A DNA stretch of 64,000 nt. It comes from Ilumatobacteraceae bacterium (lineage in GTDB: Bacteria > Actinomycetota > Acidimicrobiia > Acidimicrobiales > Ilumatobacteraceae). This document shows, in pieces, positions 1 to 64,000 of this stretch. The DNA is taken from assembly GCA_021298195.1 (NCBI GenBank), contig JAJTEQ010000002.1, positions 1 to 64,000 on the forward strand, written 5' to 3'. Made by a program: the position numbers and the translations under genes. Under the pieces are notes generated by a model. The model saw nothing but the letters and a program-made list of their open reading frames with translations, did not search any database and was not told the DNA's origin. The number at the start of each line of letters is the position of its first letter. The first letter of the stretch is position 1.

Positions 1-672
1 CCACGCATTATTGGTCAGTGTGTACACCCGCACATGACCCGAATCACTGCCGTTGCCATCGTTTTTGTTGGCGCCGATGGCGACACGTGACCCGTCCGCC
101 GACATCGCCACCGACCAACCCAACTGGTCGCCTGCGTTTTCGCCGTCGATGTCGCCACCGGTTTGTGTCCACGCATTATTGGTCAGTGTGTACACCCGCA
201 CATGACCCGCATTACTGCCGGTGCCATCGTTGAAATTGGCGCCGATGGCGACACGTGACCCGTCCGCCGACATCGCCACCGAACGGCCTGTCTCGTCGCC
301 TGCGGCTTCGCCGTCGATGTCGCCACCGGTTTGTGTCCACGCATTATTGGTCAGTGTGTACACCCGCACATGACCCGAATCACTGCCGTTGCCATCGCTT
401 TTGTTGGCGCCGATGGCGACACGTGACCCGTCCGCCGACATCGCCACCGAAAAGCCTGACTGGTCGCTGACGTTTTCGCCGTTGATGTCGCCACCGATCT
501 GTGTCCACGCATTATTGGTCAGCGTGTACACCCGCACATGACCCGCATTACTGCCGGTGCCATCGTTGTTGATGGCGCCGATGGCGACACGTGACCCGTC
601 CGCCGACATCGCCACCGAATAGCCCGACTGGTCGCCTCCGGTTTCGCCGTTGATTTCGGCACCGATCTGACT
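1..672 (-). repeat. Tandem coding repeat, 168-bp unit, four copies in view
   Basis: The segment beginning ccacgcattattggtcag recurs at 1, 169, 337 and 505, an exact 168-bp spacing. The core that encodes AMSADGSRVAIGA is identical or nearly so in all copies. Copies alternate in type: the acidic loop reads NDGTGSNAG, then SDGNGSDSG, then NDGTGSNAG, then NDGNGSDSG. This suggests that a two-unit (336-bp) block was duplicated. The array continues past the window edge. Confidence 0.9.
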
Positions 673-792
673 GATTATCGAATTGGCCTGAGCCTCGCCG
701 TCGGGTAATGAAACGAAAGTGACGAGAAGCAACAGCATCGCCACACCAACCCCACCAACAAAACCCTGTAGGCCACGCAAATAACTGGACAT
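1..792 (-). CDS. Secreted FG-GAP repeat (beta-propeller) protein, C-terminus beyond window
   Basis: The frame is open from the ATG at 792 to base 1 (264 codons), so only the N-terminal part is present. Residues 1-37 look like a Sec signal peptide: a short basic start, a hydrophobic stretch ending LLLLVTFVSL, then EAQA before mature NSIISQ. Four repeats of exactly 56 residues (168 bp) follow. Each contains SVAMSADGSRVAIGA, an acidic loop of the type NDGTGSNAG and GHVRVYTLTNNAWTQ. This matches the FG-GAP/integrin-alpha type beta-propeller repeat, whose acidic loops often bind calcium. A good ribosome site, GGAGG at 799-803, lies 6 bases before the ATG. Such proteins are usually extracellular or wall-attached binding or adhesion modules; ligand and exact function cannot be told. 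The repeats are almost identical in DNA, and the region is less GC-rich than its neighbours. Confidence 0.8.
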   Translation of the reverse strand, partial: MSSYLRGLQGFVGGVGVAMLLLLVTFVSLPDGEAQANSIISQIGAEINGETGGDQSGYSVAMSADGSRVAIGAINNDGTGSNAGHVRVYTLTNNAWTQIGGDINGENVSDQSGFSVAMSADGSRVAIGANKSDGNGSDSGHVRVYTLTNNAWTQTGGDIDGEAAGDETGRSVAMSADGSRVAIGANFNDGTGSNAGHVRVYTLTNNAWTQTGGDIDGENAGDQLGWSVAMSADGSRVAIGANKNDGNGSDSGHVRVYTLTNNAW

Positions 793-1011
793 CCCAAACC
801 TCCGTTAAGATGCAAATTTTTTTTATTGTAGTTCACTTTTAGAATCAAGACCTAGTTATCGGTGGTGGTGTTTTATTAGCTCTGGTGTACGAATCGCGGC
901 CATTATTTCGAGACGTATTCGACGCCATTTCGCCGTGTTGTAAATGTTCGTCGTCGAACTGGGCGGGTTTCGTAACGGTATGGCGCTCGAAAGCCGCCCA
1001 GATCGGTGGTT
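793..1011. promoter_or_regulatory. AT-rich intergenic region with likely promoter of the FG-GAP gene
   Basis: This 219-bp gap is strikingly AT-rich at 805-890 compared with the rest of the window. On the minus strand it holds a -10-like TACAAT (825-830) and, after a run of A, the ribosome site GGAGG before the ATG at 792. No convincing -35 is spaced correctly. No terminator is visible after the oxidase gene that ends at 1012. Confidence 0.4.
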
Positions 1012-2319
1012 TCAGTCGCCCAGGACGCGATCGGTGTAGGCGTTGGCGAAGGTGCGCATGGGATCGATGCGTTGGCGCGCCTGCTGGAACGCCTCCCACT
1101 GTGGGTACAACCGCGACAACTCGTCCGCGCCCAGGAAGTGCATCTTGCCCCAGTGCGGCCGACCGTCGTAGTCCGCCATGATCGCGGCCACGTCGCGGAA
1201 GTAGGGCTCGAACGGCGTGCCCTTGTACATGTGCACGGCGATGTACGCCGAGGGGCGACCCGACGCGGTGCTCAGCGGCACGTCGTCGGGGGCGGTGAAG
1301 CGCACCTCCACGGGGAAGCTCACCATGTGCCCGCGTTCGTCCACCATTCGGCGCACCCGCTGTAATGCCTCACCGCACGCCTCGCGGGGGATGGCGTACT
1401 CCATCTCCACGAATCGCACCAAGCGTTGGCTGGCGAAGATGCGGTAACTCTCGTCCACGATGGTGCTCTGGCCGGTGGAGGGCAGGGCGGTGGCCAAGCG
1501 GGGGATCAGGTTCGGTCGCGCCCGTCCCAGGCGGCACACCGCACCGAAGGCGTAGTTCTCCATGAAGGTCTTGGCGTACCAGTGTTTGAAGGGACTCGGG
1601 ATCGACACCGGCTCGTCGGTGCGGTTGTTGCGTTTGGTCAGCGCCCACTTGGTGTGGGGAATCCAGAAGAACTCGAAGTGGTCGTTGCCGTCCACGTGCT
1701 CGTCCAACTGCTCCACCAGATCGTCCAAGCGTTGCGCTCCCTCCACCGCGCGCAAGCGGAACGCGGGCACCACCCGCAATGTCACCCGGCTCACGATGCC
1801 GAGTGCTCCCACTCCCACCCGGGCCGCATGGAACAGCGTCGGATGATGTTCGGGGCTCAGATCCAGAACGCTTCCGTCACCGGCCACCACGCGCATGGCC
1901 ACCACCTGGGCGGCGATTCCGGTCAGGGCGCGCCCGGTGCCGTGGGTGCTGGTGGCGATGGCGCCACTGATGGTCTGATACGCGATGTCGCCCAGGTTGG
2001 GCAACGCCAATCCCAGGCCGTTCAGCAACAGGTTCAGGTCGGCGATGGTGATGCCGGCCTCCACGGTCACGGTGGAGGCGGCACGGTCGACGGCGATCAA
2101 CCGACTCAGTCGACTCATGTCGATCATGGCCCCCGTAGTGACCGACGTGGCGGTGAAACTGTGCCCGCTTCCGAGAGCCTTCACCGTGGTGCGATCGTTG
2201 GCGGCGCGCGACACGATCGCCGACAGTTCATCCTCGTTCGCGGGCCGGTGAACGGCCGACGGCCGTGCTGTTTGGTTGCCCGCCCAGTTGGTCCACACCC
2301 CGCGGCGAATGTTCGACAT
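1012..2319 (-). CDS. FAD-linked aldonolactone oxidase family protein (D-arabinono-1,4-lactone oxidase type)
   Basis: Length 435 aa. The N-terminal third is an FAD-binding (PCMH type) domain: SAVHRPANEDELSAIV, then GSGHSFT near residue 52, whose His is a candidate for covalent flavin attachment in this family, then a glycine-rich segment around THGTGRAL. The C-terminal part is the ALO domain and ends with the hallmark HWGKMH about 45 residues from the end. Relatives oxidise sugar lactones (L-gulono- or D-arabinono-lactone) or alditols; the substrate here is unknown. The ATG at 2319 was chosen because the FAD domain starts right after it and longer frames run back into the upstream SDR gene. 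It begins 5 bp after that gene's stop, so the two probably form an operon. Confidence 0.82.
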   Translation of the reverse strand: MSNIRRGVWTNWAGNQTARPSAVHRPANEDELSAIVSRAANDRTTVKALGSGHSFTATSVTTGAMIDMSRLSRLIAVDRAASTVTVEAGITIADLNLLLNGLGLALPNLGDIAYQTISGAIATSTHGTGRALTGIAAQVVAMRVVAGDGSVLDLSPEHHPTLFHAARVGVGALGIVSRVTLRVVPAFRLRAVEGAQRLDDLVEQLDEHVDGNDHFEFFWIPHTKWALTKRNNRTDEPVSIPSPFKHWYAKTFMENYAFGAVCRLGRARPNLIPRLATALPSTGQSTIVDESYRIFASQRLVRFVEMEYAIPREACGEALQRVRRMVDERGHMVSFPVEVRFTAPDDVPLSTASGRPSAYIAVHMYKGTPFEPYFRDVAAIMADYDGRPHWGKMHFLGADELSRLYPQWEAFQQARQRIDPMRTFANAYTDRVLGD

Positions 2320-2324
2320 ATGCG

Positions 2325-3176
2325 TCAGTGGGCGCGGGGCCAGGTGCCCAACGGGCGACCGTCGAGGGCGTGCGGAGTCACGCCGAGTTCCTGGATGAGG
2401 CTCTGGCTGTAGGCGACACGACCGGTGAGGGTCTTGGGCTCGGCCGCGCACAGCTCGAGAGCCGCTTGGGCGATGATCTCCTCGGGCTCGAGGCGGTACT
2501 TCTCGACGAGGTCGTGCACGCCCGCTCCCGGCGTGGGCACGTTGTCCCACGGGGCCAGGGTGTTCACCGCGATGTTGTCGTCGAATAGCTCGGCGGCCAT
2601 GCCCAACGACAGCCGTTCCAGCGCGGCCTTGCACAGTCCGTACACCGACGAGTTGCCGGTCTTGTAGAACTCCTCGAATGGCGGCCCCATGGGCTTCACG
2701 GCCGCGCGCGACGAGATGTTCAGGATCCACCCCGCACCCCGCGAACGCATGTCGGGGATCACCTGTTGGGCCAGATCGATGGTGCTCCACACCTGGGTCT
2801 CGATCATCAACTTGAAACGCTTCTCCGGGAAGGTGTCGATGGGCAAGAAGAAGGTGACGGCGGCGTTGTTCACCAGGATGTCGATGGGACCCAGCGCGGA
2901 GCGCACCTCGTCGACCAAACCCTTGCGATCGTCGGCGTTCGACAGGTCGCCCTTGAACGCCGCGGCTTTGCCGCCCGCCTTCTCGATCATCTCCACGGTC
3001 TCGCGCAACGTGCCGGGATAACGCGGGTCCGGTTCCATGGTGCGCGCCGTGCAGGCCACGGTGGCGCCCTCGGCAGCGAGACGACGAGCGATGGCGGTTC
3101 CGATTCCGCGACTGGCGCCGGTCACCAGCGCCACCTTGCCGTCCAGTCGTTCTCCGTCGATTCGCTCTTGCATCAT
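2325..3176 (-). CDS. Short-chain dehydrogenase/reductase
   Basis: Length 283 aa. The Rossmann motif TGASRGIGTAIARRLA lies near residues 18-33, followed by the NNAA motif (LVNNAAV), a catalytic Ser in ILNISS and the YxxxK pair in YGLCKAA. These are classical SDR features for an NAD(P)-dependent alcohol/ketone oxidoreductase; the substrate is unknown. Two adjacent ATGs exist at 3176 and 3173. The GGAG just upstream is better spaced for the second, so the start could be 3 bases later. The aldonolactone-type oxidase follows 5 bp downstream, suggesting a shared catabolic role. Confidence 0.85.
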   Translation of the reverse strand: MMQERIDGERLDGKVALVTGASRGIGTAIARRLAAEGATVACTARTMEPDPRYPGTLRETVEMIEKAGGKAAAFKGDLSNADDRKGLVDEVRSALGPIDILVNNAAVTFFLPIDTFPEKRFKLMIETQVWSTIDLAQQVIPDMRSRGAGWILNISSRAAVKPMGPPFEEFYKTGNSSVYGLCKAALERLSLGMAAELFDDNIAVNTLAPWDNVPTPGAGVHDLVEKYRLEPEEIIAQAALELCAAEPKTLTGRVAYSQSLIQELGVTPHALDGRPLGTWPRAH

Positions 3177-3249
3177 GTCTCCGAGTTCAGCCACTGGTCG
3201 TCGCCAATTCTGGCAGGTGAGCGGGGTCGGTGGGGTACTGTCGCAAGTC

Positions 3250-4179
3250 GTGACCAACGCGCCCGAACCGCCCGCCCGACGTTTCCTGCACATGTGCTAC
3301 TGCTGCGACGACACCGACGAGGCCGTCGACTTCCTGGTGAACGTGCTCGACATGCGCGAGGTCATGCGCAATCCGTTGCACCCCTCGGACGGCTCGTTGC
3401 TGGGCATCGAGGGCGAGATCGTCAGCGGAGCGGCGTTCGTGTACGACAAGCGCGGCCCCCGCACCAGCCCCTCGGTGGAGGTGCAGGAGTGGGTGTCGCC
3501 CACGGTCATCGGCACGCCCATGCGCGACGCCACGCACGTGGGCATGCAGTCGCTCGGCGTGGCCGTGCCCGACCTGGCCGACACGTTGAGCCGCATGAAC
3601 GCCGCCGGTTGCACCGTGGTGGCCGAAGGTCGCACGGATTGGACCGACCGATGGGTGACCGTGGCCGATCCCACCGGCACCCTGTTCGACATGTTCGAGG
3701 ACGCGTCCGTTCCGGCGGGGGAGTCGCGCATGCGTCACCTGCGCATCACCATCACCGACCTCGAGGCCTCGTTGCCGTGGTACCGCGGCATCGGTTTCGA
3801 GGAGGTGGCGCGTCACGAGTGGACGACGGGCGCGCACGTCGGCGTCGACCAAGCCGATGCCTCGGCGTCGATCGTCCGGATGCGTCTGCCCGACGAGCCG
3901 TGTGAGGTGGTGCTCACGCAATGGAACAACCCGCGTTCGCACGGTCGTCATCCCGAGCACGCGAACCAGGCCGGCCTGTTCCGCACCGCCGTGGGTGTCG
4001 ACGACACCGTGCGTTCGTACGAGGAGTTCCTGGCCGCCGGTTGGACCTTCGAGCGCGAACCGCGTCAGGTCGAGTTGTCGGGCACGAAGGTGCCCGACAT
4101 GTGGATCTGCTTCCTCAACGACCCCGACGGGGTTCCCTTCGAGTTCGTGCAGCGTCCGCGGTCCGCGTTCCGCACCTGA
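3250..4179 (+). CDS. Two-domain VOC (glyoxalase/extradiol dioxygenase superfamily) protein
   Basis: Length 309 aa from a GTG. Two vicinal-oxygen-chelate modules are visible. The first starts at LHMCYCCDDTDEAVDFL and ends with DPTGTLFDMFE; the second starts at MRHLRITITDLEASLPWY and ends with NDPDGVPFEFVQ. The repeated ending D-P-x-G-x-x-x-x-x-F-E/x is typical of VOC folds, where the final Glu is a metal ligand. Candidate activities are isomerase, lyase or ring-cleavage on a hydrophobic substrate; none can be assigned. A TACTGT hexamer (3236-3241) lies 8 bases before the GTG, and no ribosome site is seen. An ATG at 3292 is a less likely start because it would cut the first beta-strand. Confidence 0.75.
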   Translation: MTNAPEPPARRFLHMCYCCDDTDEAVDFLVNVLDMREVMRNPLHPSDGSLLGIEGEIVSGAAFVYDKRGPRTSPSVEVQEWVSPTVIGTPMRDATHVGMQSLGVAVPDLADTLSRMNAAGCTVVAEGRTDWTDRWVTVADPTGTLFDMFEDASVPAGESRMRHLRITITDLEASLPWYRGIGFEEVARHEWTTGAHVGVDQADASASIVRMRLPDEPCEVVLTQWNNPRSHGRHPEHANQAGLFRTAVGVDDTVRSYEEFLAAGWTFEREPRQVELSGTKVPDMWICFLNDPDGVPFEFVQRPRSAFRT

Positions 4180-4186
4180 GCCGACG

Positions 4187-4612
4187 TCACACGGTGCGCG
4201 GGAACAGCGATTCGGGCACCTGACCGTCGAGGGTCACCGCGCGCGACGCGAACAGCCAGCGGCCGTCCACGCGTCGGTACTCGTCCACGTAGCGTCCCCA
4301 GTGATCGAGACCCACGTCGGTGAGGACGGCGAAATAGGCGCGCCCCGTGGCGTGTTCCTCGTCGATCAGGTCGATCTGGTGGGTGGCCACGAAATGGCGA
4401 ACGTGCGTCAGGCCGGGTGTAGACTCCGTCGTGCCGGTGAAGACGGCCATGATCGCCTCGATGCCCCGATGGGGGACGCCCTGGATGGTCATCACGGCGT
4501 CGTCCACGAACAGCTCGCGCACCCGGGCGAAACGGCCGGTGTCCCCGTTGGCGTTGTACCGAGTCACCAGATCGCGGATGGCCTCGCGGGCCGTGACCTG
4601 CCAAATCTCCAT
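4187..4612 (-). CDS. SnoaL/NTF2-like small protein
   Basis: Length 141 aa, one domain of the NTF2/SnoaL cone fold. It has an N-terminal helix pair (REAIRDLVTRYNANGDTGRF), then FVDDAVMTIQG, RGIEAIMAVF, THVRHFVATHQIDLI and the closing strands HWGRYVDEYRRVDGRWLFASR. Members act as small isomerases, hydrolases or dehydratases in steroid and polyketide metabolism, or as unknown ligand binders. A clear ribosome site AAGGAG lies 7 bases before the ATG, unusual in this window. It converges with the VOC gene (7-bp gap) and diverges from the amidohydrolase, with a 17-bp palindrome between. Confidence 0.75.
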   Translation of the reverse strand: MEIWQVTAREAIRDLVTRYNANGDTGRFARVRELFVDDAVMTIQGVPHRGIEAIMAVFTGTTESTPGLTHVRHFVATHQIDLIDEEHATGRAYFAVLTDVGLDHWGRYVDEYRRVDGRWLFASRAVTLDGQVPESLFPRTV

Positions 4613-4713
4613 GGGTGACTCCTTCTCGACCCGGGTCCGTCGACCCGAAGGCGCGGGACCGAGGTCGCGCCTCTGGGGTGAAGTCTTCCACTTGGCCCCG
4701 TGGGATCATAGAA

Positions 4714-4730
4714 TCTGACGAGGCGTCAGA
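4714..4730. promoter_or_regulatory. Perfect palindrome, candidate TetR-type operator
   Basis: TCTGACG-AGG-CGTCAGA, two 7-base arms around a 3-base spacer, sits in the gap between the divergent SnoaL-like gene and the amidohydrolase, 35 bp upstream of the latter. Position and symmetry suit a dimeric repressor. No regulator gene is adjacent. Confidence 0.55.
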
Positions 4731-4764
4731 AACTTTCGGCGCCCGGGACGGGAAGGTGGCCACC

Positions 4765-5988
4765 ATGTCGGCAGGAACGGGAACGATGACAGTCGAGCGC
4801 AAGGTGCCCGCGGACGTCACCTACGGATTGAGCGACGCCGATCAGCACTACTACGAGGCCCATGACGCCGTCACCCGCCACCTTCCGCGCGAACATCGCC
4901 ACGCGGTGCACTGGATCGAGGTCGACGGTCGCAAGACCATGTTGGTGAACAACAAGCTGCTCACCCTCATCCCGAACCCCACCTACGACCCCGTGGGTCA
5001 GCCGGGATCGTTGGAGATGTACTTCCGCGCCCAGAACCACGACGGGCTCGAGATGCGCGACATCATCGAGATGGGACCCATTCCGCCCGCGGCTCGTGAT
5101 CGTGACGCGCGTGTGCGCAAGCTCGACGAACAGGGTGTCGATCTGGCGTGGGTGTTGCCCAGCCTCGGTCTCGGTCTGGAAGAGATGATGCGCGACAACC
5201 CCGACATGCTCTACGCCGCGTTCCACAGTTACAACCTGTGGCTCGACGAGGACTGGGGTTACAACCGCGACGGCCGCATCCTCACCGGCCCGTTGATGTC
5301 GTTGGTCGATCCCGTCAAGGCGCTCGAGGAACTGAAGCTGGTCCTGAACAAGGGCGCGCGTTTCGTCACGTTCCGTCCGGCGCCGGTGCACGCGCCCGAC
5401 GGCTTCCACTCGCTGGCCGACCCCATGTACGACGAGTTCTGGCACACCGTGGCCGACGCCGGGATCGTGGTCGCCTTTCACGGCGCCGACTCGGGTTACG
5501 GCGTCTACACGCAGATGTGGGGCGAGACGCCAAAGTACACCGGTCACAAGATGTCGGCCCTCAGTGAGGTGATGGGTGTTCACGTCGAGCGTCCGGTCTA
5601 CGACCTCATCGCGTCGTTGATCTGTCACGGCTTGTTCGATCGGGTTCCCAACCTGAAGGTGGCCACGGTCGAACTGGGAGCCGGATGGGTGGGCGACCTG
5701 TGTCGTCGTCTGAAGCGTTCCTACGGCAAGACGCCGCAGCTGTACAAGCGCGATCCGCTGGACATTTTCCACGACCACGTGTGGGTGGCTCCCTTCTACG
5801 AGGACGACGTCTCCAACATCCGCGATCTCATCGGCGCCGAGCGCATGTTGCTCGGTTCGGACTGGCCGCACCCCGAAGGATTGGCCAGCCCCTACGAATG
5901 GGCCGCGGACTTCGCCTCGATCACGGCGGCCGAGCGTCGTCTGTGTCTGCGCGACAACATGCGCGAGTTGTCGGGCTTCCCGCTCTGA
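4765..5988 (+). CDS. Amidohydrolase-2 family TIM-barrel metal-dependent hydrolase
   Basis: Length 407 aa. The N-terminal DADQHYYE corresponds to the DxDxH metal-binding start of the amidohydrolase-2 (ACMSD-like) group. Further candidate metal or catalytic residues lie in VVAFHGAD and, near the C-terminus, LLGSDWPHPEG. Relatives are decarboxylases or hydrolases acting on aromatic or heterocyclic acids, and many unassigned copies occur in mycobacteria and Acidimicrobiia. The start was placed at ATG 4765, after GGGAAGGTGG; an alternative is ATG 4786. The frame extends upstream, but that part overlaps the palindrome and lacks family similarity. It converges with the probable hotdog gene (9-bp gap). 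Confidence 0.8.
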   Translation: MSAGTGTMTVERKVPADVTYGLSDADQHYYEAHDAVTRHLPREHRHAVHWIEVDGRKTMLVNNKLLTLIPNPTYDPVGQPGSLEMYFRAQNHDGLEMRDIIEMGPIPPAARDRDARVRKLDEQGVDLAWVLPSLGLGLEEMMRDNPDMLYAAFHSYNLWLDEDWGYNRDGRILTGPLMSLVDPVKALEELKLVLNKGARFVTFRPAPVHAPDGFHSLADPMYDEFWHTVADAGIVVAFHGADSGYGVYTQMWGETPKYTGHKMSALSEVMGVHVERPVYDLIASLICHGLFDRVPNLKVATVELGAGWVGDLCRRLKRSYGKTPQLYKRDPLDIFHDHVWVAPFYEDDVSNIRDLIGAERMLLGSDWPHPEGLASPYEWAADFASITAAERRLCLRDNMRELSGFPL

Positions 5989-5997
5989 GGTGATTCC

Positions 5998-6849
5998 TCA
6001 GCGCGCCGGATGGAACGTCGCGGCGCACGTGCTCACCACGCGGCCACCGTTGCCGTGGTCGACGAGGGACACGCGAACGCCGATCTTTCCGTCGGCACCC
6101 GCGTAGGCCTCGCCTTCGGTCCGGAACGGTCCGGTCTTGCCGCGATTCACGAACATCACGTACCAGTCGTCGATCTGTAGCTCGCACCCGGCCAGTCGCG
6201 TGGCCAACTCGTTGGCGCAGGCCTCCAGCACGATGTGTTGGGGTCCGATGTGCAGTGCCGCGTCGGGCGACGCCAGTTCGGCGCTCAGCACCGGGATCTC
6301 CCACACACCGGTGGACACCCGTGACGCCCCGAACACCTGGTGCAACGGCGGCAGGTCCGGTGAATCCACGACGTCGATCGGTGGATTGTCGATCTTCTGG
6401 TACCCCTCGGGCTGTTCACCCAAGGACAGACCCACGCCGGTGGAGATGGCGATCACCCGATCGGTGTCGCGCGCGTCCACCACCAGGGCCCGACTGAAAC
6501 CGAGGCGCCGACCCGTGTGCAGGTTGTCGGGGATGATCATCAACTCGCGCACGTCCTTGGCCGGATCGAGGATCTGCATCGACGCGATGAGTGGATTCGG
6601 CACCACCAGGTCGTCGTTGAAGCCACCGCACTCCGGTGACGCCACGCACAACGGCGCGGCCATGATCCCTCCGGTGGAGTTGCGCATGTCGTGACGCAAC
6701 GTCATGAAGCTTCCCTCGACACCGGTGTCCAATGACGACCAACGGCGCCCGAGGTAGCGGTAGGTCAACAGCGAGGTCCACTTCTCGGCGAACGTCTCCC
6801 AGTACTTGTCGGGATCGGTGTCGCGGATGTCGACGGGTCGGTCGTTCAT
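5998..6849 (-). CDS. Probable double-hotdog-fold protein (thioesterase/dehydratase-like)
   Basis: Length 283 aa. Two halves look alike. The first has MRNSTGGIMAAPL followed by GRRLGFSRALVVDARDTDRV. The second has HIVLEACANELATRLAG followed by TGPFRTEGEAYAG and GRVVSTCAATFHP. The pattern 'long helix, then strands ending in a small-residue-rich edge' resembles 4HBT/PaaI-type acyl-CoA thioesterases, but no diagnostic catalytic motif is certain. The ATG at 6849 has GGAAAGAGAG 9 bases upstream. A GTG at 6873 would overlap the upstream LLM gene stop by 3 bp and is the alternative. It lies directly downstream of that LLM oxidoreductase, probably co-transcribed. Confidence 0.5.
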   Translation of the reverse strand: MNDRPVDIRDTDPDKYWETFAEKWTSLLTYRYLGRRWSSLDTGVEGSFMTLRHDMRNSTGGIMAAPLCVASPECGGFNDDLVVPNPLIASMQILDPAKDVRELMIIPDNLHTGRRLGFSRALVVDARDTDRVIAISTGVGLSLGEQPEGYQKIDNPPIDVVDSPDLPPLHQVFGASRVSTGVWEIPVLSAELASPDAALHIGPQHIVLEACANELATRLAGCELQIDDWYVMFVNRGKTGPFRTEGEAYAGADGKIGVRVSLVDHGNGGRVVSTCAATFHPAR

Positions 6850-6869
6850 GGCGTTGCGCTCTCTTTCCG

Positions 6870-7727
6870 TCACGATGCCAGACGGTCGATCATCGCCGCG
6901 TACCGGTCGATGAAGGCGGGCACACCGGTGGGGTCCTCCCAGCCGTCGCGGCCGGAGCCCACGATGACCCGTTGGATGCCCAGATCGCGATACCGCAGCA
7001 ACGTGTCCAGGGTCGGGTCACCGAAGGCGACCATCGAGATGGGAACGTCGGTACGACCGGCCTCGGACGCCACCTGACGGAATTTCGTCACCCGCTTCTG
7101 CACGTCGCCGAGGGTGACGTCGAGGGGCATCCACCCGTCGGCCCACGCCACGGCGTGCTGGGTTCCCAGCTTCCCGCCGGTTCCGCACCAGATCGGGGGG
7201 TGCGGACGTTGAATCGGCTTGGGTCGACTCCAGACCTTGTCGAAGTCGTACCACTCACCATGGTGCTCGGACTCGTCGTTCGTCCACAACGCCCGTAACG
7301 CGGCGACGCAATCGGCGAGGGCGCGATACCTCATCGACCACTTCACGTCGTGATGGTTCGCCAACTCCTCGCGGTTCCAGCCCACGCCGACACCGAACTG
7401 CACGCGTCCACCGCTCAACACGTCGAGGGTGGCCACCTGCTTGGCCAACACGAACACGTCGTGCTCGAGAGGAAGTGCCACCCCGAGACCGAGCAGCAGC
7501 GACGGGGCGTGGTCACCGATCTGCATCAGGCTGAGGAACGGGTCCATCATCGTGGTGTACTGCCACGGCATGTCACCGCCGGTCGGATACGGCGTCGCGC
7601 GCGACACCGGTATGTGGCTGTGCTCGCCGATCCAGATGGAATCGAAGCCGGCCGATTCGAGCAACGGTCCCAACACCGGCGGGGCGATATCCGCTGGCGT
7701 GTTCATCGTGGTGTAGCCGACCTTCAT
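6870..7727 (-). CDS. LLM-class (F420-type) oxidoreductase
   Basis: Length 285 aa, a luciferase-like TIM barrel. It opens with MKVGYTTMNTPADIAP and continues GFDSIWIGEHSHIP, LLGLGVALPLEHDVFVLAK and the signature segment SGGRVQFGVGVGWNREE, then PKPIQRPHPPIWCG. Actinobacterial members of this class typically use coenzyme F420 for hydride transfer; the substrate is unknown. The start at ATG 7727 agrees with the family N-terminus. The gene diverges from the AcuI-like gene (58 bp between starts) and is followed by the probable hotdog gene. Confidence 0.82.
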   Translation of the reverse strand: MKVGYTTMNTPADIAPPVLGPLLESAGFDSIWIGEHSHIPVSRATPYPTGGDMPWQYTTMMDPFLSLMQIGDHAPSLLLGLGVALPLEHDVFVLAKQVATLDVLSGGRVQFGVGVGWNREELANHHDVKWSMRYRALADCVAALRALWTNDESEHHGEWYDFDKVWSRPKPIQRPHPPIWCGTGGKLGTQHAVAWADGWMPLDVTLGDVQKRVTKFRQVASEAGRTDVPISMVAFGDPTLDTLLRYRDLGIQRVIVGSGRDGWEDPTGVPAFIDRYAAMIDRLAS

Positions 7728-7773
7728 GACGACACCACGGTAACGGGAGGCGACTGCTCGCGAGGTCCTCGGG

Positions 7774-7779
7774 TAGGTT
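7774..7779 (+). promoter_or_regulatory. -10 element, leaderless start of the AcuI-like gene
   Basis: TAGGTT ends 6 bases before the ATG at 7786. No ribosome site is present, so the transcript should begin at the start codon. Confidence 0.6.
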
Positions 7780-7785
7780 TCGGGA

Positions 7786-8787
7786 ATGTCGATCGGACGT
7801 TTTCCCGCCTTCATGTTCACCAACGACCCGGAGGCGCCGCGCCGCGAGGTGGTCGAGATCGGGCTCGAGGATCTGTCCGGCGACGGCGTGCTCATCGAGG
7901 TGGAGTGGTCGAGCGTCAACTACAAGGACGGACTGGCCACGTCCCCCAAGGGCAAGGTGGCACGCATCTCGCCACTCATCCCGGGTGTCGACCTGGCGGG
8001 CACCGTGGTGGACTCCGGAGGGTCGCGGTTCGCGGTGGGCCAGAAGGTGATCGCGCACGCCTACGACATCGGCGTCGCGCATCATGGCGGCTATGCGAGG
8101 TACGCGCGGATTCCCGCCGACTGGGTTCTCGAATTGCCCGAGGGTCTCTCCACTCGCGACGCGATGGTCATCGGCACCGGTGGCTTCACGTCCGCGGAAT
8201 CGGTGATGGCGTTGTTGGATCGCGGTCTCGCTCCGTCCGATGGTCCGGTGTTGGTCACCGGTGCCACCGGTGGGGTGGGCAGCATGGCGATCACGATGCT
8301 GGCCGCGCTCGGCTTCGAGGTGGTGGCGTCGAGCGGGAAGAAGGAGGCCGAGGACTATCTGCGCTCGTTGGGGGCGGCCCGGGTCATCGACCGCGCCGAA
8401 CTGAGCGTCGAGGACCCCAAGCCCTTGGGAACCATGACGTTCGCCGGGGCCGTCGACTGCGTCGGTGGTGTCACGCTGGCCAACGTCGTGAAGCGTTTGA
8501 ACTACGGAGCGGCGGTGGCCGCCAGCGGGTTGACCGGGGGCGCGGGTCTGGCGACCACCGTGATGCCGTTCATCCTGCGCGGTGTGGCCCTGCTCGGAAT
8601 CGACTCGGTGCAGTTGCCGATGGCCCAGCGTGTGGAGGTGTGGAAGCGTCTGGCCAGCGACTTGAAGCCCGCCGGCATCGATCGCATCGGTCACGAGATC
8701 GGCCTGAACCAGTTGGACGCCGTGCTGACCGCCATCCTGAAAGGCGAGGTCACCGGTCGCTACGTGGTCCGTCCGACCGTCGATTGA
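7786..8787 (+). CDS. acuI: Acrylyl-CoA reductase-like MDR oxidoreductase (AcuI/YhdH family)
   Basis: Length 333 aa. A zinc-free medium-chain reductase with the YhdH/AcuI hallmarks SSVNYKDGLA (about residues 43-52) and PGVDLAGTVVDS, and the nucleotide-binding loop VTGATGGVGSMA near residue 157. The family reduces acrylyl-CoA or related enoyl compounds with NADPH, protecting cells from reactive acrylyl-CoA. The C-terminus GEVTGRYVVRP is also typical. The gene stands alone with its own promoter. Confidence 0.85.
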   Translation: MSIGRFPAFMFTNDPEAPRREVVEIGLEDLSGDGVLIEVEWSSVNYKDGLATSPKGKVARISPLIPGVDLAGTVVDSGGSRFAVGQKVIAHAYDIGVAHHGGYARYARIPADWVLELPEGLSTRDAMVIGTGGFTSAESVMALLDRGLAPSDGPVLVTGATGGVGSMAITMLAALGFEVVASSGKKEAEDYLRSLGAARVIDRAELSVEDPKPLGTMTFAGAVDCVGGVTLANVVKRLNYGAAVAASGLTGGAGLATTVMPFILRGVALLGIDSVQLPMAQRVEVWKRLASDLKPAGIDRIGHEIGLNQLDAVLTAILKGEVTGRYVVRPTVD

Positions 8788-8845
8788 CCTGATCGACAGG
8801 GGTACACGTTCGTCATCGGTGATGGGAGACGGCTCCGGCGTGCAT

Positions 8846-8851
8846 TACGCT
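8846..8851 (+). promoter_or_regulatory. -10 element for leader peptide-phoH-ybeY-corC operon
   Basis: TACGCT ends 6 bases before a GTG at 8858, not before the phoH ATG at 8902. By the leaderless rule of this genome, transcription starts at the short upstream reading frame. Confidence 0.5.
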
Positions 8852-8857
8852 GACGCT

Positions 8858-8905
8858 GTGCCGATGAGACGCCGGTCCTGCACCTCGCGCCGACCCACCG
8901 AATGA
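8858..8905 (+). CDS. Candidate 15-residue leader peptide upstream of phoH
   Basis: GTG at 8858 opens a 15-codon frame reading MPMRRRSCTSRRPTE if initiated with Met; five of the residues are Arg. It ends with TGA at 8903-8905, overlapping the phoH ATG as ATGA. The GTG sits exactly 6 bases after a TACGCT hexamer, where leaderless starts occur elsewhere in this window. The PhoH start itself has no ribosome site, so PhoH translation may depend on reinitiation after this peptide. Whether it is a regulator or only a coupling device cannot be told. Confidence 0.4.
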   Translation: MPMRRRSCTSRRPTE

Positions 8906-9870
8906 CGCCTCCATCTCCGACCTCCACCCTGGTGATTCCGGGGACGCATCTCATGGCGAACCTGCTGGGCGCTCGTGACGGGCATCTGCGGCTGATCGAG
9001 TCCGCGTTCTCCGGCACCGACATCTCGGCTCGGGGCAACGAACTGTCCATCGAGGGCCCGGATTCGGCCGTGGTGGCCCGACTGTTCGAGGAGCTCGTTC
9101 TGTTGTTGCAGCGGGGCGAGAACGTGGACGAGTCGGTCATCAAGCGCAGCATCGCCATGGTCCGCCAGGACGCCAGCCCGAGTTCGGTGCTGACCGACGA
9201 GATCCTGCGCGGAGCCAAGGGACGCACGATCAAACCCAAGACCGCCGGGCAGAAGCGCTACATCGACGCCATCCGCCGCAACGTCATCACGTTCGGCATC
9301 GGACCGGCGGGAACCGGCAAGAGTTGGTTGGCCGTGGCCATGGCGGTGCACGCGCTGCAGACCCGACAGGTGCAACGCATCATCCTCACGCGGCCGGCGG
9401 TGGAGGCCGGCGAACGTCTGGGTTTCCTGCCGGGCGACCTGATGGCCAAGATCGACCCGTACCTGCGCCCCTTGTACGACGCCATGTACGACATGGTGGA
9501 CACCGAGGGCGTGCAGAAGATGCACGAGAAGCAGGTGCTCGAGGTGGCCCCGTTGGCGTTCATGCGCGGACGCACCCTGAACAACAGCTTCATCATCCTC
9601 GACGAGGCCCAGAACACCACCCCCGAGCAGATGAAGATGTTCCTCACCCGCATCGGTTTCGGTTCCAAGGTGGTGGTCACCGGCGACGCGACCCAGGTCG
9701 ACGTGCCCGACGGCCGTAGCGGGCTGGCCGGTCTCGAACGCATTCTCGGCGGTATCGAGGGTCTGGAGTTCGTGCATCTCGACGCCGGCGACGTCGTTCG
9801 CCATCGGATCGTGGGCGACATCGTCGCGGCGTACGAGAAGCGCGCGGCGCGAACGGATCGCAATGGTTGA
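8902..9870 (+). CDS. phoH: PhoH-family ATPase (PhoH/PhoL)
   Basis: Length 322 aa. The Walker A motif is GPAGTGKS near residue 134, the Walker B FIILDEAQN near residue 232, and VVTGDATQVD follows; together these define PhoH, an SF1-helicase-like P-loop ATPase. The N-terminal part (LRLIESAFSGTDISARGNEL) is the usual small extension. Family proteins are linked with RNA metabolism and ribosome maturation through the neighbouring YbeY. The stop overlaps ybeY by 8 bp. The ATG lacks a ribosome site and overlaps the stop of a 15-codon upstream frame. Confidence 0.93.
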   Translation: MTPPSPTSTLVIPGTHLMANLLGARDGHLRLIESAFSGTDISARGNELSIEGPDSAVVARLFEELVLLLQRGENVDESVIKRSIAMVRQDASPSSVLTDEILRGAKGRTIKPKTAGQKRYIDAIRRNVITFGIGPAGTGKSWLAVAMAVHALQTRQVQRIILTRPAVEAGERLGFLPGDLMAKIDPYLRPLYDAMYDMVDTEGVQKMHEKQVLEVAPLAFMRGRTLNNSFIILDEAQNTTPEQMKMFLTRIGFGSKVVVTGDATQVDVPDGRSGLAGLERILGGIEGLEFVHLDAGDVVRHRIVGDIVAAYEKRAARTDRNG

Positions 9871-10465
9871 GGGCCCGCCCAGATTCCGCCGCAAGACCAA
9901 GGTGGGCGGTGACGCCGAGGCCGAGGTCTTCTGTGCCGACGAACAGACCACCGTCGTCGTCGACGTGGCGCGTTGGCAGACGTTGGCCCGACACGCGCTG
10001 GCGGCCGAAGGTGTCCGCGGGGGCACCGAGCTGTCGTTGTTCTTCGTGGAGAAGTCCGACATGGTCGATCTGAACCTCGAGCACATGGGTGAGGTGGGCC
10101 CCACCGACGTGCTGTCGTTCCCGATCGACGGTGGCGAGGTGTTGGAAGTGGTGAGCGGACCGAGCGGGGGCACCCGTGGGCCCGATCGTTCACCGCCCGA
10201 TCGTGGCGACATGCCGTTGCTGTTGGGCGACATCGTCATCTGTCCGGAGGTGGCCCGCGAACAGGCACCCACGCACGCGGGCACGGAGGACGACGAGTTG
10301 GCCTTGTTGGTGGTGCACGGTGTCCTGCACATCCTGGGTTGGGATCACGACACCGCCGACAAGACCGTGGCCATGCAGGCGCGCGAGCGCGAGATCCTGA
10401 AGGCCCACCACTGGAACGGGGACGTTCCCCCGACCTTCAGCCAGAGCGTTCCGGAGGGAACATGA
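9863..10465 (+). CDS. ybeY: YbeY endoribonuclease / 16S rRNA maturation factor
   Basis: Length 200 aa, longer than the usual 150-160 because of an insertion around GPSGGTRGPDRSPPDRG in the middle. The zinc-binding signature HGVLHILGWDHD is intact near residues 153-164, and the conserved TDVLSFPID precedes the insertion. YbeY processes the 3' end of 16S rRNA and takes part in ribosome quality control. It overlaps phoH by 8 bp and corC by 4 bp (ATGA), so all three are translationally coupled. Confidence 0.93.
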   Translation: MVEGPPRFRRKTKVGGDAEAEVFCADEQTTVVVDVARWQTLARHALAAEGVRGGTELSLFFVEKSDMVDLNLEHMGEVGPTDVLSFPIDGGEVLEVVSGPSGGTRGPDRSPPDRGDMPLLLGDIVICPEVAREQAPTHAGTEDDELALLVVHGVLHILGWDHDTADKTVAMQAREREILKAHHWNGDVPPTFSQSVPEGT

Positions 10466-11757
10466 CCGCATTCGTCGCCGCATTCACCGGAACCGATTGG
10501 ATCCTGTTGGCGGTCGTTCTCGTCCTCCTGATCGTTCTGATCTTCCTGTCGTTGGCCGAGATGGGTTTGTCGCGCATGAGCAAGCCGAAGGCCGCGGCCA
10601 TGGCCGAGGGTGGTGTGCGGCAGGGCCGGGCCCTGCAGGATCTGGTGGGCGAACCGGAGAAGTGGGTGAATCCCTTGTTGCTGTCGGTCAACGTGTGCCA
10701 GACGGTGCAAGCGACGTTGACCGGCGTGATCGCCGCCCGCGCGTTCGGTGCCATCGGAGTGGTCGTCGGTGTGTTGCTGAACGTGGTGGTGTTCTTCGTG
10801 TTGGCCGAGGCCGTGCCCAAGACCTACGCGGTTCTGTATCCGGAGCGTGCGGCGTTGAGCACCGCCCGGGGAGTCCACCTCTTGGTGTCGTTCCCACCCT
10901 TGCGAATGGTGTCGGGGTGGCTGATACGTCTCACGAACGTCATCGTGAAGGGAAAGGGTCTCGAGCAGGGGCCGTTCGTCAGCGAACAAGAGCTGCTGGG
11001 CATCGTCGAGGCCGCCATGAACGACGACGTCATCGAGGAGGAAGAGCGCGACCTCATCGAGTCGATCATCGAGTTCGGCGACACCGTGGCTCGAGAGGTG
11101 ATGGTGCCGTTTCCCGACGTCGTCACGATCGCCGACACCTTCAGCGTGCGCGAAGCGGTGGATGTGGCGATCGAGCACGGCTTCTCGCGTTTGCCGGTGT
11201 TGAGCCCCGACGACGACGTTCGCGGCGTCACCTTCATCAAGGATCTCGTTCGCGCGGAACGCTCCGGGCAGGGCGCGCAACTGGTGACGATGTACATGCG
11301 CGACGCCGTGGTGATCCCCGAGAACAAGCCCGTCGCCCAGTTGATGCGCGACATGCAGGCGCGCAAGTACCACATGGCGGTGGTGGCCGACGAGTACGGA
11401 AGCATCGAGGGAATCGTCACCCTCGAGGACTGTCTCGAGGAACTCGTGGGTGAGATCGTCGACGAGTACGACAAGGACCACAAGTCGATCGTGAAGCACG
11501 AGGACGGTCAGTACCTGGTCGACGGGACGACCAGTGTCTCCGAGGTGAACGAGGAGTTGGACACCGACATTCCCGACGACGAGTGGGAGAGCATCGGCGG
11601 TTTCGTGTTCAACACCCTCGGTCATGTTCCGGCCGTCGGCGAGCACATCGACTTCGACGGTTGGCGATTCACGGTGGCCGAACTTCAGGGTCGCCGTATC
11701 CGCTCCATTCGGGTGCAGGTCGTGGCGCGATCCGGAGACGACGAAGCCGACGACTGA
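10462..11757 (+). CDS. CorC/HlyC-family membrane protein with DUF21 and CBS domains
   Basis: Length 431 aa. The N-terminal DUF21 domain holds membrane segments (about residues 10-30, 65-90, 95-115 and 130-150), including WILLAVVLVLLIVLIFLSLA. A CBS pair follows (VREVMVPFPDVVTI to YHMAVVADEYGSIEGIVTLE), then a CorC_HlyC domain ending near VRVQVVARSGD. Relatives take part in Mg2+/Co2+ efflux or ion-transport control. The ATG overlaps the ybeY stop. The order phoH-ybeY-corC is standard in actinobacteria, where era normally follows; here era is 14 kb away. Confidence 0.9.
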   Translation: MTAFVAAFTGTDWILLAVVLVLLIVLIFLSLAEMGLSRMSKPKAAAMAEGGVRQGRALQDLVGEPEKWVNPLLLSVNVCQTVQATLTGVIAARAFGAIGVVVGVLLNVVVFFVLAEAVPKTYAVLYPERAALSTARGVHLLVSFPPLRMVSGWLIRLTNVIVKGKGLEQGPFVSEQELLGIVEAAMNDDVIEEEERDLIESIIEFGDTVAREVMVPFPDVVTIADTFSVREAVDVAIEHGFSRLPVLSPDDDVRGVTFIKDLVRAERSGQGAQLVTMYMRDAVVIPENKPVAQLMRDMQARKYHMAVVADEYGSIEGIVTLEDCLEELVGEIVDEYDKDHKSIVKHEDGQYLVDGTTSVSEVNEELDTDIPDDEWESIGGFVFNTLGHVPAVGEHIDFDGWRFTVAELQGRRIRSIRVQVVARSGDDEADD

Positions 11758-11779
11758 ATCCCGCGCGGCCGCGTCGTAC

Positions 11780-11785
11780 TAACTT
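11780..11785 (+). promoter_or_regulatory. -10 element of the SDR gene at 11793
   Basis: TAACTT ends 7 bases before the ATG; leaderless pattern. Confidence 0.5.
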
Positions 11786-11792
11786 CGGCGAC

Positions 11793-12536
11793 ATGGACGT
11801 ACGACTCGACGGAAAAGTTGCCCTCATCACCGGAGCCTCCAAGGGCATCGGATTGGCCATGGCGAAGATGTACGCCGAGGCCGGCGCGAGTGTGATGATG
11901 GTGTCGCGCAAGATCGGACCCGACGTGGTGTCCGACGCGGGCATCGTCGGCGACGTGATGACCTACGCCGCCAACACCGGTGACGTGGAACAGGGACGGG
12001 CCTGTGTGGCCGCCGCGATCGAGCGCTTCGGCCCCGTCGACATCCTGGTGAACAACGCGGCCACGAACCCCTATTACGGTCCGTCGCTCGGCGTGGACGA
12101 GGCTCGTTTCGACAAGACGTTCCAGGTGAACCTGCGCGGTCCGTTGTTCTGGACCCAGGCGGTTTGGGACGCCGGGATGAAGGACCGTCCCGGGGTGATC
12201 ATCAACGTGGCCTCGGTGGGCGGTCTTCGTACCGAGGGGGCTTTGGGCATCTACAACCTCACCAAGGCGGCCCTCATTCACATGACCCGTCAGTTGGCCG
12301 CCGAGCTGGGCCCGACACGCGTGGTCGGCATCGCTCCGGGTCTGGTGAAGACCGACTTCGCCAAGGTGTTGGTCGACAATTACGGCGACCGTCTCGCGGC
12401 CGCGCTTCCGCTCGGCCGCATCGGTGTGCCCGATGACATCGCCGCCCTGGCGACCTTCCTGGCCTCCGATCGCGCCTCGTGGATCACCGGCGAGACCTAC
12501 GTGATCGACGGTGGGGCCGGGGTGAAGAGCTCCTGA
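11793..12536 (+). CDS. Short-chain dehydrogenase/reductase
   Basis: Length 247 aa. Rossmann motif TGASKGIGLAMAKMYAE, NNAA motif (LVNNAATNP), catalytic Ser in NVASVGG and Tyr/Lys in YNLTKAAL, C-terminal WITGETYVIDGG. All SDR catalytic residues are present. The shape is that of FabG-like or 3-hydroxyacyl/steroid dehydrogenases; the substrate is not recognisable. It has its own promoter and converges with another SDR (2-bp gap). Confidence 0.88.
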   Translation: MDVRLDGKVALITGASKGIGLAMAKMYAEAGASVMMVSRKIGPDVVSDAGIVGDVMTYAANTGDVEQGRACVAAAIERFGPVDILVNNAATNPYYGPSLGVDEARFDKTFQVNLRGPLFWTQAVWDAGMKDRPGVIINVASVGGLRTEGALGIYNLTKAALIHMTRQLAAELGPTRVVGIAPGLVKTDFAKVLVDNYGDRLAAALPLGRIGVPDDIAALATFLASDRASWITGETYVIDGGAGVKSS

Positions 12537-12538
12537 GC

Positions 12539-13318
12539 TCAGAGCGCCGAGAAGATCGCCGGCAATGTCGGATAGCGGCCGGTGTTCCCGCCACCGTCGA
12601 CCGAGACGAACGAGGCGCTCATGAACGATGACTCGTCGCTGGCGAGGAACGCGGCGACGGAAGCGACCTCGTCCGCGGTGGCGTGGCGACCGAGTGAGGC
12701 GTTCTCCTCGAACTGACGAATCACCTCGGGGACGGCGAACATTCCGGCGGTGGCGTTGGTCGCCACGAGGCCCGGAGCGATGGTGTTCACGCGAACGCCG
12801 CGGGCGCCCATCTCCATGGCGGCCACGCGGGTGAGCATGGCGACACCAGCCTTGGCCGCGCAGTACGCCGACATTCCGGCCGACGGCTGTATGGCGTTGA
12901 GCGACGAGATGGTGATGACCGAACCTCCGTCGTTCACGTGGGTCGACGTGGCCTTCAGCGTGATGAAAACGCCCACCAGACACAGATCGATGATTCGCTT
13001 CCAATCCGCCACGTCATGGTCCTGGATGAGGCCGTACGTGCCCGCACCGGCGTTGGCCACCACCACGTCGATGCCTCCGAAGGCCCGCACTCCCGAGGCG
13101 ACCGCGTCGGTCATGCTCGCCTCGTCGGTGACGTCGGCGACGACCCCGTGCACCCGCTCGGGATCCAGCTCACGCAATCGTCCCAGACCCGGGGCATCGA
13201 TGTCGGTGGCGATCACCCGCGCTCCGTCGTCCAGGAAACGCCGACAGATGGCGGCGCCGATGCCGGAGGCCGCCCCGGTGACGAAGGTTGTCTTGTGCGC
13301 GAGACGCTCGGTGGTCAT
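12539..13318 (-). CDS. Short-chain dehydrogenase/reductase
   Basis: Length 259 aa. TGAASGIGAAICRRF near residue 15, NAG motif (VVANAGAGTYG), Ser in ITISSLN and YCAAKAGV for Tyr/Lys. The Asp in ATDIDAPG after the second strand suggests NAD(H) rather than NADP(H). The substrate is unknown. The start codon at 13318 is preceded by TAGCGT 6 bases upstream. It converges with the SDR at 11793 and lies 9 bp downstream of menE. Confidence 0.88.
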   Translation of the reverse strand: MTTERLAHKTTFVTGAASGIGAAICRRFLDDGARVIATDIDAPGLGRLRELDPERVHGVVADVTDEASMTDAVASGVRAFGGIDVVVANAGAGTYGLIQDHDVADWKRIIDLCLVGVFITLKATSTHVNDGGSVITISSLNAIQPSAGMSAYCAAKAGVAMLTRVAAMEMGARGVRVNTIAPGLVATNATAGMFAVPEVIRQFEENASLGRHATADEVASVAAFLASDESSFMSASFVSVDGGGNTGRYPTLPAIFSAL

Positions 13319-13324
13319 GGGCGA

Positions 13325-13330
13325 ACGCTA
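13325..13330 (-). promoter_or_regulatory. -10 element of the SDR gene at 13318
   Basis: TAGCGT on the minus strand ends 6 bases before the ATG. It overlaps the very end of menE, so the SDR has its own promoter despite the short gap. Confidence 0.55.
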
Positions 13331-14443
13331 GTGCCGTTGGTCCGGTCGTAGGTCGCGAACGAGGACGGCCAGTTCGGCGCGTCGCACCTTTCCCGAGGCG
13401 GTGCGGGGGATGGACTCCACGCGCACCATGGCGGTGGGAGCGCAATATGCGGGCAGCGACACCTTCACGAGATCCCGGATCGCTCCGAGGCTCGGGGCGT
13501 CGCCGGTGTGCACCAGCAGAACGCGTTCCCCCCATTCGGGATCCGGCAACTTGACGACCGCGAAGTCGGTCGCGTGATCGCCGATGGCCCGTTCGACGCT
13601 CTCGGGCCAGATCTTCTCGCCACCGCTGACGATGACGTCACCGATGCGACCGTCCACGTGCAACCGCCCGTCCTCGTCGAGACGTCCCGCGTCCCCGGTG
13701 TGCAGCCACCCGTCGGCGTCGATCGACGTCGAACCGTCGCGATAGGCGCGCATCAGCATCGGACCACGAACGGTGACCTCGCCATCGATGATGCGCAATT
13801 CGACATCGGGAATGGCGAAACCGTCGTACACCACGCCGGAACCGGTCTCGGTCATTCCGTAAGTGGCGACGCAGTTCTCCGGTCGATCGTGAGGTGGGCG
13901 TGAACCCCCGAGCAGGATCCGACGGAAGCGACCAGCGTCCACGCGCGTGAGGGCCGTGGGGACGAGCGACGTCAGCGAGCAGGTGCTGGCGTTCACGCGA
14001 TCGGCGTCGAAGCCGTCGTGCACCTCGAGGAAGGTGTCGGTGAGCACCGCACGACTGATCACGGAGAAGCCACCGATGTGCGCGACCGGCAGGCAGGCCA
14101 ACCAGCGATCGTCGCGCGTCACTCCGAGCGCGGCCGACGTGGCGAAAGCCGAAGCCTTGAGCCCGGTCATGGTGTGGACGACGCCTTTGGGGTCGCCCGT
14201 CGAACCGCTGGTGGCGATGACGAGGGCGTCACCGACCTCGGTGTCGATCGGGTCGGGTCGACGTTGGCTCCCGGCGTCGGTTCGGACCTCGTGCGGACGG
14301 AGCGCGTCGAGCAACCGTTTCTTGGCCGGCTCGGGCAGCCGTGAGTCGACGGGCAGAACGGCGTTCCCCTCGTCCCAGATGCGACGAACTATGGCGACGT
14401 ACGCGTCGTTCGTCGGCATGTCAAGGGCGACGAGACGGGGCAC
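13328..14443 (-). CDS. menE: o-Succinylbenzoate-CoA ligase (MenE-like, short form)
   Basis: Length 371 aa, shorter than usual acyl-CoA synthetases but normal for actinobacterial MenE. ANL-family motifs are present: ATSGSTGDPKGVVHT (A3, about residue 80), ATYGMTETGSG (A5), HTGDAGRLDEDGRLHVDGR (A7/A8) and the catalytic Lys in RTASGKVRRAEL (A10). It would activate o-succinylbenzoate with CoA and ATP in menaquinone synthesis; assignment to MenE rests on the neighbouring menA, menH, menD, menF and menG. GTG 14443 is favoured because TAGAGT lies 6 bases before it; ATG 14419 is the alternative. Confidence 0.82.
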   Translation of the reverse strand: MPRLVALDMPTNDAYVAIVRRIWDEGNAVLPVDSRLPEPAKKRLLDALRPHEVRTDAGSQRRPDPIDTEVGDALVIATSGSTGDPKGVVHTMTGLKASAFATSAALGVTRDDRWLACLPVAHIGGFSVISRAVLTDTFLEVHDGFDADRVNASTCSLTSLVPTALTRVDAGRFRRILLGGSRPPHDRPENCVATYGMTETGSGVVYDGFAIPDVELRIIDGEVTVRGPMLMRAYRDGSTSIDADGWLHTGDAGRLDEDGRLHVDGRIGDVIVSGGEKIWPESVERAIGDHATDFAVVKLPDPEWGERVLLVHTGDAPSLGAIRDLVKVSLPAYCAPTAMVRVESIPRTASGKVRRAELAVLVRDLRPDQRH

Positions 14444-14449
14444 GAGGAG

Positions 14450-14455
14450 ACTCTA
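14450..14455 (-). promoter_or_regulatory. -10 element of menE
   Basis: TAGAGT ends 6 bases before the GTG at 14443; leaderless pattern. Confidence 0.6.
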
Positions 14456-14501
14456 GGCAGAATTCGTCCGCATCATCCGACCGGTGTCCGGTGTCGTGAT
14501 T

Positions 14502-14507
14502 TAGCGT
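14502..14507 (+). promoter_or_regulatory. -10 element of menA
   Basis: TAGCGT ends 6 bases before the GTG at 14514. It diverges from the menE promoter about 50 bp away, so the two may share control. Confidence 0.6.
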
Positions 14508-14513
14508 GTCGGC

Positions 14514-15377
14514 GTGAACAAATGGATCGTCGGTGCTCGCGTGCGAACCCTTCCCGCGGCGGTGGTCCCGGTGGCCGTCGGTGCGGCCGTCGCGGTGGGC
14601 GAACCGGACGTTCGCTGGTGGCGGGTCGTGCTGGCCGGTGTCGTGAGCGTGATGTTGCAAGTGGGTGTCAACTACGCCAACGACTACAGCGACGGAATCC
14701 GCGGCACCGACGACGCCCGTGTGGGCCCGGCACGGTTGGTCGGCGGGGGATTGGCCTCGGCGCGTTCGGTGAAGATCGCCGCGTTGTCGTCGTTCCTCGT
14801 GGCGGCTGTGGTCGGTTTGGCGTTGTCGATCGTCACCAGCCCGTGGCTCCTCGCGGTGGGTGCGGCGTCGATCCTGGCCGGTTGGTTCTACACCGGAGGC
14901 AAGCACCCCTACGGATATCTCGGTTTCGGGGAAGTGTTCGTGTTCGTGTTCTTCGGTTTGGTGGCCACGGTCGGCACCACGTACGTGCTCGCCGAACGAA
15001 TCACCGCGCTGGCGTGGCAGATGGGAGTGGCCGTGGGAGCCTTGGCGTGCGCGTTGCTGGTGACCAACAACCTGCGCGACATTCCCACCGATCGCGAGGT
15101 CGGCAAGAAAACGTTGGCGGTGCGTCTCGGTGATTCTCGCACCCGAGCGTTGTTCGTGGCGTTGGTGGTCGGGGGTGTGTTCGTCGGAGCGGCGGCCGTA
15201 TGGGAACGTCCGCTGGCGGCCGTCATCCTCGGGGTGTTGGTCGTCGCCGTGGGCCCGGTGCGACGCGTGCGTGGCGGTGCCGTGGGTCGTGACCTGATCG
15301 CCGTGTTGGGCGGCACCACGAGAGTGCAATTGGCCTTCGGCGTGGTGGCCACGGCGACGCTCGCTCTGGGCGCCTGA
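14514..15377 (+). CDS. menA: 1,4-Dihydroxy-2-naphthoate polyprenyltransferase
   Basis: Length 287 aa, an integral membrane UbiA-superfamily prenyltransferase with about eight hydrophobic segments. The first Asp-rich motif is NDYSDGIRGTDD near residues 56-67, preceded by VGVNYA. The second is NNLRDIPTDREVGKKTL near residue 184; both bind the Mg-diphosphate of the prenyl donor. The motif spacing matches MenA. It attaches the isoprenoid tail to DHNA in the membrane, the last step before methylation by MenG. It converges with menH (24-bp gap). Confidence 0.92.
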   Translation: MNKWIVGARVRTLPAAVVPVAVGAAVAVGEPDVRWWRVVLAGVVSVMLQVGVNYANDYSDGIRGTDDARVGPARLVGGGLASARSVKIAALSSFLVAAVVGLALSIVTSPWLLAVGAASILAGWFYTGGKHPYGYLGFGEVFVFVFFGLVATVGTTYVLAERITALAWQMGVAVGALACALLVTNNLRDIPTDREVGKKTLAVRLGDSRTRALFVALVVGGVFVGAAAVWERPLAAVILGVLVVAVGPVRRVRGGAVGRDLIAVLGGTTRVQLAFGVVATATLALGA

Positions 15378-15401
15378 GCGCCCGCGTTCGGTCTCGGTCG
15401 T

Positions 15402-16178
15402 TCAGTCCAGCCACTCGCGCAGGATGCTCGCGACCGCGTCGGGTCGCTCGAGGTGAGCGGCGTGACCGGCATTGGGAACCGACTCGAAGCGGGCGTTGGT
15501 TCCGATCGCTTCCGCCATGCGCCGCCCGATGGCATCGAACTTCGTGTCGCGCGAACCGGCCATCACCAACACGGGGACGTCGATGTTCGACAGACGATCC
15601 CACAGGGGCGTCTGCTCTCCGACGCCGCAACGGCGCAGGCTGGAGGTCAAACCCTCGACGGTGTTGAGGCGACGTTCGGCGAGATCGTCGACGGTCGGAG
15701 TCAGTCCGGCGAAGAGCGGTTGTCGCAGCCACCACTCGAGGAAGACCTCGACTCCCGATTCGACGATGCGCTCGGCGAGGAGTCGATCCGATTCGCGACG
15801 ATCCGCTCGTTCGCGCTCGTCCTCGATGCCGGGTGTCCCGCCGATGAGAACCAATCCGTGCATCGTGGTCGATCCGAGAGCGGCGTGAAGCAAAATCCGG
15901 GCTCCCATGGAATAGCCGACGTAGACACCCTCGCCGGCCGATTCGACCACCGCATGCGCGACGCCGGACAAGTCATCGTCGAGCAACGGTGACCGACCAT
16001 GCCCCGGAGCATCGACTCGGCAGATGGAGGGTTCGTCGCCGAGAGCTCGGATGAGTCCGTCCCACGACCGACAGGTCTGCGTGAATCCGTGTAGCAGAAC
16101 GAGCCGAGAAAGTCCGCTCGTGCCGGCCGAATCCTCGGCGTGGAGGATCGCGCGGCGCGGCGTCCACGTGCGCGTCAC
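15402..16178 (-). CDS. menH: Alpha/beta hydrolase, probable MenH (SHCHC synthase)
   Basis: Length 258 aa. Oxyanion-hole segment LLHGFTQTCRSWD, nucleophile elbow GYSMGAR with the catalytic Ser, an acidic residue in SRDTKFD and the catalytic His in GHAAHLERP. Together with HGFTGSxxxW-like and PGHGRS features this resembles MenH, which eliminates pyruvate from SEPHCHC. Context with menD and menF supports this, although alpha/beta hydrolases are hard to assign by sequence alone. The GTG at 16178 has GGAG 8 bases upstream; a GTG at 16187 that overlaps the dsbA-like stop as GTGA is the alternative. Confidence 0.75.
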   Translation of the reverse strand: MTRTWTPRRAILHAEDSAGTSGLSRLVLLHGFTQTCRSWDGLIRALGDEPSICRVDAPGHGRSPLLDDDLSGVAHAVVESAGEGVYVGYSMGARILLHAALGSTTMHGLVLIGGTPGIEDERERADRRESDRLLAERIVESGVEVFLEWWLRQPLFAGLTPTVDDLAERRLNTVEGLTSSLRRCGVGEQTPLWDRLSNIDVPVLVMAGSRDTKFDAIGRRMAEAIGTNARFESVPNAGHAAHLERPDAVASILREWLD

Positions 16179-16183
16179 GTCGG

Positions 16184-16858
16184 TCACTCCGAGGGGGACG
16201 CACGACGTTCGATGGCGCGCCGGATGACTCGCTCGAAGGTGTCGCTGTCCTGCGCACCGGGAATCGCCCACGCTCCGTCGATCACGTACGTGGGGACTCC
16301 GGTGATGCCATGTCCGATGGCCTGAGCCAACTCCTCGCTCACTTCTCCGCGGCCGGTGTCGCCGGCCAACATCGTGGCGACGTCGTCGGCGGGGCAACCA
16401 ATGGCGGAGGCGGCGAGTTCGGTGAGAACCGCGGCATCGGAGACGTCGCGGCCGCGGGTGAAATACGCGTCGAGAAAAGCCGACTTCACTCGGGACTGGG
16501 CAGCGTTTCCGTGGGTGACCGCGGACCACCACAAGATGCGATGCGCGAGCAACGTGTTGGCTCGTTGGGCGATGTCCATGCGAAAGTCGAGGCCATCCTC
16601 ACGGGCGGTGGCGGTGAGGTTCTCGATGATGCGATCGGCCCGGTCGTAGCCACCGAACTTCTTGGCGTAGGTGTCGCGGACCGGGTTCGACGTACCCACG
16701 GGAGCGGTGGGGTCCAGTTGGTACGCGCGGTACACCACCTCGATCGGTTCGGACACGGCATCGGGTCCGTTGGTCAGGGCCTCGATGGCGCGATCGAAAC
16801 GAACCTTCCCGATGTAACACCACGGGCACACCACGTCCGACCAGATCTCTATGACCAC
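16184..16858 (-). CDS. DsbA/FrnE-like thiol oxidoreductase
   Basis: Length 224 aa. A thioredoxin-fold DsbA family member with the active site CPWC near residues 11-14 (SDVVCPWCYIGK), a helical insertion, and cis-Pro segment ITGVPTYVIDG near the C-terminus. There is no signal peptide, so it acts in the cytoplasm like FrnE/2-hydroxychromene-carboxylate isomerase relatives. GTG 16858 was chosen because TAGGTT ends 6 bases before it; GTG 16864 in the same frame is possible. It lies between menD and menH and overlaps or abuts menH, so it is co-transcribed; a link with quinone synthesis is only inference. Confidence 0.85.
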   Translation of the reverse strand: MVIEIWSDVVCPWCYIGKVRFDRAIEALTNGPDAVSEPIEVVYRAYQLDPTAPVGTSNPVRDTYAKKFGGYDRADRIIENLTATAREDGLDFRMDIAQRANTLLAHRILWWSAVTHGNAAQSRVKSAFLDAYFTRGRDVSDAAVLTELAASAIGCPADDVATMLAGDTGRGEVSEELAQAIGHGITGVPTYVIDGAWAIPGAQDSDTFERVIRRAIERRASPSE

Positions 16859-16864
16859 GAACAC

Positions 16865-16870
16865 AACCTA
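16865..16870 (-). promoter_or_regulatory. -10 element of the dsbA-like/menH unit
   Basis: TAGGTT ends 6 bases before GTG 16858 and only 0 bases before GTG 16864, which decides between the two starts. The menD -10 lies back to back about 32 bp away. Confidence 0.55.
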
Positions 16871-16901
16871 CCCAGCGGGTCATCGGGCGCGGGGACGCGG
16901 G

Positions 16902-16907
16902 TAGCGT
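16902..16907 (+). promoter_or_regulatory. -10 element of menD
   Basis: TAGCGT ends 7 bases before the GTG at 16915. Confidence 0.6.
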
Positions 16908-16914
16908 CTCGTTC

Positions 16915-18564
16915 GTGAGAAAGCCCGAGGACGTCCAGGCGTCGTTCTGCGCCACGCTCGTGGACGAGTGGGTCCGCAGCGGGCTTCGTGCGGCCATGAT
17001 CGCACCCGGTTCGCGCTCGACCCCGATGGCCGTGGCTTTGACGGCGAACCCGGCGGTGACGGTGTCGGTGTTTCTCGACGAGCGCTCGGCGGCGTTCGCG
17101 GCGCTCGGTTGGGGGATGTCGACGGGTGAACCGGCGTTGGCGTTGTGCACGTCGGGCACGGCGGCCACGCACTTCCATGCCGCGGTGACCGAGGCCGATT
17201 CGTCCTCGGTGCCGTTGTTGGTCGTCACCACCGATCGACCGCCCGAATTGCGCGACGTCGGTGCCGCCCAGACGATCGATCAGACGAATCTCTTCGGGGC
17301 GAAGGTTCGCTGGTTCCACGAACCGGGCGTGGCCGACGAGGCCGCGAGTCGGTCGTGGCGATCCTTGGCCGTGCGTTCGCTGGCTCTCAGTGTCGGGCCA
17401 TGGCCCGGACCGGTGCATCTCAATCTCTCGTTCCGTGAGCCGTTGTTGGGAGTCGCCACCGTCGAACACGACGGTGTGGATCGCCACGCCCGTCATGGTC
17501 GGCTCGTGCCGGACGAGTCACTCGTCGGCGACGTCGTCGAACGTTGGTCCGGTCGTCGCGGTGTGCTGGTGGCCGGACGAGGTGGAGCGTCGCCCGACGC
17601 GTTGCGTCGTCTCGCGGACGCATTGGAATGGCCCGTGTTGGCCGAACCTCGTTCGGGTGCTCAGGCTCGTTCGATCCTGCATTACGACTCGATCGTGCGT
17701 GGGGCCGACCCGTCGTTGAATCCCGAGGTGGTGGTGCGGTTCGGTGAGGCGCCCTCGTCGAAGGTACTCGGCCGCTTTTTGCTGGAGTCCGGAGCCGAAC
17801 AGTGGCACGTGTCGAGCGTCGGGAGACCGTACGACCCGGATCACCGCGTGGCCCGGTTCGTGCGTTCCGATGCCGACGCCCTCATCGAGTCGGTGATCCA
17901 ACGTTTGCGACCGGCCGTCACATCGTGGTCGCAGGAATGGATTCGCCGCGACGATGCGGCCCGCGCCGCGTTCACCGTCCTCGATGACCCGAACGGGTCA
18001 TTGACGGGACCACGTGTGGCCCGACACGTGGTGTCCGGTTTGCCCGCGGGCTCGAACCTGGTGGTCTCGTCCTCCATGCCCATTCGTGACGTCGAGTGGT
18101 TCGCCGGTGATTGTTCGCACCTGCGGGTCCTCGCCAGTCGCGGTGCCAACGGAATCGACGGGGTCATCGCGACCGCGATCGGAGCGGCCGTGGCCACGGG
18201 TCGCCCCACCGGACTGCTGATCGGCGACGTGGCGTTCGTTCACGATGCGTCGAGCCTGGCCGGTCTGTCGCGACGGGAACTCGACCTGAGGATCGTGGTG
18301 ACCGACAACGACGGCGGAGGAATCTTCCATCACCTGCCGCAGAGGACGAACCTCGATCCGGACCTGTTCGAAACGTTGTTCGGCACCCCGCACGGCACCG
18401 ACCTGGAACTGGTGGGCCGGGCGTTCGGCGTGGACACCGAAACGATCGCGAGCATCGTCGAACTGCGCGAGCGCGTGGGACGTCGGGGACCGACGATCAC
18501 CGTCGCGCCCACCGACCGCGAGCGCGACGTCGCCGAGCACCAGCGATTGCACGCCTCGTTCTGA
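16915..18564 (+). CDS. menD: 2-Succinyl-5-enolpyruvyl-6-hydroxy-3-cyclohexene-1-carboxylate synthase
   Basis: Length 549 aa, a thiamine-diphosphate enzyme. The N-terminal segment APGSRSTPM and the ThDP-activating Glu in FLDERSAAFAALG (near residue 55) are MenD hallmarks. ThDP/Mg binding follows near LIGDVAFVHDASSL and VTDNDGGGIFHHLPQ in the C-terminal domain. MenD adds 2-oxoglutarate-derived succinic semialdehyde to isochorismate, the committed step. It is convergent with menF, with only 2 bp between the stops. Leaderless start at GTG. Confidence 0.95.
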   Translation: MRKPEDVQASFCATLVDEWVRSGLRAAMIAPGSRSTPMAVALTANPAVTVSVFLDERSAAFAALGWGMSTGEPALALCTSGTAATHFHAAVTEADSSSVPLLVVTTDRPPELRDVGAAQTIDQTNLFGAKVRWFHEPGVADEAASRSWRSLAVRSLALSVGPWPGPVHLNLSFREPLLGVATVEHDGVDRHARHGRLVPDESLVGDVVERWSGRRGVLVAGRGGASPDALRRLADALEWPVLAEPRSGAQARSILHYDSIVRGADPSLNPEVVVRFGEAPSSKVLGRFLLESGAEQWHVSSVGRPYDPDHRVARFVRSDADALIESVIQRLRPAVTSWSQEWIRRDDAARAAFTVLDDPNGSLTGPRVARHVVSGLPAGSNLVVSSSMPIRDVEWFAGDCSHLRVLASRGANGIDGVIATAIGAAVATGRPTGLLIGDVAFVHDASSLAGLSRRELDLRIVVTDNDGGGIFHHLPQRTNLDPDLFETLFGTPHGTDLELVGRAFGVDTETIASIVELRERVGRRGPTITVAPTDRERDVAEHQRLHASF

Positions 18565-18566
18565 GA

Positions 18567-19745
18567 TCAGGCCCGAACGATGGCCGACAACATGGCTTGG
18601 AACTTGGCCTGGGTCTCGGCCAGCTCCGACAAGGGATCGCTGTCGGCCACGATCCCTCCACCGGCGGTGAGGACGGCGGAACGACGGTCGGGTGAGAACG
18701 ACGCACATCGGATGGCCACCGCGAAGGTGCCGTTGCCGTGGGCGTCGACCCAACCGATGGCGCCGCCGTAGTCGGCGCGGTCGAATCCTTCCACTCGGTC
18801 GATGAGCTCGAGCGCGTCGGCACGCGGATGCCCACCGAGGGCGGGAGTCGGGCACAGTGCGCGAACGAGTTCCAGGACCGGGGGATGGCCGTCGCGGAGT
18901 CGTCCCTCGATGAGAGTGCCCAGATGTTGGACGTTGGCCACTTTCACCACCGAGGGCTCCGGCTCCCAGTCGAGATAACTGCAGTGGGGCAGCAACATCT
19001 CGTGGATCACGTCGATGACGACGCGGTGCTCGATCTGGTCCTTGATGCTGGCCAAGAGTGTGCGCGCCAATTCGTCGTCGACGACGGGGTCACCGGTGCG
19101 GGGCGTGGTGCCGGCCAGGGGATGGGAGCGGACGACGTCACCGTCGACGGACAGCAGGAGCTCGGGAGAGGCGCCGATGAATCCCTCGAACGAATACCGA
19201 TGGCTGGAACCGAACGAATTGCGCAGTCGCGCCAGGACGGAATGCACGCGAATCGGCTCGGACGAACGCACCGCGATCTGACGGGCGATGACGGCCTTGA
19301 TCAACCGACCGTCGCGGACCGCGTCGCGCGCCGCCGTCACCGCGGACAGATACGAATCGATCGGGGTGAGCGGTGCCACGTCGAACGAGGCGGCCATCGG
19401 CGCAGGCGCGGGAGCGAAGTCGGGGATCGGTGCGTCGTCGATCGAGGTGACCCAGCAGTTCCCGCTTGCGTCCTTGCCCACCAGAGTGCGGGGGACGACC
19501 GCGACGCCGGGGCGGTCGAGAGCGAAGGGCATCGTTCCGATGGCGACGGGGCCCGGCGCGTTCGAACCGGATTCGTCAATGTGAACGACGTCGCTCAGGA
19601 TCGCGGGAATCTCGTCCCAGGTGGTTCGAACGGCCACACCGCGCCCGGCGAAGCCGATGCCGTCGCGCACGAAGAGAAACCCGTCGTCGCCGGCGACGTC
19701 GTTCAGGTCGGGAGCCGGATCGAGAACCCGAGTGACCGCGCGCAT
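18567..19745 (-). CDS. menF: Isochorismate synthase
   Basis: Length 392 aa, chorismate-binding fold. Recognisable C-terminal features are VIARQIAVRS, EGFIGASPELLLSV, SHPLAGTTPRTGD, the Glu-His pair in KDQIEHRVV, and TPALGGHPRADAL. These match isochorismate synthases (MenF/EntC/DhbC). It converts chorismate to isochorismate for MenD. ATG 19745 lies 10 bp after the menG stop; the two form one unit. Salicylate or siderophore use is an alternative, but the gene neighbourhood is menaquinone. Confidence 0.9.
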   Translation of the reverse strand: MRAVTRVLDPAPDLNDVAGDDGFLFVRDGIGFAGRGVAVRTTWDEIPAILSDVVHIDESGSNAPGPVAIGTMPFALDRPGVAVVPRTLVGKDASGNCWVTSIDDAPIPDFAPAPAPMAASFDVAPLTPIDSYLSAVTAARDAVRDGRLIKAVIARQIAVRSSEPIRVHSVLARLRNSFGSSHRYSFEGFIGASPELLLSVDGDVVRSHPLAGTTPRTGDPVVDDELARTLLASIKDQIEHRVVIDVIHEMLLPHCSYLDWEPEPSVVKVANVQHLGTLIEGRLRDGHPPVLELVRALCPTPALGGHPRADALELIDRVEGFDRADYGGAIGWVDAHGNGTFAVAIRCASFSPDRRSAVLTAGGGIVADSDPLSELAETQAKFQAMLSAIVRA

Positions 19746-19755
19746 GATCGTCGGA

Positions 19756-20472
19756 TCAGTCCCGGGTGGCGACGAGAAGCTGCGTGATGCCGCCGGACAG
19801 TTGGCGATGCGTGGCATCGGAGAACCCGGCTTCGCGCAGATGACGCAACATCACGTCGGGCTCGGGAAGATACGCGACACTCTTGGGCAGGTAGCGATAC
19901 GCCGCGGGGTCCGAGAGCCATCCGCCGATGCGCGGAACGATGCGCCCGAAATAGATGCCGTTGCCGAAACGAATGAGGCGGTTGCGGGGAACACCCACAT
20001 CGAGCAACGCGATACGGCCGCCCGGGCGAACCACCCGCCCCAATTCCTGGAAGAAGCTGGGCAGGTCGAGCAGGTTGCGCAAGGCGAAGCCACAGGTGGC
20101 GCCGTCGACCGAGGCATCGGCGATGGGCAGGTTCAAGATGTCGGCCTGACTGCGGGGCGCCCCCGAACGATCCGCGGCCAGCATGCCGAAGCTCAGGTCC
20201 ATCGACAGCGGGCGGATGCCGGCACGAGCCAGATCGACGCACAGGTCCCCGGTGCCGCTGGCGAGATCCAGGACCAGGCTGCCGGACGGAAGTCCGAGCA
20301 GGCGGACCGCCTTGCGTCGCCAACGGGTGTCGAGGCGAAACGTCATGATGCGGTTGACGAGGTCGTAACGAGGGGCGATGGCGTCGAACATCTCGCGCAC
20401 CGCGGTGACCTTGGCCTGGCCCTCGGGCAGACGGTCGGTGTCCCACGAGGGGGTGTCCGAGGTGGGTTCCAC
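19756..20472 (-). CDS. menG: Demethylmenaquinone methyltransferase
   Basis: Length 238 aa. UbiE/MenG family: VREMFDAIAPRYDLVNRIMT at the N-terminus, SAM-binding LVLDLASGTGDLCVDLA, GFALRNLLDL and LLDVGVP. The motif near residue 115 (GATCGFALRN) is specific to UbiE/MenG. It performs the final C-methylation of menaquinone. The genome context is menaquinone-only, so MenG is preferred over UbiE. The GTG at 20472 is preceded by TAACCT with a 6-base gap. Confidence 0.93.
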   Translation of the reverse strand: MEPTSDTPSWDTDRLPEGQAKVTAVREMFDAIAPRYDLVNRIMTFRLDTRWRRKAVRLLGLPSGSLVLDLASGTGDLCVDLARAGIRPLSMDLSFGMLAADRSGAPRSQADILNLPIADASVDGATCGFALRNLLDLPSFFQELGRVVRPGGRIALLDVGVPRNRLIRFGNGIYFGRIVPRIGGWLSDPAAYRYLPKSVAYLPEPDVMLRHLREAGFSDATHRQLSGGITQLLVATRD

Positions 20473-20478
20473 GCCGTC

Positions 20479-20484
20479 AGGTTA
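20479..20484 (-). promoter_or_regulatory. -10 element of menG-menF
   Basis: TAACCT ends 6 bases before the GTG at 20472. Confidence 0.6.
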
Positions 20485-20593
20485 GGTGTGACTTCGGTGA
20501 TCGGTGTGATTCGGGGTCGTGGGCATCGGTCACCGAGGGACATAATTGTTCATCGGGCCCCGCGTCCGTCGACTGCCTAGGGGAGGCATTCTC

Positions 20594-21832
20594 ATGATCG
20601 ACTTCACTCTCGCGCCCGAACACGAGGCCATCCGCGCGAAAGTGCGCGACTTCGTGGACGGCGAAATTCGTCCGGCGATCGAGCCCTTCGGGCATCGCGA
20701 GGAGATGGATGGCGAGGCGCACAAGAAGTACGTGGGTGAGTTGATCCGTCTGCGCAAGAAGGCGGTCGAAGTCGGACTGTGGCTGCCCCACATGCCCAAA
20801 GAGTGGGGCGGCATGGGACTGGGCCACGTGGCGTTGGCCATGGTTCAGGCCGAGGCGGCCAAGACCCGTGTCGGTCCGTGGGTGTTCAACTGCCAGGCGC
20901 CCGACGAGGGCAACATGCACACGTTGCTGCACTGGGCCACGCCGGAGCAGAAGGAGAAATACCTGAAGCCGCTGTGCAACGGGGTGTCGTCGTCGTGCTT
21001 CGCCATGACCGAACCCGAGGTGGCGGGGTCCGATCCGACCCTGATCAAGACCTTCGCCATCAAGGATGGTGACGAGTGGATCATCAACGGCCACAAGTGG
21101 TTCATTTCGGGGGCGAACCGCGCCAAGTTCGCCATTCTCATCGCCCGCACCGAGTTGGACGTGCCCGACGGATCCCGCGGTGCGAACACGGCGTTCATCG
21201 TCGACCTGCCGACCGAGGGTTGGAACAACGTTCGCGAGGTCGAGACTATGCACGGTCCCGGCGGTCACAGCGAGATCGTGATCAGCGACCTACGGGTGCA
21301 CGACTCGCAGATTCTCGGGGGACGTGGCAACGGACATCGCTTGGGTCAATACCGACTGGGTCCGGCGCGACTGGCCCATTGCATGCGTTGGATCGCCCAA
21401 GCCGAGACCGCTCTGAACATGATGGTCGATCGTTCCCTGAAGCGTTACTCGCACGGTTCGTACCTCGCCGAGAAGCAGGGCGTGCAGTGGATGATCGCCG
21501 ATTCGGCCATGGAGATTTATCAGTGCAAGCTGATGATCCTTCATGCCGCCTACAAGATCGACCGTGGCGACGACTTCCGCACCGAGGTCTCGATGGCCAA
21601 GCACTTCGTGGCCAACAGCCTCAACCGCATCATCGACCGCGCCATCCAGGTGCACGGCGCCCTCGGCTATTCCACCGACACGCCGTTGGCGAACATGATG
21701 CAACACGCCCGCTGGGCCCGATTCGCCGATGGTGCCGACGAGATCCACCAGATGCGCATCGCCGAGAACACCATCAAGGCGTTCACCGACACCGGCACCA
21801 CCAGCAAGGCCACCGGCGACCTGCCGATCTGA
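20594..21832 (+). CDS. Acyl-CoA dehydrogenase
   Basis: Length 412 aa. N-terminal helical domain, then CFAMTEPEVAGSD (FAD/substrate-binding beta domain start), INGHKWFISGAN, and a C-terminal helical domain with IHQMRIAENTIKAF. The segment around VHGALGYSTDTPLAN is typical of the ACAD11-like or FadE group. The catalytic Glu is not firmly placed. It oxidises an acyl-CoA at C2-C3 with FAD; chain length is unknown. Unlike most genes here it has a real ribosome site (GGGGAGG, 8 bases before the ATG) and a CATAAT -10 candidate at 20541-20546, giving a roughly 40-base leader. It converges with the acyl-CoA synthetase. Confidence 0.9.
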   Translation: MIDFTLAPEHEAIRAKVRDFVDGEIRPAIEPFGHREEMDGEAHKKYVGELIRLRKKAVEVGLWLPHMPKEWGGMGLGHVALAMVQAEAAKTRVGPWVFNCQAPDEGNMHTLLHWATPEQKEKYLKPLCNGVSSSCFAMTEPEVAGSDPTLIKTFAIKDGDEWIINGHKWFISGANRAKFAILIARTELDVPDGSRGANTAFIVDLPTEGWNNVREVETMHGPGGHSEIVISDLRVHDSQILGGRGNGHRLGQYRLGPARLAHCMRWIAQAETALNMMVDRSLKRYSHGSYLAEKQGVQWMIADSAMEIYQCKLMILHAAYKIDRGDDFRTEVSMAKHFVANSLNRIIDRAIQVHGALGYSTDTPLANMMQHARWARFADGADEIHQMRIAENTIKAFTDTGTTSKATGDLPI

Positions 21833-21853
21833 CCCGTCGGTGGACGACTGCGT

Positions 21854-23467
21854 TCAGGACTTCGACGCGATCTCCTTGGCCCAGCGGTAGTCGGCCTTGC
21901 CCGAGGGCGAGCGCACGATGGACTCCACGCGCACGATGGCCTTGGGCAACTTGTAGCGGGCCACGTGTTTGGCGGCCTCGTCGAGAAGGTCCTGATCGCT
22001 CGGATCGGTGCCGGGTCGTAGTTGGACCACCGCGACCACCTCGTTGCCCCAGCGTTCGCTCGGTCGTCCGGTCACGACACAATCGAAGACGTCGGGGTGC
22101 GGCTTGATCGCCATTTCGACCTCTTCGGCGAAGATCTTCTCGCCGCCGGAATTGATGGTGACCGAGTCACGGCCCCGTAGTTCGACGATGTTCCCCTCGA
22201 GTAGCACCGCGCGGTCGCCGGGCACGACGTATCGAACGCCGTCGATGACGGGGTAGGTGCGCGCGGTCTTGGCTGGGTCGCCGAGATAGCCGAGCGCCAG
22301 GCGTCCGCTCTTGGCGAGCCAGCCCACCTCGGGGTCGTCGGCTTCGAGAACCCGCGTGAGGTCCTCCGACAGGACGTGGTTGTTGGGGGCGAGGGGGAAG
22401 GTGCCCGTGCTGGCGCCGCCAGCGGCCGACACGTGGGTCAACTGTCCGCCGGCCTCCGAGGAGCCCAGCCCGTCGATGATCATCAGATGCGGGGCGATTC
22501 CCAGCAGTTCTTCCTTCAGGTGCGCCGACAACGCGGCACCGCCGGAGAGCAGGACGTTCAGCGAGGACAGGTCGTACCGGTTCGTGTTCAGTTCGTCGAT
22601 GAGTGGTCGTGCGAAGGCGTCGCCCACGATGAGGAGGAAATCGATTCGTTCGCGTTCGACGATGCTCCAAATGTCGCGCGGATCCAGTCGTTCCGGGATG
22701 CTCGGCACGAAGACCGTTCCACCGGTGTTCCATGTTCCCATGGCCACCCAGTGGCCCGCGCCGTGCATGAAGGGTGGAGCGATGAGGGCCCGCCGTCCGG
22801 TGGCCGCGGCCACGATCTCCTCGATCGACTCTGCCGTTCGTGGGGCACCGAAACACTCCACCAACGCGTCTCCCTGTCGCCACATCACGCCTTTGGGCAT
22901 GCCGGTGGTTCCGCCGGTGTACAGGATGTAGAGATCGTCGGGTGAGGCGTCGAGATCAGTGGACGGATCTCCGGCCGCGATGGCGTCCTCGTACCACACT
23001 GCTCCGGGAAGCAGATCGTTCTCGGATTCGTCGGGGACCTGCAGCAGAACCCGCAGATCGGGCACGTCGTCGAGAACGGACTGCAGTACCGGCGCGAAGG
23101 TCGAGTGGAAGGCGATGGCGGTGGCGCCGGAGTCGCGCAACAGGTACGTCAACTCCTCGGCCACGTATCGGTAGTTCACGTTGAACGGGGTGACGCGACC
23201 TTTGAACGATGCCAGCATGCACTCCAGGTACTCGTTCCCGTTGTGCAGGTAGATGGCCAGGTGATCCTGGCCACTCTCGTGTGTCGGCAGGTTCGCGCGC
23301 TCGGTGCGACAGCCGAGTCCGGCCCCGCGGAGGTAGTCCGCCAACTGGCGGGTGCGTTCGGTGACGTCGTTCCACGTGAGCCGACGGTCGCGAAAGACCA
23401 GACATTCCTGGTCCGGGCGGGTCGTGGCGATGGCTTCGTGAACCTCTCCGACCGTGAATTCGTTCAT
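21854..23467 (-). CDS. Acyl-CoA synthetase (AMP-forming)
   Basis: Length 537 aa. ANL-fold ligase with the P-loop YTGGTTGMPKGVMW near residue 165, LGSSEAGGQL (A5 region), SGRLALGYLGDPAKT, RGRDSVTINSGGEKIF (A8) and the catalytic Lys in SPSGKADYRW. FadD-like in length. It probably activates a fatty, aromatic or steroid-derived acid for the neighbouring acyl-CoA dehydrogenase and MaoC hydratase. TAACTT ends 7 bases before ATG 23467, supporting this start over upstream extensions. Confidence 0.9.
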   Translation of the reverse strand: MNEFTVGEVHEAIATTRPDQECLVFRDRRLTWNDVTERTRQLADYLRGAGLGCRTERANLPTHESGQDHLAIYLHNGNEYLECMLASFKGRVTPFNVNYRYVAEELTYLLRDSGATAIAFHSTFAPVLQSVLDDVPDLRVLLQVPDESENDLLPGAVWYEDAIAAGDPSTDLDASPDDLYILYTGGTTGMPKGVMWRQGDALVECFGAPRTAESIEEIVAAATGRRALIAPPFMHGAGHWVAMGTWNTGGTVFVPSIPERLDPRDIWSIVERERIDFLLIVGDAFARPLIDELNTNRYDLSSLNVLLSGGAALSAHLKEELLGIAPHLMIIDGLGSSEAGGQLTHVSAAGGASTGTFPLAPNNHVLSEDLTRVLEADDPEVGWLAKSGRLALGYLGDPAKTARTYPVIDGVRYVVPGDRAVLLEGNIVELRGRDSVTINSGGEKIFAEEVEMAIKPHPDVFDCVVTGRPSERWGNEVVAVVQLRPGTDPSDQDLLDEAAKHVARYKLPKAIVRVESIVRSPSGKADYRWAKEIASKS

Positions 23468-23474
23468 GAGTTCG

Positions 23475-23480
23475 AAGTTA
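23475..23480 (-). promoter_or_regulatory. -10 element of the acyl-CoA synthetase gene
   Basis: TAACTT ends 7 bases before ATG 23467; leaderless pattern, divergent from the LLM promoter at 23530. Confidence 0.5.
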
Positions 23481-23529
23481 GGGCGTGTTCCGATCGTCTC
23501 ACGAATCCGGTCATGGACCCTCGATTGGT

Positions 23530-23535
23530 TATGGT
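23530..23535 (+). promoter_or_regulatory. -10 element of the LLM gene at 23542
   Basis: TATGGT ends 6 bases before the ATG. Confidence 0.55.
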
Positions 23536-23541
23536 GCGCCC

Positions 23542-24540
23542 ATGGTCGAGACCCGTGAGACGCTTCGTGGAACATCTCCCGAGGGCATCGTTTTCGGGAT
23601 GTTCGTCCCTCAGGGTTGGAAGATGGAACTGGCGTCCATCGAGGATCCCGCGGCCAAGTGGGCCAAGACGGTCGAGGTGGCCGAAGCGGCCGAGCGTCTC
23701 GGCTACGACTCGATCTGGGTGTACGACCACTTCCACAACGTGCCCCGTCCCGCGCACGAAACCGTCTTCGAGTGCTGGTCGACCATCGCCGCGATCAGTC
23801 AGCGAACGACGCGCATCCGTCTCGGTCAGATGGTCGGCTGCAACAGCTATCGAAATCCGGGATTGTTGGCCAAGGTGACCTCGACCGTCGACGTCATGTC
23901 GGGGGGTCGATTGGAGTGGGGAATCGGAGCCGGGTGGTACGAGAACGAGTACCGCGCCTACGGCTACGACTTTCCCAAGCCCAAGGACCGCATCGGGATG
24001 TTGCGCGAGAGCGTCGAGATCGTCCGCTCGATGTGGACCGAATCGGAGACCACCTACAAAGGTCGCTATTACGAGTTGAACCGGGCGAACTGCGACCCCA
24101 AGCCGCTGCAGAAACCCATGCCTCCCATCTGGATCGGCGGCGGAGGCGAGCAGCTGACACTTCGGGTGGTGGCCATGTACGCCGATTGTTCCAACTTCGG
24201 GGGAAATCCCGAGGAGTGGGAGCGCAAGCGGAACACCCTGTGGAATCACTGTCGGGAAGTGGGTCGTGACCCGTCCTCCATTCGTATGACATGGTCGCCC
24301 GAGGTCTTCATTCGCGAAACGGAGGCCGAGATCGAGGCTGCCGGTAGTCGCAGTTTGTGGGGCGAGGACGTCACGTCGTGGCGCGAGGGCAACCTGGTCG
24401 GAACACCCGAGCAAGTGAGCGAGAAGATCGAGCGCTATCTGGCCCTCGGTTGTCGTGGTCTGGTCCCGTGGTGCCCCGACTATCCGAATCTGGAGACCCT
24501 GGAACTCTTCGCCACCAAGGTGATGCCCAACTTCCGGTGA
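23542..24540 (+). CDS. LLM-class (F420-type) oxidoreductase
   Basis: Length 332 aa. TIM-barrel luciferase-like protein: IVFGMFVPQGWKMEL, YDSIWVYDHFHN, RIRLGQMVGCNSYR, the signature SGGRLEWGIGAGWYENEY, and KPLQKPMPPIWIGGGGE. F420H2 is the probable cofactor by family. The substrate is unknown. It lies between acyl-CoA synthetase and MaoC genes, which suggests a role in fatty-acid-like or steroid-like degradation. It converges with the MaoC gene (21-bp gap). Confidence 0.85.
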   Translation: MVETRETLRGTSPEGIVFGMFVPQGWKMELASIEDPAAKWAKTVEVAEAAERLGYDSIWVYDHFHNVPRPAHETVFECWSTIAAISQRTTRIRLGQMVGCNSYRNPGLLAKVTSTVDVMSGGRLEWGIGAGWYENEYRAYGYDFPKPKDRIGMLRESVEIVRSMWTESETTYKGRYYELNRANCDPKPLQKPMPPIWIGGGGEQLTLRVVAMYADCSNFGGNPEEWERKRNTLWNHCREVGRDPSSIRMTWSPEVFIRETEAEIEAAGSRSLWGEDVTSWREGNLVGTPEQVSEKIERYLALGCRGLVPWCPDYPNLETLELFATKVMPNFR

Positions 24541-24561
24541 TCACCGCACCGCCCGGTGAGT

Positions 24562-25020
24562 TCAGACGTACGAACGGAAGATGATCTCGGCCACGCAGGA
24601 CGGCTTGGGTGCACCCTCGCACTCGAAGGTGAACTCCATGGTGGTCTGGACGCCGCCGGCGATCTCTTCCACCTGCAGCAGCTTCACGCCGAGGCGCAGG
24701 CGGGCTCCCACCGGCACGGGGGAGGGGAAACGAACCTTGTTGGCGCCGTAGTTGACGCCCATCGAGAAGCCGTCGATGCGCACCACCGTGGGGTAGAGCG
24801 CCGGTCCGAGCGACAAGGTGAGGTACCCGTGGGCGATCGGTCCACCGAACGGTCCGGTCTTGGCGCGTTCGACGTCGACGTGGATCCACTGCTGATCGCC
24901 CGTGGCATCGGCGAACTGGTTCACCCGCTCCTGGGTGATCTCCATGTATTCGCTGTAGCCCAGGTGCTCTCCGACCGCGGACTTCAGACCTTCGACTCCG
25001 TTGATGATTCGTGCGCTCAT
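24562..25020 (-). CDS. MaoC-like enoyl-CoA hydratase
   Basis: Length 152 aa, single hotdog. The hydratase-2 motif is intact: DATGDQQWIHVDVERA (catalytic Asp and His near residues 39-47) followed by FGGPIAHGYLTLSL. These residues define (R)-specific enoyl-CoA hydratases. It probably works with the acyl-CoA dehydrogenase and synthetase nearby. CAGGAT ends 6 bases before the ATG at 25020, the same hexamer as at the histidine kinase gene. Confidence 0.9.
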   Translation of the reverse strand: MSARIINGVEGLKSAVGEHLGYSEYMEITQERVNQFADATGDQQWIHVDVERAKTGPFGGPIAHGYLTLSLGPALYPTVVRIDGFSMGVNYGANKVRFPSPVPVGARLRLGVKLLQVEEIAGGVQTTMEFTFECEGAPKPSCVAEIIFRSYV

Positions 25021-25057
25021 GGCCTCATCCTGCCAGATGCGAGGGTCGGCTCCGAAC

Positions 25058-25489
25058 TCAGCGATACCAGACGCGCTGGTGCTCGCGGCTCGTGGGGTGC
25101 AAGAGCAACGCGCACAGGGCCACGTCGAAGAGCAAGCTGACGGTGTTTCCACCGCTGATGCGGTCCCAGAGCGTCGCCGGAGTGTCGCTATAAATCCAGA
25201 AGCGCAACAGGAACGGGGAGAAGGCCGCGAAGATCCCGAGGCGGTAGCCCGCTCGGCGATCGTTCGCCATCAGCAACCCACTGGCGATGAAGGACACGAC
25301 CACCACCAGTCCCACGACCGTCCCGATCGTGCCCTTGTCCGCGCGGGCGTATCCGACCCAGTCGGACTTGTCCATGAAGCCGATCACGGCGAAGAACCCG
25401 TTGAGGTACAGGAGCATGGTGGCGATCTGCAGGGTCTGCGGAGCCATGCGGTCGAACCAGCGGCGGAAGTCGATCGATCCTCGGGCCAT
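25058..25489 (-). CDS. Four-helix membrane protein of unknown function
   Basis: Length 143 aa. I do not recognise the family. Four hydrophobic segments are clear: about residues 19-39, 54-75, 82-100 and 115-132. The N-terminus is short and basic (FRRWFDR), as is the cytoplasmic tail (REHQRVWYR). The ATG at 25489 was chosen because hydropathy starts soon after it; codon use is like the neighbours. It diverges from era. Confidence 0.6.
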   Translation of the reverse strand: MARGSIDFRRWFDRMAPQTLQIATMLLYLNGFFAVIGFMDKSDWVGYARADKGTIGTVVGLVVVVSFIASGLLMANDRRAGYRLGIFAAFSPFLLRFWIYSDTPATLWDRISGGNTVSLLFDVALCALLLHPTSREHQRVWYR

Positions 25490-25556
25490 GTCCAAGATTG
25501 GCACAGCAGACGACGGTCTTCGTGGCGGAGCGAACAGGCGACCGTGTGACTCCCGA

Positions 25557-25562
25557 TAGCGT
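25557..25562 (+). promoter_or_regulatory. Candidate -10 element of era
   Basis: TAGCGT ends 8 bases before the ATG at 25571, slightly farther than usual. Confidence 0.4.
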
Positions 25563-25570
25563 CGATCTGG

Positions 25571-26410
25571 ATGCGCTCCGGATTCGTCACGTTGGTCGGT
25601 CGTCCCAACGTGGGCAAGTCCACACTGCTCAACGCCATCTGCGGGCAGAAGGTCTCCATCGTGTCGAACAGGCCGCAGACGACCCGTCGACAGGTGCGAG
25701 GAGTTCTCACCCGTCCGGACGCACAGATCGTGTTCGTGGACACGCCCGGACTGCACAAGCCGGTCACCGCCCTCGGGGAGCGGGTGAATGCCGCGGCCAT
25801 CGACTCGCTCGCCGATGTCGACGTCGCGTGCCTGGTCCTCGACGGGTCGATGCCGTTCGGCTCCGGCGATCGTTGGGTCGCGTCGCGTCTGGATCTTTCC
25901 AAGACGGTGGTGGTCGTCAACAAGACGGACCGCGCCGGTCGTGATCGCACTCTTCAGCAATTGTCGGCCTCGGCCGAGTTGGACGCTCTCGCGTACTTCG
26001 CCGTGTCGGCCAAAACGGGCGAGGGGATCGCCGAGTTGGTCGACTACCTCTCGTCGCGACTGCCCGAAGGACCGCAGTACTACCCCGACGACGTCGTGAG
26101 CGATCTGCCCGAGGCCGAATGGGTGGCCGAACTCGTGCGAGAGCAACTGCTGGCGGTGTTCCGCGACGAGCTGCCATATTCCATCGCCACCCGCGTGACC
26201 GAATGGGAGTGGCCCCGCGTGCGATGCGAGATCGTCGTCGAACGGGAGAGCCAGAAGGGCATGGTCATCGGCAAGGGCGGCTCGGTCCTGAAGAACGTCG
26301 GCATCCTCGTGCGCAAGCAACTTCCCGAGGGCGTCTTCATCGAGCTTCACGTCGTCGTCGACAAGGACTGGCAACACCGACCCGATCGCGTCGAACGATT
26401 GGGTTATTGA
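25571..26410 (+). CDS. era: GTPase Era
   Basis: Length 279 aa, about 20 short of typical Era because the N-terminus begins right at the G domain. G1 GRPNVGKST, G2 region QTTRRQ, G3 DTPG, G4 NKTD; the C-terminal KH domain has VIGKGGSVLKNVG. Era binds the 3' end of 16S rRNA and is needed for 30S assembly, matching the nearby YbeY function. In relatives era follows ybeY-corC; here they are separated. It converges with the GerMN lipoprotein gene (1-bp gap). Confidence 0.93.
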   Translation: MRSGFVTLVGRPNVGKSTLLNAICGQKVSIVSNRPQTTRRQVRGVLTRPDAQIVFVDTPGLHKPVTALGERVNAAAIDSLADVDVACLVLDGSMPFGSGDRWVASRLDLSKTVVVVNKTDRAGRDRTLQQLSASAELDALAYFAVSAKTGEGIAELVDYLSSRLPEGPQYYPDDVVSDLPEAEWVAELVREQLLAVFRDELPYSIATRVTEWEWPRVRCEIVVERESQKGMVIGKGGSVLKNVGILVRKQLPEGVFIELHVVVDKDWQHRPDRVERLGY

Positions 26411-26411
26411 G

Positions 26412-27053
26412 TCAGCACGAGTAGCCCGTGGGCAACAGGTTGGCGTAGTCGTCGCAGGCCACCGCTTCGCCCGGGCCGGCCAGATCGCCTCGACCACGCG
26501 GGACGCTCTGTGGTCGTGACTGGGTCGTGAAGGTCACCTGTCCGATTCCGGCGCGTCGGGTCAGGGTCAAGACGATCTGGGCGATCGCGAGGCGTTGTTC
26601 GGCGCCTGGCAGTTCGGTGACGAACGTGGGGGGAAGATCGACCGTGGCGATGCCGCGCAGCACCTCGACCGTGGCCACGAAATCCGTCGGCAAGGCCGTG
26701 CGAAGCCCGGCCGAAGGATCGCCATCGGGGGGACCCTCGGCGAGTGCGGCCAGCACCTGGGGTGCGACGGCGGGCGTCAGCAAGAGTCGGTTGATCGGGA
26801 CCAACTGGGCTCCGGCGACGTAGAACAGGGACACGACTTCCACCGGGACGGTCGTGCTGGTGGACGTGGTGCTCGCCGACGCCGGGGTGGTCGTCGTCTC
26901 CGCGATGGTGGTCGTGGGGGCGGCCGTGGTCGTGGCGTTCAACTCGTAGGGAATGTCCCCGGGGTCGATGGTGCGCACGTTGCCCGAACCTGGGATCGAA
27001 CAGGAAACCGCCGTCATCACCACGAGCAGGATGGAACACATGCGCCGTCTCAC
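26412..27053 (-). CDS. GerMN-domain lipoprotein (LpqB-like partner of a two-component system)
   Basis: Length 213 aa. A short signal peptide ends at a probable lipobox (VVMTAVSC, Cys near residue 18). A Thr/Ala-rich linker (residues 40-70) then leads into a GerMN domain: VSLFYVAGAQLVPINRLL, VLAALAEGPPDG and VEVLRGIATVDLPP. GTG 27053 overlaps the histidine-kinase stop by 4 bp, so kinase and lipoprotein are translationally coupled. This mirrors mtrB-lpqB, where the lipoprotein modulates the MtrB sensor, but the beta-propeller half of LpqB is missing. Confidence 0.78.
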   Translation of the reverse strand: MRRRMCSILLVVMTAVSCSIPGSGNVRTIDPGDIPYELNATTTAAPTTTIAETTTTPASASTTSTSTTVPVEVVSLFYVAGAQLVPINRLLLTPAVAPQVLAALAEGPPDGDPSAGLRTALPTDFVATVEVLRGIATVDLPPTFVTELPGAEQRLAIAQIVLTLTRRAGIGQVTFTTQSRPQSVPRGRGDLAGPGEAVACDDYANLLPTGYSC

Positions 27054-28456
27054 GAGTCCTCCTTCGGGAACGTCACCACGAAACGGGCCCCGCCGGTGCG
27101 GGAGTCCTCGACCCACGTGCGCCCACCATGAGCGCGCACGTGTTCGGCGACCAGAGCGAGACCCAGTCCGGTTCCACCGGATCGACTGCGACCCGCCGAC
27201 CCGCGGGTGAAACGCTCGAAGATGCGGGCCCGTTCACTGGCGGTGACTCCGGGGCCGGAATCCTCGACGGCCACGAAGACCACGGGACGATCGCCGTCGG
27301 GGGCGTCGTCGCGCGTGTCCCCGATGACGACGCGGGTGGCCCCTCCGCCGTGGATACGGGCATTGTCGACCAGGTTCGCCATGATGCGCTCGAAACGGCG
27401 CTTGTCGATCGATGCCATTCCGTCAGAGCCCGACTCGACCTCGACGAGCAGTCCGTCGGCACCGTAGCGCTGGGCGATGCGACGCACGAGCGGAGCCAGT
27501 TCGGTTGGCTCCCGGTGCAGATCGGTGACCCCCACGTCGAGTCGGGACAACTCGAGCAGGTCGATGACCATCTGGTCGAAACGCCTGACTTGACTGATGA
27601 CGACGTCGAGGGCCTGCTGCGTCCGGTCGTTGAGATCGGCGCGTCGAGCATCGAGTACCTCCACGGCGGCGGCCAGCGCGGTGATGGGCGAACGCAACTC
27701 GTGGCTGACGTCGCTGGCGAATCGCGCTTCCCGTTCGATGCGGGTCTGCACGGCATCGGCCATGCCGTTGAACGAGGTGACGAGGCGAGCCAGGTCGGGG
27801 TCCACCTCGGAATCCAAGCGGGTGTCGAGACCACCCTCGGCGATGTCGCCGGCGGCCTCGCTGACGCGTTCGAGCGGGCGCATGATGCGACGACCGACGG
27901 CCACGCCGACCAAGCCCGCCAACACGGCCACGATGACGACGCCCACGATGAGCGCGGATCCGATCGCGGTCAGCGTTCGTTGTTCGTCGTCGAGGGGGAA
28001 GGCCTCGAAGTACTGCGCATCTATGTCGGCGATGTGCACCGCCACGCCGACGTAGGGCTGTCCGTCGATGTTGAATCGTTGCCGAGCGGTCGTGCCGGCC
28101 AGTGCCACATCGACCAGTTCGGGTGGAAAGGCGTTCTGGGTGTAGCGAATCTCCTGGCTGAAGAAGAGGTTCTCGGGTCGAAGATGAAGCACGGCGAACC
28201 CGCCCTGTTCGGTGCGCACGTTGCTGATCAGTTCGAAGGCCTCACTGCGACGACTGCGAATCTGCGATCGGATGAGTTGGGCGTTGTTGAAGGCCTGACG
28301 TTCGACCACCTCGTCACGACGCTGGAGGATGTAGGAGCGTGCCGTCAGGTAACTGGCCGTGGACAAGGTGATGGAGGCCAAGAGGCCGGTCGCCACGAAG
28401 AGCAAGGTGACCCGCTGGCGCAGGCTGATGGAACGGAGTCGTTCGCGCAGGGTCAC
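27050..28456 (-). CDS. Membrane sensor histidine kinase (MtrB-like)
   Basis: Length 468 aa. Two membrane segments (about residues 17-38 and 157-180) flank an extracytoplasmic sensor. HAMP follows (RRIMRPLERVSEAA), then the HisKA H-box ASDVSHELRSPI, N-box ANLVDNARIHGG, G1 EDSGPGV and G2 GGTGLGLALV. GTG 28456 has CAGGAT 6 bases upstream. The partner response regulator is divergently transcribed at 28702 and the GerMN lipoprotein overlaps its end. Resemblance to MtrB is in architecture and the lipoprotein partner; orthology is inference. Confidence 0.85.
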   Translation of the reverse strand: MTLRERLRSISLRQRVTLLFVATGLLASITLSTASYLTARSYILQRRDEVVERQAFNNAQLIRSQIRSRRSEAFELISNVRTEQGGFAVLHLRPENLFFSQEIRYTQNAFPPELVDVALAGTTARQRFNIDGQPYVGVAVHIADIDAQYFEAFPLDDEQRTLTAIGSALIVGVVIVAVLAGLVGVAVGRRIMRPLERVSEAAGDIAEGGLDTRLDSEVDPDLARLVTSFNGMADAVQTRIEREARFASDVSHELRSPITALAAAVEVLDARRADLNDRTQQALDVVISQVRRFDQMVIDLLELSRLDVGVTDLHREPTELAPLVRRIAQRYGADGLLVEVESGSDGMASIDKRRFERIMANLVDNARIHGGGATRVVIGDTRDDAPDGDRPVVFVAVEDSGPGVTASERARIFERFTRGSAGRSRSGGTGLGLALVAEHVRAHGGRTWVEDSRTGGARFVVTFPKEDS

Positions 28457-28462
28457 TCGCCA

Positions 28463-28468
28463 ATCCTG
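28463..28468 (-). promoter_or_regulatory. Candidate -10 element of the histidine kinase gene
   Basis: CAGGAT on the minus strand ends 6 bases before GTG 28456; the MaoC gene has the same hexamer at the same distance. Confidence 0.35.
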
Positions 28469-28497
28469 CCCCACGGGAGACCGATCCGGACAGCGAA

Positions 28498-28532
28498 TCG
28501 CCCGGCTCGGGCGGGGCCAGCGAGCCGGGCGA
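28498..28532. other. 12-bp inverted repeat in the divergent kinase/regulator gap
   Basis: TCGCCCGGCTCG at 28498-28509 pairs perfectly with CGAGCCGGGCGA at 28521-28532 around an 11-base loop. No T-run follows on either strand, and no gene ends here, so a terminator is unlikely. It may be a structured leader or a protein site. Confidence 0.5.
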
Positions 28533-28642
28533 GATCCGGTTTCGATCGCGCCGGGCGGTGAGGACCAGGGGGAGGACGGCCCCCACCGCACCAGCGTGAA
28601 CGGGGGTCAGTTTCCCGAGGGTCTGTGAAAGGACCGTGTGGC

Positions 28643-28659
28643 TTGTGTGCGTTTTGTGT
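28643..28659 (+). promoter_or_regulatory. Direct repeats spaced 11 bp, candidate response-regulator site
   Basis: TTGTGT occurs at 28643-28648 and again at 28654-28659, an 11-bp period typical of OmpR-family tandem binding. It lies 43 bp upstream of the response regulator start and may serve autoregulation. Confidence 0.4.
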
Positions 28660-28701
28660 AACAAATACCCGTCGCCGCGACCCATCGGCGAGAATCGGGC
28701 C

Positions 28702-29388
28702 GTGAATTCGCTGCTCTTCATCGAGGACGACGACCAGATCCGCTTGGCGCTGCGTCTGGCCCTGGAGGACGAGGGATACGAGGTGCGCGAGGCCGCCGAC
28801 GGCGCCTCGGGCCTGGCCGCCTTCCATCAGAGCGAACCCGATCTGGTGCTGCTCGATTTGCGCCTGCCCGACATCTCGGGCTTCGAGGTGTGTCGTGCGA
28901 TACGGGCCATGAGCATCGTCCCCATCGTCATGGTGACCGCCGAGACGGACACATCGGACATGGTGTCGGGCTTGGAAGCCGGGGCGGACGACTACGTGAC
29001 GAAGCCGGTGGTGCCCAAGGAGTTGGCGGCGCGGGTGCGGGCCCATCTGAGGCGCGTGCAGTTGCAAGGAACGGTGGTCGCTCCGACATCGGAGACGTTC
29101 GGCGACGTCGATCTCCGGCGTGAGCAAGGCTTGGTCTTCAAGGCCGGTCGGGAATTGGCGCTGACCAAGACCGAATTCAACCTGCTGTGCGAATTCGCCG
29201 ACCACCCGAACGTGGTGTTGTCGCGCGACCAATTGCTCGAGCGTGTGTGGGGCTACGACTATCTGGGGGACAGTCGTTTGGTGGACGCCCACGTGCGTCG
29301 CTTGCGCGTGAAGATCGAGGATCAACCCGACGAGCCACGCATCATCCTCACCGTGCGCGGACTCGGTTACCGGTTGATCCCCGGTTGA
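28702..29388 (+). CDS. OmpR-family response regulator (MtrA-like)
   Basis: Length 228 aa. Receiver domain with acidic pocket EDDD, phospho-Asp in LVLLDLRLPD (near residue 50), Thr/Lys in VTAET and VTKPV. A winged-helix DNA-binding domain follows, with LTKTEFNLLCEFADHP and RRLRVKIED-RGLGYRLIPG. GTG 28702 was chosen because the receiver starts there; GAGAAT lies 6 bases upstream. The kinase and GerMN lipoprotein are transcribed away from it, whereas mtrA-mtrB-lpqB is co-directional in mycobacteria. Confidence 0.88.
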   Translation: MNSLLFIEDDDQIRLALRLALEDEGYEVREAADGASGLAAFHQSEPDLVLLDLRLPDISGFEVCRAIRAMSIVPIVMVTAETDTSDMVSGLEAGADDYVTKPVVPKELAARVRAHLRRVQLQGTVVAPTSETFGDVDLRREQGLVFKAGRELALTKTEFNLLCEFADHPNVVLSRDQLLERVWGYDYLGDSRLVDAHVRRLRVKIEDQPDEPRIILTVRGLGYRLIPG

Positions 29389-29404
29389 GGCGGACCGGCG
29401 AACG

Positions 29405-31333
29405 TCAGCGGGTGATGTGGCGCAGGAATTCCTCGACCTCTGATCGAGTCGTGGATCTTCGCATGGGGGGCATGGTGGCCAGGATCTCGCGGCGGTAGCC
29501 CTTCGTGCCGAGACGCGGGTCGAAGACCGCCACCACGCCCCGGTCCGAAGCGTTTCGGATGAGTCGGCCGGTGGCTTGGGCCAACAATGTGGCCGCTCTC
29601 GGAAGATCGATGTCGCGGAACGCGCGATCGCCCAGGGCTTCCCGACGAGCACTGAGCAACGGATCGTCGGGTCGGGGGAAAGGTATGCGATCCAAGGTGA
29701 CGAGGGAGAGCGTGCGCCCCGGGATGTCGATGCCCTGGAAGAAACTGGCCGTGGCGAACAGACACGACGTTTCGTCGTCGGTGAACATCCTGACCAGCTG
29801 ACCGCGCTGGTATTCGTTCTGCGCGAAGATCGTGACGGTCAGACGTTTGCGCATCTCGGTGACCGCGGCATCCATGGCTTTGTAGCTGGTGAAGAGGGCC
29901 AACGTGCGCCCACCAGCCGCCGTGATGAGATGGAACAACTCGTCGTGCATGCGCGGGGTGAACTGCAGCGAGTTGGGTTCGGGTAACGAGGTGGAGCAGT
30001 ACAGAATCGAGTTCTCGGGGTAGTCGAAGGGACTCTCGACGTCGAGCATCACCGTGTCGTCGACGGGAAGCCCGATGCGCGCGGGCATGTTGGAGGGAAT
30101 CGTGGCGCTGGTGAGGATCGCCGGATGTTTCGTCCAGACGCCCTCTCTCAGGATCGGGGCCACGTCGAGGGGTGCGATGTCCAGTTTGGGTCGGTCGGCG
30201 CGACCGGTCACGAAGGGGACGAACGTGGAGTCGATGGTGAGCGCCGCGTCGAGGGTGTCGGCGAGACGAGTGGCCAGCATCTGCGCGCGCAACTTGCGTT
30301 GGTTCGAGTCGTCGTCCTTGGTCTCGATGCGTCTCAGCCCGTCGAGGGTGTTCCCCACCACCCGACGTCCGGTGGCCAGAACCTCGGCGACGTTCGCGGG
30401 TAGCGGAGCATTCAGGCGGTTGCCGAGATGCGGAGCCAGAACCTCGTCGAGCATCAGTCCGACGTCGGTGATCTCTTGATTCAGTTTGGGGTCGTCGAGG
30501 ATCCGCCGAACCGCGCCCGCGAAGTACGTGAAGCTGCCCTCTCCGATGGAGATGCCGACGGTGTCGCTCATGATGTCCTCGAGACCGTGAGCCTCGTCGA
30601 CGATGACGATGTCGTGTTCGGGCAACAACGCCCCGTCGGATGCGATGTGATTTCCGTACAGGTGCGTGTTCACCACGATGATCTCGGCCTCGGCCGCACG
30701 AGCGCGGGCCATCTCGGCGAAGCAACTGCCGCCGAAGGGGCATCGGTTGGCGCCGGGGCATTCTTCGCTGCCCACCGAAACGGCGAGGGTTGCTCGTTCG
30801 GACGGATTGAAATCCAGGTCGGCGAAATCCCCCGTGGGTGTCGTGGCGGCCCAGGTGACGATGCGATCGATCTCGCGCCTGTTGGTCGCCGAGAAGTCGT
30901 CGAGATCGAGCAGCGTGGGAGAGTCGTCGCGCTTGCTCTTGCCGACCACTTGTCCCGTCACCTCGGCGATGCGTTGACGGCACACGTAGTTGCGTCGACC
31001 CTTCAACACGGCCCACGACACTTCGTGTCCGAGATAGTCGCTCAGCGTCTCGACCAGAAAGGGGAGGTCCTTCTTGGCCAGTTGGTCCTGCAGAGCCTTG
31101 GTGGCGGTGGCCACCACGGTGCGCTTGCCCGCCAGCATGGCCGGAACGAGATAGGCGATGGTCTTGCCCGTGCCGGTGCCCGCCTGCACCACCAGGTGAC
31201 GTCCCTCGGCGATGGCTTCTTCGACCGCGGTGGCCATTTGGCGCTGCCCCGGGCGGGTCTCGGCGGCGGGAAGCGCCGCGGTGGCGATCTCCAGCGCGTC
31301 GCTCAGGGTACGACGGGAGGACGATGTGGGCAC
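29405..31333 (-). CDS. dinG: DinG-family ATP-dependent helicase (XPD-like)
   Basis: Length 642 aa. Walker A QAGTGTGKTIAYLVP near residue 50 and DEAH box VDEAHGLED. Four Cys suited to an Fe-S cluster lie in YVCRQRI, EECPGANRC and FGGSCFAE, and helicase motif VI is QATGRLIRN near the end. These make it a 5'-3' Fe-S helicase of the DinG/YoaA type, which resolves DNA or R-loop structures. GTG 31333 is favoured because TACCGT ends 6 bases before it. The frame runs far upstream, but that part overlaps uppS antisense to its codon pattern. It converges with the response regulator gene. Confidence 0.9.
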   Translation of the reverse strand: MPTSSSRRTLSDALEIATAALPAAETRPGQRQMATAVEEAIAEGRHLVVQAGTGTGKTIAYLVPAMLAGKRTVVATATKALQDQLAKKDLPFLVETLSDYLGHEVSWAVLKGRRNYVCRQRIAEVTGQVVGKSKRDDSPTLLDLDDFSATNRREIDRIVTWAATTPTGDFADLDFNPSERATLAVSVGSEECPGANRCPFGGSCFAEMARARAAEAEIIVVNTHLYGNHIASDGALLPEHDIVIVDEAHGLEDIMSDTVGISIGEGSFTYFAGAVRRILDDPKLNQEITDVGLMLDEVLAPHLGNRLNAPLPANVAEVLATGRRVVGNTLDGLRRIETKDDDSNQRKLRAQMLATRLADTLDAALTIDSTFVPFVTGRADRPKLDIAPLDVAPILREGVWTKHPAILTSATIPSNMPARIGLPVDDTVMLDVESPFDYPENSILYCSTSLPEPNSLQFTPRMHDELFHLITAAGGRTLALFTSYKAMDAAVTEMRKRLTVTIFAQNEYQRGQLVRMFTDDETSCLFATASFFQGIDIPGRTLSLVTLDRIPFPRPDDPLLSARREALGDRAFRDIDLPRAATLLAQATGRLIRNASDRGVVAVFDPRLGTKGYRREILATMPPMRRSTTRSEVEEFLRHITR

Positions 31334-31339
31334 GTCGCC

Positions 31340-31345
31340 ACGGTA
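31340..31345 (-). promoter_or_regulatory. -10 element of dinG
   Basis: TACCGT ends 6 bases before GTG 31333; the same hexamer stands at uppS. Confidence 0.55.
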
Positions 31346-31407
31346 CAGCAGGTCCGGGCGGGCCCATTGATCACCGAACGGATGAATCGATTCGGTGTGA
31401 GGGTCGC

Positions 31408-32094
31408 TCAGTGTGGTGACGGCGACGCACGTCGTGCCAGGGCGACGGCGTCCGCGAGATCGGTCGACGAGTAGTCGGGCCAGGCCGCCTCGGCGAACGA
31501 GATGGGAGCACCGTGCGACTGCCACAGGAGAAAGTTCGAGACGCGGGTCTCGCCCGACGTGCGAACGAGAACGTCGACCGGAGGAAGTTCGGGCTCGTAC
31601 AGGCACGAGCCGATGGATTCCACGGTGATGTCTTGGCCGGTACGCCGGAGGGTTTCGGCGGCATGGGCGATCTCGGTCCGACTTCCGTAATCGAAGGCCA
31701 CCGTCAGCGTCATTCCCGTGTTCGCCTCGGTGTCGCGGATGGCTTTGGCGATCGCGCGCTGAACGTATCGCGGGGTTCTCGCCGCTCGATCGTCGAAGGG
31801 GCGGCCGATCCAACGCACGCGCACGTTCAATTCGTTCAGCTCCGCGACGCGCCCGAACAACTTCTCGTGCAGACCGAGGATGTGGCGCACCTCCTGGCGG
31901 GGCCGCACCCAGTTCTCGGTGGAGAAGCCGAACACCGTCAGATGATCGACGCCCAGACGCACCGCCGCACGAACCACGGCGGCCAGGTTCTCCTCGCCCG
32001 CCGTGTGGCCAGCGGTTCGCGGGAGACCTCGTTGTCGGGCCCATCGGCCGTTCCCATCCATGATGCAGGCGACGTGCACGCCAGAACGGTACAT
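31408..32094 (-). CDS. uppS: cis-Prenyltransferase, catalytic subunit (UppS-like, lacks C-terminal RxG)
   Basis: Length 228 aa. The catalytic P-loop MDGNGRWARQRG with its key Asp is near residues 12-23. HTAGEENL, TVFGFSTENW and RTSGETRVSNFLLWQ (diphosphate and IPP binding) follow. All catalytic motifs are present, so it can make a Z-polyprenyl diphosphate, the lipid carrier for wall synthesis. The C-terminus is odd: after AWPDYSSTDLADAVALA the protein ends ARRASPSPH, without the RRFGG (RxG) motif that completes the active site in homodimeric UppS. The neighbouring divergent gene has that motif. ATG 32094 is given; a GTG at 32079, 6 bases after TACCGT, may be the true leaderless start. Confidence 0.9.
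   Translation of the reverse strand: MYRSGVHVACIMDGNGRWARQRGLPRTAGHTAGEENLAAVVRAAVRLGVDHLTVFGFSTENWVRPRQEVRHILGLHEKLFGRVAELNELNVRVRWIGRPFDDRAARTPRYVQRAIAKAIRDTEANTGMTLTVAFDYGSRTEIAHAAETLRRTGQDITVESIGSCLYEPELPPVDVLVRTSGETRVSNFLLWQSHGAPISFAEAAWPDYSSTDLADAVALARRASPSPH
32086..32091 (-). promoter_or_regulatory. Candidate -10 element of uppS
   Basis: TACCGT ends 6 bases before an in-frame GTG at 32079. If used, the protein would begin M-HVACIMDGNGRW, five residues shorter. Confidence 0.4.
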
Positions 32095-32143
32095 CGTCGG
32101 AGCAGTCGATCGTCGGAGCCACCGCGCGCCATCGCCCGTCGGC

Positions 32144-32149
32144 AACAAT
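32144..32149 (+). promoter_or_regulatory. Candidate -10 element of the Nus1-like gene and recO
   Basis: AACAAT ends 6 bases before the GTG at 32156. It faces away from the uppS element 53 bp away, so both promoters share one short region. Confidence 0.4.
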
Positions 32150-32155
32150 GGGAGC

Positions 32156-32716
32156 GTGTTCAGCCGCATCCGACGTCAGCGCGAGGCCAAGGTCTCGAGT
32201 TCGGGTCCCCGATTGCTCCACGTGGTCGTCGCCGGCGGGGAACTCGACGACTGGGAGGCGATGACCGCCGCGCAATGGACGGCTCGGGTCGGGTTGTTGG
32301 CCGCCGTGGCCGCGACCCATGGTGCGCGCTGGGTGACGGTTTTCCCGTTCGGCTCACGGCCCGTGCTCGGTTGCCAGATGACGTCGACGTCGTACGAGGT
32401 CGACGGGGTGCACGTGCTCGTGTCACCGCATGCCGACGGGCGCCGGCGCATCGCCGAAACGCTGCGGGGCGCCACCGACGTCGAATTCGACGAGGATTCG
32501 GTCGAGCAACTCCTGCACGGCGACGCCGGCGAACCCGATCTGGTCGTCGTGCTCGGGAGTGACGACCGCCTTCCCCCGTCGTTGGTGTGGGAACTCGCGT
32601 ACAGCGAATTGGTCTTCCTGCCGGTCGATTGGTCCGTCCTCGACGGTGAGCGACTGGACGACGCGCTCGGGGTGTATTTCGGTCGCGAGCGTCGTTTCGG
32701 TGGAGTCGATGAATGA
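32156..32716 (+). CDS. Nus1/NgBR-like non-catalytic cis-prenyltransferase homologue
   Basis: Length 186 aa. The C-terminal half clearly follows the UppS fold: PDLVVVLGSDDRLPPSLVW, AYSELVF and FGRERRFGG. This aligns with the UppS stretch that normally reads RTGGEHRISNFLLW, AYAEL.F and ANRERRFGG. The N-terminal half keeps strands HVVVAGGE and WVTVFPFG but lacks the MDGNGRW catalytic loop, so it should be inactive alone. Absence of catalytic residues with retention of the RxG motif is the pattern of eukaryotic NgBR/Nus1. It stands head-to-head with uppS, whose product lacks RxG, and overlaps recO (ATGA). I infer it is the accessory subunit of a two-subunit enzyme. Confidence 0.7.
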   Translation: MFSRIRRQREAKVSSSGPRLLHVVVAGGELDDWEAMTAAQWTARVGLLAAVAATHGARWVTVFPFGSRPVLGCQMTSTSYEVDGVHVLVSPHADGRRRIAETLRGATDVEFDEDSVEQLLHGDAGEPDLVVVLGSDDRLPPSLVWELAYSELVFLPVDWSVLDGERLDDALGVYFGRERRFGGVDE

Positions 32717-33483
32717 CCTCGCGCCTGTATCGGGACCGAGGAATCGTTCTGCGCACCTACAAATCCGGTGAGGCCGATCGCATCATCGTGTTTCTCACCG
32801 AGAACAACGGGAAGGTGCGAGCCATCGCCAAGGGCGTTCGCAAGACCCGGTCCAAGTTCGGTGGTCGACTCGAGCCGTTGTCGTTGTTGGACGTCCAGTT
32901 GCATCGGGGGCGCGATCTGGACATCGTGAACCAGGTCGAGACGGTCGACAGCACCAACAACGTGTTCGGTGACCTCGACTCCATGACCGAGGGCATCGCC
33001 GTCCTCGAGGCGGTGGATCAATTGGTGCCCGATCGAGAACCGGTTCCCCACATGTACCGAATGCTGGTGGGAGTTCGCCGGACGTTGCTCACGCGTCCGT
33101 CGCCGCTGGTGGTGCCGGCCTTCTTGTGGAAGTTGCTGGCGTCCGAGGGTGTGCACCCGGTTCTCGATCGTTGTTCCCAGTGCGGCGAGGTTCCCGAAGG
33201 CGACAACGAGTTCGGCTCCTTCGACGTTCGTCACGGGGGAGTGACGTGTTCGGCCTGTCGAGCGGGTATCCCGGTCAGTGGACCCGCCCTCGAATTGATG
33301 CGGGAGATTCTCGGAGGGCGCCTCGGTGACGCCCTGGACAAAGCGTTTCATCCCGAGGGCCAAACCCTCGACGATCCGGTGATCAACGAGGTGTCGAATC
33401 TGGCGACTCGTGCCTTCGAGCATCACGTGGAACGGCGCCTGAAGTCCGTCTCCATATTCGAGCGGCACGATTCGGGTTCGTGA
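32713..33483 (+). CDS. recO: DNA repair protein RecO
   Basis: Length 256 aa. N-terminal OB fold (LYRDRGIVLRTYKSGEADRI, then FLTENNGKVRAIAKGVRK), a helical domain, and a zinc motif C-x2-C ... C-x2-C (CSQCGEV and CSACRAG, about residues 155-180). RecO loads RecA onto SSB-coated DNA with RecR. The ATG overlaps the stop of the Nus1-like gene by 4 bp. In mycobacteria recO is also next to uppS; here the Nus1-like gene lies between them. Confidence 0.92.
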   Translation: MTSRLYRDRGIVLRTYKSGEADRIIVFLTENNGKVRAIAKGVRKTRSKFGGRLEPLSLLDVQLHRGRDLDIVNQVETVDSTNNVFGDLDSMTEGIAVLEAVDQLVPDREPVPHMYRMLVGVRRTLLTRPSPLVVPAFLWKLLASEGVHPVLDRCSQCGEVPEGDNEFGSFDVRHGGVTCSACRAGIPVSGPALELMREILGGRLGDALDKAFHPEGQTLDDPVINEVSNLATRAFEHHVERRLKSVSIFERHDSGS

Positions 33484-33500
33484 ACGGGCGTTCGTGCCCT

Positions 33501-33506
33501 TAGCCT
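33501..33506 (+). promoter_or_regulatory. Candidate -10 element of glyS
   Basis: TAGCCT ends 8 bases before ATG 33515. It supports this start over the upstream GTG at 33494, which lies ahead of it. Confidence 0.45.
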
Positions 33507-33514
33507 TCACCGTC

Positions 33515-34825
33515 ATGCCGGCCGCGGACCTCGAACAGATCGTCAACTTGTGCAAGCGGCGGGGGTTCGTCTACCCGTCGGCCGAGATCTACGGCGGCTT
33601 CCGCAGCTCCTACGACTACGGTCCGCTCGGGTCCTTGATGTTGCGCAACGTGCGTGAGTCGTGGGTTCGCACGATGGTTCAGAAGCGTGACGACGTGGTG
33701 TTGATCGACGCGGCCATTCTCGGCCCGCCGCAAGTGTTCGAGGCCAGTGGTCACCTGGCGAACTTCAGCGACCCCTTGGTCGACTGCAAGAAGTGCAAGC
33801 AGCGTTTTCGTGAGGATCACCTCGAGAACCCCGCGGTCTGCCCGGGTTGCGGTTCGGAGGGAACCCTCACCGAGGCCCGAGCGTTCAACCTGATGTTCAA
33901 GACGTTCGCCGGCCCGGTGGAAGGGTCCGGCGCCGAGGTCTACTTGCGGCCGGAAACGGCCCAGGGCATGTTCGTCAACTTCACGAACGTCTTGCAGACC
34001 AGCCGCAAGAAGCCGCCGTTCGGAATCGCCCAGGTCGGCAAGAGCTTCCGAAACGAGATCACTCCGGGCAACTTCATCTTCCGTACCCGCGAATTCGAAC
34101 AGATGGAGCTGGAGTTCTTCGTCCCGCCGGCCGAGGGTCCGAAGTGGTACGAATATTGGTGCAACGCGCGCATGCAGTGGTACGTGGATCTCGGCATCCC
34201 GGCGGACATGCTCCGCTTGCGCGCACACGACGCCGACGAGTTGTCCCACTATTCGGCCGGTACCGCCGACGTCGAGTTCGCCTATCCGTGGGGATGGGGA
34301 GAGCTGGAAGGCATCGCGCAACGCACGAATTTCGACCTGAACCAGCACGCGACGCACTCGGGTCAGAAGCTCGATTACTTCGATCAGTCGACCAACGAAC
34401 GCTACGTGCCCTTCGTGATCGAACCGGCCGCGGGCGTGAATCGTGCGATGGCCGCGTTCCTGCTGGCCGCGTACGAGGAGCAGCAGGTGGGCGACGAGGT
34501 GCGAACCGTCCTGCATCTGCATCCCCGCCTGGCTCCGTACAAGGTCGCCGTGCTTCCCCTCAGCAAGAAAGACACGCTCACCCCGCTGGCGCGTTCGATC
34601 TTCGAGTCGCTTGGCGAGCGTTACATGGTGGATTACGACGACACTCAGTCGATCGGCAAGCGCTATCGCCGGCAGGACGAGATCGGGACGCCGCTGTGCG
34701 TGACCGTGGACTTCGACTCGCTCGAGGACGGAGCCGTCACGATTCGCGAGCGCGACTCGATGGAGCAGGTCCGCATCCCGATCGCCGATCTCGAAAGCGA
34801 AATCCGGTCGCGCCTGGGCTTCTGA
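33515..34825 (+). CDS. glyS: Glycyl-tRNA synthetase (alpha2 type)
   Basis: Length 436 aa. Class II synthetase: ADLEQIVNLCKRRGFVYPSAEIYGG at its start matches GlyRS closely (shown in pieces here: LCKRRGFVYP, AEIYGGFRSSYDYGP). A zinc ribbon is present (CKKCKQRF and CPGCGSEG). Motif 2 is FRNEITPGNFIFRTREF, then motif 3 includes GVNRAMAAFLL. The C-terminal anticodon-binding domain follows. It attaches glycine to tRNA-Gly. The start at ATG 33515 gives the expected N-terminus; the alternative GTG 33494 adds seven residues. Confidence 0.95.
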   Translation: MPAADLEQIVNLCKRRGFVYPSAEIYGGFRSSYDYGPLGSLMLRNVRESWVRTMVQKRDDVVLIDAAILGPPQVFEASGHLANFSDPLVDCKKCKQRFREDHLENPAVCPGCGSEGTLTEARAFNLMFKTFAGPVEGSGAEVYLRPETAQGMFVNFTNVLQTSRKKPPFGIAQVGKSFRNEITPGNFIFRTREFEQMELEFFVPPAEGPKWYEYWCNARMQWYVDLGIPADMLRLRAHDADELSHYSAGTADVEFAYPWGWGELEGIAQRTNFDLNQHATHSGQKLDYFDQSTNERYVPFVIEPAAGVNRAMAAFLLAAYEEQQVGDEVRTVLHLHPRLAPYKVAVLPLSKKDTLTPLARSIFESLGERYMVDYDDTQSIGKRYRRQDEIGTPLCVTVDFDSLEDGAVTIRERDSMEQVRIPIADLESEIRSRLGF

Positions 34826-34826
34826 C

Positions 34827-34841
34827 CCTCGGGGTCCGAGG
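34827..34841. other. Short hairpin after glyS
   Basis: CCTCGG-GGT-CCGAGG directly follows the glyS stop. It has no T-run, so it is at best a weak terminator. TACTCT just beyond (34844-34849) may be the -10 of the next gene. Confidence 0.3.
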
Positions 34842-34891
34842 TCTACTCTGTGAGGTAGGGCTCGTCGTCGAGTCGTCACTCAGGAGGGAAC

Positions 34892-35197
34892 ATGTCCAAG
34901 GTCGCCGTCATCGCCAAAATCTCCGCCCAGGAAGGAAAGCGCGCGGACCTCGCCCGCGCCCTGCAAGCGGCGCTCGACACCGCGCAGGGTGAGCCGGGCA
35001 CCGAGGCCTACATCCTTCTCGAGGACGCGTCGGACGCGAACCTGTTGTGGATGTACGAGATGTACACGAACCAGGACGCGTTGACGGTTCACATGGGTTC
35101 CGACGCATTCAAGGCGCTCGGACCGGCGATCATGCCGTTCCTGGCCGGTCGCCCCGAACTGATCTTCGTGACCCCCATTGGTGGCAAGGGCGCCTGA
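34892..35197 (+). CDS. Antibiotic-biosynthesis-monooxygenase (ABM) domain protein
   Basis: Length 101 aa, a single ferredoxin-like ABM domain: VAVIAKISAQEGKRADLARAL, EPGTEAYILLEDASD, LWMYEMYTNQDALTVHM, then LAGRPELIFVTPIGG. YgiN-type quinol monooxygenases and heme-degrading enzymes share this fold; the activity here is unknown. The ribosome site AGGAGGGAAC directly before ATG is one of the strongest in the window, which suggests high expression. trpC follows after 2 bp, so it leads the trp transcript. Confidence 0.8.
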   Translation: MSKVAVIAKISAQEGKRADLARALQAALDTAQGEPGTEAYILLEDASDANLLWMYEMYTNQDALTVHMGSDAFKALGPAIMPFLAGRPELIFVTPIGGKGA

Positions 35198-35199
35198 TC

Positions 35200-35991
35200 T
35201 TGTCCCCGCCGGCGACGTACCTCGATCGCATTCTCGATTGGCATCGTCGTCGGGCCTCCGACGATCAGCGTCGTCGCGACGACCTCGAGGCGCGATGTCT
35301 GACCATGTCGCCCCCTCGGGGATTTCGTTCGCGCCTGGCCTCGGATTCGCGCGACGGTTTGAGCGTCATCACCGAGATCAAACGACGCTCTCCGTCCAAA
35401 GGTGATCTCAATGCCGACCTCGACCCGGCCGAGATGGCCGAGAACTATCGACAGGGGGGAGCGAGTTGCCTGTCGGTCCTGACGGACGAGGAATTCTTCG
35501 GGGGTTCGATACAGGACCTGCAGATCGCGTCGGCCGCCAGCGGGTTGCCGGTCCTGCGCAAGGATTTCACGGTGAGTGCATTGGACGTGCTCGACGCTCG
35601 TTTGATGGGCGCCGACTGCGTTCTGTTGATCGCGGCGGCGTTGTCCGACCGTGAGTTGGCCGAGTTCCACGGGTTGGCGCGCGCCGTGGGTTTGGACGCG
35701 TTGGTCGAGATCCACGACGAGGCCGAGTTGGAACGCGCCGTGGGCGTCGGAGCCGATCTGATCGGGGTGAACCAACGCGACCTGGTCACGTTTCGTGTCG
35801 ATCACGAGCGGGCCCTGCGGATGGGATCGGTCATGCCCGATTCGGTCGTGCGGGTGGCCGAGAGCGGAGTACGGGACGCCGCCGACGCTCGTTCGTTGCG
35901 TGACGCCGGCTACCAGGCGGTTCTGGTGGGTGAGAGCATCGTCACCGCGTCCGACCCCCGGGCCGCCGTTCGCGAGTTGCGCACGGTCTGA
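35200..35991 (+). CDS. trpC: Indole-3-glycerol phosphate synthase
   Basis: Length 263 aa from a TTG, the only start in frame before the family N-terminus (ATYLDRILDWHRRR). Active-site segments: EIKRRSPSKGDL (catalytic Glu and Lys), SCLSVLTDEEFFGGS, LRKDFTV, VNQRDL and VAESGV. A TIM barrel that closes the indole ring from CdRP in tryptophan synthesis. It starts 2 bp after the ABM gene. No Trp-codon attenuator peptide was found upstream. Confidence 0.93.
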   Translation: MSPPATYLDRILDWHRRRASDDQRRRDDLEARCLTMSPPRGFRSRLASDSRDGLSVITEIKRRSPSKGDLNADLDPAEMAENYRQGGASCLSVLTDEEFFGGSIQDLQIASAASGLPVLRKDFTVSALDVLDARLMGADCVLLIAAALSDRELAEFHGLARAVGLDALVEIHDEAELERAVGVGADLIGVNQRDLVTFRVDHERALRMGSVMPDSVVRVAESGVRDAADARSLRDAGYQAVLVGESIVTASDPRAAVRELRTV

Positions 35992-36032
35992 CGGGCGGTC
36001 ACGACATCCACTGACGTCGTCGAGGAGCGGTA

Positions 36033-36038
36033 TACCCT
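36033..36038 (+). promoter_or_regulatory. -10 element of trpF
   Basis: TACCCT ends 6 bases before ATG 36045, giving trpF its own leaderless start within the trp region. Confidence 0.5.
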
Positions 36039-36044
36039 CGGGAC

Positions 36045-36698
36045 ATGTTCGTGAAGATCTGCGGCATCACGTCCGAGGACGATGCACTGCTCGCCGTGGC
36101 CATGGGAGCCGACGCCGTCGGGTTCATCTTCGCACCGTCACCGCGCCAGGTGTCGCCGCAGGTCGTCTACGACATCACCCGTCGGTTGCCGCCCGAGATC
36201 CTGACCGTCGGCGTGTTCAAGGACGAGCTGTCGGACCGCATCTTCGACGTCGTCAGTCGTTCGGGAGTGAAGGCGGTTCAGTTGCACGGTCAGGAACCGG
36301 CCAGCACCGTGGCGGCCGTCTCGGAGACCGTGCGCTGGGTGATCAAGTCGGTGGTGGCCGGTAGCCGTGAAGCGCGAATCGCGAACCAGTTCGGAACCGA
36401 TCTGGTCTTGGTGGACGCACCAGAGCCGGGCTCGGGTCGGGTCTTCGACTGGTCGTTGGTGGATCAGGTGCCGTCCGGCATCCGATTGATCCTGGCCGGT
36501 GGTCTGACCCCGGAGAACGTGGCGTCGGCGGTGGAGTACGTGAACCCCTGGGGGGTGGACGTGTCGTCCGGCGTCGAGTCGGCTCCGGGACGCAAGGACC
36601 CGTTGAAGGTGAAGCGATTCATCGAGAACGCCCGGGCCGCGGCCCCCGCCGAGTTCGAGGGGGGCGACGACTTCCCGTACGACTGGGCGGACGAATAA
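36045..36698 (+). CDS. trpF: Phosphoribosylanthranilate isomerase
   Basis: Length 217 aa, TIM barrel. The N-terminal VKICGIT holds the catalytic Cys; the catalytic Asp is in LVLVDAPE; phosphate binding is by LILAGGLTPENV and GVDVSSGVE. It isomerises PRA to CdRP. A dedicated TrpF is notable: many Actinobacteria (Streptomyces, Mycobacterium) lack trpF and use the dual HisA/TrpF enzyme PriA. The acidic tail FEGGDDFPYDWADE is an extension. Confidence 0.93.
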   Translation: MFVKICGITSEDDALLAVAMGADAVGFIFAPSPRQVSPQVVYDITRRLPPEILTVGVFKDELSDRIFDVVSRSGVKAVQLHGQEPASTVAAVSETVRWVIKSVVAGSREARIANQFGTDLVLVDAPEPGSGRVFDWSLVDQVPSGIRLILAGGLTPENVASAVEYVNPWGVDVSSGVESAPGRKDPLKVKRFIENARAAAPAEFEGGDDFPYDWADE

Positions 36699-36757
36699 CA
36701 CACCCCGACGCCGATAACGACTGTGTCGTTCTGGCGCGGGAGTGCGAACATGGGATC

Positions 36758-36774
36758 GTGCGCACCGGGCGCAC
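36758..36774 (+). other. Small perfect hairpin in the trpF-trpB gap
   Basis: GTGCGC-ACCGG-GCGCAC lies 20 bp before the trpB ATG. It is too short for a terminator and has no T-run; it may simply be a structured leader. Confidence 0.3.
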
Positions 36775-36794
36775 TGCTGGTCCGCGGAGATCCC

Positions 36795-37964
36795 ATGAAC
36801 CCCACACCCTCCATCATGTCGCAGCCCTCGTCGTCGGGTCGCTTCGGTGAATTCGGTGGGCGATTCGTTCCCGAAACGCTCGTCCCGGCCTGTCAGGAAC
36901 TCGAAGCGGCCTTCACGGAGGCGTGGGCCGATCCGATCTTCCGAACGGAATTGGACTCCATCCTCAAGGAGTACGCCGGACGTCCGTCGATCCTGACCGA
37001 GTGCCATCAGCTCGGTGCACGACTCGGAATTCGTCTCCTGTTGAAACGCGAGGACCTGAACCACACCGGTTCACACAAGATCAACAACGTTCTCGGTCAG
37101 ACCCTGCTGGCCAAGCGCATGGGCAAGAAGCGCATCGTCGCCGAGACGGGTGCCGGCCAGCACGGGGTGGCATCGGCGACCGCGGCGGCACTGATGGGTT
37201 TGGAATGCAAGGTCTACATGGGGGCCGTCGACGTGGAGCGTCAGGCCCTGAACGTGTTTCGCATGAAGTTGTTGGGCGCCGACGTCGAGGCGGTCCACTC
37301 GGGAAGTCGCACCCTCAAGGACGCCGTGAACGAGGCGATGCGCGACTGGGTGGCGTCGGTCGAGAGCACCCATTACTGCCTCGGTTCGGTGATGGGCCCC
37401 CATCCGTATCCGTGGATGGTTCGTGAGTTCCATCGTGTCATCGGAAACGAGGCGTACGCCCAATGCCAGGAACGAATCGGGGACGTTCCCGACGTCGTGG
37501 TCGCGTGCGTCGGCGGCGGATCCAATGCCATCGGGATCTTCTCCGGTTTCGTGGACACCCGAGCGCGCTTGATCGGGGTCGAGCCCGCCGGTGGTGCCGC
37601 CGTCGGGCGCGGCCAACCCGGTGTCGTTCACGGCATGCGCAGTTATCTGATGCAGGACGAGTACGGACAGGTGTTGGAGGCGCATTCGGTGTCGGCCGGC
37701 CTCGACTATCCCGGCGTCGGACCGGAGCATTCGTATCTGGCGTCGATCGGTCGTGCCGAGTATCCGACCGTGACCGATGCCGAGGTGATCGAGGCTTTTC
37801 AGTTGATGGCCCGCACCGAGGGCATCATTCCGGCGTTGGAATGCGCGCATGCGGTCGCCTGGATCTCGCGAGAGGCGCCGAAGATGCAGGGTCAGACGAT
37901 CCTGATGAATCTGTCCGGACGGGGCGACAAGGACGTCGGACAAATGATGGAGATCCTGGGCTGA
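36795..37964 (+). CDS. trpB: Tryptophan synthase beta chain
   Basis: Length 389 aa. PLP-dependent: [15 protein letters not shown] at the N-terminus, catalytic Lys in [10 protein letters not shown] (about residue 89), AETGAGQHG, and the phosphate loop [10 protein letters not shown]. It condenses indole and serine. The ATG at 36795 has GGAGA 5 bases upstream. A GTG at 36723 is in frame, but the extra residues are unlike TrpB. The stop overlaps the trpA start by one base (TGATG). Confidence 0.96.
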
Positions 37965-38746
37965 TGCCGGGTCTCGATCGATTGGAGACTCGTCTGCGGG
38001 CGTCCCGTGACGCCGGGCGGAAGTTGCTCGTTCCGTATCTGACCGGAGGGTTGCCGGGCTGGACCGATGGCGTGCGGGCCGCGGCGGCCAACGGCGCCGA
38101 CGTCATCGAGATCGGGTTGCCCTTCTCGGATCCGGTGATGGACGGACCGGTCATTCAGGAGGCGTCACAACGGGCGCTCGACGCGGGCGCGACACCGGTG
38201 ACGATTCTGGAGGAGGTGCGTTCATTGGACGTGGATGTGCCGTTGGTGGTGATGTGCTACTACAACACGATCCATCACCCCGGACATCAGCGTTTCGCCG
38301 CGATGTTGGCCTCGGCCGGAATCTGGGGGGCGATCGTCCCGGATCTTCCGCTCGAAGAGTCCGGTCCGTGGTGCGCCGCTGCCGATGATGCCGGTCTGTC
38401 GACGATCATGCTCGCTGCGCCCACCGCCCCCGACGACCGGCTCCCGCTCGTGTGCGCGCGTGCTCGTGGCTTCGTGTATTCGGTCGGACTGTTGGGCGTC
38501 ACCGGCGAGCGCACCAGCTTGGCGGCCACGGCCACCGCGCTGGCCCGACGCTTGAAAGCCGTCACCGACGTTCCGGTGATCGTCGGCGTGGGGGTGTCCA
38601 ACGCCGAACAAGCCGTCGAGGCCTGTCGCGTGGCGGACGGTGTCGTGCAAGGGGCGTCGGTGGTTCGGCGTTTCATGGCGGACGGGGCCGACGGGGTCGG
38701 GGAGTACGTGGCCGAGGTGCGCCAGGCCCTCGATCGGGGTATTTGA
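37964..38746 (+). CDS. trpA: Tryptophan synthase alpha chain
   Basis: Length 260 aa. LVPYLTGGLPG, then IEIGLPFSDPVMDGP (catalytic Glu and the conserved Asp region), VMCYYNTIHHPG, VPDLPLEES, YSVGLLGVTG and VGVGVSNAEQ. It cleaves indole-3-glycerol phosphate and channels indole to TrpB. One-base overlap with trpB couples translation. No terminator is visible after it. Confidence 0.95.
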   Translation: MPGLDRLETRLRASRDAGRKLLVPYLTGGLPGWTDGVRAAAANGADVIEIGLPFSDPVMDGPVIQEASQRALDAGATPVTILEEVRSLDVDVPLVVMCYYNTIHHPGHQRFAAMLASAGIWGAIVPDLPLEESGPWCAAADDAGLSTIMLAAPTAPDDRLPLVCARARGFVYSVGLLGVTGERTSLAATATALARRLKAVTDVPVIVGVGVSNAEQAVEACRVADGVVQGASVVRRFMADGADGVGEYVAEVRQALDRGI

Positions 38747-38868
38747 CCAGCGTGTGACATTCGTCCTCTTTGACGAGATCTTTAGTGCTAAATCGAGCGG
38801 GAGTCCCACGAATCGGGGAGACTGTCGGTGACCCGCTCGGGTCGATCACCCCCTAAGGAGAACACATC

Positions 38869-39432
38869 ATGCGCAAGACCATTGGAATCGCCGTGGCCGC
38901 GGCCGCTCTGTTGGTGGCTTGTGGAAGCGACGACAACGACGCCGCCACCACCGAGGCCCCCACGACCGAGGCTCCCATGAGCACCGAGGCACCGGCCGAA
39001 GAGGCGGGCGACATCGTCGCCATTGCCTCGGGCAACGAAGACTTCTCGACCTTGGTGGCCGCCGTGTCGGCCGCTGGTCTGGTCGAGACCCTGCAAGGCG
39101 AGGGCCCCTTCACGGTCTTCGCCCCGACGAACGACGCCTTCGCGGCTCTGCCCGCCGGCTTGGTGGACAAGTTGCTGTTGCCGGAGAACAAGGATCTTCT
39201 CGTGCAGATCCTGACCTACCACGTGGTGTCGGGTGCCGTCATGGCCGCTGACGTCATGGCCGGTGACGTCGCGTCGGTCGAGGGCAGCAACATCGCCGTC
39301 ACCACCAACGACGGTGGCGTTCAGGTGAACGGTGCCGCGGTGACCACCGCCGACATCGTGGCGAGCAACGGCGTGATCCACGTGATCGACGCCGTGATCC
39401 TGCCCCCGGGCGTGGACGTGTCCGCTCTCTGA
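38869..39432 (+). CDS. FAS1 (fasciclin) domain lipoprotein
   Basis: Length 187 aa. Signal peptide [18 protein letters not shown] with a clear lipobox (LVAC, Cys 18). A low-complexity Thr/Glu/Ala/Pro linker (residues 24-48) leads to one fasciclin domain: [33 protein letters not shown] (H1 region), [12 protein letters not shown] and [13 protein letters not shown] (H2). Surface-anchored FAS1 proteins act in adhesion or as MPB70-like secreted antigens. An excellent ribosome site (AAGGAG, 8 bases before ATG) and the strong terminator behind it indicate a well-expressed single-gene unit. Confidence 0.92.
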
Positions 39433-39452
39433 GTCGACCTCATCCCAGTCGA

Positions 39453-39479
39453 GAGGCGGGCCTTCGGGCCCGCCTCTTT
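39453..39479 (+). terminator. Rho-independent terminator after the FAS1 gene
   Basis: GAGGCGGGCC-TTCG-GGCCCGCCTC forms a perfect 10-bp stem with a TTCG loop, followed by TTT. It lies 20 bp after the stop at 39432 and is the clearest terminator in the window. Confidence 0.9.
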
Positions 39480-39541
39480 GCGTTGGCGGGCGAGTGGGCG
39501 CGATACGTGGAGTCGTCTGTCCGTCGGGGAGAATGAGGGAC

Positions 39542-39844
39542 GTGGACTGCGAACTGTGTGAAGAGGCGCGGCTGACGGAGTGGTTCTACGAGGACGACAT
39601 CTGTTGGATCGCCGAATGCGAGGTGTGTTGCGTGCCGATGGTGGTGTGGCGGTCCCACGACCCGGATCCGAGCGACGACGTCAAGGCGTACCTTCACGAT
39701 CGCCTGGCCGCGGTGGTGGCGGAATTCTTCGAGTACGAGCACTACGTGGACGACAACATGCGTCAGATTCCCGAGCATTACCACGCTCATGCGCGTTCAC
39801 GCTCGGGTTGGTTCGGTCGACCGGTTCCTCGGAAGGCCCGGTGA
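39542..39844 (+). CDS. HIT-like small protein
   Basis: Length 100 aa. It begins with CELCEEARLTEWFYEDD, has a second Cys cluster ECEVCCVPMVVW, and ends with IPEHYHAHARS. The last stretch fits the histidine-triad pattern H-x-H-x-H, and the N-terminal CxxC resembles the zinc-binding start of many HIT nucleotide hydrolases, but the protein is shorter than usual and lacks other HIT segments. Function is unknown. GTG 39542 has GAGAAT 7 bases upstream and GGGGAG about 10 bases upstream; ATG 39533 is the alternative. Confidence 0.65.
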   Translation: MDCELCEEARLTEWFYEDDICWIAECEVCCVPMVVWRSHDPDPSDDVKAYLHDRLAAVVAEFFEYEHYVDDNMRQIPEHYHAHARSRSGWFGRPVPRKAR

Positions 39845-40072
39845 ACCGGAAACTCAGCTGTTGATCAGCAAGGGCGGCGGATCGGACGACCGTTCATGAT
39901 CTCTCCTCGGGTGGCCCCGCGGGTGCGGTGCTCGACTCCGATCAAACCACCATGAGTGGCCGGGTTCTCTGGGTCGTTCGGACCATTTGGGCCCGAATAC
40001 CACGCAAAGTGGTCGGAACGTGACCCAGCGTCCATCGTCTCCACCGCGTTGTCGGGCTCCTAGGGTGGAGCC
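39845..40072. other. Intergenic region without a clear gene
   Basis: 228 bp. On the minus strand a 10-codon frame (ATG at 39897, stop at 39865) follows a strong GAGGAGAG; nothing else supports it. The peroxiredoxin -10 lies at the right end. The rest shows no structure that I can interpret. Confidence 0.3.
40061..40066 (+). promoter_or_regulatory. -10 element of the peroxiredoxin gene
   Basis: TAGGGT ends 6 bases before ATG 40073. Confidence 0.55.
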
Positions 40073-40525
40073 ATGCTCGTGACCGGAGATCGCGCGCCGG
40101 CAATCGGCTTGGTGGATCAGGACGGACGTACGGTACGCCTGTCGTCGTTCGCGGGTCGGCGAGTGCTCGTCTACTTCTATCCCAAGGCCGACACGCCCGG
40201 CTGCACGGAGCAGACGTGCCTTCTCCGCGACCTCAGTCGCAAGATCGGCGACACCGCGATCATCGGAATCAGCCCGGACGGTGTCGACAAGCAGAAGAAG
40301 TTCGCCGACAAGTACAAGGTGAGATTTCCGTTGTTGTGCGACACCGATCACGTGGTGAGCGAGAAGTACGGCGTGTGGCAGCAGAAGAGTCTCTACGGAC
40401 GCACGTTCATGGGGGTCGTGCGCTCCGCCTTCCTGATCGGTCCCACCGGGCGCATCGAGCAGGCGTGGTACAAGATCAGTCCGAAGGACACACCGGTCCG
40501 TCTCGTGGAGGCGCTCGCGTCGTGA
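40073..40525 (+). CDS. bcp: Thioredoxin-dependent peroxiredoxin (Bcp/PrxQ)
   Basis: Length 150 aa. Active-site segment FYPKADTPGCTEQTCLLRD holds the peroxidatic Cys and a resolving Cys five residues later, the PrxQ arrangement. VRSAFLIGPTGRIEQAW is the usual C-terminal strand pair. It reduces peroxides in the cytoplasm using thioredoxin. The stop overlaps the fabZ GTG by 4 bp, so the two are co-translated. Confidence 0.93.
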   Translation: MLVTGDRAPAIGLVDQDGRTVRLSSFAGRRVLVYFYPKADTPGCTEQTCLLRDLSRKIGDTAIIGISPDGVDKQKKFADKYKVRFPLLCDTDHVVSEKYGVWQQKSLYGRTFMGVVRSAFLIGPTGRIEQAWYKISPKDTPVRLVEALAS

Positions 40526-40947
40526 ACTTTCCGCGTCCCGAGGATCTGCTCCCGCATCGACCACCGTTCCTTTTCGTGGACGAGATTCTCGACCTGGTGC
40601 CCGGCGTCTCGGCACGGGGTCGCTGGAGCGTGACGGGCGACGAATGGTTCTTTCCGGGTCACTTCCCGGGTCGCCCGACGTTGCCGGGTGTCCTGATGTG
40701 CGAAGCGATCGCGCAGATGGGGGCCATCGCGGTCATCGCCGGCGGAGCCGCCGCGGGGCGGTTGCCGCTTTTCGGTGGTTTGGATGCCGCCCGTTTTCGT
40801 CGTCAGGTCGGTCCGGGAGACGATCTGACGCTGGAAGTGACCCTCGGACGCATGTCGGCGCGAGCCGGCAAGGGTTCGGGGCGCGCGCTCATCGGGGACG
40901 CGGTGGCGTGCGAGTGCGACTTGATGTTCGTGTTGGTCGACGCCTGA
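40522..40947 (+). CDS. fabZ: (3R)-Hydroxyacyl-ACP dehydratase, FabZ-like
   Basis: Length 141 aa. LLPHRPPFLFVDEIL at the N-terminus and FFPGHFPGRPTLPGVLMCEAIAQ carry the catalytic His and Glu of FabZ. Hotdog fold. It dehydrates 3-hydroxyacyl-ACP in type II fatty-acid synthesis, fitting the convergent fab operon 11 bp away. It overlaps the peroxiredoxin gene (GTGA). Confidence 0.9.
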   Translation: MNFPRPEDLLPHRPPFLFVDEILDLVPGVSARGRWSVTGDEWFFPGHFPGRPTLPGVLMCEAIAQMGAIAVIAGGAAAGRLPLFGGLDAARFRRQVGPGDDLTLEVTLGRMSARAGKGSGRALIGDAVACECDLMFVLVDA

Positions 40948-40958
40948 GGGTACGAACG

Positions 40959-42134
40959 TCAGGCCGGTCCGACGATGATCGAGCCGTTGTGCCCGCCGAA
41001 GCCGAAGTTGTTCGACATGGCGGGTGCGGGAATCCACGGGCGTGCGGCTCCGATGACGACGTCGATGTCCATGTCGTCGTCGAGTTCGACGGTCCCCGCG
41101 GTGGGAGGGATGGATCGGTGTTGCATCGACAACAGCACCGACGCGGCTTCCAGTGCGCCGGCGGCACCGAGTGCGTGTCCGGTGACGCCTTTGATGCTGG
41201 TGACGGCGGGTCGATGATCGCCGAAGACCGCGCGCACCGCGGCGGCCTCGGCTTCGTCGTTGCGGGGCGTCGACGTGCCGTGCGCGTTCACGTACGTGAC
41301 GTCATGGGGAGACAGTCCGGCGTCGTCGAGGGCCATCTTCATGCAGGCGATGGCGCCGACGCCACCCGGAGACGGGGCCGTGATGTGGTGGGCGTCGGCG
41401 TTGCTCGCGGCTCCGAGAATCTCACCCAGGATCGTGGCGCCTCGCTCCACCGCGTGATCCCACTCTTCGAGCACGAAGATCGCGGCTCCTTCGCCCATGA
41501 CGAATCCGTCGCGCTCTCGATCGAAGGGACGACTACGACCAACCGTTGACAACGCGGTCATGTTGCTGAAACCGGCCAGTGACGAGGGCGTCGCGGCTGC
41601 TTCGCTGCCACCGCTGACGATGGCGTCACAACGACCCATGGCGATCAATCGGGCGGCGTACCCGAGAGCATGCGTGGCGGCGGCACAGGCGGTGCAGATG
41701 GTTTCGTTCGGGCCTTGCAGTCCGTATCTCATCGAGATGGCGGCGCCCGACGCGTTGGCCATCATCATCGGCACGAGGAACGGCGACACCCGCCGTTCGC
41801 CCTTCTCCAAGCGGATCTGCACCTGCTCTTCGAGGGTGCCGAGACCACCGATGCCGGTGCCGAGGATCACTCCGAAACGAGCCGGATCGACACGGACGTC
41901 GCCGGCTTGAGTCAGGGCCTCGGCGGCGGCGGCCAGGGCGAACTGTTCGACGCGATCGGCTCGTCGGGCTTCTTTGGGATTGTCGAAGTACGGGCTCGGG
42001 TCCCAATCATCGATGGTGACCCATTGGCGGTCCGTCAGGCCGGGGCCATGGAGGCCGGCCCAGAAGGCGTCCTTGCCGAGGCCGCAGGTCGAGACGACGC
42101 CGAGCCCGGTGACGGCGACACGGCGTCCGAGCAT
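40959..42134 (-). CDS. fabF: 3-Oxoacyl-ACP synthase II
   Basis: Length 391 aa. Thiolase fold with catalytic Cys in ICTACAAATHALG (near residue 145), first His in VNAHGTSTPRND and second His in KGVTGHALGAAGALE, then NNFGFGGHNGS. It elongates acyl-ACP with malonyl-ACP. It is the last gene of fabD-fabH-fabG-acpP-fabF and overlaps the acpP stop by one base (TGATG). Confidence 0.94.
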   Translation of the reverse strand: MLGRRVAVTGLGVVSTCGLGKDAFWAGLHGPGLTDRQWVTIDDWDPSPYFDNPKEARRADRVEQFALAAAAEALTQAGDVRVDPARFGVILGTGIGGLGTLEEQVQIRLEKGERRVSPFLVPMMMANASGAAISMRYGLQGPNETICTACAAATHALGYAARLIAMGRCDAIVSGGSEAAATPSSLAGFSNMTALSTVGRSRPFDRERDGFVMGEGAAIFVLEEWDHAVERGATILGEILGAASNADAHHITAPSPGGVGAIACMKMALDDAGLSPHDVTYVNAHGTSTPRNDEAEAAAVRAVFGDHRPAVTSIKGVTGHALGAAGALEAASVLLSMQHRSIPPTAGTVELDDDMDIDVVIGAARPWIPAPAMSNNFGFGGHNGSIIVGPA

Positions 42135-42373
42135 CAGCCCAGCTTTCCGACGATGAGGTCGAAGGCTTGACCGACGGTCTTGATGTCCTCGACCTCCTTC
42201 TCGGGAACCTCGACGCCGAATTCCTCTTCGAGGGCCATGACCAACTCGACGAGGTCGAGGCTGTCGGCCTCGAGGTCATCGCCGAAGGAGGCCCCGGGAA
42301 CCACCTTGTCGGCGTCGACGCTGAGAACGTCGACGGCGCACTTCACGAAGCGAGCGAACAGATCCTGATCCAT
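42134..42373 (-). CDS. acpP: Acyl carrier protein
   Basis: Length 79 aa, acidic. The phosphopantetheine Ser is in [19 protein letters not shown] (near residue 38). It carries the growing acyl chain. A ribosome site GGAG sits 8 bases before the ATG, and TACAGT (42411-42416, minus strand) is a likely internal -10, allowing ACP to be made in excess of the other Fab proteins. Confidence 0.95.
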
Positions 42374-42410
42374 GACTGAGTCTCCTGACTGCGCCGCGGG
42401 GCGCGACCCA

Positions 42411-42416
42411 ACTGTA
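42411..42416 (-). promoter_or_regulatory. Candidate internal -10 element of acpP
   Basis: TACAGT lies 37 bp before the acpP ATG in the 83-bp gap after fabG, the widest gap of the fab operon. Confidence 0.35.
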
Positions 42417-42456
42417 AACGGTGCGGGGATGGCGCGAGAGGTATCTCGCTCGCCGA

Positions 42457-43161
42457 TCAGTGTCCCATACCGAGACCGCCATCGACCGGCAGCACCGCTC
42501 CGGTGATGTAGGCGGCATCCTCGGATGCCAGGAAGGCGATGGCGCCGGCGATCTCGTCGGCGGTGGCGATGCGGGCCAAGGGAACAGCGGCCGACAACTC
42601 GGCCAAGCGGTCCGGACCGAGGGCGGCGGTCATCTCGGTCTCGACCGGACCCGGGGCGACCACGTTGACGGTGATCGAGCGACTGGCGAATTCGCGGGCC
42701 AACGATCGAGCGAGACCGACGAGGCCGGCTTTGGACGCCGCGTAGTTGGCCTGTCCGGCCGAACCCGACAATCCGACCACCGAACCCACGAAGATGATGC
42801 GCCCGTGTCGAGCGCGGATCATCCCCTTGGACGCTCGCTTGGCGACCCGGAATGCCGCGGTGAGATTGGCATCGAGCACGTCGGTGAAGGAGTCCTCGGA
42901 CATCTTGAGCAGCAACCCGTCGCGGGTGACGCCGGCGTTCGACACCACGATGTCGACCGGTCCGAGGGACTCCTCGACGGTGGTGAACGCGGCATCGACC
43001 GATTCGGACGAACGAACGTCGCACGGCACCGCCAAGAATCCTGCGGGCGGCGGGGAGGAGTTGTAAGTGACCGCGACGCGGTCGCCACCGGCGGCGAATC
43101 GCCGAGCGGTGGCCAAGCCGATGCCCTTGGAGCCACCGGTGATCAGAACCACGCGATTCAT
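42457..43161 (-). CDS. fabG: 3-Oxoacyl-ACP reductase
   Basis: Length 234 aa. [33 protein letters not shown], catalytic Ser in [16 protein letters not shown] for Tyr/Lys, and C-terminal [16 protein letters not shown]. The NAGVTRDxLLxxM segment is specific to FabG. NADPH-dependent reduction in the FAS II cycle. ATG 43161 overlaps the fabH stop (ATGA). Confidence 0.93.
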
Positions 43162-44111
43162 GGTCGTGCTCCCCAACGCAGGACGCAACTGGCCGCTGTC
43201 ATCCCGGCTCCGAACCCGACCAGGAGCACGAGGTCGCCATCGCGTAGTCGACCGGCGTTCAGGGCGTCGACCAAAGCCAGGGGAATGGACGCCGAGGAGG
43301 TGTTGCCCGTGTAGTGAAGGACGGTGGCGGCCTTTTCGACGGGAATCCCGAGGCGCTCGCACGCCGCCTGGATGATTCGTATGTTCGCTTGGTGGGGTAC
43401 GACGAGAGCGATGTCATCGGCGGAAACGTTCGCGGCCGTCAACGATTTCAGACCGGAGTCCACCATGATGCGCACGGCACGCCGGAAGACTTCCTTGCCT
43501 TCCATGTGGATGAATCCACCGATGTCGGAATAGAGAAGATCCTCGGCCGAACCGTCGGAGTCGATGTCCCAGGCGAGCAATTGTCCGGGTCCGTCGACCG
43601 CCTCCAGGACCACGGCTCCGGATCCGTCAGCGAACAACACTGCGGTGTTTCGGTCGGACCAGTCGGTGATGCGCGACAGGGTGTCGGTTCCGATCACGAG
43701 AACCTTGCGCGCTCCCACGGCGATCAGACCGTGGGCCACCGTGAGGGCGTAGACGAATCCGCTGCAGGCGGCGTTGACGTCGAACGCTCCGCAGGACAGA
43801 CCGAGGGCGTTCTGCACATGGGCCGAGGTGGCCGGAACCGTGCGATCGGGAGTGGTGGTGGACAGCACCAGGGCGTCGATCTCCGATGGATCGAGGCCGG
43901 CCATGAGGAGCGCGGCCCGACCGCTCGCGACACTGAGTCCGGCGGTCGTGCCGCCGATGTGCCGCTCGGAGATCCCGCTGCGTTCCTTGATCCATTCGTC
44001 GGAGGTGTCGAGCGTCGCGGTGAGGTCGGCGTTGGTCACGACGCGTTCCGGCAACGCGCTTCCCCAGCCGGTGATCACCGCCCCGCGGGCGCCGGGAAGC
44101 GTGGCCGGCAT
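43158..44111 (-). CDS. fabH: 3-Oxoacyl-ACP synthase III
   Basis: Length 317 aa. Cys-His-Asn triad visible: [12 protein letters not shown] (near residue 110), [21 protein letters not shown]. The N-terminal [16 protein letters not shown] is typical. It starts the chain from acetyl-CoA or branched acyl-CoA and malonyl-ACP. The gap from fabD is one base, and the stop overlaps fabG. Confidence 0.95.
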
Positions 44112-44112
44112 C

Positions 44113-45285
44113 TCAGGCCGTCCTCAACCAGGCGATCGGCTGTCGCGGCGTGATGCGCTCACCGTCGACGGCGATGAAGGCCTGGAGAATGCCGGCGAAC
44201 GCCGAGCGCACCTCGGCGTCACCCACGTTGCCGATCACGGTGCCGATCTCGATGTGTGCCCCGGGCGCCAGATCGGCGCGCGGTACGAAGATGCCCGCGG
44301 CCGGGCTCACGACCAGCCGTTCGACGGCGAAGAGATGCTCACCCTCGAGTTGAGCCGTGGTGGGCGAGGAGGCGTTGACCCATTCGATGAACTTGTCGAG
44401 ATCGTCGGGCGTGGCGATGGAGATCGTGCGCGCCCCGTCGATGGTTCGCTTGGCCATGCCGGTGAGGACTCCGCCGGGGCCGAACTCGGCGAAGCTGGTG
44501 ACGCCCAACTCCGACAGGCTGACCAAACATTGCCGCCATCTAACGGGGCTGGACAGTTGGGCCGACAACAAACTCGCCCACTCGTCGCCGTGGTCGTGGG
44601 CGGCGGCGTCCACATTCGAGATCACCGGAACATCGGTGTCGCGCGGGTTGGCGGCGGCGATGGCCTGACGCAGTCGATCGCGCGCGGGCGTCATGAACGG
44701 CGTGTGGAAGGCGCCGCTGACCGGCAACGACATCGCCTTCTTGGCGCCCAGTTCCTTGGCGATCTCGATGGCCTTGGCGACTCCGTCGGGAGACCCGGCG
44801 ATGACGATCTGCCCGGGCGCGTTGAAGTTGGCGACCCACACGTCGGAGTCGGCGCGACGACAGGCCACCTCGACGAGCTCGTCGTCGAGTCCGAGGATGG
44901 CCGACATGGTTCCCGGATTCGATCGACCCGCCTCGTGCATGGCGTCGGCGCGCTCGCAGACGAGACGCACACCGTCGTCGAAGCCCAAAGCGCCGGTGGC
45001 GGTGAGAGCGGTGTACTCCCCGAGACTGTGACCGGCGCAGAAGCTCGGTTCGACACCGAGGCGCTCGACCGCGTCGAGGACCATGAGGCTCGACACGAAG
45101 GTGGTCAGCTGGGCGTTGCGGGTGTCTTTCAACTCGTCCGCGTCGGCGTCGAGCAGCAAACGGGCCACGTCGCGACCGGCCACGTCGCTCGCCTCGGCCA
45201 CCAACTCCCACGATTCATGGTCGGCCCACGGGCGACCCATGCCGGGACGCTGGGAACCCTGACCGGGAAACGTGAACGCGAGCAC
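44113..45285 (-). CDS. fabD: Malonyl-CoA:ACP transacylase with C-terminal lipoyl/biotinyl-like domain
   Basis: Length 390 aa, against about 310 for ordinary FabD. The transacylase part has FTFPGQGSQRPGMG, the nucleophile in AGHSLGEYTAL and the His in SGAFHTPFM. From about residue 310 a second domain follows: VVSPAAGIFVPRADL, GAHIEIGTVIGNVGD, then SAFAGILQAFIAVDGERI and QPIAWLR. Its strand pattern resembles a biotin carboxyl-carrier/lipoyl domain, but the lysine hairpin (EAMKM) is absent, so it should not be biotinylated. GTG 45285 has TAAGTT 7 bases upstream. First gene of the fab operon. Confidence 0.92.
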   Translation of the reverse strand: MLAFTFPGQGSQRPGMGRPWADHESWELVAEASDVAGRDVARLLLDADADELKDTRNAQLTTFVSSLMVLDAVERLGVEPSFCAGHSLGEYTALTATGALGFDDGVRLVCERADAMHEAGRSNPGTMSAILGLDDELVEVACRRADSDVWVANFNAPGQIVIAGSPDGVAKAIEIAKELGAKKAMSLPVSGAFHTPFMTPARDRLRQAIAAANPRDTDVPVISNVDAAAHDHGDEWASLLSAQLSSPVRWRQCLVSLSELGVTSFAEFGPGGVLTGMAKRTIDGARTISIATPDDLDKFIEWVNASSPTTAQLEGEHLFAVERLVVSPAAGIFVPRADLAPGAHIEIGTVIGNVGDAEVRSAFAGILQAFIAVDGERITPRQPIAWLRTA

Positions 45286-45292
45286 GAAGGAG

Positions 45293-45298
45293 AACTTA
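45293..45298 (-). promoter_or_regulatory. -10 element of the fab operon
   Basis: TAAGTT ends 7 bases before the fabD GTG; leaderless pattern. Confidence 0.55.
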
Positions 45299-45384
45299 GA
45301 CCCTTGCCGACCGCCGACCGTGATCAATGCGACGCCGGACGGAACCGGCCGAGGTCGGCCGTGTGGACTCACGGAGCGGTCGGG

Positions 45385-45390
45385 TAGCGT
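45385..45390 (+). promoter_or_regulatory. -10 element of the tRNA gene
   Basis: TAGCGT lies 9 bases before the mature tRNA 5' end. Confidence 0.45.
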
Positions 45391-45399
45391 GGCGGCTAC

Positions 45400-45472
45400 G
45401 CCCCGGTAGCCCAACGGCAGAGGCAGCGGCTTCAAACTCCGTACGGTGTGGGTTCGAATCCCACCCGGGGCA
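45400..45472 (+). tRNA. tRNA of class I shape with uncertain anticodon (CAA by position)
   Basis: 73 bases fold as a tRNA: acceptor GCCCCGG/CCGGGGC with A73, D arm around GCC..GGC with the GG of the D loop, T arm GTGGG-TTCGAAT-CCCAC, variable loop of 5 bases. The anticodon arm GCGGC-TTCAAAC-TCCGT has a C-T mismatch at its top pair and places CAA at 34-36 (leucine, UUG). Bacterial leucine tRNAs normally have a long variable arm, which is missing. Shifting the loop by one (CTTCAAA) would give TCA, reading UGA, but breaks more pairs. No CCA is encoded. Confidence 0.75.
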
Positions 45473-45543
45473 CAATTTCTGCCGTCGACGCGCAGTCGAT
45501 CGCGTCGTCTCCGGTTCCGGCGTCCGGCGAGTTCCCCGTTCCG

Positions 45544-45549
45544 TACACT
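45544..45549 (+). promoter_or_regulatory. -10 element of the coiled-coil gene
   Basis: TACACT ends 6 bases before ATG 45556, which fixes that start over in-frame upstream codons. Confidence 0.5.
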
Positions 45550-45555
45550 GCGGGC

Positions 45556-45840
45556 ATGGGTCGTCGCCTCGTGGAGCGTCGTCTGCGCGACGTCGGAGGC
45601 AAACTGCGCTCCTTGCGGGCGTCTCTGGCCGTCGTCGAGGAGCAGCTGGCCCACTTGAGCGACGAGGCCGAGGAGATGGGCTTGCGCGCCTTGGTCTCCG
45701 AGACACCGGGAGCCGATCTGGAGTATCGCGAGGCGCGTCGCCACGCCGACGCGATGCTGAAACACCGGAACTCCGTCCGCGAGGCGATCGCCGAACTCGA
45801 GGCGCGCCAGGACCAATTGCTCGAGCAGATCCGGCACTGA
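45556..45840 (+). CDS. Small coiled-coil protein of unknown function
   Basis: Length 94 aa, rich in Arg, Glu, Leu and Ala. Two helical coiled-coil stretches are evident: residues 5-40 (LVERRLRDVGGKLRSLRASL, then EEQLAHLSDEAEEM) and 50-94 (EYREARRHADAMLKHR, then AIAELEARQDQLLEQ). No enzymatic motif. It lies between the tRNA and pdtaR. Confidence 0.65.
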   Translation: MGRRLVERRLRDVGGKLRSLRASLAVVEEQLAHLSDEAEEMGLRALVSETPGADLEYREARRHADAMLKHRNSVREAIAELEARQDQLLEQIRH

Positions 45841-45912
45841 GCAGGTCTCGCATCGACACGAGGTGTGGATCCCACCTTCGTCGGACGTGGGGTTTGGTGG
45901 TTGAATGACGTC

Positions 45913-46491
45913 GTGAGCGTTCGCGTCGTCATCGCCGAGGACGAGGCCATCATCCGCCTCGACCTGAAAGAGACCCTCGAAGAGGAGGGTTACACGGTGA
46001 TCGGTGAGACCGGTCGCGGTGATCAGGCCCTCGAACTCGTGCGCGATCTGCGTCCCGACCTGGCCATTCTCGACGTCAAGATGCCGGGGATGGACGGCCT
46101 CGAGGTGGCCAAGGTGATCGGAGACGAACGCATTTGTGGTGTGCTCGTCCTGACGGCTTTCAGTCAGCGTGAGATCATCGAACAGGCCCGCGACGCCGGC
46201 GCTCTCGCGTATCTGGTGAAGCCGTACCAGAAGAGTGACCTGATTCCGGCCATCGAGGTGGCCATCGGCCGTTTCCGAGAGTTGCAGGCTCTGTCCGGAC
46301 ACGTCGACGCCCTCGGTGAGCAGTTGGAGGCCCGCAAGATGATCGACCGAGCCAAGGGCCGACTCATCGACGAGTTCGCGATGAAGGAGCAGGACGCCTT
46401 CTCGTTCATTCAGCGCACCGCCATGAAGGAGCGATCCAAGATGCGCGAGGTCGCCGAGCGGATCCTCTCCGGCGAACTCCGCCCCACGTGA
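45913..46491 (+). CDS. pdtaR: ANTAR-domain response regulator (PdtaR-like)
   Basis: Length 192 aa. Receiver domain with acidic IAEDEAI, phospho-Asp in LAILDVKMPGMDG (near residue 54) and VKPYQ. The C-terminal ANTAR domain reads KMIDRAKGRLIDEF and AFSFIQRTAMKERSKMREVAE. ANTAR proteins bind paired hairpins in RNA to prevent termination. Mycobacterial pdtaR is likewise just upstream of polA. No PdtaS-type kinase is in the window. GTG 45913 is used; TTG 45901 is possible. Confidence 0.9.
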   Translation: MSVRVVIAEDEAIIRLDLKETLEEEGYTVIGETGRGDQALELVRDLRPDLAILDVKMPGMDGLEVAKVIGDERICGVLVLTAFSQREIIEQARDAGALAYLVKPYQKSDLIPAIEVAIGRFRELQALSGHVDALGEQLEARKMIDRAKGRLIDEFAMKEQDAFSFIQRTAMKERSKMREVAERILSGELRPT

Positions 46492-46543
46492 TCGAGCGTG
46501 CGCGAGCACTCCGAGGGTCGCGTGCTCGTGCGATGATCGGGTC

Positions 46544-49243
46544 ATGACCGAAGCCGATCGGACCTTGCTCGTCCTCGACGGGAACTCTCTCACGTACCGT
46601 GCGTTCTTCGGCATACCGTCCGACATGGTCACCGCGTCGGGGCAGGTGACCAACGCGGTGTTCGGCTTCACGTCGATGTTGCTGACAGTGCTCAAGGATC
46701 GTCGACCCGACGGTGTGGTCGTGGCGTTCGATCGACCCGAGCCCACGTTCCGACACCTGGCCGAACCGTCGTACAAGGCCCAGCGCGACGAGACCCCCGA
46801 CATCCTTCGTCAACAAATGGGCATTGTCAAAGAGGTGCTGTCGGCGCTGGGGATCACGTCCATCGAATGCGTCGGGTTCGAGGCCGACGACATCATCGCC
46901 ACGGTGGCGGACCGTGCGGTCGAAGGTGGCTTTCGGGTCATCATCGTCACCGGCGACCGGGACAGCTACCAGTTGGTTCGTGATCCCGGGGTGCGGGTTC
47001 TGTACAACAAGCGCGGCGTCACCGATTACGCCCTCTACGACGAGGCGGGCATCCTCGACAAGACCGGTGTGCGTCCCGATCAGTATCCGGCGTACGCGGC
47101 CCTGCGCGGAGATCCGAGCGACAATCTGCCCGGGGTGCCCGGTGTGGGGGAGAAGACCGCAGCCAAATTGATCGCTCAGTACGAGAATCTAGACGGCATC
47201 TTCGCCAATGTCGGCGAGCAAACACCCAAGCTCCAGGCGGCGTTGCGGGAGAACGAAACGCGGGCGCGCAAGAACCTCGAGCTCATGGTGTTGCGCCATG
47301 ACGCGCCCATCGACGTCGACCTCGCGCACGTGGACATCACGCCCGACCTGGACAAGGTGGGCGAACTGTTCCGGGCACTGGAGTTCCGAACGATGGGTCA
47401 ACGCCTCCGGGAGGTGCTCGGGCTGCTCGGAAAAAGCGGAGCGACCGCGACCGATTCCCCCCACGAGAGCCCCGCCTCCGTGAGTGCCGAGCGGCAGATC
47501 CTGTCGGCCGAGGTCGTGAGTCTCCCGATCAGAGAGCGACTCGAGCGCCTGCGAGTCGCGTCCGAGGTGGCGATCGCCGGACGATGGACCGGTCAACCCG
47601 GGCGGTCGGAATTGATCGGACTGGCGGTGAGCCTCGACGTCGACGCCTGTGAGACCACGTGGTTCGACGCGGGCGAACTCGACGAGGACGGCGTCCGCGA
47701 GTGGTTGTCGTCGGCGCCCTTCGTGGGGCATGACGCGAAGAACCTGATGCGATCCCTGCTCGACCGGGGTGTCGACATGAAGGGTCTCCGACTCGACACG
47801 GCGATCGCCGCGTATCTGATCGATCCGGCCAAGAGTGACTACACGGTGTCCGATCTGCTGACGCGTTACACGGACTTCGAGTTCGGGGCCGACGCCACCG
47901 ACCGCGGAGAGTTGGATCTCGACGGAACCGCATTGACGGATGCGGCCGAGGCGGGCCGAGACGCGCTGGCGATCGCGCACATGGTCGATCCGTTGCGTCG
48001 ATCGTTGGAGTCGCAGTCGATGACCTCGCTGCACGACGACATCGAGAACCCCTTGGTGCGAATCCTGGCTCGTATGGAACACGTCGGCATCGCCGTCGAC
48101 CGAACGGCCCTTTCGGACATCGCCGAGCGACTGTCACTCGAGACCCGTGAACTCGGTGAAACCCTGCAACGCGTCGCCGGGAGCGCGTTCAATCCGAACT
48201 CGCCGTCCCAACTCGGGCGAATCCTCTTCGACGAGAAAGGACTGACGCCACCGAAGAAGACCAAGACCGGATACTCCACCGATGCGGCCACGTTGGAAAA
48301 GTTGCGTGACGAGTGGCCCGCGTTCATCGATCCCCTTCTTCGGTTTCGCGAGGTCGACAAACTGCGCGGCACCTACGGGGAGGGCTTGCTGGCCGAGGTG
48401 GCCCCCGACGGGCGTATCCACGCGACTTTCAACCAGACCGTGGCCCGCACCGGACGTTTGTCGAGTGATCGTCCCAACCTGCACAACATTCCGGTGCGAA
48501 CCGAGGAGGGTCGGGTGTTTCGCACGGCTTTCATTCCGAACCCGGGCGCGCGCCTGATGGTCGCCGACTACAACCAGATCGAGCTGCGTTGCATCGCGCA
48601 CTTGGCTGACGATCCGGGATTGATCGGGGCGTTCCGCGAGGGTCGCGACGTTCACAACGCCACCGCGGCGCGGGTGTTCGGCGTCGACGTCGGCGCCGTC
48701 ACGCACGAACAGCGCTCGCGGGCGAAGATGGTCTCGTACGGACTCGCGTACGGCATGGAGGCCTACGGGCTCGGACAACGTCTGGGCATTCCGACCGGTG
48801 AGGCCGCCGACATTCTCGACGCGTATTTCGCCGCCTTTCCCAACGTGCACGCGTACATGGAACGAACCGTGGCCGAGGCCAAGACGCGGGGATACACGCT
48901 CACCATGTTCGGACGCCGTCGCCGCATTCCCGAGTTGGAGAGTTCCAACTTCCGGGTTCGTCAGATGGGCGAACGGCAGGCGATGAACGCGGGAATCCAG
49001 GGTTTGGCGGCCGACATCTTCAAGATCGCCCTCATCGGAATCGATCGTGCGCTCGAGGGGGAGGGTCTCGCCTCGCGTCTGGTCCTGCAGGTTCACGACG
49101 AGGTCATCGTCGAGGCTCCCGTTGGCGAGATCGATCGCGTCGAGGCGTTGGTGCTCGACATCATGCAGAACGCGGTCGCGTTGAAGGTCCCGTTGGCGGT
49201 CAATTCGGCCTGGGGTCGGTCCTGGGCCGACGCAAAGGGATGA
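46544..49243 (+). CDS. polA: DNA polymerase I
   Basis: Length 899 aa. 5'-3' exonuclease/flap domain at residues 1-290 (LLVLDGNSLTYRAFF, VVVAFDRPEPTFR, ITGDRDSYQLV). A 3'-5' exonuclease-like domain spans about 310-490 in which the metal-binding DxE motif is absent, so proofreading is probably inactive, as in other actinobacteria. The polymerase domain ends the protein: motif A MVADYNQIELR, motif B RSRAKMVSYGLAYGM, motif C LQVHDEVIVE. It works in repair and Okazaki fragment processing. GATGAT lies 6 bases before the ATG. The stop overlaps the next gene by 4 bp. Confidence 0.96.
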   Translation: MTEADRTLLVLDGNSLTYRAFFGIPSDMVTASGQVTNAVFGFTSMLLTVLKDRRPDGVVVAFDRPEPTFRHLAEPSYKAQRDETPDILRQQMGIVKEVLSALGITSIECVGFEADDIIATVADRAVEGGFRVIIVTGDRDSYQLVRDPGVRVLYNKRGVTDYALYDEAGILDKTGVRPDQYPAYAALRGDPSDNLPGVPGVGEKTAAKLIAQYENLDGIFANVGEQTPKLQAALRENETRARKNLELMVLRHDAPIDVDLAHVDITPDLDKVGELFRALEFRTMGQRLREVLGLLGKSGATATDSPHESPASVSAERQILSAEVVSLPIRERLERLRVASEVAIAGRWTGQPGRSELIGLAVSLDVDACETTWFDAGELDEDGVREWLSSAPFVGHDAKNLMRSLLDRGVDMKGLRLDTAIAAYLIDPAKSDYTVSDLLTRYTDFEFGADATDRGELDLDGTALTDAAEAGRDALAIAHMVDPLRRSLESQSMTSLHDDIENPLVRILARMEHVGIAVDRTALSDIAERLSLETRELGETLQRVAGSAFNPNSPSQLGRILFDEKGLTPPKKTKTGYSTDAATLEKLRDEWPAFIDPLLRFREVDKLRGTYGEGLLAEVAPDGRIHATFNQTVARTGRLSSDRPNLHNIPVRTEEGRVFRTAFIPNPGARLMVADYNQIELRCIAHLADDPGLIGAFREGRDVHNATAARVFGVDVGAVTHEQRSRAKMVSYGLAYGMEAYGLGQRLGIPTGEAADILDAYFAAFPNVHAYMERTVAEAKTRGYTLTMFGRRRRIPELESSNFRVRQMGERQAMNAGIQGLAADIFKIALIGIDRALEGEGLASRLVLQVHDEVIVEAPVGEIDRVEALVLDIMQNAVALKVPLAVNSAWGRSWADAKG

Positions 49244-49986
49244 GTGCGCCGTCGTCGCCCGAGAACGGCGACGCGCATTGGTTCGAGGCACTGGCGCGTC
49301 ACATGGGCGCGGCGTATCTGCGCTACTCGTTCACCATGGGCACGACGCAGGAGTGTGAACACTTGGCGGACGTGCTCGGGCTCGTACCCGGAATGCGTGT
49401 TCTCGACGTGGGGTGTGGCCCCGGGCGTCATTCGCGAGAACTGGCGCGTCGCGGCATCCGGTGTCACGGCATCGACATCAGCGCCGACTTCATCGACGTG
49501 GCCCGCACGGACGCCCCCGACGGGGCGACCTTCGAACGTGGGGATGCCCGCGAGCTGACGTCGGCGACCCATCTGCACGGCTCCTTCGACGCGGCGATCT
49601 GCTTGTGCCAAGGCGCCTTCGGTATGCACCTCGACGATCGACAGGACCACGACGTGATCGCGGGGATCGCGGCGTGTCTTCGTTCGGGGGGTCGACTCGC
49701 CCTGACCGCCTTCAATGCGTTCTTCGTGGTGAAACACCACGTGGAGGCCACTTTCGACCCGGCGACCGGGGTCTCGGTGGAGAACACCGTGGTGCGAAAT
49801 TCCTCCGGTGAGGGCAAGGACGTGCGGCTCTGGACGGGTTGTTACACCCCCCGCGAGCTGCGACTGTTGTTGGCCGCCCAGGGCCTGACGGTGGACCGGA
49901 TCTCCTCGGTCGAGCCGGGGGCCTACGGCGACTCCGCACCCTCGGTCGACAGCCCGGAGTTCTTGGTCGTGGCGCGGCGGGTCTGA
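49240..49986 (+). CDS. Class I SAM-dependent methyltransferase
   Basis: Length 248 aa. SAM motif I is MRVLDVGCGPGRHSRELA near residue 53, followed by acidic GIDIS, FERGDAREL (motif II region) and GGRLALTAFN. The substrate is unknown. ATG overlaps the polA stop (ATGA), so it is translated with polA; a functional link to repair is not evident. Confidence 0.85.
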   Translation: MSAPSSPENGDAHWFEALARHMGAAYLRYSFTMGTTQECEHLADVLGLVPGMRVLDVGCGPGRHSRELARRGIRCHGIDISADFIDVARTDAPDGATFERGDARELTSATHLHGSFDAAICLCQGAFGMHLDDRQDHDVIAGIAACLRSGGRLALTAFNAFFVVKHHVEATFDPATGVSVENTVVRNSSGEGKDVRLWTGCYTPRELRLLLAAQGLTVDRISSVEPGAYGDSAPSVDSPEFLVVARRV

Positions 49987-50113
49987 GCAGGGTCTCGGCC
50001 GTTTCGGCCCGGGGGAATCGCCGGCGGGGGCTGGTAACTTTGCGGGGCTCGTCGGGTTCCGCCCGCCGGCACGTCCCTGTCCCTCTAGTCCATATCCGAA
50101 AGCGATCAGTCCC
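49987..50113. promoter_or_regulatory. rpsA upstream region
   Basis: TAACTT at 50035-50040 is the best -10 candidate and would give a leader of about 67 bases before the TTG start. The leader is GC-rich. No ribosome site is visible. Confidence 0.35.
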
Positions 50114-51418
50114 TTGTCCGACACCTTGACCCCCGCCTCGTCCGAATTCGCTCCCATGGGAACGGTCGACGCAGACGGCAACTACACCCCCCGCAAGATC
50201 ACCGAGAACGACCTGGCGGGCACATTCGCCGATGCCATCGAGGGCACGATGACCAAACTCGCCGACGGCGAGGTCGTGCGCGGAACGGTTGTCAAGATCG
50301 ACAAGGACGAGGTTCTCGTCGACATCGGATACAAGAGCGAGGGAGTCATCCCCGGTCGCGAGTTGAGCATCCGCAACGACGTCGATCCGAGCGAGATCGT
50401 CAAGTTGGGAGAAGAGGTCGAGGCGCTGGTTCTCACGATGGAGGACAAGGAAGGCCGTCTGATCCTCTCCAAGAAGCGCGCGCAGTACGAGCGCGCGTGG
50501 GGCAACATCGAGAAGAAGAAGGAAGCCGAGGAGATGGTGGAAGGTCTCGTCATCGAGGTCGTCAAGGGTGGACTCATCGTCGACATCGGCTTGCGCGGAT
50601 TCCTTCCGGCCTCGTTGGTCGAGCTGCGCCGCGTTCGCGATCTGCAGCCCTACGTGGGCAAGGTCCTTCAGGCCAAGATCATCGAGCTCGACAAGAACCG
50701 CAACAACGTCGTCCTCTCGCGCCGTTCGTACCTCGAGGAGACCCAGAAGGAGGCCCGCGACGGCTTCCTCACGAATCTCAAGGTGGGCGACGTCCGCGAC
50801 GGTGTGGTGTCGAGCGTGGTGGCCTTCGGCGCCTTCGTGGACCTCGGCGGCATGGACGGACTCATTCACGTCAGCGAACTCTCCTGGAACCACGTCGATC
50901 ATCCGGGTTCGGAGGTCAAGATCGGTGACCCCGTCACGGTCAAGGTGCTCGACATCGACTACGAGCGCGAGCGCATCAGCCTGTCGCGCAAGCAGACCCA
51001 GAAGGATCCCTGGGAGGTCTTCGCGTCCGGTCACGAGGTCGGTCAGTTGGTCTACGGTCGCGTCACCAAGTTGGTGCCCTTCGGTGGTTTCGTCCAGGTG
51101 GGCGAGGGCATCGAAGGACTCGTGCACATCAGCGAGATGAGCACCCAGCACGTCGAGGCACCCGAGCAGGTCGTGGCGCCCGGGGAAGAGTTGTGGGTCA
51201 AGATCATCGACCTGGACCTCGCCCGTCGTCGCATCAGCCTGTCGATCAAGCAGGCCGCCGAGGGTGGAGAGTTGGCCGAGGAGTACCGCAAGCACTTCGA
51301 AGTGGACGAGCACGGCAACTGGACCGCGGGCGCCGATGACGCATCGCGCGAAGCCACGTGGGCCGAGTACTACGGCGAGGGTGGCGAAGGTGCCGCCGAA
51401 GCCGCACCGGAAGCCTGA
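50114..51418 (+). CDS. rpsA: 30S ribosomal protein S1
   Basis: Length 434 aa with four S1 (OB) domains, as in actinobacteria and fewer than the six of E. coli. Successive repeats open with EVVRGTVVKIDKDEVLVDIG, EGLVIEVVKGGLIVDIG, GVVSSVVAFGAFVDLGG and GRVTKLVPFGGFVQVG; each ends with a variant of RRISLS. The C-terminus is acidic (EYYGEGGEGAAEAAPEA). It binds mRNA and helps initiation. Start at TTG 50114; ATG 50156 is the alternative. A genome with many leaderless mRNAs would need S1 less for those genes. Confidence 0.94.
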   Translation: MSDTLTPASSEFAPMGTVDADGNYTPRKITENDLAGTFADAIEGTMTKLADGEVVRGTVVKIDKDEVLVDIGYKSEGVIPGRELSIRNDVDPSEIVKLGEEVEALVLTMEDKEGRLILSKKRAQYERAWGNIEKKKEAEEMVEGLVIEVVKGGLIVDIGLRGFLPASLVELRRVRDLQPYVGKVLQAKIIELDKNRNNVVLSRRSYLEETQKEARDGFLTNLKVGDVRDGVVSSVVAFGAFVDLGGMDGLIHVSELSWNHVDHPGSEVKIGDPVTVKVLDIDYERERISLSRKQTQKDPWEVFASGHEVGQLVYGRVTKLVPFGGFVQVGEGIEGLVHISEMSTQHVEAPEQVVAPGEELWVKIIDLDLARRRISLSIKQAAEGGELAEEYRKHFEVDEHGNWTAGADDASREATWAEYYGEGGEGAAEAAPEA

Positions 51419-51433
51419 ACCCAGTTCACACGT

Positions 51434-52069
51434 TCACTCGTCGTCGCCGATGCGCACGATGCCCATACGGATCGCTTTGACGACGGCTTCGGTCCGGTCG
51501 CGCGCGTCCAGCTTGGCGTAGATCGACGCGAGGTGATTCTTCACCGTCTTTTGGCTGATGAACAAGCGCTCGGCCACCTCGGGGGTCGAACATCCCGTGG
51601 CCACGACGCGCAGTACTTCCAACTCGCGTTCGGACAACTCGTGGTCGGGGGTGCTCTCGACCACCTTCAGCATCGCGTCGGCGACCGGTGCGGACAACGT
51701 GATGTCACCGCTGAGGATCTGTCGCATCAACGTCACGACCTGATCGATGGAAGAGGACTTGTCGATGTAGCCGACCGCACCGGCGTTGATGGCCTCCCGA
51801 ATGGTGCGACCGTCGGTGTGCATCGACAACACCAGGATGCGGCGCCGAGCATCGGCGCGCATGATCGATCGAGTGGCCGAGATTCCGTCGCCCCCGGGCA
51901 TCGAGACGTCCATCAGGATGAGATCGGGTCGATGCTGGAGTGCCAAGGCCACGGCGGAAGGACCATCACCGGCCTCGGCGACGATCTCGAATCCGGAGGC
52001 CTCGAGGTTCCGTCGGAGCGCATCGCGAAGCAATTGATGGTCGTCGACCAGGAGGACGCGTTCGCTCAT
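51434..52069 (-). CDS. NarL/LuxR-family response regulator
   Basis: Length 211 aa. Receiver with VDDHQLLRDALR, phospho-Asp in LILMDVSMPGGDG (near residue 54), and DKSSS in place of the usual Lys segment. LuxR-type helix-turn-helix near the end: LSERELEVLRVVATG, SQKTVKNHLASIYAKL. The start codon overlaps the kinase stop (ATGA), so both are made together. Target genes are unknown. Confidence 0.92.
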   Translation of the reverse strand: MSERVLLVDDHQLLRDALRRNLEASGFEIVAEAGDGPSAVALALQHRPDLILMDVSMPGGDGISATRSIMRADARRRILVLSMHTDGRTIREAINAGAVGYIDKSSSIDQVVTLMRQILSGDITLSAPVADAMLKVVESTPDHELSERELEVLRVVATGCSTPEVAERLFISQKTVKNHLASIYAKLDARDRTEAVVKAIRMGIVRIGDDE

Positions 52070-53304
52070 GGTGCGCTCTGAAGTTCGACCGGCAACGTGA
52101 TCGTGACCACGGTGCCACGGGTATCCGGTGCGACGTCGAGCGAGGCTCCGATCCAGTCGGCGCGCTCGCGCATTCCGGACAATCCATGGCCGACCTTCGT
52201 GTGGTCGAATCCCCGACCGTCGTCGGACACCCGGATGACGACGGATCCCTCTTTCTCCTCCAGCTCGACGAGGATGTTCCCGGCTCCGGAGTGTCGTTCG
52301 GCGTTCAGAAGGGCCTCGCGGATCATCAGATGAAGTTCGGTGGCGGAGCCATCGGTGCGCAGGACGTCGAATGTCGCCGACGACGGATCGAGATCGTGTC
52401 GGAGGGTCACGGCGATGCCCGAACGGCGCGTCGTGCGTTCGATCAAGGTCGCGATGGATCCACGATCGATGGAGTGACCGTCGCGGTCGGTGCGCAGGTC
52501 GTCCAACAAATCCCGCAAATCGGTGACGGTCTCGCCGAGATGCGCGCGCACCCGGGTGATGGCGGCACGCTCGACCTCGCCGAGCCCCCTCGCGACGTCA
52601 TCCAATTCGTACCCGATGGCCGCGAGCGAACCCGAAACCCGGTCGTGCAATTCGCGAGCCACGCGCGACCGTTCGTCGTGGGCCACACGGTCGGCGAGAC
52701 GGGAGAAGATCCGAGCGTTGTCGAGGGCCAGAGCCAGGGCGTCGGCCACCCCGACGATCGCTTCCCGCTCGGCGATCGCGGGTTCGTGACCCCCCGACCA
52801 CTCGCCGGCGAGGAAGCCCAGAACGTCGCCACGGGCGCGCAGAACCTGGTACACCCCGTGGTCGGCCTCGGACCACAACTGCCCACCGGTCAGGACGAGG
52901 GGGCGGTCACTGTCGACACAACGTGCGACGGGCGAGTCGGCCGGCAGCACGGCGACGTCGACCACGGAGTCCGGTCCGGCCACAAGGCTCCATCGATCGT
53001 CGGAGCGGTCGTACAAAGCCACGATGATGGTGTCGGCCTTGACGACTCGTCGAGCCTGCTCGACCCCACGTTGGATGACCTCGTCGACGTCGAGACTGGA
53101 GGACAGGGTGACGGCCATCTTCTGGAGCGCCAGAAGAAGTTCGTTGGCCCGAGCCAGTTGGTCGATCTGGCCCACGGGGTCGTCGGTGCGGACCGCACGT
53201 CGTCGTTCGACGAGAGGCCACGACATCTCGCCGGTCGCGTCCTGCACGGGAATGGGGCGCAACGCGGGATGGTTCGGGGACCGGCGACGACGACGATCGG
53301 GCAC
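52066..53304 (-). CDS. GAF-domain sensor histidine kinase (HisKA_3 type)
   Basis: Length 412 aa, no membrane segment. A GAF domain spans about residues 55-190 (VVKADTIIVALYDRSDD and DALALALDNARIFSRL at its end). The HisKA_3 dimerisation box is SRVARELHDRVSGSLAAIG (phospho-His near residue 220). HATPase signatures are REALLNAERHSGAG, VSDDGRGFD and GHGLSGMRERA. GTG 53304 has TACCCT 6 bases upstream. A cytoplasmic sensor, perhaps for a small ligand or redox state. Confidence 0.9.
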   Translation of the reverse strand: MPDRRRRRSPNHPALRPIPVQDATGEMSWPLVERRRAVRTDDPVGQIDQLARANELLLALQKMAVTLSSSLDVDEVIQRGVEQARRVVKADTIIVALYDRSDDRWSLVAGPDSVVDVAVLPADSPVARCVDSDRPLVLTGGQLWSEADHGVYQVLRARGDVLGFLAGEWSGGHEPAIAEREAIVGVADALALALDNARIFSRLADRVAHDERSRVARELHDRVSGSLAAIGYELDDVARGLGEVERAAITRVRAHLGETVTDLRDLLDDLRTDRDGHSIDRGSIATLIERTTRRSGIAVTLRHDLDPSSATFDVLRTDGSATELHLMIREALLNAERHSGAGNILVELEEKEGSVVIRVSDDGRGFDHTKVGHGLSGMRERADWIGASLDVAPDTRGTVVTITLPVELQSAP

Positions 53305-53310
53305 AGGGGC

Positions 53311-53316
53311 AGGGTA
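53311..53316 (-). promoter_or_regulatory. -10 element of the GAF kinase/NarL operon
   Basis: TACCCT on the minus strand ends 6 bases before GTG 53304. Confidence 0.55.
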
Positions 53317-53333
53317 CCGGTCGCACTTCCGCC

Positions 53334-53339
53334 TAGCGT
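53334..53339 (+). promoter_or_regulatory. -10 element of coaE
   Basis: TAGCGT ends 6 bases before ATG 53346. Confidence 0.6.
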
Positions 53340-53345
53340 GTCGCC

Positions 53346-53984
53346 ATGATCTTGGTCGGCCTCACCGGTGGCATCGGTTCGGGTAAGTCCACGGTGTCGG
53401 CTCGACTCGCCGCGCGGGGTGCGGTGATCCTGGATGCCGATGCCATCACGCGCGACGTTCAGATGCCGGGTTCGCCGGTGCTGATCGAACTCGCCGAACG
53501 ATTCGGCCCCGAGGTTCTCGCGGCCGATGGTTCGCTCCAGCGTCAGGCCCTGGCCGACATCGTCTTCACGGATCCCGAGGCGTTGAAGGCCTTGAACGCG
53601 ATCGTTCATCCGGCCGTCGGTCGTGAGATGAACCGACGCATGATCGAACAACGCACGACCACGAACGTCGTGATCCTCGACATCCCGTTGCTCACCGAGA
53701 ACCCCCGGGAGGGTTTGCAGGGGCGAATCGTGGTCGACGTGCCCGTGGAGACGCAGGTCGAGCGCCTGGTGAAACATCGGGGCTTCGACGAGGCCGATGC
53801 GCGCGCCCGCATCGCCCGTCAGGCCTCGCGGGACGAACGACTGGCCACTGCCGACTTCGTCGTGGACAACAGCGGAGCTCCCGAGGACCTCGAGCCACAA
53901 ATCGACCGTCTGTGGAACTGGTTGACGTCCTTGCCCCAACTGCCCGCGGACTACGAACCCGTCACACCCAAGCCGAAGACATGA
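53346..53984 (+). CDS. coaE: Dephospho-CoA kinase
   Basis: Length 212 aa. P-loop LTGGIGSGKSTVSARLA at residues 6-22, ILDADAITRDVQ, and LDIPLLTEN in the lid/CoA region, then RDERLATADFVVDN. It phosphorylates dephospho-CoA, the last step of CoA synthesis. Mycobacterial CoaE has an extra C-terminal domain; this one is short, with only a Pro-rich tail. Order rpsA-coaE-uvrB is conserved in actinobacteria. Confidence 0.94.
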   Translation: MILVGLTGGIGSGKSTVSARLAARGAVILDADAITRDVQMPGSPVLIELAERFGPEVLAADGSLQRQALADIVFTDPEALKALNAIVHPAVGREMNRRMIEQRTTTNVVILDIPLLTENPREGLQGRIVVDVPVETQVERLVKHRGFDEADARARIARQASRDERLATADFVVDNSGAPEDLEPQIDRLWNWLTSLPQLPADYEPVTPKPKT

Positions 53985-53991
53985 TTCTCGG

Positions 53992-54003
53992 GAACACATG
54001 TTC
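53992..54003. promoter_or_regulatory. Candidate LexA (SOS) box upstream of uvrB
   Basis: GAACACATGTTC fits the actinobacterial/Gram-positive SOS consensus GAAC-N4-GTTC. It overlaps the expected -35 region of uvrB (TAGGAT -10 at 54025-54030), a position suited to repression. One such 8-base match is expected by chance in a window this size, so location is the main support. Confidence 0.55.
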
Positions 54004-54024
54004 GTGAGGTGACGCGACACGATC

Positions 54025-54030
54025 TAGGAT
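54025..54030 (+). promoter_or_regulatory. -10 element of uvrB
   Basis: TAGGAT ends 6 bases before GTG 54037. Confidence 0.55.
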
Positions 54031-54036
54031 CGTTCG

Positions 54037-56088
54037 GTGGCCAGCGTCGTCGAATCCCGGGACGGAATCCCGTTTCGCGTCGTCGCGGATTATTCGCCGG
54101 CCGGTGATCAACCCAAAGCGATCGAGGAACTCTCCGAAGGGATCGAGTCCGGTCTCCGGTATCAGACCCTTCTCGGCATCACCGGATCCGGAAAGAGTGC
54201 CACCATCGCCTGGACGATCGAGCGAACACAACGACCGACGCTGATCCTGGCGCCCAACAAGAGCCTCGCGGCTCAATTGGCTCAGGAGATGAAGGAATTC
54301 TTCCCCGACAATCGGGTCGAATATTTCGTCAGCTACTACGACTACTACCAGCCCGAGGCCTACATCGCCTCGAGCGACACTTTCATCGAGAAGGACTCCT
54401 CGATCAATGACGACATCGATCGTCTGCGCCACTCGGCGACGGCGGCGCTCCTGACCCGTCGGGACACCATCGTCGTGGCGTCCGTGTCGTGCATTTACGG
54501 AATGGGCGATCCCGACGAGTACCGGGGGCAATTGTTGGAACTCCACGTCGGGGTGGACTACGACATGCGCAGCGTCTTGCGTCGCCTGGTGGACCTTCAG
54601 TACGACCGCAACGACATGAGCCTCGGCCGTGGAAATTTTCGTGTTCGGGGCGACACGATCGAGATCCATCCCGCGTACGAGGAGTCTGTTCTCCGGGTGG
54701 AGATGTTCGGTGACACGGTCGATCGCCTGACGATGATCGACCCTCTCACGGGGGAGACCCTGCGGGAGTTGCCGGCGACCATCGTGTTCCCGGCCACCCA
54801 TTACGTCACCGGCGAGGAGCGAATGCGGCGCGCGGTGATCGGTATCGAGGCCGAACTTCAGGAGCGCCTCGCTTTCTTCAAGGCCGAGGGCAAGTTGCTC
54901 GAGGCCCAACGTCTGCAGATGCGCACCCAGCACGATCTGGAGATGATGCAAGAGGTCGGATACTGCAACGGCATCGAGAACTATTCGATGCACATCGACG
55001 GCCGCTCTCCGGGCGAACCACCCTTCACCCTGCTGGACTACTTCCCGAAGGATTACTTGTTGGTCATCGACGAGAGCCACGTCGCGGTGCCTCAATTGCA
55101 CGGACAGTTCGCCGGTGACCGCAGTCGCAAGGACATCCTGGTGGAACACGGATTCCGGCTTCCGAGTGCCCGGGACAATCGGCCGTTGCGTTTCGAAGAG
55201 GTCATCGAGAGGGTCAACCAATGCGTGTTCCTGTCGGCGACGCCGAGCCCTTACGAACTGCGCGAATCCCAACGGGTGGTCGAGCAGATCGTGAGGCCGA
55301 CGGGCCTGGTCGACCCGGAGGTCGTCATCAAGCCCACGAAGGGTCAGATCGACGATCTCATGGAACAGGTGACGAATCGGGTGACGATGGGGGACCGGAT
55401 ATTGGTCACCACACTGACCAAGAAGATGGCCGAGGACCTCACCGAATACCTGCTCGAACAGGGAATGCGGGTTCGGTATCTGCACAGCAACATCGACACG
55501 ATCCAGCGCATCGAGATCATCCGCTCGTTGCGTCTCGGTGAGTTCGACGTTTTGGTCGGGATCAATCTGCTCCGTGAGGGCCTCGACCTGCCCGAGGTCA
55601 GCTTGGTCGCGATCCTGGACGCCGACAAGGAGGGTTTCCTCCGAAGTGAGACGTCTCTGATCCAGATGATCGGTCGCGCGGCCCGCAACGTCGACGGACA
55701 AGTGATCATGTACGCCGATCAGGTGACGCCGTCCATGCAGCGTGCGATCAGCGAGACCAATCGCCGTCGAGGCCTGCAATTGGCGTACAACGCCGAGCAC
55801 GGAATCAATCCGCAGACGATTCGCAAGGCGGTCGGCGACATCCTGTCGATGCTCCGGCCCGACGGTGATCACACCGCGCCGGTGCCCGGAAAGGACCGAC
55901 GGCGGCAAAGGGAACGGGACAAGGTTCAACGCGAATTGCGCACCTTGCCGCAACAAGAGTTGGCTCGCCTGGTGCAGACTCTGGAGGAAGAAATGCACGA
56001 AGCGGCGGCGGAGTTGAAGTTCGAGTACGCGGCTCGACTGCGTGACGAAATCAACGAACTGCGACGGGAGATGCGCGATGCCGGTTGA
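54037..56088 (+). CDS. uvrB: Excinuclease ABC subunit B
   Basis: Length 683 aa. Walker [17 protein letters not shown] near residue 43, the beta-hairpin segment [24 protein letters not shown]-like [10 protein letters not shown], helicase motifs [14 protein letters not shown], and a C-terminal UVR motif ([20 protein letters not shown]). UvrB verifies damage after loading by UvrA and recruits UvrC. Leaderless GTG; candidate SOS box upstream. uvrA and uvrC follow on the same strand. Confidence 0.97.
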
Positions 56089-56109
56089 GAGCCGGTGAAG
56101 CGTGCTGGA

Positions 56110-56115
56110 TAGTCT
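56110..56115 (+). promoter_or_regulatory. -10 element of uvrA
   Basis: TAGTCT ends 6 bases before ATG 56122, so uvrA has its own promoter 33 bp after uvrB. Confidence 0.5.
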
Positions 56116-56121
56116 CCGAAC

Positions 56122-58968
56122 ATGTCCGATCGTCTCGTTGTTCGTGGTGCCCGCGAGCACAACCTGAAGAACATCAGTGTCGATCTTCCGCGCGACAAGA
56201 TGATCGTGTTCACCGGGCTCTCCGGCAGCGGCAAGTCGTCGTTGGCCTTCGACACCATCTACGCCGAGGGTCAAAGGCGATACGTCGAATCACTCAGCGC
56301 GTACGCCCGGCAATTCCTCGGGCAAATGGACAAGCCCGATGTCGACGTCATCGAGGGCCTGTCTCCGGCGATTTCCATCGATCAGAAATCCGGAAGCCGC
56401 AACCCCCGCTCGACGGTGGGGACCATCACCGAGGTGTACGACTATCTGCGCTTGCTCTACGCGCGCATCGGGCAACAGCACTGTCCCACGGACGGAACGC
56501 GCTTGGCGCGTCAAACACCTCAGCAGATCGTGGACCGCGTACTGACCTTGACGGAGGGAACCAGGTTCCAGGTGCTGGCGCCGGTGGTGCGCGCTCGCAA
56601 GGGTGAATACGAGACCCTGCTCAACGACCTGGCCGGTCAGGGTTTCGTGCGCGCCCGAGTCGACGGAGAGGTCGTCGACATCGTCGAGTTCCTGAAACGA
56701 GACACGAAGCTGGCACGTTACGAACAACACACCATCGACGTGGTGGTCGATCGCCTGGTGCGCAAGGACGGTATCGAGCGACGCTTGACCGACAGCCTCG
56801 AGACGGCCCTGCGTCTCGCCGACGGCGTGGCGACCGTGGAGATCATCGGCGACAAGGGGGCCGACGACGAGAGCCTGACCTTCAGTCAGCACCTGGCATG
56901 TCCGTCGTGCGGTCTCTCCTTCGAGGAACCGGCGCCCCGTAACTTCTCCTTCAACTCGCCGTTCGGCGCGTGCGAAACCTGTGACGGCCTGGGTACCACG
57001 TTCGAGGTCGATCCCGAGTTGGTCATCCCCGACCCGGACCTCGCGTTGAGTCAGGGGGCCATCGCGCCGTGGCGCAGTGCCACGACCGGGTTCTTCCAAC
57101 GCATCCTGGAGTCGGTCGCGACGGACCACGGCATCGACATGAACAAGCCGTGGGGAAAGCTTCCGGCCAAGTCGCAGAAGATCGTGTTGAACGGTTTGCC
57201 GGGCAACATCACCGTGAAGTTCAAGAATCGCTACGGGCGGGCGCGGCAGTTCAACACCACGTTCGAAGGGGTGATTCCCTGGATCAAGCGTCGCCACGAG
57301 GGTGCCGAGAGCGACTGGAGCCGTGAGCAGTACGAGGGCTACATGCGGCTCGTGCCGTGTCTCGCCTGCGGTGGAATGCGACTGAAGCCCAGCACCCTCG
57401 CGGTCACCATCAACGACAAGAACATCTCGGAAGTGTGCGAGATGTCGATCGCCGAGTCGGCGAACTTCCTCGTCGGACTCGAGCTCTCGGACCGTGACCG
57501 CATCATCGCCGAGCGGGTCGTGAAGGAGATCAACGCGCGGTTGGGATTCCTGCTCGACGTGGGTCTCGACTATCTGACGCTGGCCCGGTCGGCCGGAACC
57601 TTGGCCGGTGGTGAGGCACAGCGAATTCGACTGGCCAGTCAGATCGGATCGGGCTTGGTGGGCACGCTGTACGTGCTCGATGAGCCCTCGATCGGATTGC
57701 ACCAACGTGACAACCGCCGACTGATCGACACGTTGATCCGTCTGCGTGACCTGGGGAACACGGTGTTGATCGTCGAACACGACGAGGAAACCATCAAGGA
57801 GAGCGACTGGATTGTCGACATCGGCCCGGGAGCGGGCGAACACGGTGGCGAAGTCGTGTACAGCGGCCCGGTCAAGGGGATCGGAAAGGTCAAGGAGTCG
57901 GTCACGGGCCAATATCTCTCCGGCAAGAGGTCGATACCGGTGCCCGAGAAGCGTCGTGCTCCGGGCAAGGAGTGGCTGGAGATCGTGGGGGCCCGAGAAC
58001 ACAACCTTCGCGACGTCACCGCTCGGATTCCCATGGGTTGCTTCGTCGCGGTCACCGGAGTCTCCGGTAGCGGAAAGAGCACGTTGGTCCGCGACATCCT
58101 GCTTCCGGTTCTGATGCAACAGATCTACAAGTCAAAGGATCCGGCCGGCCGTCACAAGCGGATCAACGGTATTCAATTCCTCGACAAGGTGATCGACATG
58201 GATCAATCGCCGATCGGGCGGACTCCACGCTCGAACCCGGCGACGTACACGGGTGTGTTCGACAGCATCCGAAAGTTGTTCGCCACCACGGCCGAGGCCA
58301 AGGTGCGCGGATACATGCCCGGTCGGTTCTCGTTCAACGTTCAAGGGGGCCGATGCGAGGCCTGCTCGGGAGACGGCACCATCAAGATCGAGATGCATTT
58401 CCTTCCCGACGTATACGTCCCGTGCGAAGTGTGCAAGGGCGCCCGGTACAACCGGGACACCCTCGAGATTCAATTCAAGGGCAAGAACATCTCCGAGGTC
58501 CTGGACATGCCCATCGCCGAGGCGGTCGATTTCTTCGCGAACCAGCCGGCGATCGCTCGACACATGCAGACACTCGTCGACGTTGGTCTCGGTTACGTGC
58601 GCCTCGGTCAGTCGGCCCCGACGTTGTCCGGTGGTGAGGCGCAGCGCGTGAAGTTGGCGACCGAGCTGGCCAAGCGGAGCACCGGACACACGATCTATCT
58701 GTTGGACGAACCCACCACCGGTCTGCACTTCGAGGACGTGCGGCGATTGCTCACGGTTTTGTCGCGACTGGTCGATCAGGGGAACACGGTGCTCGTCATC
58801 GAACACAACCTGGATGTGATCAAGACCGCCGATTGGCTTCTCGATCTCGGGCCCGAGGGCGGCAGTGGTGGCGGCTCGATCATCGCCGAGGGTCCTCCCG
58901 AGGAGGTCGCGCGGTCCGCGGTCAGTCACACGGGGCGATTCCTCGCCCCGCTCCTGGCCCGGGGTTGA
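56122..58968 (+). CDS. uvrA: Excinuclease ABC subunit A
   Basis: Length 948 aa. Two ABC ATPase modules: Walker [16 protein letters not shown] near residue 33 and [15 protein letters not shown] near residue 645. Signature motifs are [12 protein letters not shown] and [12 protein letters not shown]. Zinc modules lie in [14 protein letters not shown] and [14 protein letters not shown]. UvrA scans DNA for damage and loads UvrB. uvrC begins 6 bp after its stop, probably on the same transcript. Confidence 0.97.
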
Positions 58969-58974
58969 CCACAG

Positions 58975-60858
58975 GTGGTCGCGCGTCCCGATCCCGGATC
59001 GATCCCGGAGCAACCGGGCTCGTATCAGTTCAAGGACGAACTGGGTCGGGTGATCTACGTGGGCAAGGCGACGAATCTTCGTCAGCGTCTGAGCAACTAC
59101 TTCCAGGATCCGGCGAACCTGCATCCGCGCACCGCGCAGATGGTGACCACCGCGATCAACGTGGAATGGGTGTCGGTGCGCAACGAGGTGGAGGCGCTCA
59201 TCCTCGAGTATGCGCTCATCAAGCAGCACCGGCCGCGCTTCAACGTGCGTCTGCGCGACGACAAGAGCTACCCCTTCCTGGCGGTCACCACGGACGAGGA
59301 GTGGCCCCGCGCGGTCGTCATGAGAGGGACGAAGAAGAAAGGTGCTCGGTACTTCGGGCCGTATCCGCACGCCTACGCGATCCGTGAGACCCTGGACCTG
59401 CTGTTGCGCACGTTTCCGGTTCGAACGTGCAGTGCGGGAAAGTTCGGGCAGCATCAGCGGTTGGGTCGACCGTGCCTGCTGTACCACATCGAGAAATGCA
59501 GCGGGCCGTGCGTCGGAGAGGTGAGCACCGAGCGTTACGCCGCGATGGTCGAGGAACTGTGCGCGTTCCTCGACGGCGACACCGACGAGATCGTTCGGCG
59601 CCTGCAGCAGGACATGGACGAGGCATCGAAAGCTCTGGAATTCGAGCGTGCGGCTCGATTGCGAGACCGATTGTCGGCGGTGTCCAAAGCGATCGAGAAA
59701 CAGCAGATCGTGGGCGAGCGTTCCGAGGACATCGACGTGATCGGCGTCGCACAGGACGAATTGGAGGCCGCGGTTCAGGTTTTCTTCGTTCGCAAGGGAA
59801 GAGTGGTGGGGCGCAAGGGTTTCATCATGGACAAGGTCGAGCAGCTCGTGAGTGAGGATCTGATGGACCGCATCGTGGAAGGTTTGTACGGAGAAGATCC
59901 ACCCTTGGGGGTCCCGAAGATGGTCCTGGCGTCGGTGCGGCCGTCGTCGGTGGGAACCCTCGAGGAATGGTTGTCGACCGAACGTGGCAGTCGCGTCGAG
60001 ATTCGCGTGCCCGCCCGCGGTGACAAGCGGGACCTACTGGAGATGGTCGACCGCAACGCCAAGGAGGATTTCCACCGGCATCGTCTGCGGAGATCGAGCG
60101 ATCACAACAGTCGCAGTCGCGCTCTGAGCGAGTTGCAAGATCTGCTGGGCCTGCCCGAGGCGCCTTTGCGCATCGAGTGCTACGACATGGCCCATCTGCA
60201 GGGAACCGATTACGTCGGTTCGATGGTGGTGCTCGAAGACGGACTTCCGGCGAAGCGCGAGTACCGGCGATTCCGGGTGAAGGAGGTGCCGGGCAACGAC
60301 GACTTCGCGGCGATGGAAGAGGTGCTCACCCGTCGTCTGAAGGCGTATCTGGAAGAGCGGGACGAAGCGATGGTCGACGACTCCGCCGACTCTCGTCGCC
60401 GGCCTCGCAAGTTCGCGTACCCACCGCAGCTGCTCCTGGTCGACGGCGGCAAGGGTCAGTTGGCGGTGGCCGAGCGGGTGGTGCGGTCACTCGGTCTCGA
60501 AACCGAGATCCCGATCGCCTCGTTAGCCAAGAGATTCGAGGAGGTGTACGTGCCGGGTCGACCGGATCCGGTCGACGTGCCTCGGGGAAGCGAAGCACTT
60601 TTCATGTTGCAGCGAATTCGGGACGAGGCGCACCGATTCGCCAACACCTTCCACCGAGAGGTGCGGGCGAAACGGATGGTTGCCAGCGCCCTCGACGGCA
60701 TCGACGGTCTCGGTGAGGCCCGCAAGAAACGGCTGATACAGGCATTCGGCGGCGTCAACGCCGTCAAACGCGCGACGATCGAGGATCTCACGGCGCTCTC
60801 TTGGTTGCCCGAGGCGGTCGCCCGCGCGATTCACGAGAAATTCAATCCCGGTACGTGA
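58975..60858 (+). CDS. uvrC: Excinuclease ABC subunit C
   Basis: Length 627 aa. GIY-YIG nuclease domain at residues 12-90 (PGSYQFKDELGRVIYVGKA; the first motif reads GSY instead of GIY/GVY), Cys-rich HIEKCSGPCVGEV, UVR motif EASKALEFERAARLRDRL. The RNase H-like 5' nuclease has IECYDMAHLQGTDYVGSM and LLVDGGKGQL, and tandem helix-hairpin-helix motifs close the protein (DGIDGLGEARKKRLIQAFG). It makes both incisions. GTG start, 6 bp after uvrA. Converges with an LLM gene. Confidence 0.96.
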   Translation: MVARPDPGSIPEQPGSYQFKDELGRVIYVGKATNLRQRLSNYFQDPANLHPRTAQMVTTAINVEWVSVRNEVEALILEYALIKQHRPRFNVRLRDDKSYPFLAVTTDEEWPRAVVMRGTKKKGARYFGPYPHAYAIRETLDLLLRTFPVRTCSAGKFGQHQRLGRPCLLYHIEKCSGPCVGEVSTERYAAMVEELCAFLDGDTDEIVRRLQQDMDEASKALEFERAARLRDRLSAVSKAIEKQQIVGERSEDIDVIGVAQDELEAAVQVFFVRKGRVVGRKGFIMDKVEQLVSEDLMDRIVEGLYGEDPPLGVPKMVLASVRPSSVGTLEEWLSTERGSRVEIRVPARGDKRDLLEMVDRNAKEDFHRHRLRRSSDHNSRSRALSELQDLLGLPEAPLRIECYDMAHLQGTDYVGSMVVLEDGLPAKREYRRFRVKEVPGNDDFAAMEEVLTRRLKAYLEERDEAMVDDSADSRRRPRKFAYPPQLLLVDGGKGQLAVAERVVRSLGLETEIPIASLAKRFEEVYVPGRPDPVDVPRGSEALFMLQRIRDEAHRFANTFHREVRAKRMVASALDGIDGLGEARKKRLIQAFGGVNAVKRATIEDLTALSWLPEAVARAIHEKFNPGT

Positions 60859-60877
60859 CGATCCCCGAGAAGCCGGG

Positions 60878-61798
60878 TCACGAGAAGCGGGGCAGCACTT
60901 CCTCGGCGAATCGCTGATACATCTCCCGGCGGGCGGGCGGCGTCGGGCCGAGCGTGAAGTCGGGAATGATCACCTCGTCGAATCCCGCTTCGACGTATCC
61001 CGCGATCCGCTCACCGATCTGGTCGAGGCTGCCGATCAGCGCACGATCGGCCGGCGCGTTACGGGTCAGTCGTTCGGCCTTGGCCGCATCATCGACGACG
61101 AAGAACATCGCCTGGACCGAGCAGCGGATCGTTCCGGGATCACGGCCGATCTTCTCGCACGCGCGATGCAACACCGTGATTCGCTCGGACGCGGTTTCGG
61201 GTGTGCCCCACGTGTTCCATTCGTGGGCGTGTCGCGCGGTGATGGCGGTCATGCGCGGACCGCCCGTTCCGACCAGGATCGGAAGCGGGTCCTGGACAGG
61301 TTTGGGTTCGCACGGGGCGTCGTCGACACGGAAGTGACGGCCGTGCATCGTCGTGCGCTCCGCCGACAGCAGGCCGGAGATGATTCCGATGGCTTCTTCG
61401 AACCGGTCGACACGCGCGGCCGGCTCGAGCATGTCGACGCCGTAGGCACGGTGCTCGTTCTCCTGCCATCCGGCGCCGATTCCGAGGATCAGTCGTCCGG
61501 CGGAGATCTGATCGATCGACGCCGCGGTGTTGGCGAGCACCGCCGGATGCCGAAACGTCGTCGGAGAGACGAGCGAGCCGATTCGGAGTCGCTCGGTGAC
61601 CGCGGCGATGGCCGCGATCATGGACCAACACTCGTTCACCGGCCCCGAGGCGGTGGAGCCGTCCTCGGTGTTGGGCATGAAATGATCCGCGTACCAGATG
61701 CCGTGCCACGGACCGCGGTCGGCCTCGACGGCCAGGTCGCGCACCTCTGACCAGTCGCGTTGGGGTGTCGGCCACACCGAGAATCGAACGCTGCTCAC
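60878..61798 (-). CDS. LLM-class (F420-type) oxidoreductase
   Basis: Length 306 aa. SSVRFSVWPTPQRDW, GIWYADHFMPN, RLRIGSLVSPTTFRHPAVLA, signature SAGRLILGIGAGWQENEH, PKPVQDPLPILVGTGG. F420 dependence by family. Substrate unknown. GTG 61798 is preceded by TAACCT with a 6-base gap. It diverges from the methyltransferase. Confidence 0.85.
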   Translation of the reverse strand: MSSVRFSVWPTPQRDWSEVRDLAVEADRGPWHGIWYADHFMPNTEDGSTASGPVNECWSMIAAIAAVTERLRIGSLVSPTTFRHPAVLANTAASIDQISAGRLILGIGAGWQENEHRAYGVDMLEPAARVDRFEEAIGIISGLLSAERTTMHGRHFRVDDAPCEPKPVQDPLPILVGTGGPRMTAITARHAHEWNTWGTPETASERITVLHRACEKIGRDPGTIRCSVQAMFFVVDDAAKAERLTRNAPADRALIGSLDQIGERIAGYVEAGFDEVIIPDFTLGPTPPARREMYQRFAEEVLPRFS

Positions 61799-61804
61799 GT
61801 GGGA

Positions 61805-61810
61805 AGGTTA
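61805..61810 (-). promoter_or_regulatory. -10 element of the LLM gene at 61798
   Basis: TAACCT on the minus strand ends 6 bases before the GTG. The opposing -10 of the methyltransferase begins only 10 bases away, so the two promoters face outward from a shared region of very small size. Confidence 0.5.
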
Positions 61811-61819
61811 CCGAGCACC

Positions 61820-61825
61820 TAGCCT
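61820..61825 (+). promoter_or_regulatory. -10 element of the methyltransferase gene at 61832
   Basis: TAGCCT ends 6 bases before the GTG. Its -35 would overlap the coding start of the divergent LLM gene, so both promoters probably cannot fire at once. Confidence 0.5.
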
Positions 61826-61831
61826 CGGCTC

Positions 61832-62575
61832 GTGGCCGATGATTCCGATGCACCCGAGGATCTTTGGGAAGCCAATGCAAGATGGTGGATCGACGGTTTC
61901 ACCGACGGAGTCGACGCGGAGTACGAGGAGCAGATCCTCCCGCTGGCCGCCGAGGAGTTGGCCGGTGCGACGCGGGTGTTGGACATCGGTTGTGGCGAAG
62001 GACAAGTGGCGCGCCTCGCCAAGCGGATCGGGGCCGACTTGGTCGTCGGAATCGATCCGACGTGGAATCAGATCCGAATCGCGTCGGATCGCGCGGGCGG
62101 GATACACGTGGCCCGGGCCGGGGCCGACGGCCTGCCTTTCGGCGACGAGACGTTCGACGTGGTGGTCGCGTGTCTGGTCTTCGAGCACATCCGCGAGGTC
62201 GACGCGGCCATCGCCGAGGTGTCCCGGGTGCTGCGTCGCGGTGGTCGGTTCTGTTTCTTTCTCAACCATCCCTTGCTCCAAACGCCCGGGAGTGGCTGGA
62301 TCGACGATCAGATTCTCGATCCGCCGGAGCAGTACTGGAGAATCGGTCCCTACCTCGTGGAGGAGGAATCCATCGAGGAGGTCGAGAAGGACGTCTTCAT
62401 TCCGTTCATCCATCGGCCGATCAGTCGTTATCTGAACGCACTGATCTCCAACGGATTGCTCCTCCATCGCATCAGTGAGCCCGCACCGCCGGCCGGATTC
62501 CTGGCCCGGGCCGCCGAATACGAGGCGGCGTCGACCATTCCACGACTGTTGTATCTGCGCACGGTCAAGGCCTGA
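61832..62575 (+). CDS. Class I SAM-dependent methyltransferase
   Basis: Length 247 aa. Motif I TRVLDIGCGEGQVARLA near residue 49, acidic VGIDPTWNQ, GADGLPFGDETFDVVV (motif II), VLRRGGRFCFFLNHP (motif III). UbiE/MenG-like core, but the C-terminal part with FIPFIHRPISRYLNAL differs. Substrate unknown. The next LLM gene starts 12 bp later and is probably co-transcribed. Confidence 0.85.
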   Translation: MADDSDAPEDLWEANARWWIDGFTDGVDAEYEEQILPLAAEELAGATRVLDIGCGEGQVARLAKRIGADLVVGIDPTWNQIRIASDRAGGIHVARAGADGLPFGDETFDVVVACLVFEHIREVDAAIAEVSRVLRRGGRFCFFLNHPLLQTPGSGWIDDQILDPPEQYWRIGPYLVEEESIEEVEKDVFIPFIHRPISRYLNALISNGLLLHRISEPAPPAGFLARAAEYEAASTIPRLLYLRTVKA

Positions 62576-62587
62576 GAGGTCGACTCG

Positions 62588-63343
62588 TTGCCCAAGGTCG
62601 GAGTCCAGTTCCAGACGCACGGCGTGGAGCCGTCACGCTTTGTGTCGGTCGCCCGCGCGGCAGTCGATCTCGGCGTCGATGGCGTCTTCTTGTGGGATCA
62701 CATGATCCCGTTCGTCGGTTCGGCCGGGGATTCGGCGTGGGAAACCTGGACCTTGTTGGGGACCATGGTCGGTGCGTCACCGGCCCTCGGCGTGGACCTG
62801 GGGGTCCTGGTGTCGCCGCTCTCGTTTCGACATCCGCAGATCCTGGCCCGTAGCGCCGCCACGGTGGCGCGCCTCGGAGGTGGTCGATTCGTGCTGGGAG
62901 TCGGCGCGGGAGGTTTCGTTCACGACGACCGACTCTTCGACGATCACCGTACGCGCGGCCAACGCATGGCCGAGTTCGGCCGTCGTCTCGAAACGCTTCG
63001 CGAGGTCGTGGACGATCAGAACCGTCGTCATGGTGTCGACATCAGGATCTGGGTCGGGGGAGACGGACCGAAGGTCACGATTCCCTTGGCGTCCCGCTTG
63101 GCCGACGGTTGGAGTGGTTTCGCTCCGTACGAGCGTTGGCGGACTCGGAAGGAGTTGTTGGAATCCGCGGGAACGAGACCCGGTACGGAGACCAGTGTCC
63201 TGTTGACTCCGAATGATGCTCCGGTGGACGACGAGATGTGGCGCACGTCGGGAGCGGATTGGCTGATCCGGAGTCTGCGTCCCGACGGGCGCGGTGACTT
63301 CGATCTCGATCCCATACGGCATCTCATCGCCGTTGCTCGCTAG
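62588..63343 (+). CDS. LLM-class oxidoreductase, short form
   Basis: Length 251 aa from a TTG. VGVQFQTHGVEPSRFVS, LGVDGVFLWDHMIPF, GVDLGVLVSPLSFRHPQILA, signature LGGGRFVLGVGAGGFVHDD, DIRIWVGGDGPKV. It is 50-80 residues shorter than the other three family members here, missing part of the C-terminal insertion, but the barrel core is intact. Function unknown; cofactor probably F420. Confidence 0.8.
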   Translation: MPKVGVQFQTHGVEPSRFVSVARAAVDLGVDGVFLWDHMIPFVGSAGDSAWETWTLLGTMVGASPALGVDLGVLVSPLSFRHPQILARSAATVARLGGGRFVLGVGAGGFVHDDRLFDDHRTRGQRMAEFGRRLETLREVVDDQNRRHGVDIRIWVGGDGPKVTIPLASRLADGWSGFAPYERWRTRKELLESAGTRPGTETSVLLTPNDAPVDDEMWRTSGADWLIRSLRPDGRGDFDLDPIRHLIAVAR

Positions 63344-63346
63344 TTT
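63341..63346 (+). promoter_or_regulatory. -10 element of rapZ
   Basis: TAGTTT ends 6 bases before ATG 63353; it covers the stop codon of the preceding LLM gene. Confidence 0.5.
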
Positions 63347-63352
63347 CTGTTC

Positions 63353-64000
63353 ATGGCCGACATTCTCGTGATCACCGGGCTTTCCGGGGCGGGGCGCTCG
63401 GCCACCGCCGCCGTATTGGAGGATCTCGACTGGTACGTGGTCGACAATCTGCCGACGTCCTTGGTCGACACCATCGTCGAATTGGCCAGTGCCCCCGGCT
63501 CGGGCATCGATCGGCTCGCCCTCGTCGCGGGTCGGCAACATCTCGAACTGATGCCCAAGGTCGCTCGTTTGCGCGCGGAGGGGCACCGGGTGCGCGTGGT
63601 GTACCTGGATGCGTCGACGCGGGAGTTGGTGAAGCGTTACGAAGCGTCCCGTCGACGTCATCCCTTGTCAACCGAAGCCGACGGCCTCGTGGAGTCGATC
63701 GAGATGGAACGCGCCCTGTTGGAGCCCATGAAGGGTGATTGCGATCTGGTGATCGACACGACCGAACTGAACACGAATCAACTCAAGACGAAGTTGCTCG
63801 GTCTGTTCGATGACGCGCGCGAACACCTTCAGATCACCGTCGAGTCCTTCGGGTTCAAGCACGGACTTCCGTTGGATGCCGACATCGTTCTCGACGCGCG
63901 TTTTCTTCCCAATCCGCACTGGGACGAGAACCTTCGTCCGCAGTCGGGCCTCGACGGACCGGTGCGTGACTTCGTTCTCGGACAACCCGAGGCCGAGACC
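63353..64000 (+). CDS. rapZ: RapZ/YvcJ-family nucleotide-binding protein, 3' end beyond window
   Basis: 216 codons are present, open at the right edge. P-loop ITGLSGAGRSATAAVLED near residues 7-24, where Arg replaces the usual Walker Lys, then WYVVDNLPTSL, the conserved RRRHPL, and C-terminal domain start VESFGFKHGLPLDADIVLDARFLPNPHW. E. coli RapZ is an RNA adaptor for GlmZ decay; Gram-positive YvcJ binds GTP. In actinobacteria it follows uvrC and precedes whiA, which may lie just outside the window. Confidence 0.92.
   Translation, partial: MADILVITGLSGAGRSATAAVLEDLDWYVVDNLPTSLVDTIVELASAPGSGIDRLALVAGRQHLELMPKVARLRAEGHRVRVVYLDASTRELVKRYEASRRRHPLSTEADGLVESIEMERALLEPMKGDCDLVIDTTELNTNQLKTKLLGLFDDAREHLQITVESFGFKHGLPLDADIVLDARFLPNPHWDENLRPQSGLDGPVRDFVLGQPEAET

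Follow-up and report, generated by a model that had tools for sequence, protein, structure and literature searches.

How could undecaprenyl diphosphate synthase (UppS), which has been described as an essential enzyme and an antibiotic target, work in a bacterium in which it has lost its C-terminal RxG tail? This question is raised by two head-to-head genes in the window, the whole stretch of 64,000 nucleotides of an Ilumatobacteraceae genome that we analyzed. The initial annotation proposed that this lineage makes its polyprenyl carrier with a split enzyme. Our analysis supports that interpretation: no second complete UppS was found in the 91%-complete genome, none of 111 genomes with the RxG-less form is without the partner gene, and the two chains show complementary residue loss. 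We consider it highly likely from the sequences that the pair encodes a single undecaprenyl (polyprenyl) diphosphate synthase of two subunits, in which the tail of the partner would complete a single active site.

Two divergent cis-prenyltransferase genes next to recO

The features of the locus are collected in Table 1. The recO start overlaps the stop of the partner gene (ATGA), and the intergenic stretch presumably contains both promoters. All 78 named loci that hold both genes have them in divergent orientation, and recO is the same-strand neighbor of the partner in 75 of 80 named loci (400-bp rule); in the other five, recO is likewise part of the locus. Downstream of recO (window positions 33494-37964), reading of the translations suggests a glycyl-tRNA synthetase gene followed by trpC-trpF-trpB.

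Table 1. Coordinates of the cis-prenyltransferase pair and its flanking genes in the window
Feature	Position	Strand	Basis
Catalytic subunit, UppS-type cis-prenyltransferase without C-terminal RxG tail	31408..32094	-	228 aa; PF01255, TIGR00055, AlphaFold2, VIA
Non-catalytic partner, degenerate cis-prenyltransferase with RxG tail	32156..32716	+	186 aa, GTG start; PF01255, AlphaFold2, VIA
RRFGG codons (RxG tail) of partner	32690..32704	+	Sequence; RRFG in 112/112 distinct partners
Divergent intergenic stretch, 61 bp, between catalytic and partner genes	32095..32155	.	Sequence
recO	32713..33483	+	TIGR00613, 128.1 bits (cut-off 48.7)
YoaA/DinG-type helicase gene, other flank of locus	29405..31366 (stretch searched)	-	NF053712, 478.9 bits, under cut-off of 680; synteny

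The open frame of the catalytic gene extends to 32169, and its length is counted from the ATG. As the initial annotation had described, with coordinates that agree with ours, the chain carries all catalytic motifs (MDGNGRW, FSTENW, and RTSGETR) and ends in ARRASPSPH, without RRFGG. Its PF01255 match (215 bits) covers positions 1-209 of the 219 in the profile, and it scores over the cut-off of the uppS model TIGR00055 (195.3 bits; cut-off 109.55). Its closest relatives are bacterial enzymes (T. fusca, 176 bits, vs. human DHDDS, 112 bits), and its AlphaFold2 single-chain model (pLDDT 87.7) matches T. fusca dodecaprenyl diphosphate synthase with a VIA Z of 27.0 (2.3 Å over 217 residues). An RxG was present in none of 106 distinct complete catalytic sequences, a count that leaves aside two contig-cut rows (L177 and L180) and one fragment (L040). 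Restoration of the tail by frameshift or stop-codon read-through was also considered and rejected: no RxRxG-like motif occurs in any frame within about 30 codons downstream in the 122 of 125 collected loci that have the stop and enough sequence beyond it.

The head-to-head neighbor, described in the initial annotation as a 186-aa protein 61 bp away with RxG at its end, is confirmed as a family member by its PF01255 match (38.4 bits, E 1.3e-9, curated cut-off 27). This match covers profile positions 144-219, and its C-terminal end reads FGRERRFGGVDE. Since the catalytic match stops at 209 and the partner match reaches 219, the last ten positions, which hold the RxG tail, are present only on the partner. 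Its TIGR00055 score (26.6 bits) is under the cut-off of 109.55, and its best sequence match among solved structures is E. coli UppS (45.7 bits; human NUS1, 18.4 bits). In the AlphaFold2 single-chain model (pLDDT 88.8), the last five residues have pLDDT below 50, as expected of a free tail. The model matches cis-prenyltransferases over its range 16-183 (VIA Z up to 12.1, 3.8 Å over 154 residues), so that the whole partner, not the tail alone, is predicted to have the cis-prenyltransferase fold. NgBR is absent from the 50 VIA matches listed for the partner, which speaks neither for nor against a relation.

The partner model contains no N-terminal membrane helix; its first helix spans residues 29-34, and residues 1-20 are hydrophilic by reading. 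Among the rows listed, partner N-termini are short and without conservation. An NgBR-like membrane anchor was considered and dropped, as a short basic N-terminus is found mainly in the genus of the window and in g2 (70 rows listed, by reading). Over 103 rows, the 30 residues upstream have a mean net charge of +0.35; thus, the basic N-terminus is no family trait.

The genome that contains the window (2.39 Mb, 107 contigs, 91% complete) matches PF01255 only at these two genes. A second complete UppS, which could have done the essential job in place of the pair, was thus sought in this 91% of a genome and none was found. The genome also contains two PF00953 matches (MraY/WecA type), which use the lipid carrier, so the carrier is needed; as the pair is the only cis-prenyltransferase found, it presumably makes the lipid carrier for peptidoglycan. 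We also weighed whether the pair is a true heteromer that makes a side product, with the essential carrier coming from an unrelated, unrecognized synthase. Product length cannot be read from sequence, and eukaryotic heteromers are reported to make longer chains (PMC7573591; PMC7839719). Against a side product, the pair occurs with no other PF01255 member in near-complete genomes, for example in three single-contig genomes that are 99% complete (G042, G067, and G192). No further family of undecaprenyl diphosphate synthases is known to us, and we judge the side-product explanation to be very unlikely.

Partition of conserved residues between the two chains

We took a census of conserved residues in one alignment of 30 catalytic chains, 30 partners, and 26 ordinary UppS sequences. 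Every catalytic chain keeps Asp26, Asn28, Arg30, Arg39, His43, Phe70, Ser71, Glu73, Asn74, Trp75, Arg77, Arg194, Glu198, Arg200, and Ser202 (30/30 each). Retention at six further positions is 0/30 for Tyr211 and Gly244 and 1/30 each for Glu213, Arg239, Arg241, and Arg242; all six residues are kept in 30/30 partners. The partners, whose N-terminal half was placed with a sequence-only alignment and is less certain, and for which E. coli numbering was checked in the C-terminal half only, have lost Asp26, Asn28, Arg30, Arg39, His43, Asn74, Trp75, Arg77, Arg194, Glu198, and Ser202 (0/30 each) and partly keep Phe70 (5/30), Ser71 (4/30), Glu73 (4/30), and Arg200 (14/30).

In the human enzyme, as described in the available part of one report, the RxG tail of NgBR crosses the dimer interface into the DHDDS active site, where its backbone contacts the phosphate of the IPP site, and Arg290 matters for activity (PMC7573591). 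Since the residues held by the partner include those of the RxG tail that work in trans in the human enzyme, we infer by analogy that Tyr211 and Glu213 may also act in trans. The exchange at the E213 site is incomplete rather than absolute: the residue is Glu in 112/112 distinct partners and still Glu in 12 of 106 distinct complete catalytic chains.

In the proposed enzyme, the catalytic subunit would bind farnesyl diphosphate, IPP, and Mg via its own set of Asp26, Asn28, Arg30, His43, Ser71, Asn74, Arg77, Arg194, Arg200, and Ser202, whose roles are taken from established UppS chemistry. The partner, with the same predicted fold and a seemingly dead active site, would take the place of the second chain in the usual dimer of cis-prenyltransferases. 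Its C-terminal R-x-G tail, probably together with Tyr211 and Glu213, would cross the interface and complete the single active site, and the product would presumably be the lipid carrier for peptidoglycan. The best reading is that each heterodimer has a single, composite active site like that of DHDDS/NgBR, which evolved independently.

The RxG-less UppS could instead be a working homodimer and its neighbor a UppS-derived regulator or binding protein that tunes it without completing the active site. M. mazei MM_0014 is described as a homodimer without RxG, so the motif is not strictly needed in every cis-prenyltransferase (PMC8131916), and human DHDDS alone is reported to be weakly active and able to form homodimers (PMC7573591). 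That the two genes need not adjoin (G401 and G333) also fits a regulator. However, a regulator need not preserve Y211, E213, R239, R241, R242, and G244 in 30/30 sequences, or RRFG in 112/112 distinct partners, and the RxG-less form never occurs without the partner gene (0/111 genomes). We therefore regard a homodimer with a regulator as improbable.

Conservation of the partner also bears on whether it is a functionless, decaying pseudogene of an old uppS. It sits at the ancestral uppS place, its catalytic loop is gone, its mean column identity is lower than that of the catalytic subunit (42% vs. 68%), and in 2 of 113 copies the frame is broken or contains an in-frame stop. But the frame is uninterrupted in 111 of 113 genomes (in two as contig-cut pieces), and 81 rows share 21 invariant columns, mostly (18) in the C-terminal half, which leaves a pseudogene hardly credible. 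Partner rows were selected with a score threshold; for the first 48, RRFG was a second requirement, and it removed no row. The sequence counts exclude one contig-cut partner (L071) and one with a broken frame (L132) and include a C-terminal piece behind an in-frame TAG (L117).

Occurrence in Ilumatobacteraceae and origin of the pair

We surveyed 121 genomes of the family using PF01255 and a profile built from 37 partners. An RxG-less UppS was present in 111, and in all 111 the pair was complete in gene content; relatives with the RxG-less form and no partner gene, whose existence would speak against a split enzyme, were sought and none appeared. A pair that recurs in 111 of 121 genomes goes well past what chance would give. 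Three of the 111 have a damaged partner, with a broken frame in G400, an in-frame TAG in G339, and a split over two contigs in G351. We read the broken frame and the TAG as draft-assembly errors, which is not proven. Four genomes contain full-length UppS only, and the partner is absent from all four (G331, G272, G361, and G409). The partner occurs without the catalytic gene in two genomes, in both at a contig end (G071 and G341), and neither gene was found in four (G327, G349, G362, and G394).

A first sample of 41 genomes gave a similar picture. PF01255 matches were present in 21 of 23 same-genus genomes; 20 of these, the window's own genome, and one other same-family genome had two matches, and one same-genus genome (G022) had only the catalytic gene, in a locus cut at the contig end. 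All 16 same-order genomes from other families had one full-length match. With the partner profile, 22 of 23 family members in a class sample of 296 genomes scored at least 163.8 bits, and among the matches listed no non-family genome exceeded 103.0 bits, the level of ordinary UppS tails. In a phylum sample of 296 genomes, 10/10 family members scored at least 180 and no non-family genome exceeded 103 among the matches listed. Both samples were drawn evenly from larger groups.

When 84,980 genomes were scanned for the motif of the partner, 154 relatives were found, and the best 80 of them were retained. Among these 80 are Ilumatobacter nonamiensis YM16-303 (L141), many metagenome genomes labeled Ilumatobacteraceae or Acidimicrobiia, and three with the implausible label Bifidobacterium breve. 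Of the 80 named loci, 78 contain both genes; in the other two (L164 and L166), the contig ends close to the partner. The named loci overlap in part with the loci of the surveyed genomes, and sequence counts therefore refer to distinct sequences. The split arrangement marks the whole family, which the named relatives identify as Ilumatobacteraceae. The two genes lie on different contigs in four genomes (G333, G340, G388, and G405), at contig ends in G340 and G388, and are separated by about 9 kb in G401 and 2.3 kb in G415. As the genes are apart in G401, G415, G333, and G405 (L123, L124/L111, L069, and L070), linkage is not obligatory.

Other cis-prenyltransferases were seen outside the family. 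Many Acidimicrobiia have a second full-length paralogue in which FSTENW is changed (L093-L100 and L086-L090; LSTDN in L097); this type was not found in the survey of 121 family genomes. Weak partner-profile matches in two actinobacterial families, f98 and f101, were considered as split enzymes and rejected, as the UppS, whole or as two in-frame pieces, extends to the profile end. In four of these genomes (L229-L232 and L234-L237), UppS matches PF01255 as two overlapping in-frame pieces, at about 1-103 and 89-219, which suggests an insertion or rearrangement in the middle. Three genomes of about 1 Mb in family f39 (L081-L083) have a strongly diverged UppS that ends in RKRTYG or RNRTYG, not RRFGG.

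The position of the genes points to how the pair arose. In 19 of 20 ordinary same-order loci outside the family (L003-L018 and L074-L077; the exception is L018), uppS immediately precedes recO on the same strand, and recO is a marker of the ancestral uppS position. Since the family partner holds this place, the partner is by position the old uppS, and it looks like a decayed one. Synteny also supports the catalytic gene as an added copy in the opposite direction. One family member, G331, has a uppS of the ordinary kind with the helicase gene on one side and recO on the other, an order also found in 4 of the 16 loci L003-L018 (L004, L010, L011, and L014); within the locus stretch examined, the helicase gene was not seen beside the others. 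In Ilumatobacteraceae, the original uppS upstream of recO would thus have decayed in place to become the partner, and a second, divergent copy would have become the catalytic subunit and lost its tail.

Phylogenetic trees place the catalytic chains in a single clade with a long stem (1.96 changes per site, support 100). The partners likewise group as a single clade in a tree on the C-terminal 76 columns, too few to name a sister. One clade each fits a single origin, and the closeness of the catalytic chain to bacterial enzymes speaks against descent from a eukaryotic heteromer. Tree distances of catalytic chains and partners are correlated when recO is controlled for (partial r 0.66, permutation p 0.001, 75 loci), and the partner-recO correlation given the catalytic chain is -0.08 (75 loci). 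Agreement beyond recO is as expected of interacting chains, with recO a modest control.

The family members without the pair show a further history. The recO tree groups G331, G361, G349, and G272 with support of 94, and the place of this group within the family is not fixed. In genus g29, represented by the last three (L239, L240, and L242), the helicase gene and recO are close neighbors with no uppS between them. The foreign-type UppS of the g29 branch groups with that of family f3 (support 99). Joint loss of both genes in g29 was dropped as an explanation because of the recO grouping; the simpler story is that the G331/g29 branch left before the split and later swapped uppS for another type. 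G409 also has a full-length foreign-type UppS and no pair; other members of its genus carry the pair, but this genome is 72% complete and recO was also not found, so it carries no weight for either history. The distinct full-length type in these genomes (L045, L046, and L047 in G272, G361, and G409; L018 in G026 of f3) ends in RRRRMG, RRRRKG, or KRRKGG, with no recO in the locus stretch examined. Its presence in three family members and an f3 genome is a probable lateral replacement of uppS.

Taken as a whole, the pair is likely to be an independent bacterial repeat of the DHDDS/NgBR invention, in which a homodimeric ancestral UppS was duplicated and the copies decayed complementarily, one retaining the in-cis active site and the other only the residues supplied in trans. 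The essential cell-wall carrier would then be the product of an obligate heteromer whose one active site is composite.

Relation to known cis-prenyltransferases

In its available part, one review assigns heteromeric cis-prenyltransferases to fungi, animals, and plants, and homodimeric ones to bacteria and plants (PMC7839719); the corresponding part of a 2025 plant review adds nothing on bacterial heteromers (PMC13247534). The initial annotation was aware of no bacterial case, and our search of the literature, mostly open-access with few subscription papers or preprints, also gave none.

Human DHDDS/NgBR, yeast Rer2/Nus1, and plant CPT/CPTL are likewise described as a catalytic subunit with an inactive homologue; inactive homologues of the NgBR type resemble other cis-prenyltransferases mainly in the C terminus, with RxG in NgBR and plant LEW1 (PMC7573591; PMC7839719; PMC13247534). 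The eukaryotic precedent invoked in the initial annotation holds for NgBR, which carries RxG (PMC7573591), but not for yeast Nus1, which is reported to lack a canonical RxG and to have Asn there (PMC7573591; PMC7839719). Unlike NgBR, the bacterial partner has no N-terminal membrane helix in its model. In sequence, the closest relatives of both bacterial subunits are bacterial UppS proteins rather than DHDDS or NUS1, and the catalytic chain ends where DHDDS continues into a C-terminal domain. The M. mazei pair MM_0618/MM_1083 is likewise reported as a prokaryotic two-subunit enzyme for a glycosyl carrier lipid (PMC8131916), but it is archaeal and is compared here by description, not by sequence.

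Ordinary homodimeric UppS of E. coli, B. subtilis, and T. fusca shares family, fold, and catalytic residues with the catalytic subunit. The ordinary chain carries its own RxG, whereas in Ilumatobacteraceae catalysis and tail are on different proteins. The trans-type enzymes HexA/HexB and HepS/HepT differ from cis-type enzymes in fold and chemistry. They too are described as bacterial isoprenoid synthases with two different subunits (PMC7839719).

The pattern of loss predicts that R239, R241, R242, and G244 act in trans in ordinary UppS dimers; that Y211 and E213 would do so is a new prediction. Since sister families and G331 retain a living single enzyme of the ordinary kind at the same locus, it is possible to date and retrace how a heteromer arose by complementary loss. 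If the split enzyme is real, bacteria would offer a soluble heteromer as a simple model for human DHDDS/NgBR, defects in which cause disease. As heteromers are reported for eukaryotes and in one archaeal case and none was found for bacteria, we take the pair as new, as a probable bacterial form, evolved independently, of a known heteromeric architecture, and not as a member of the NgBR/Nus1 family.
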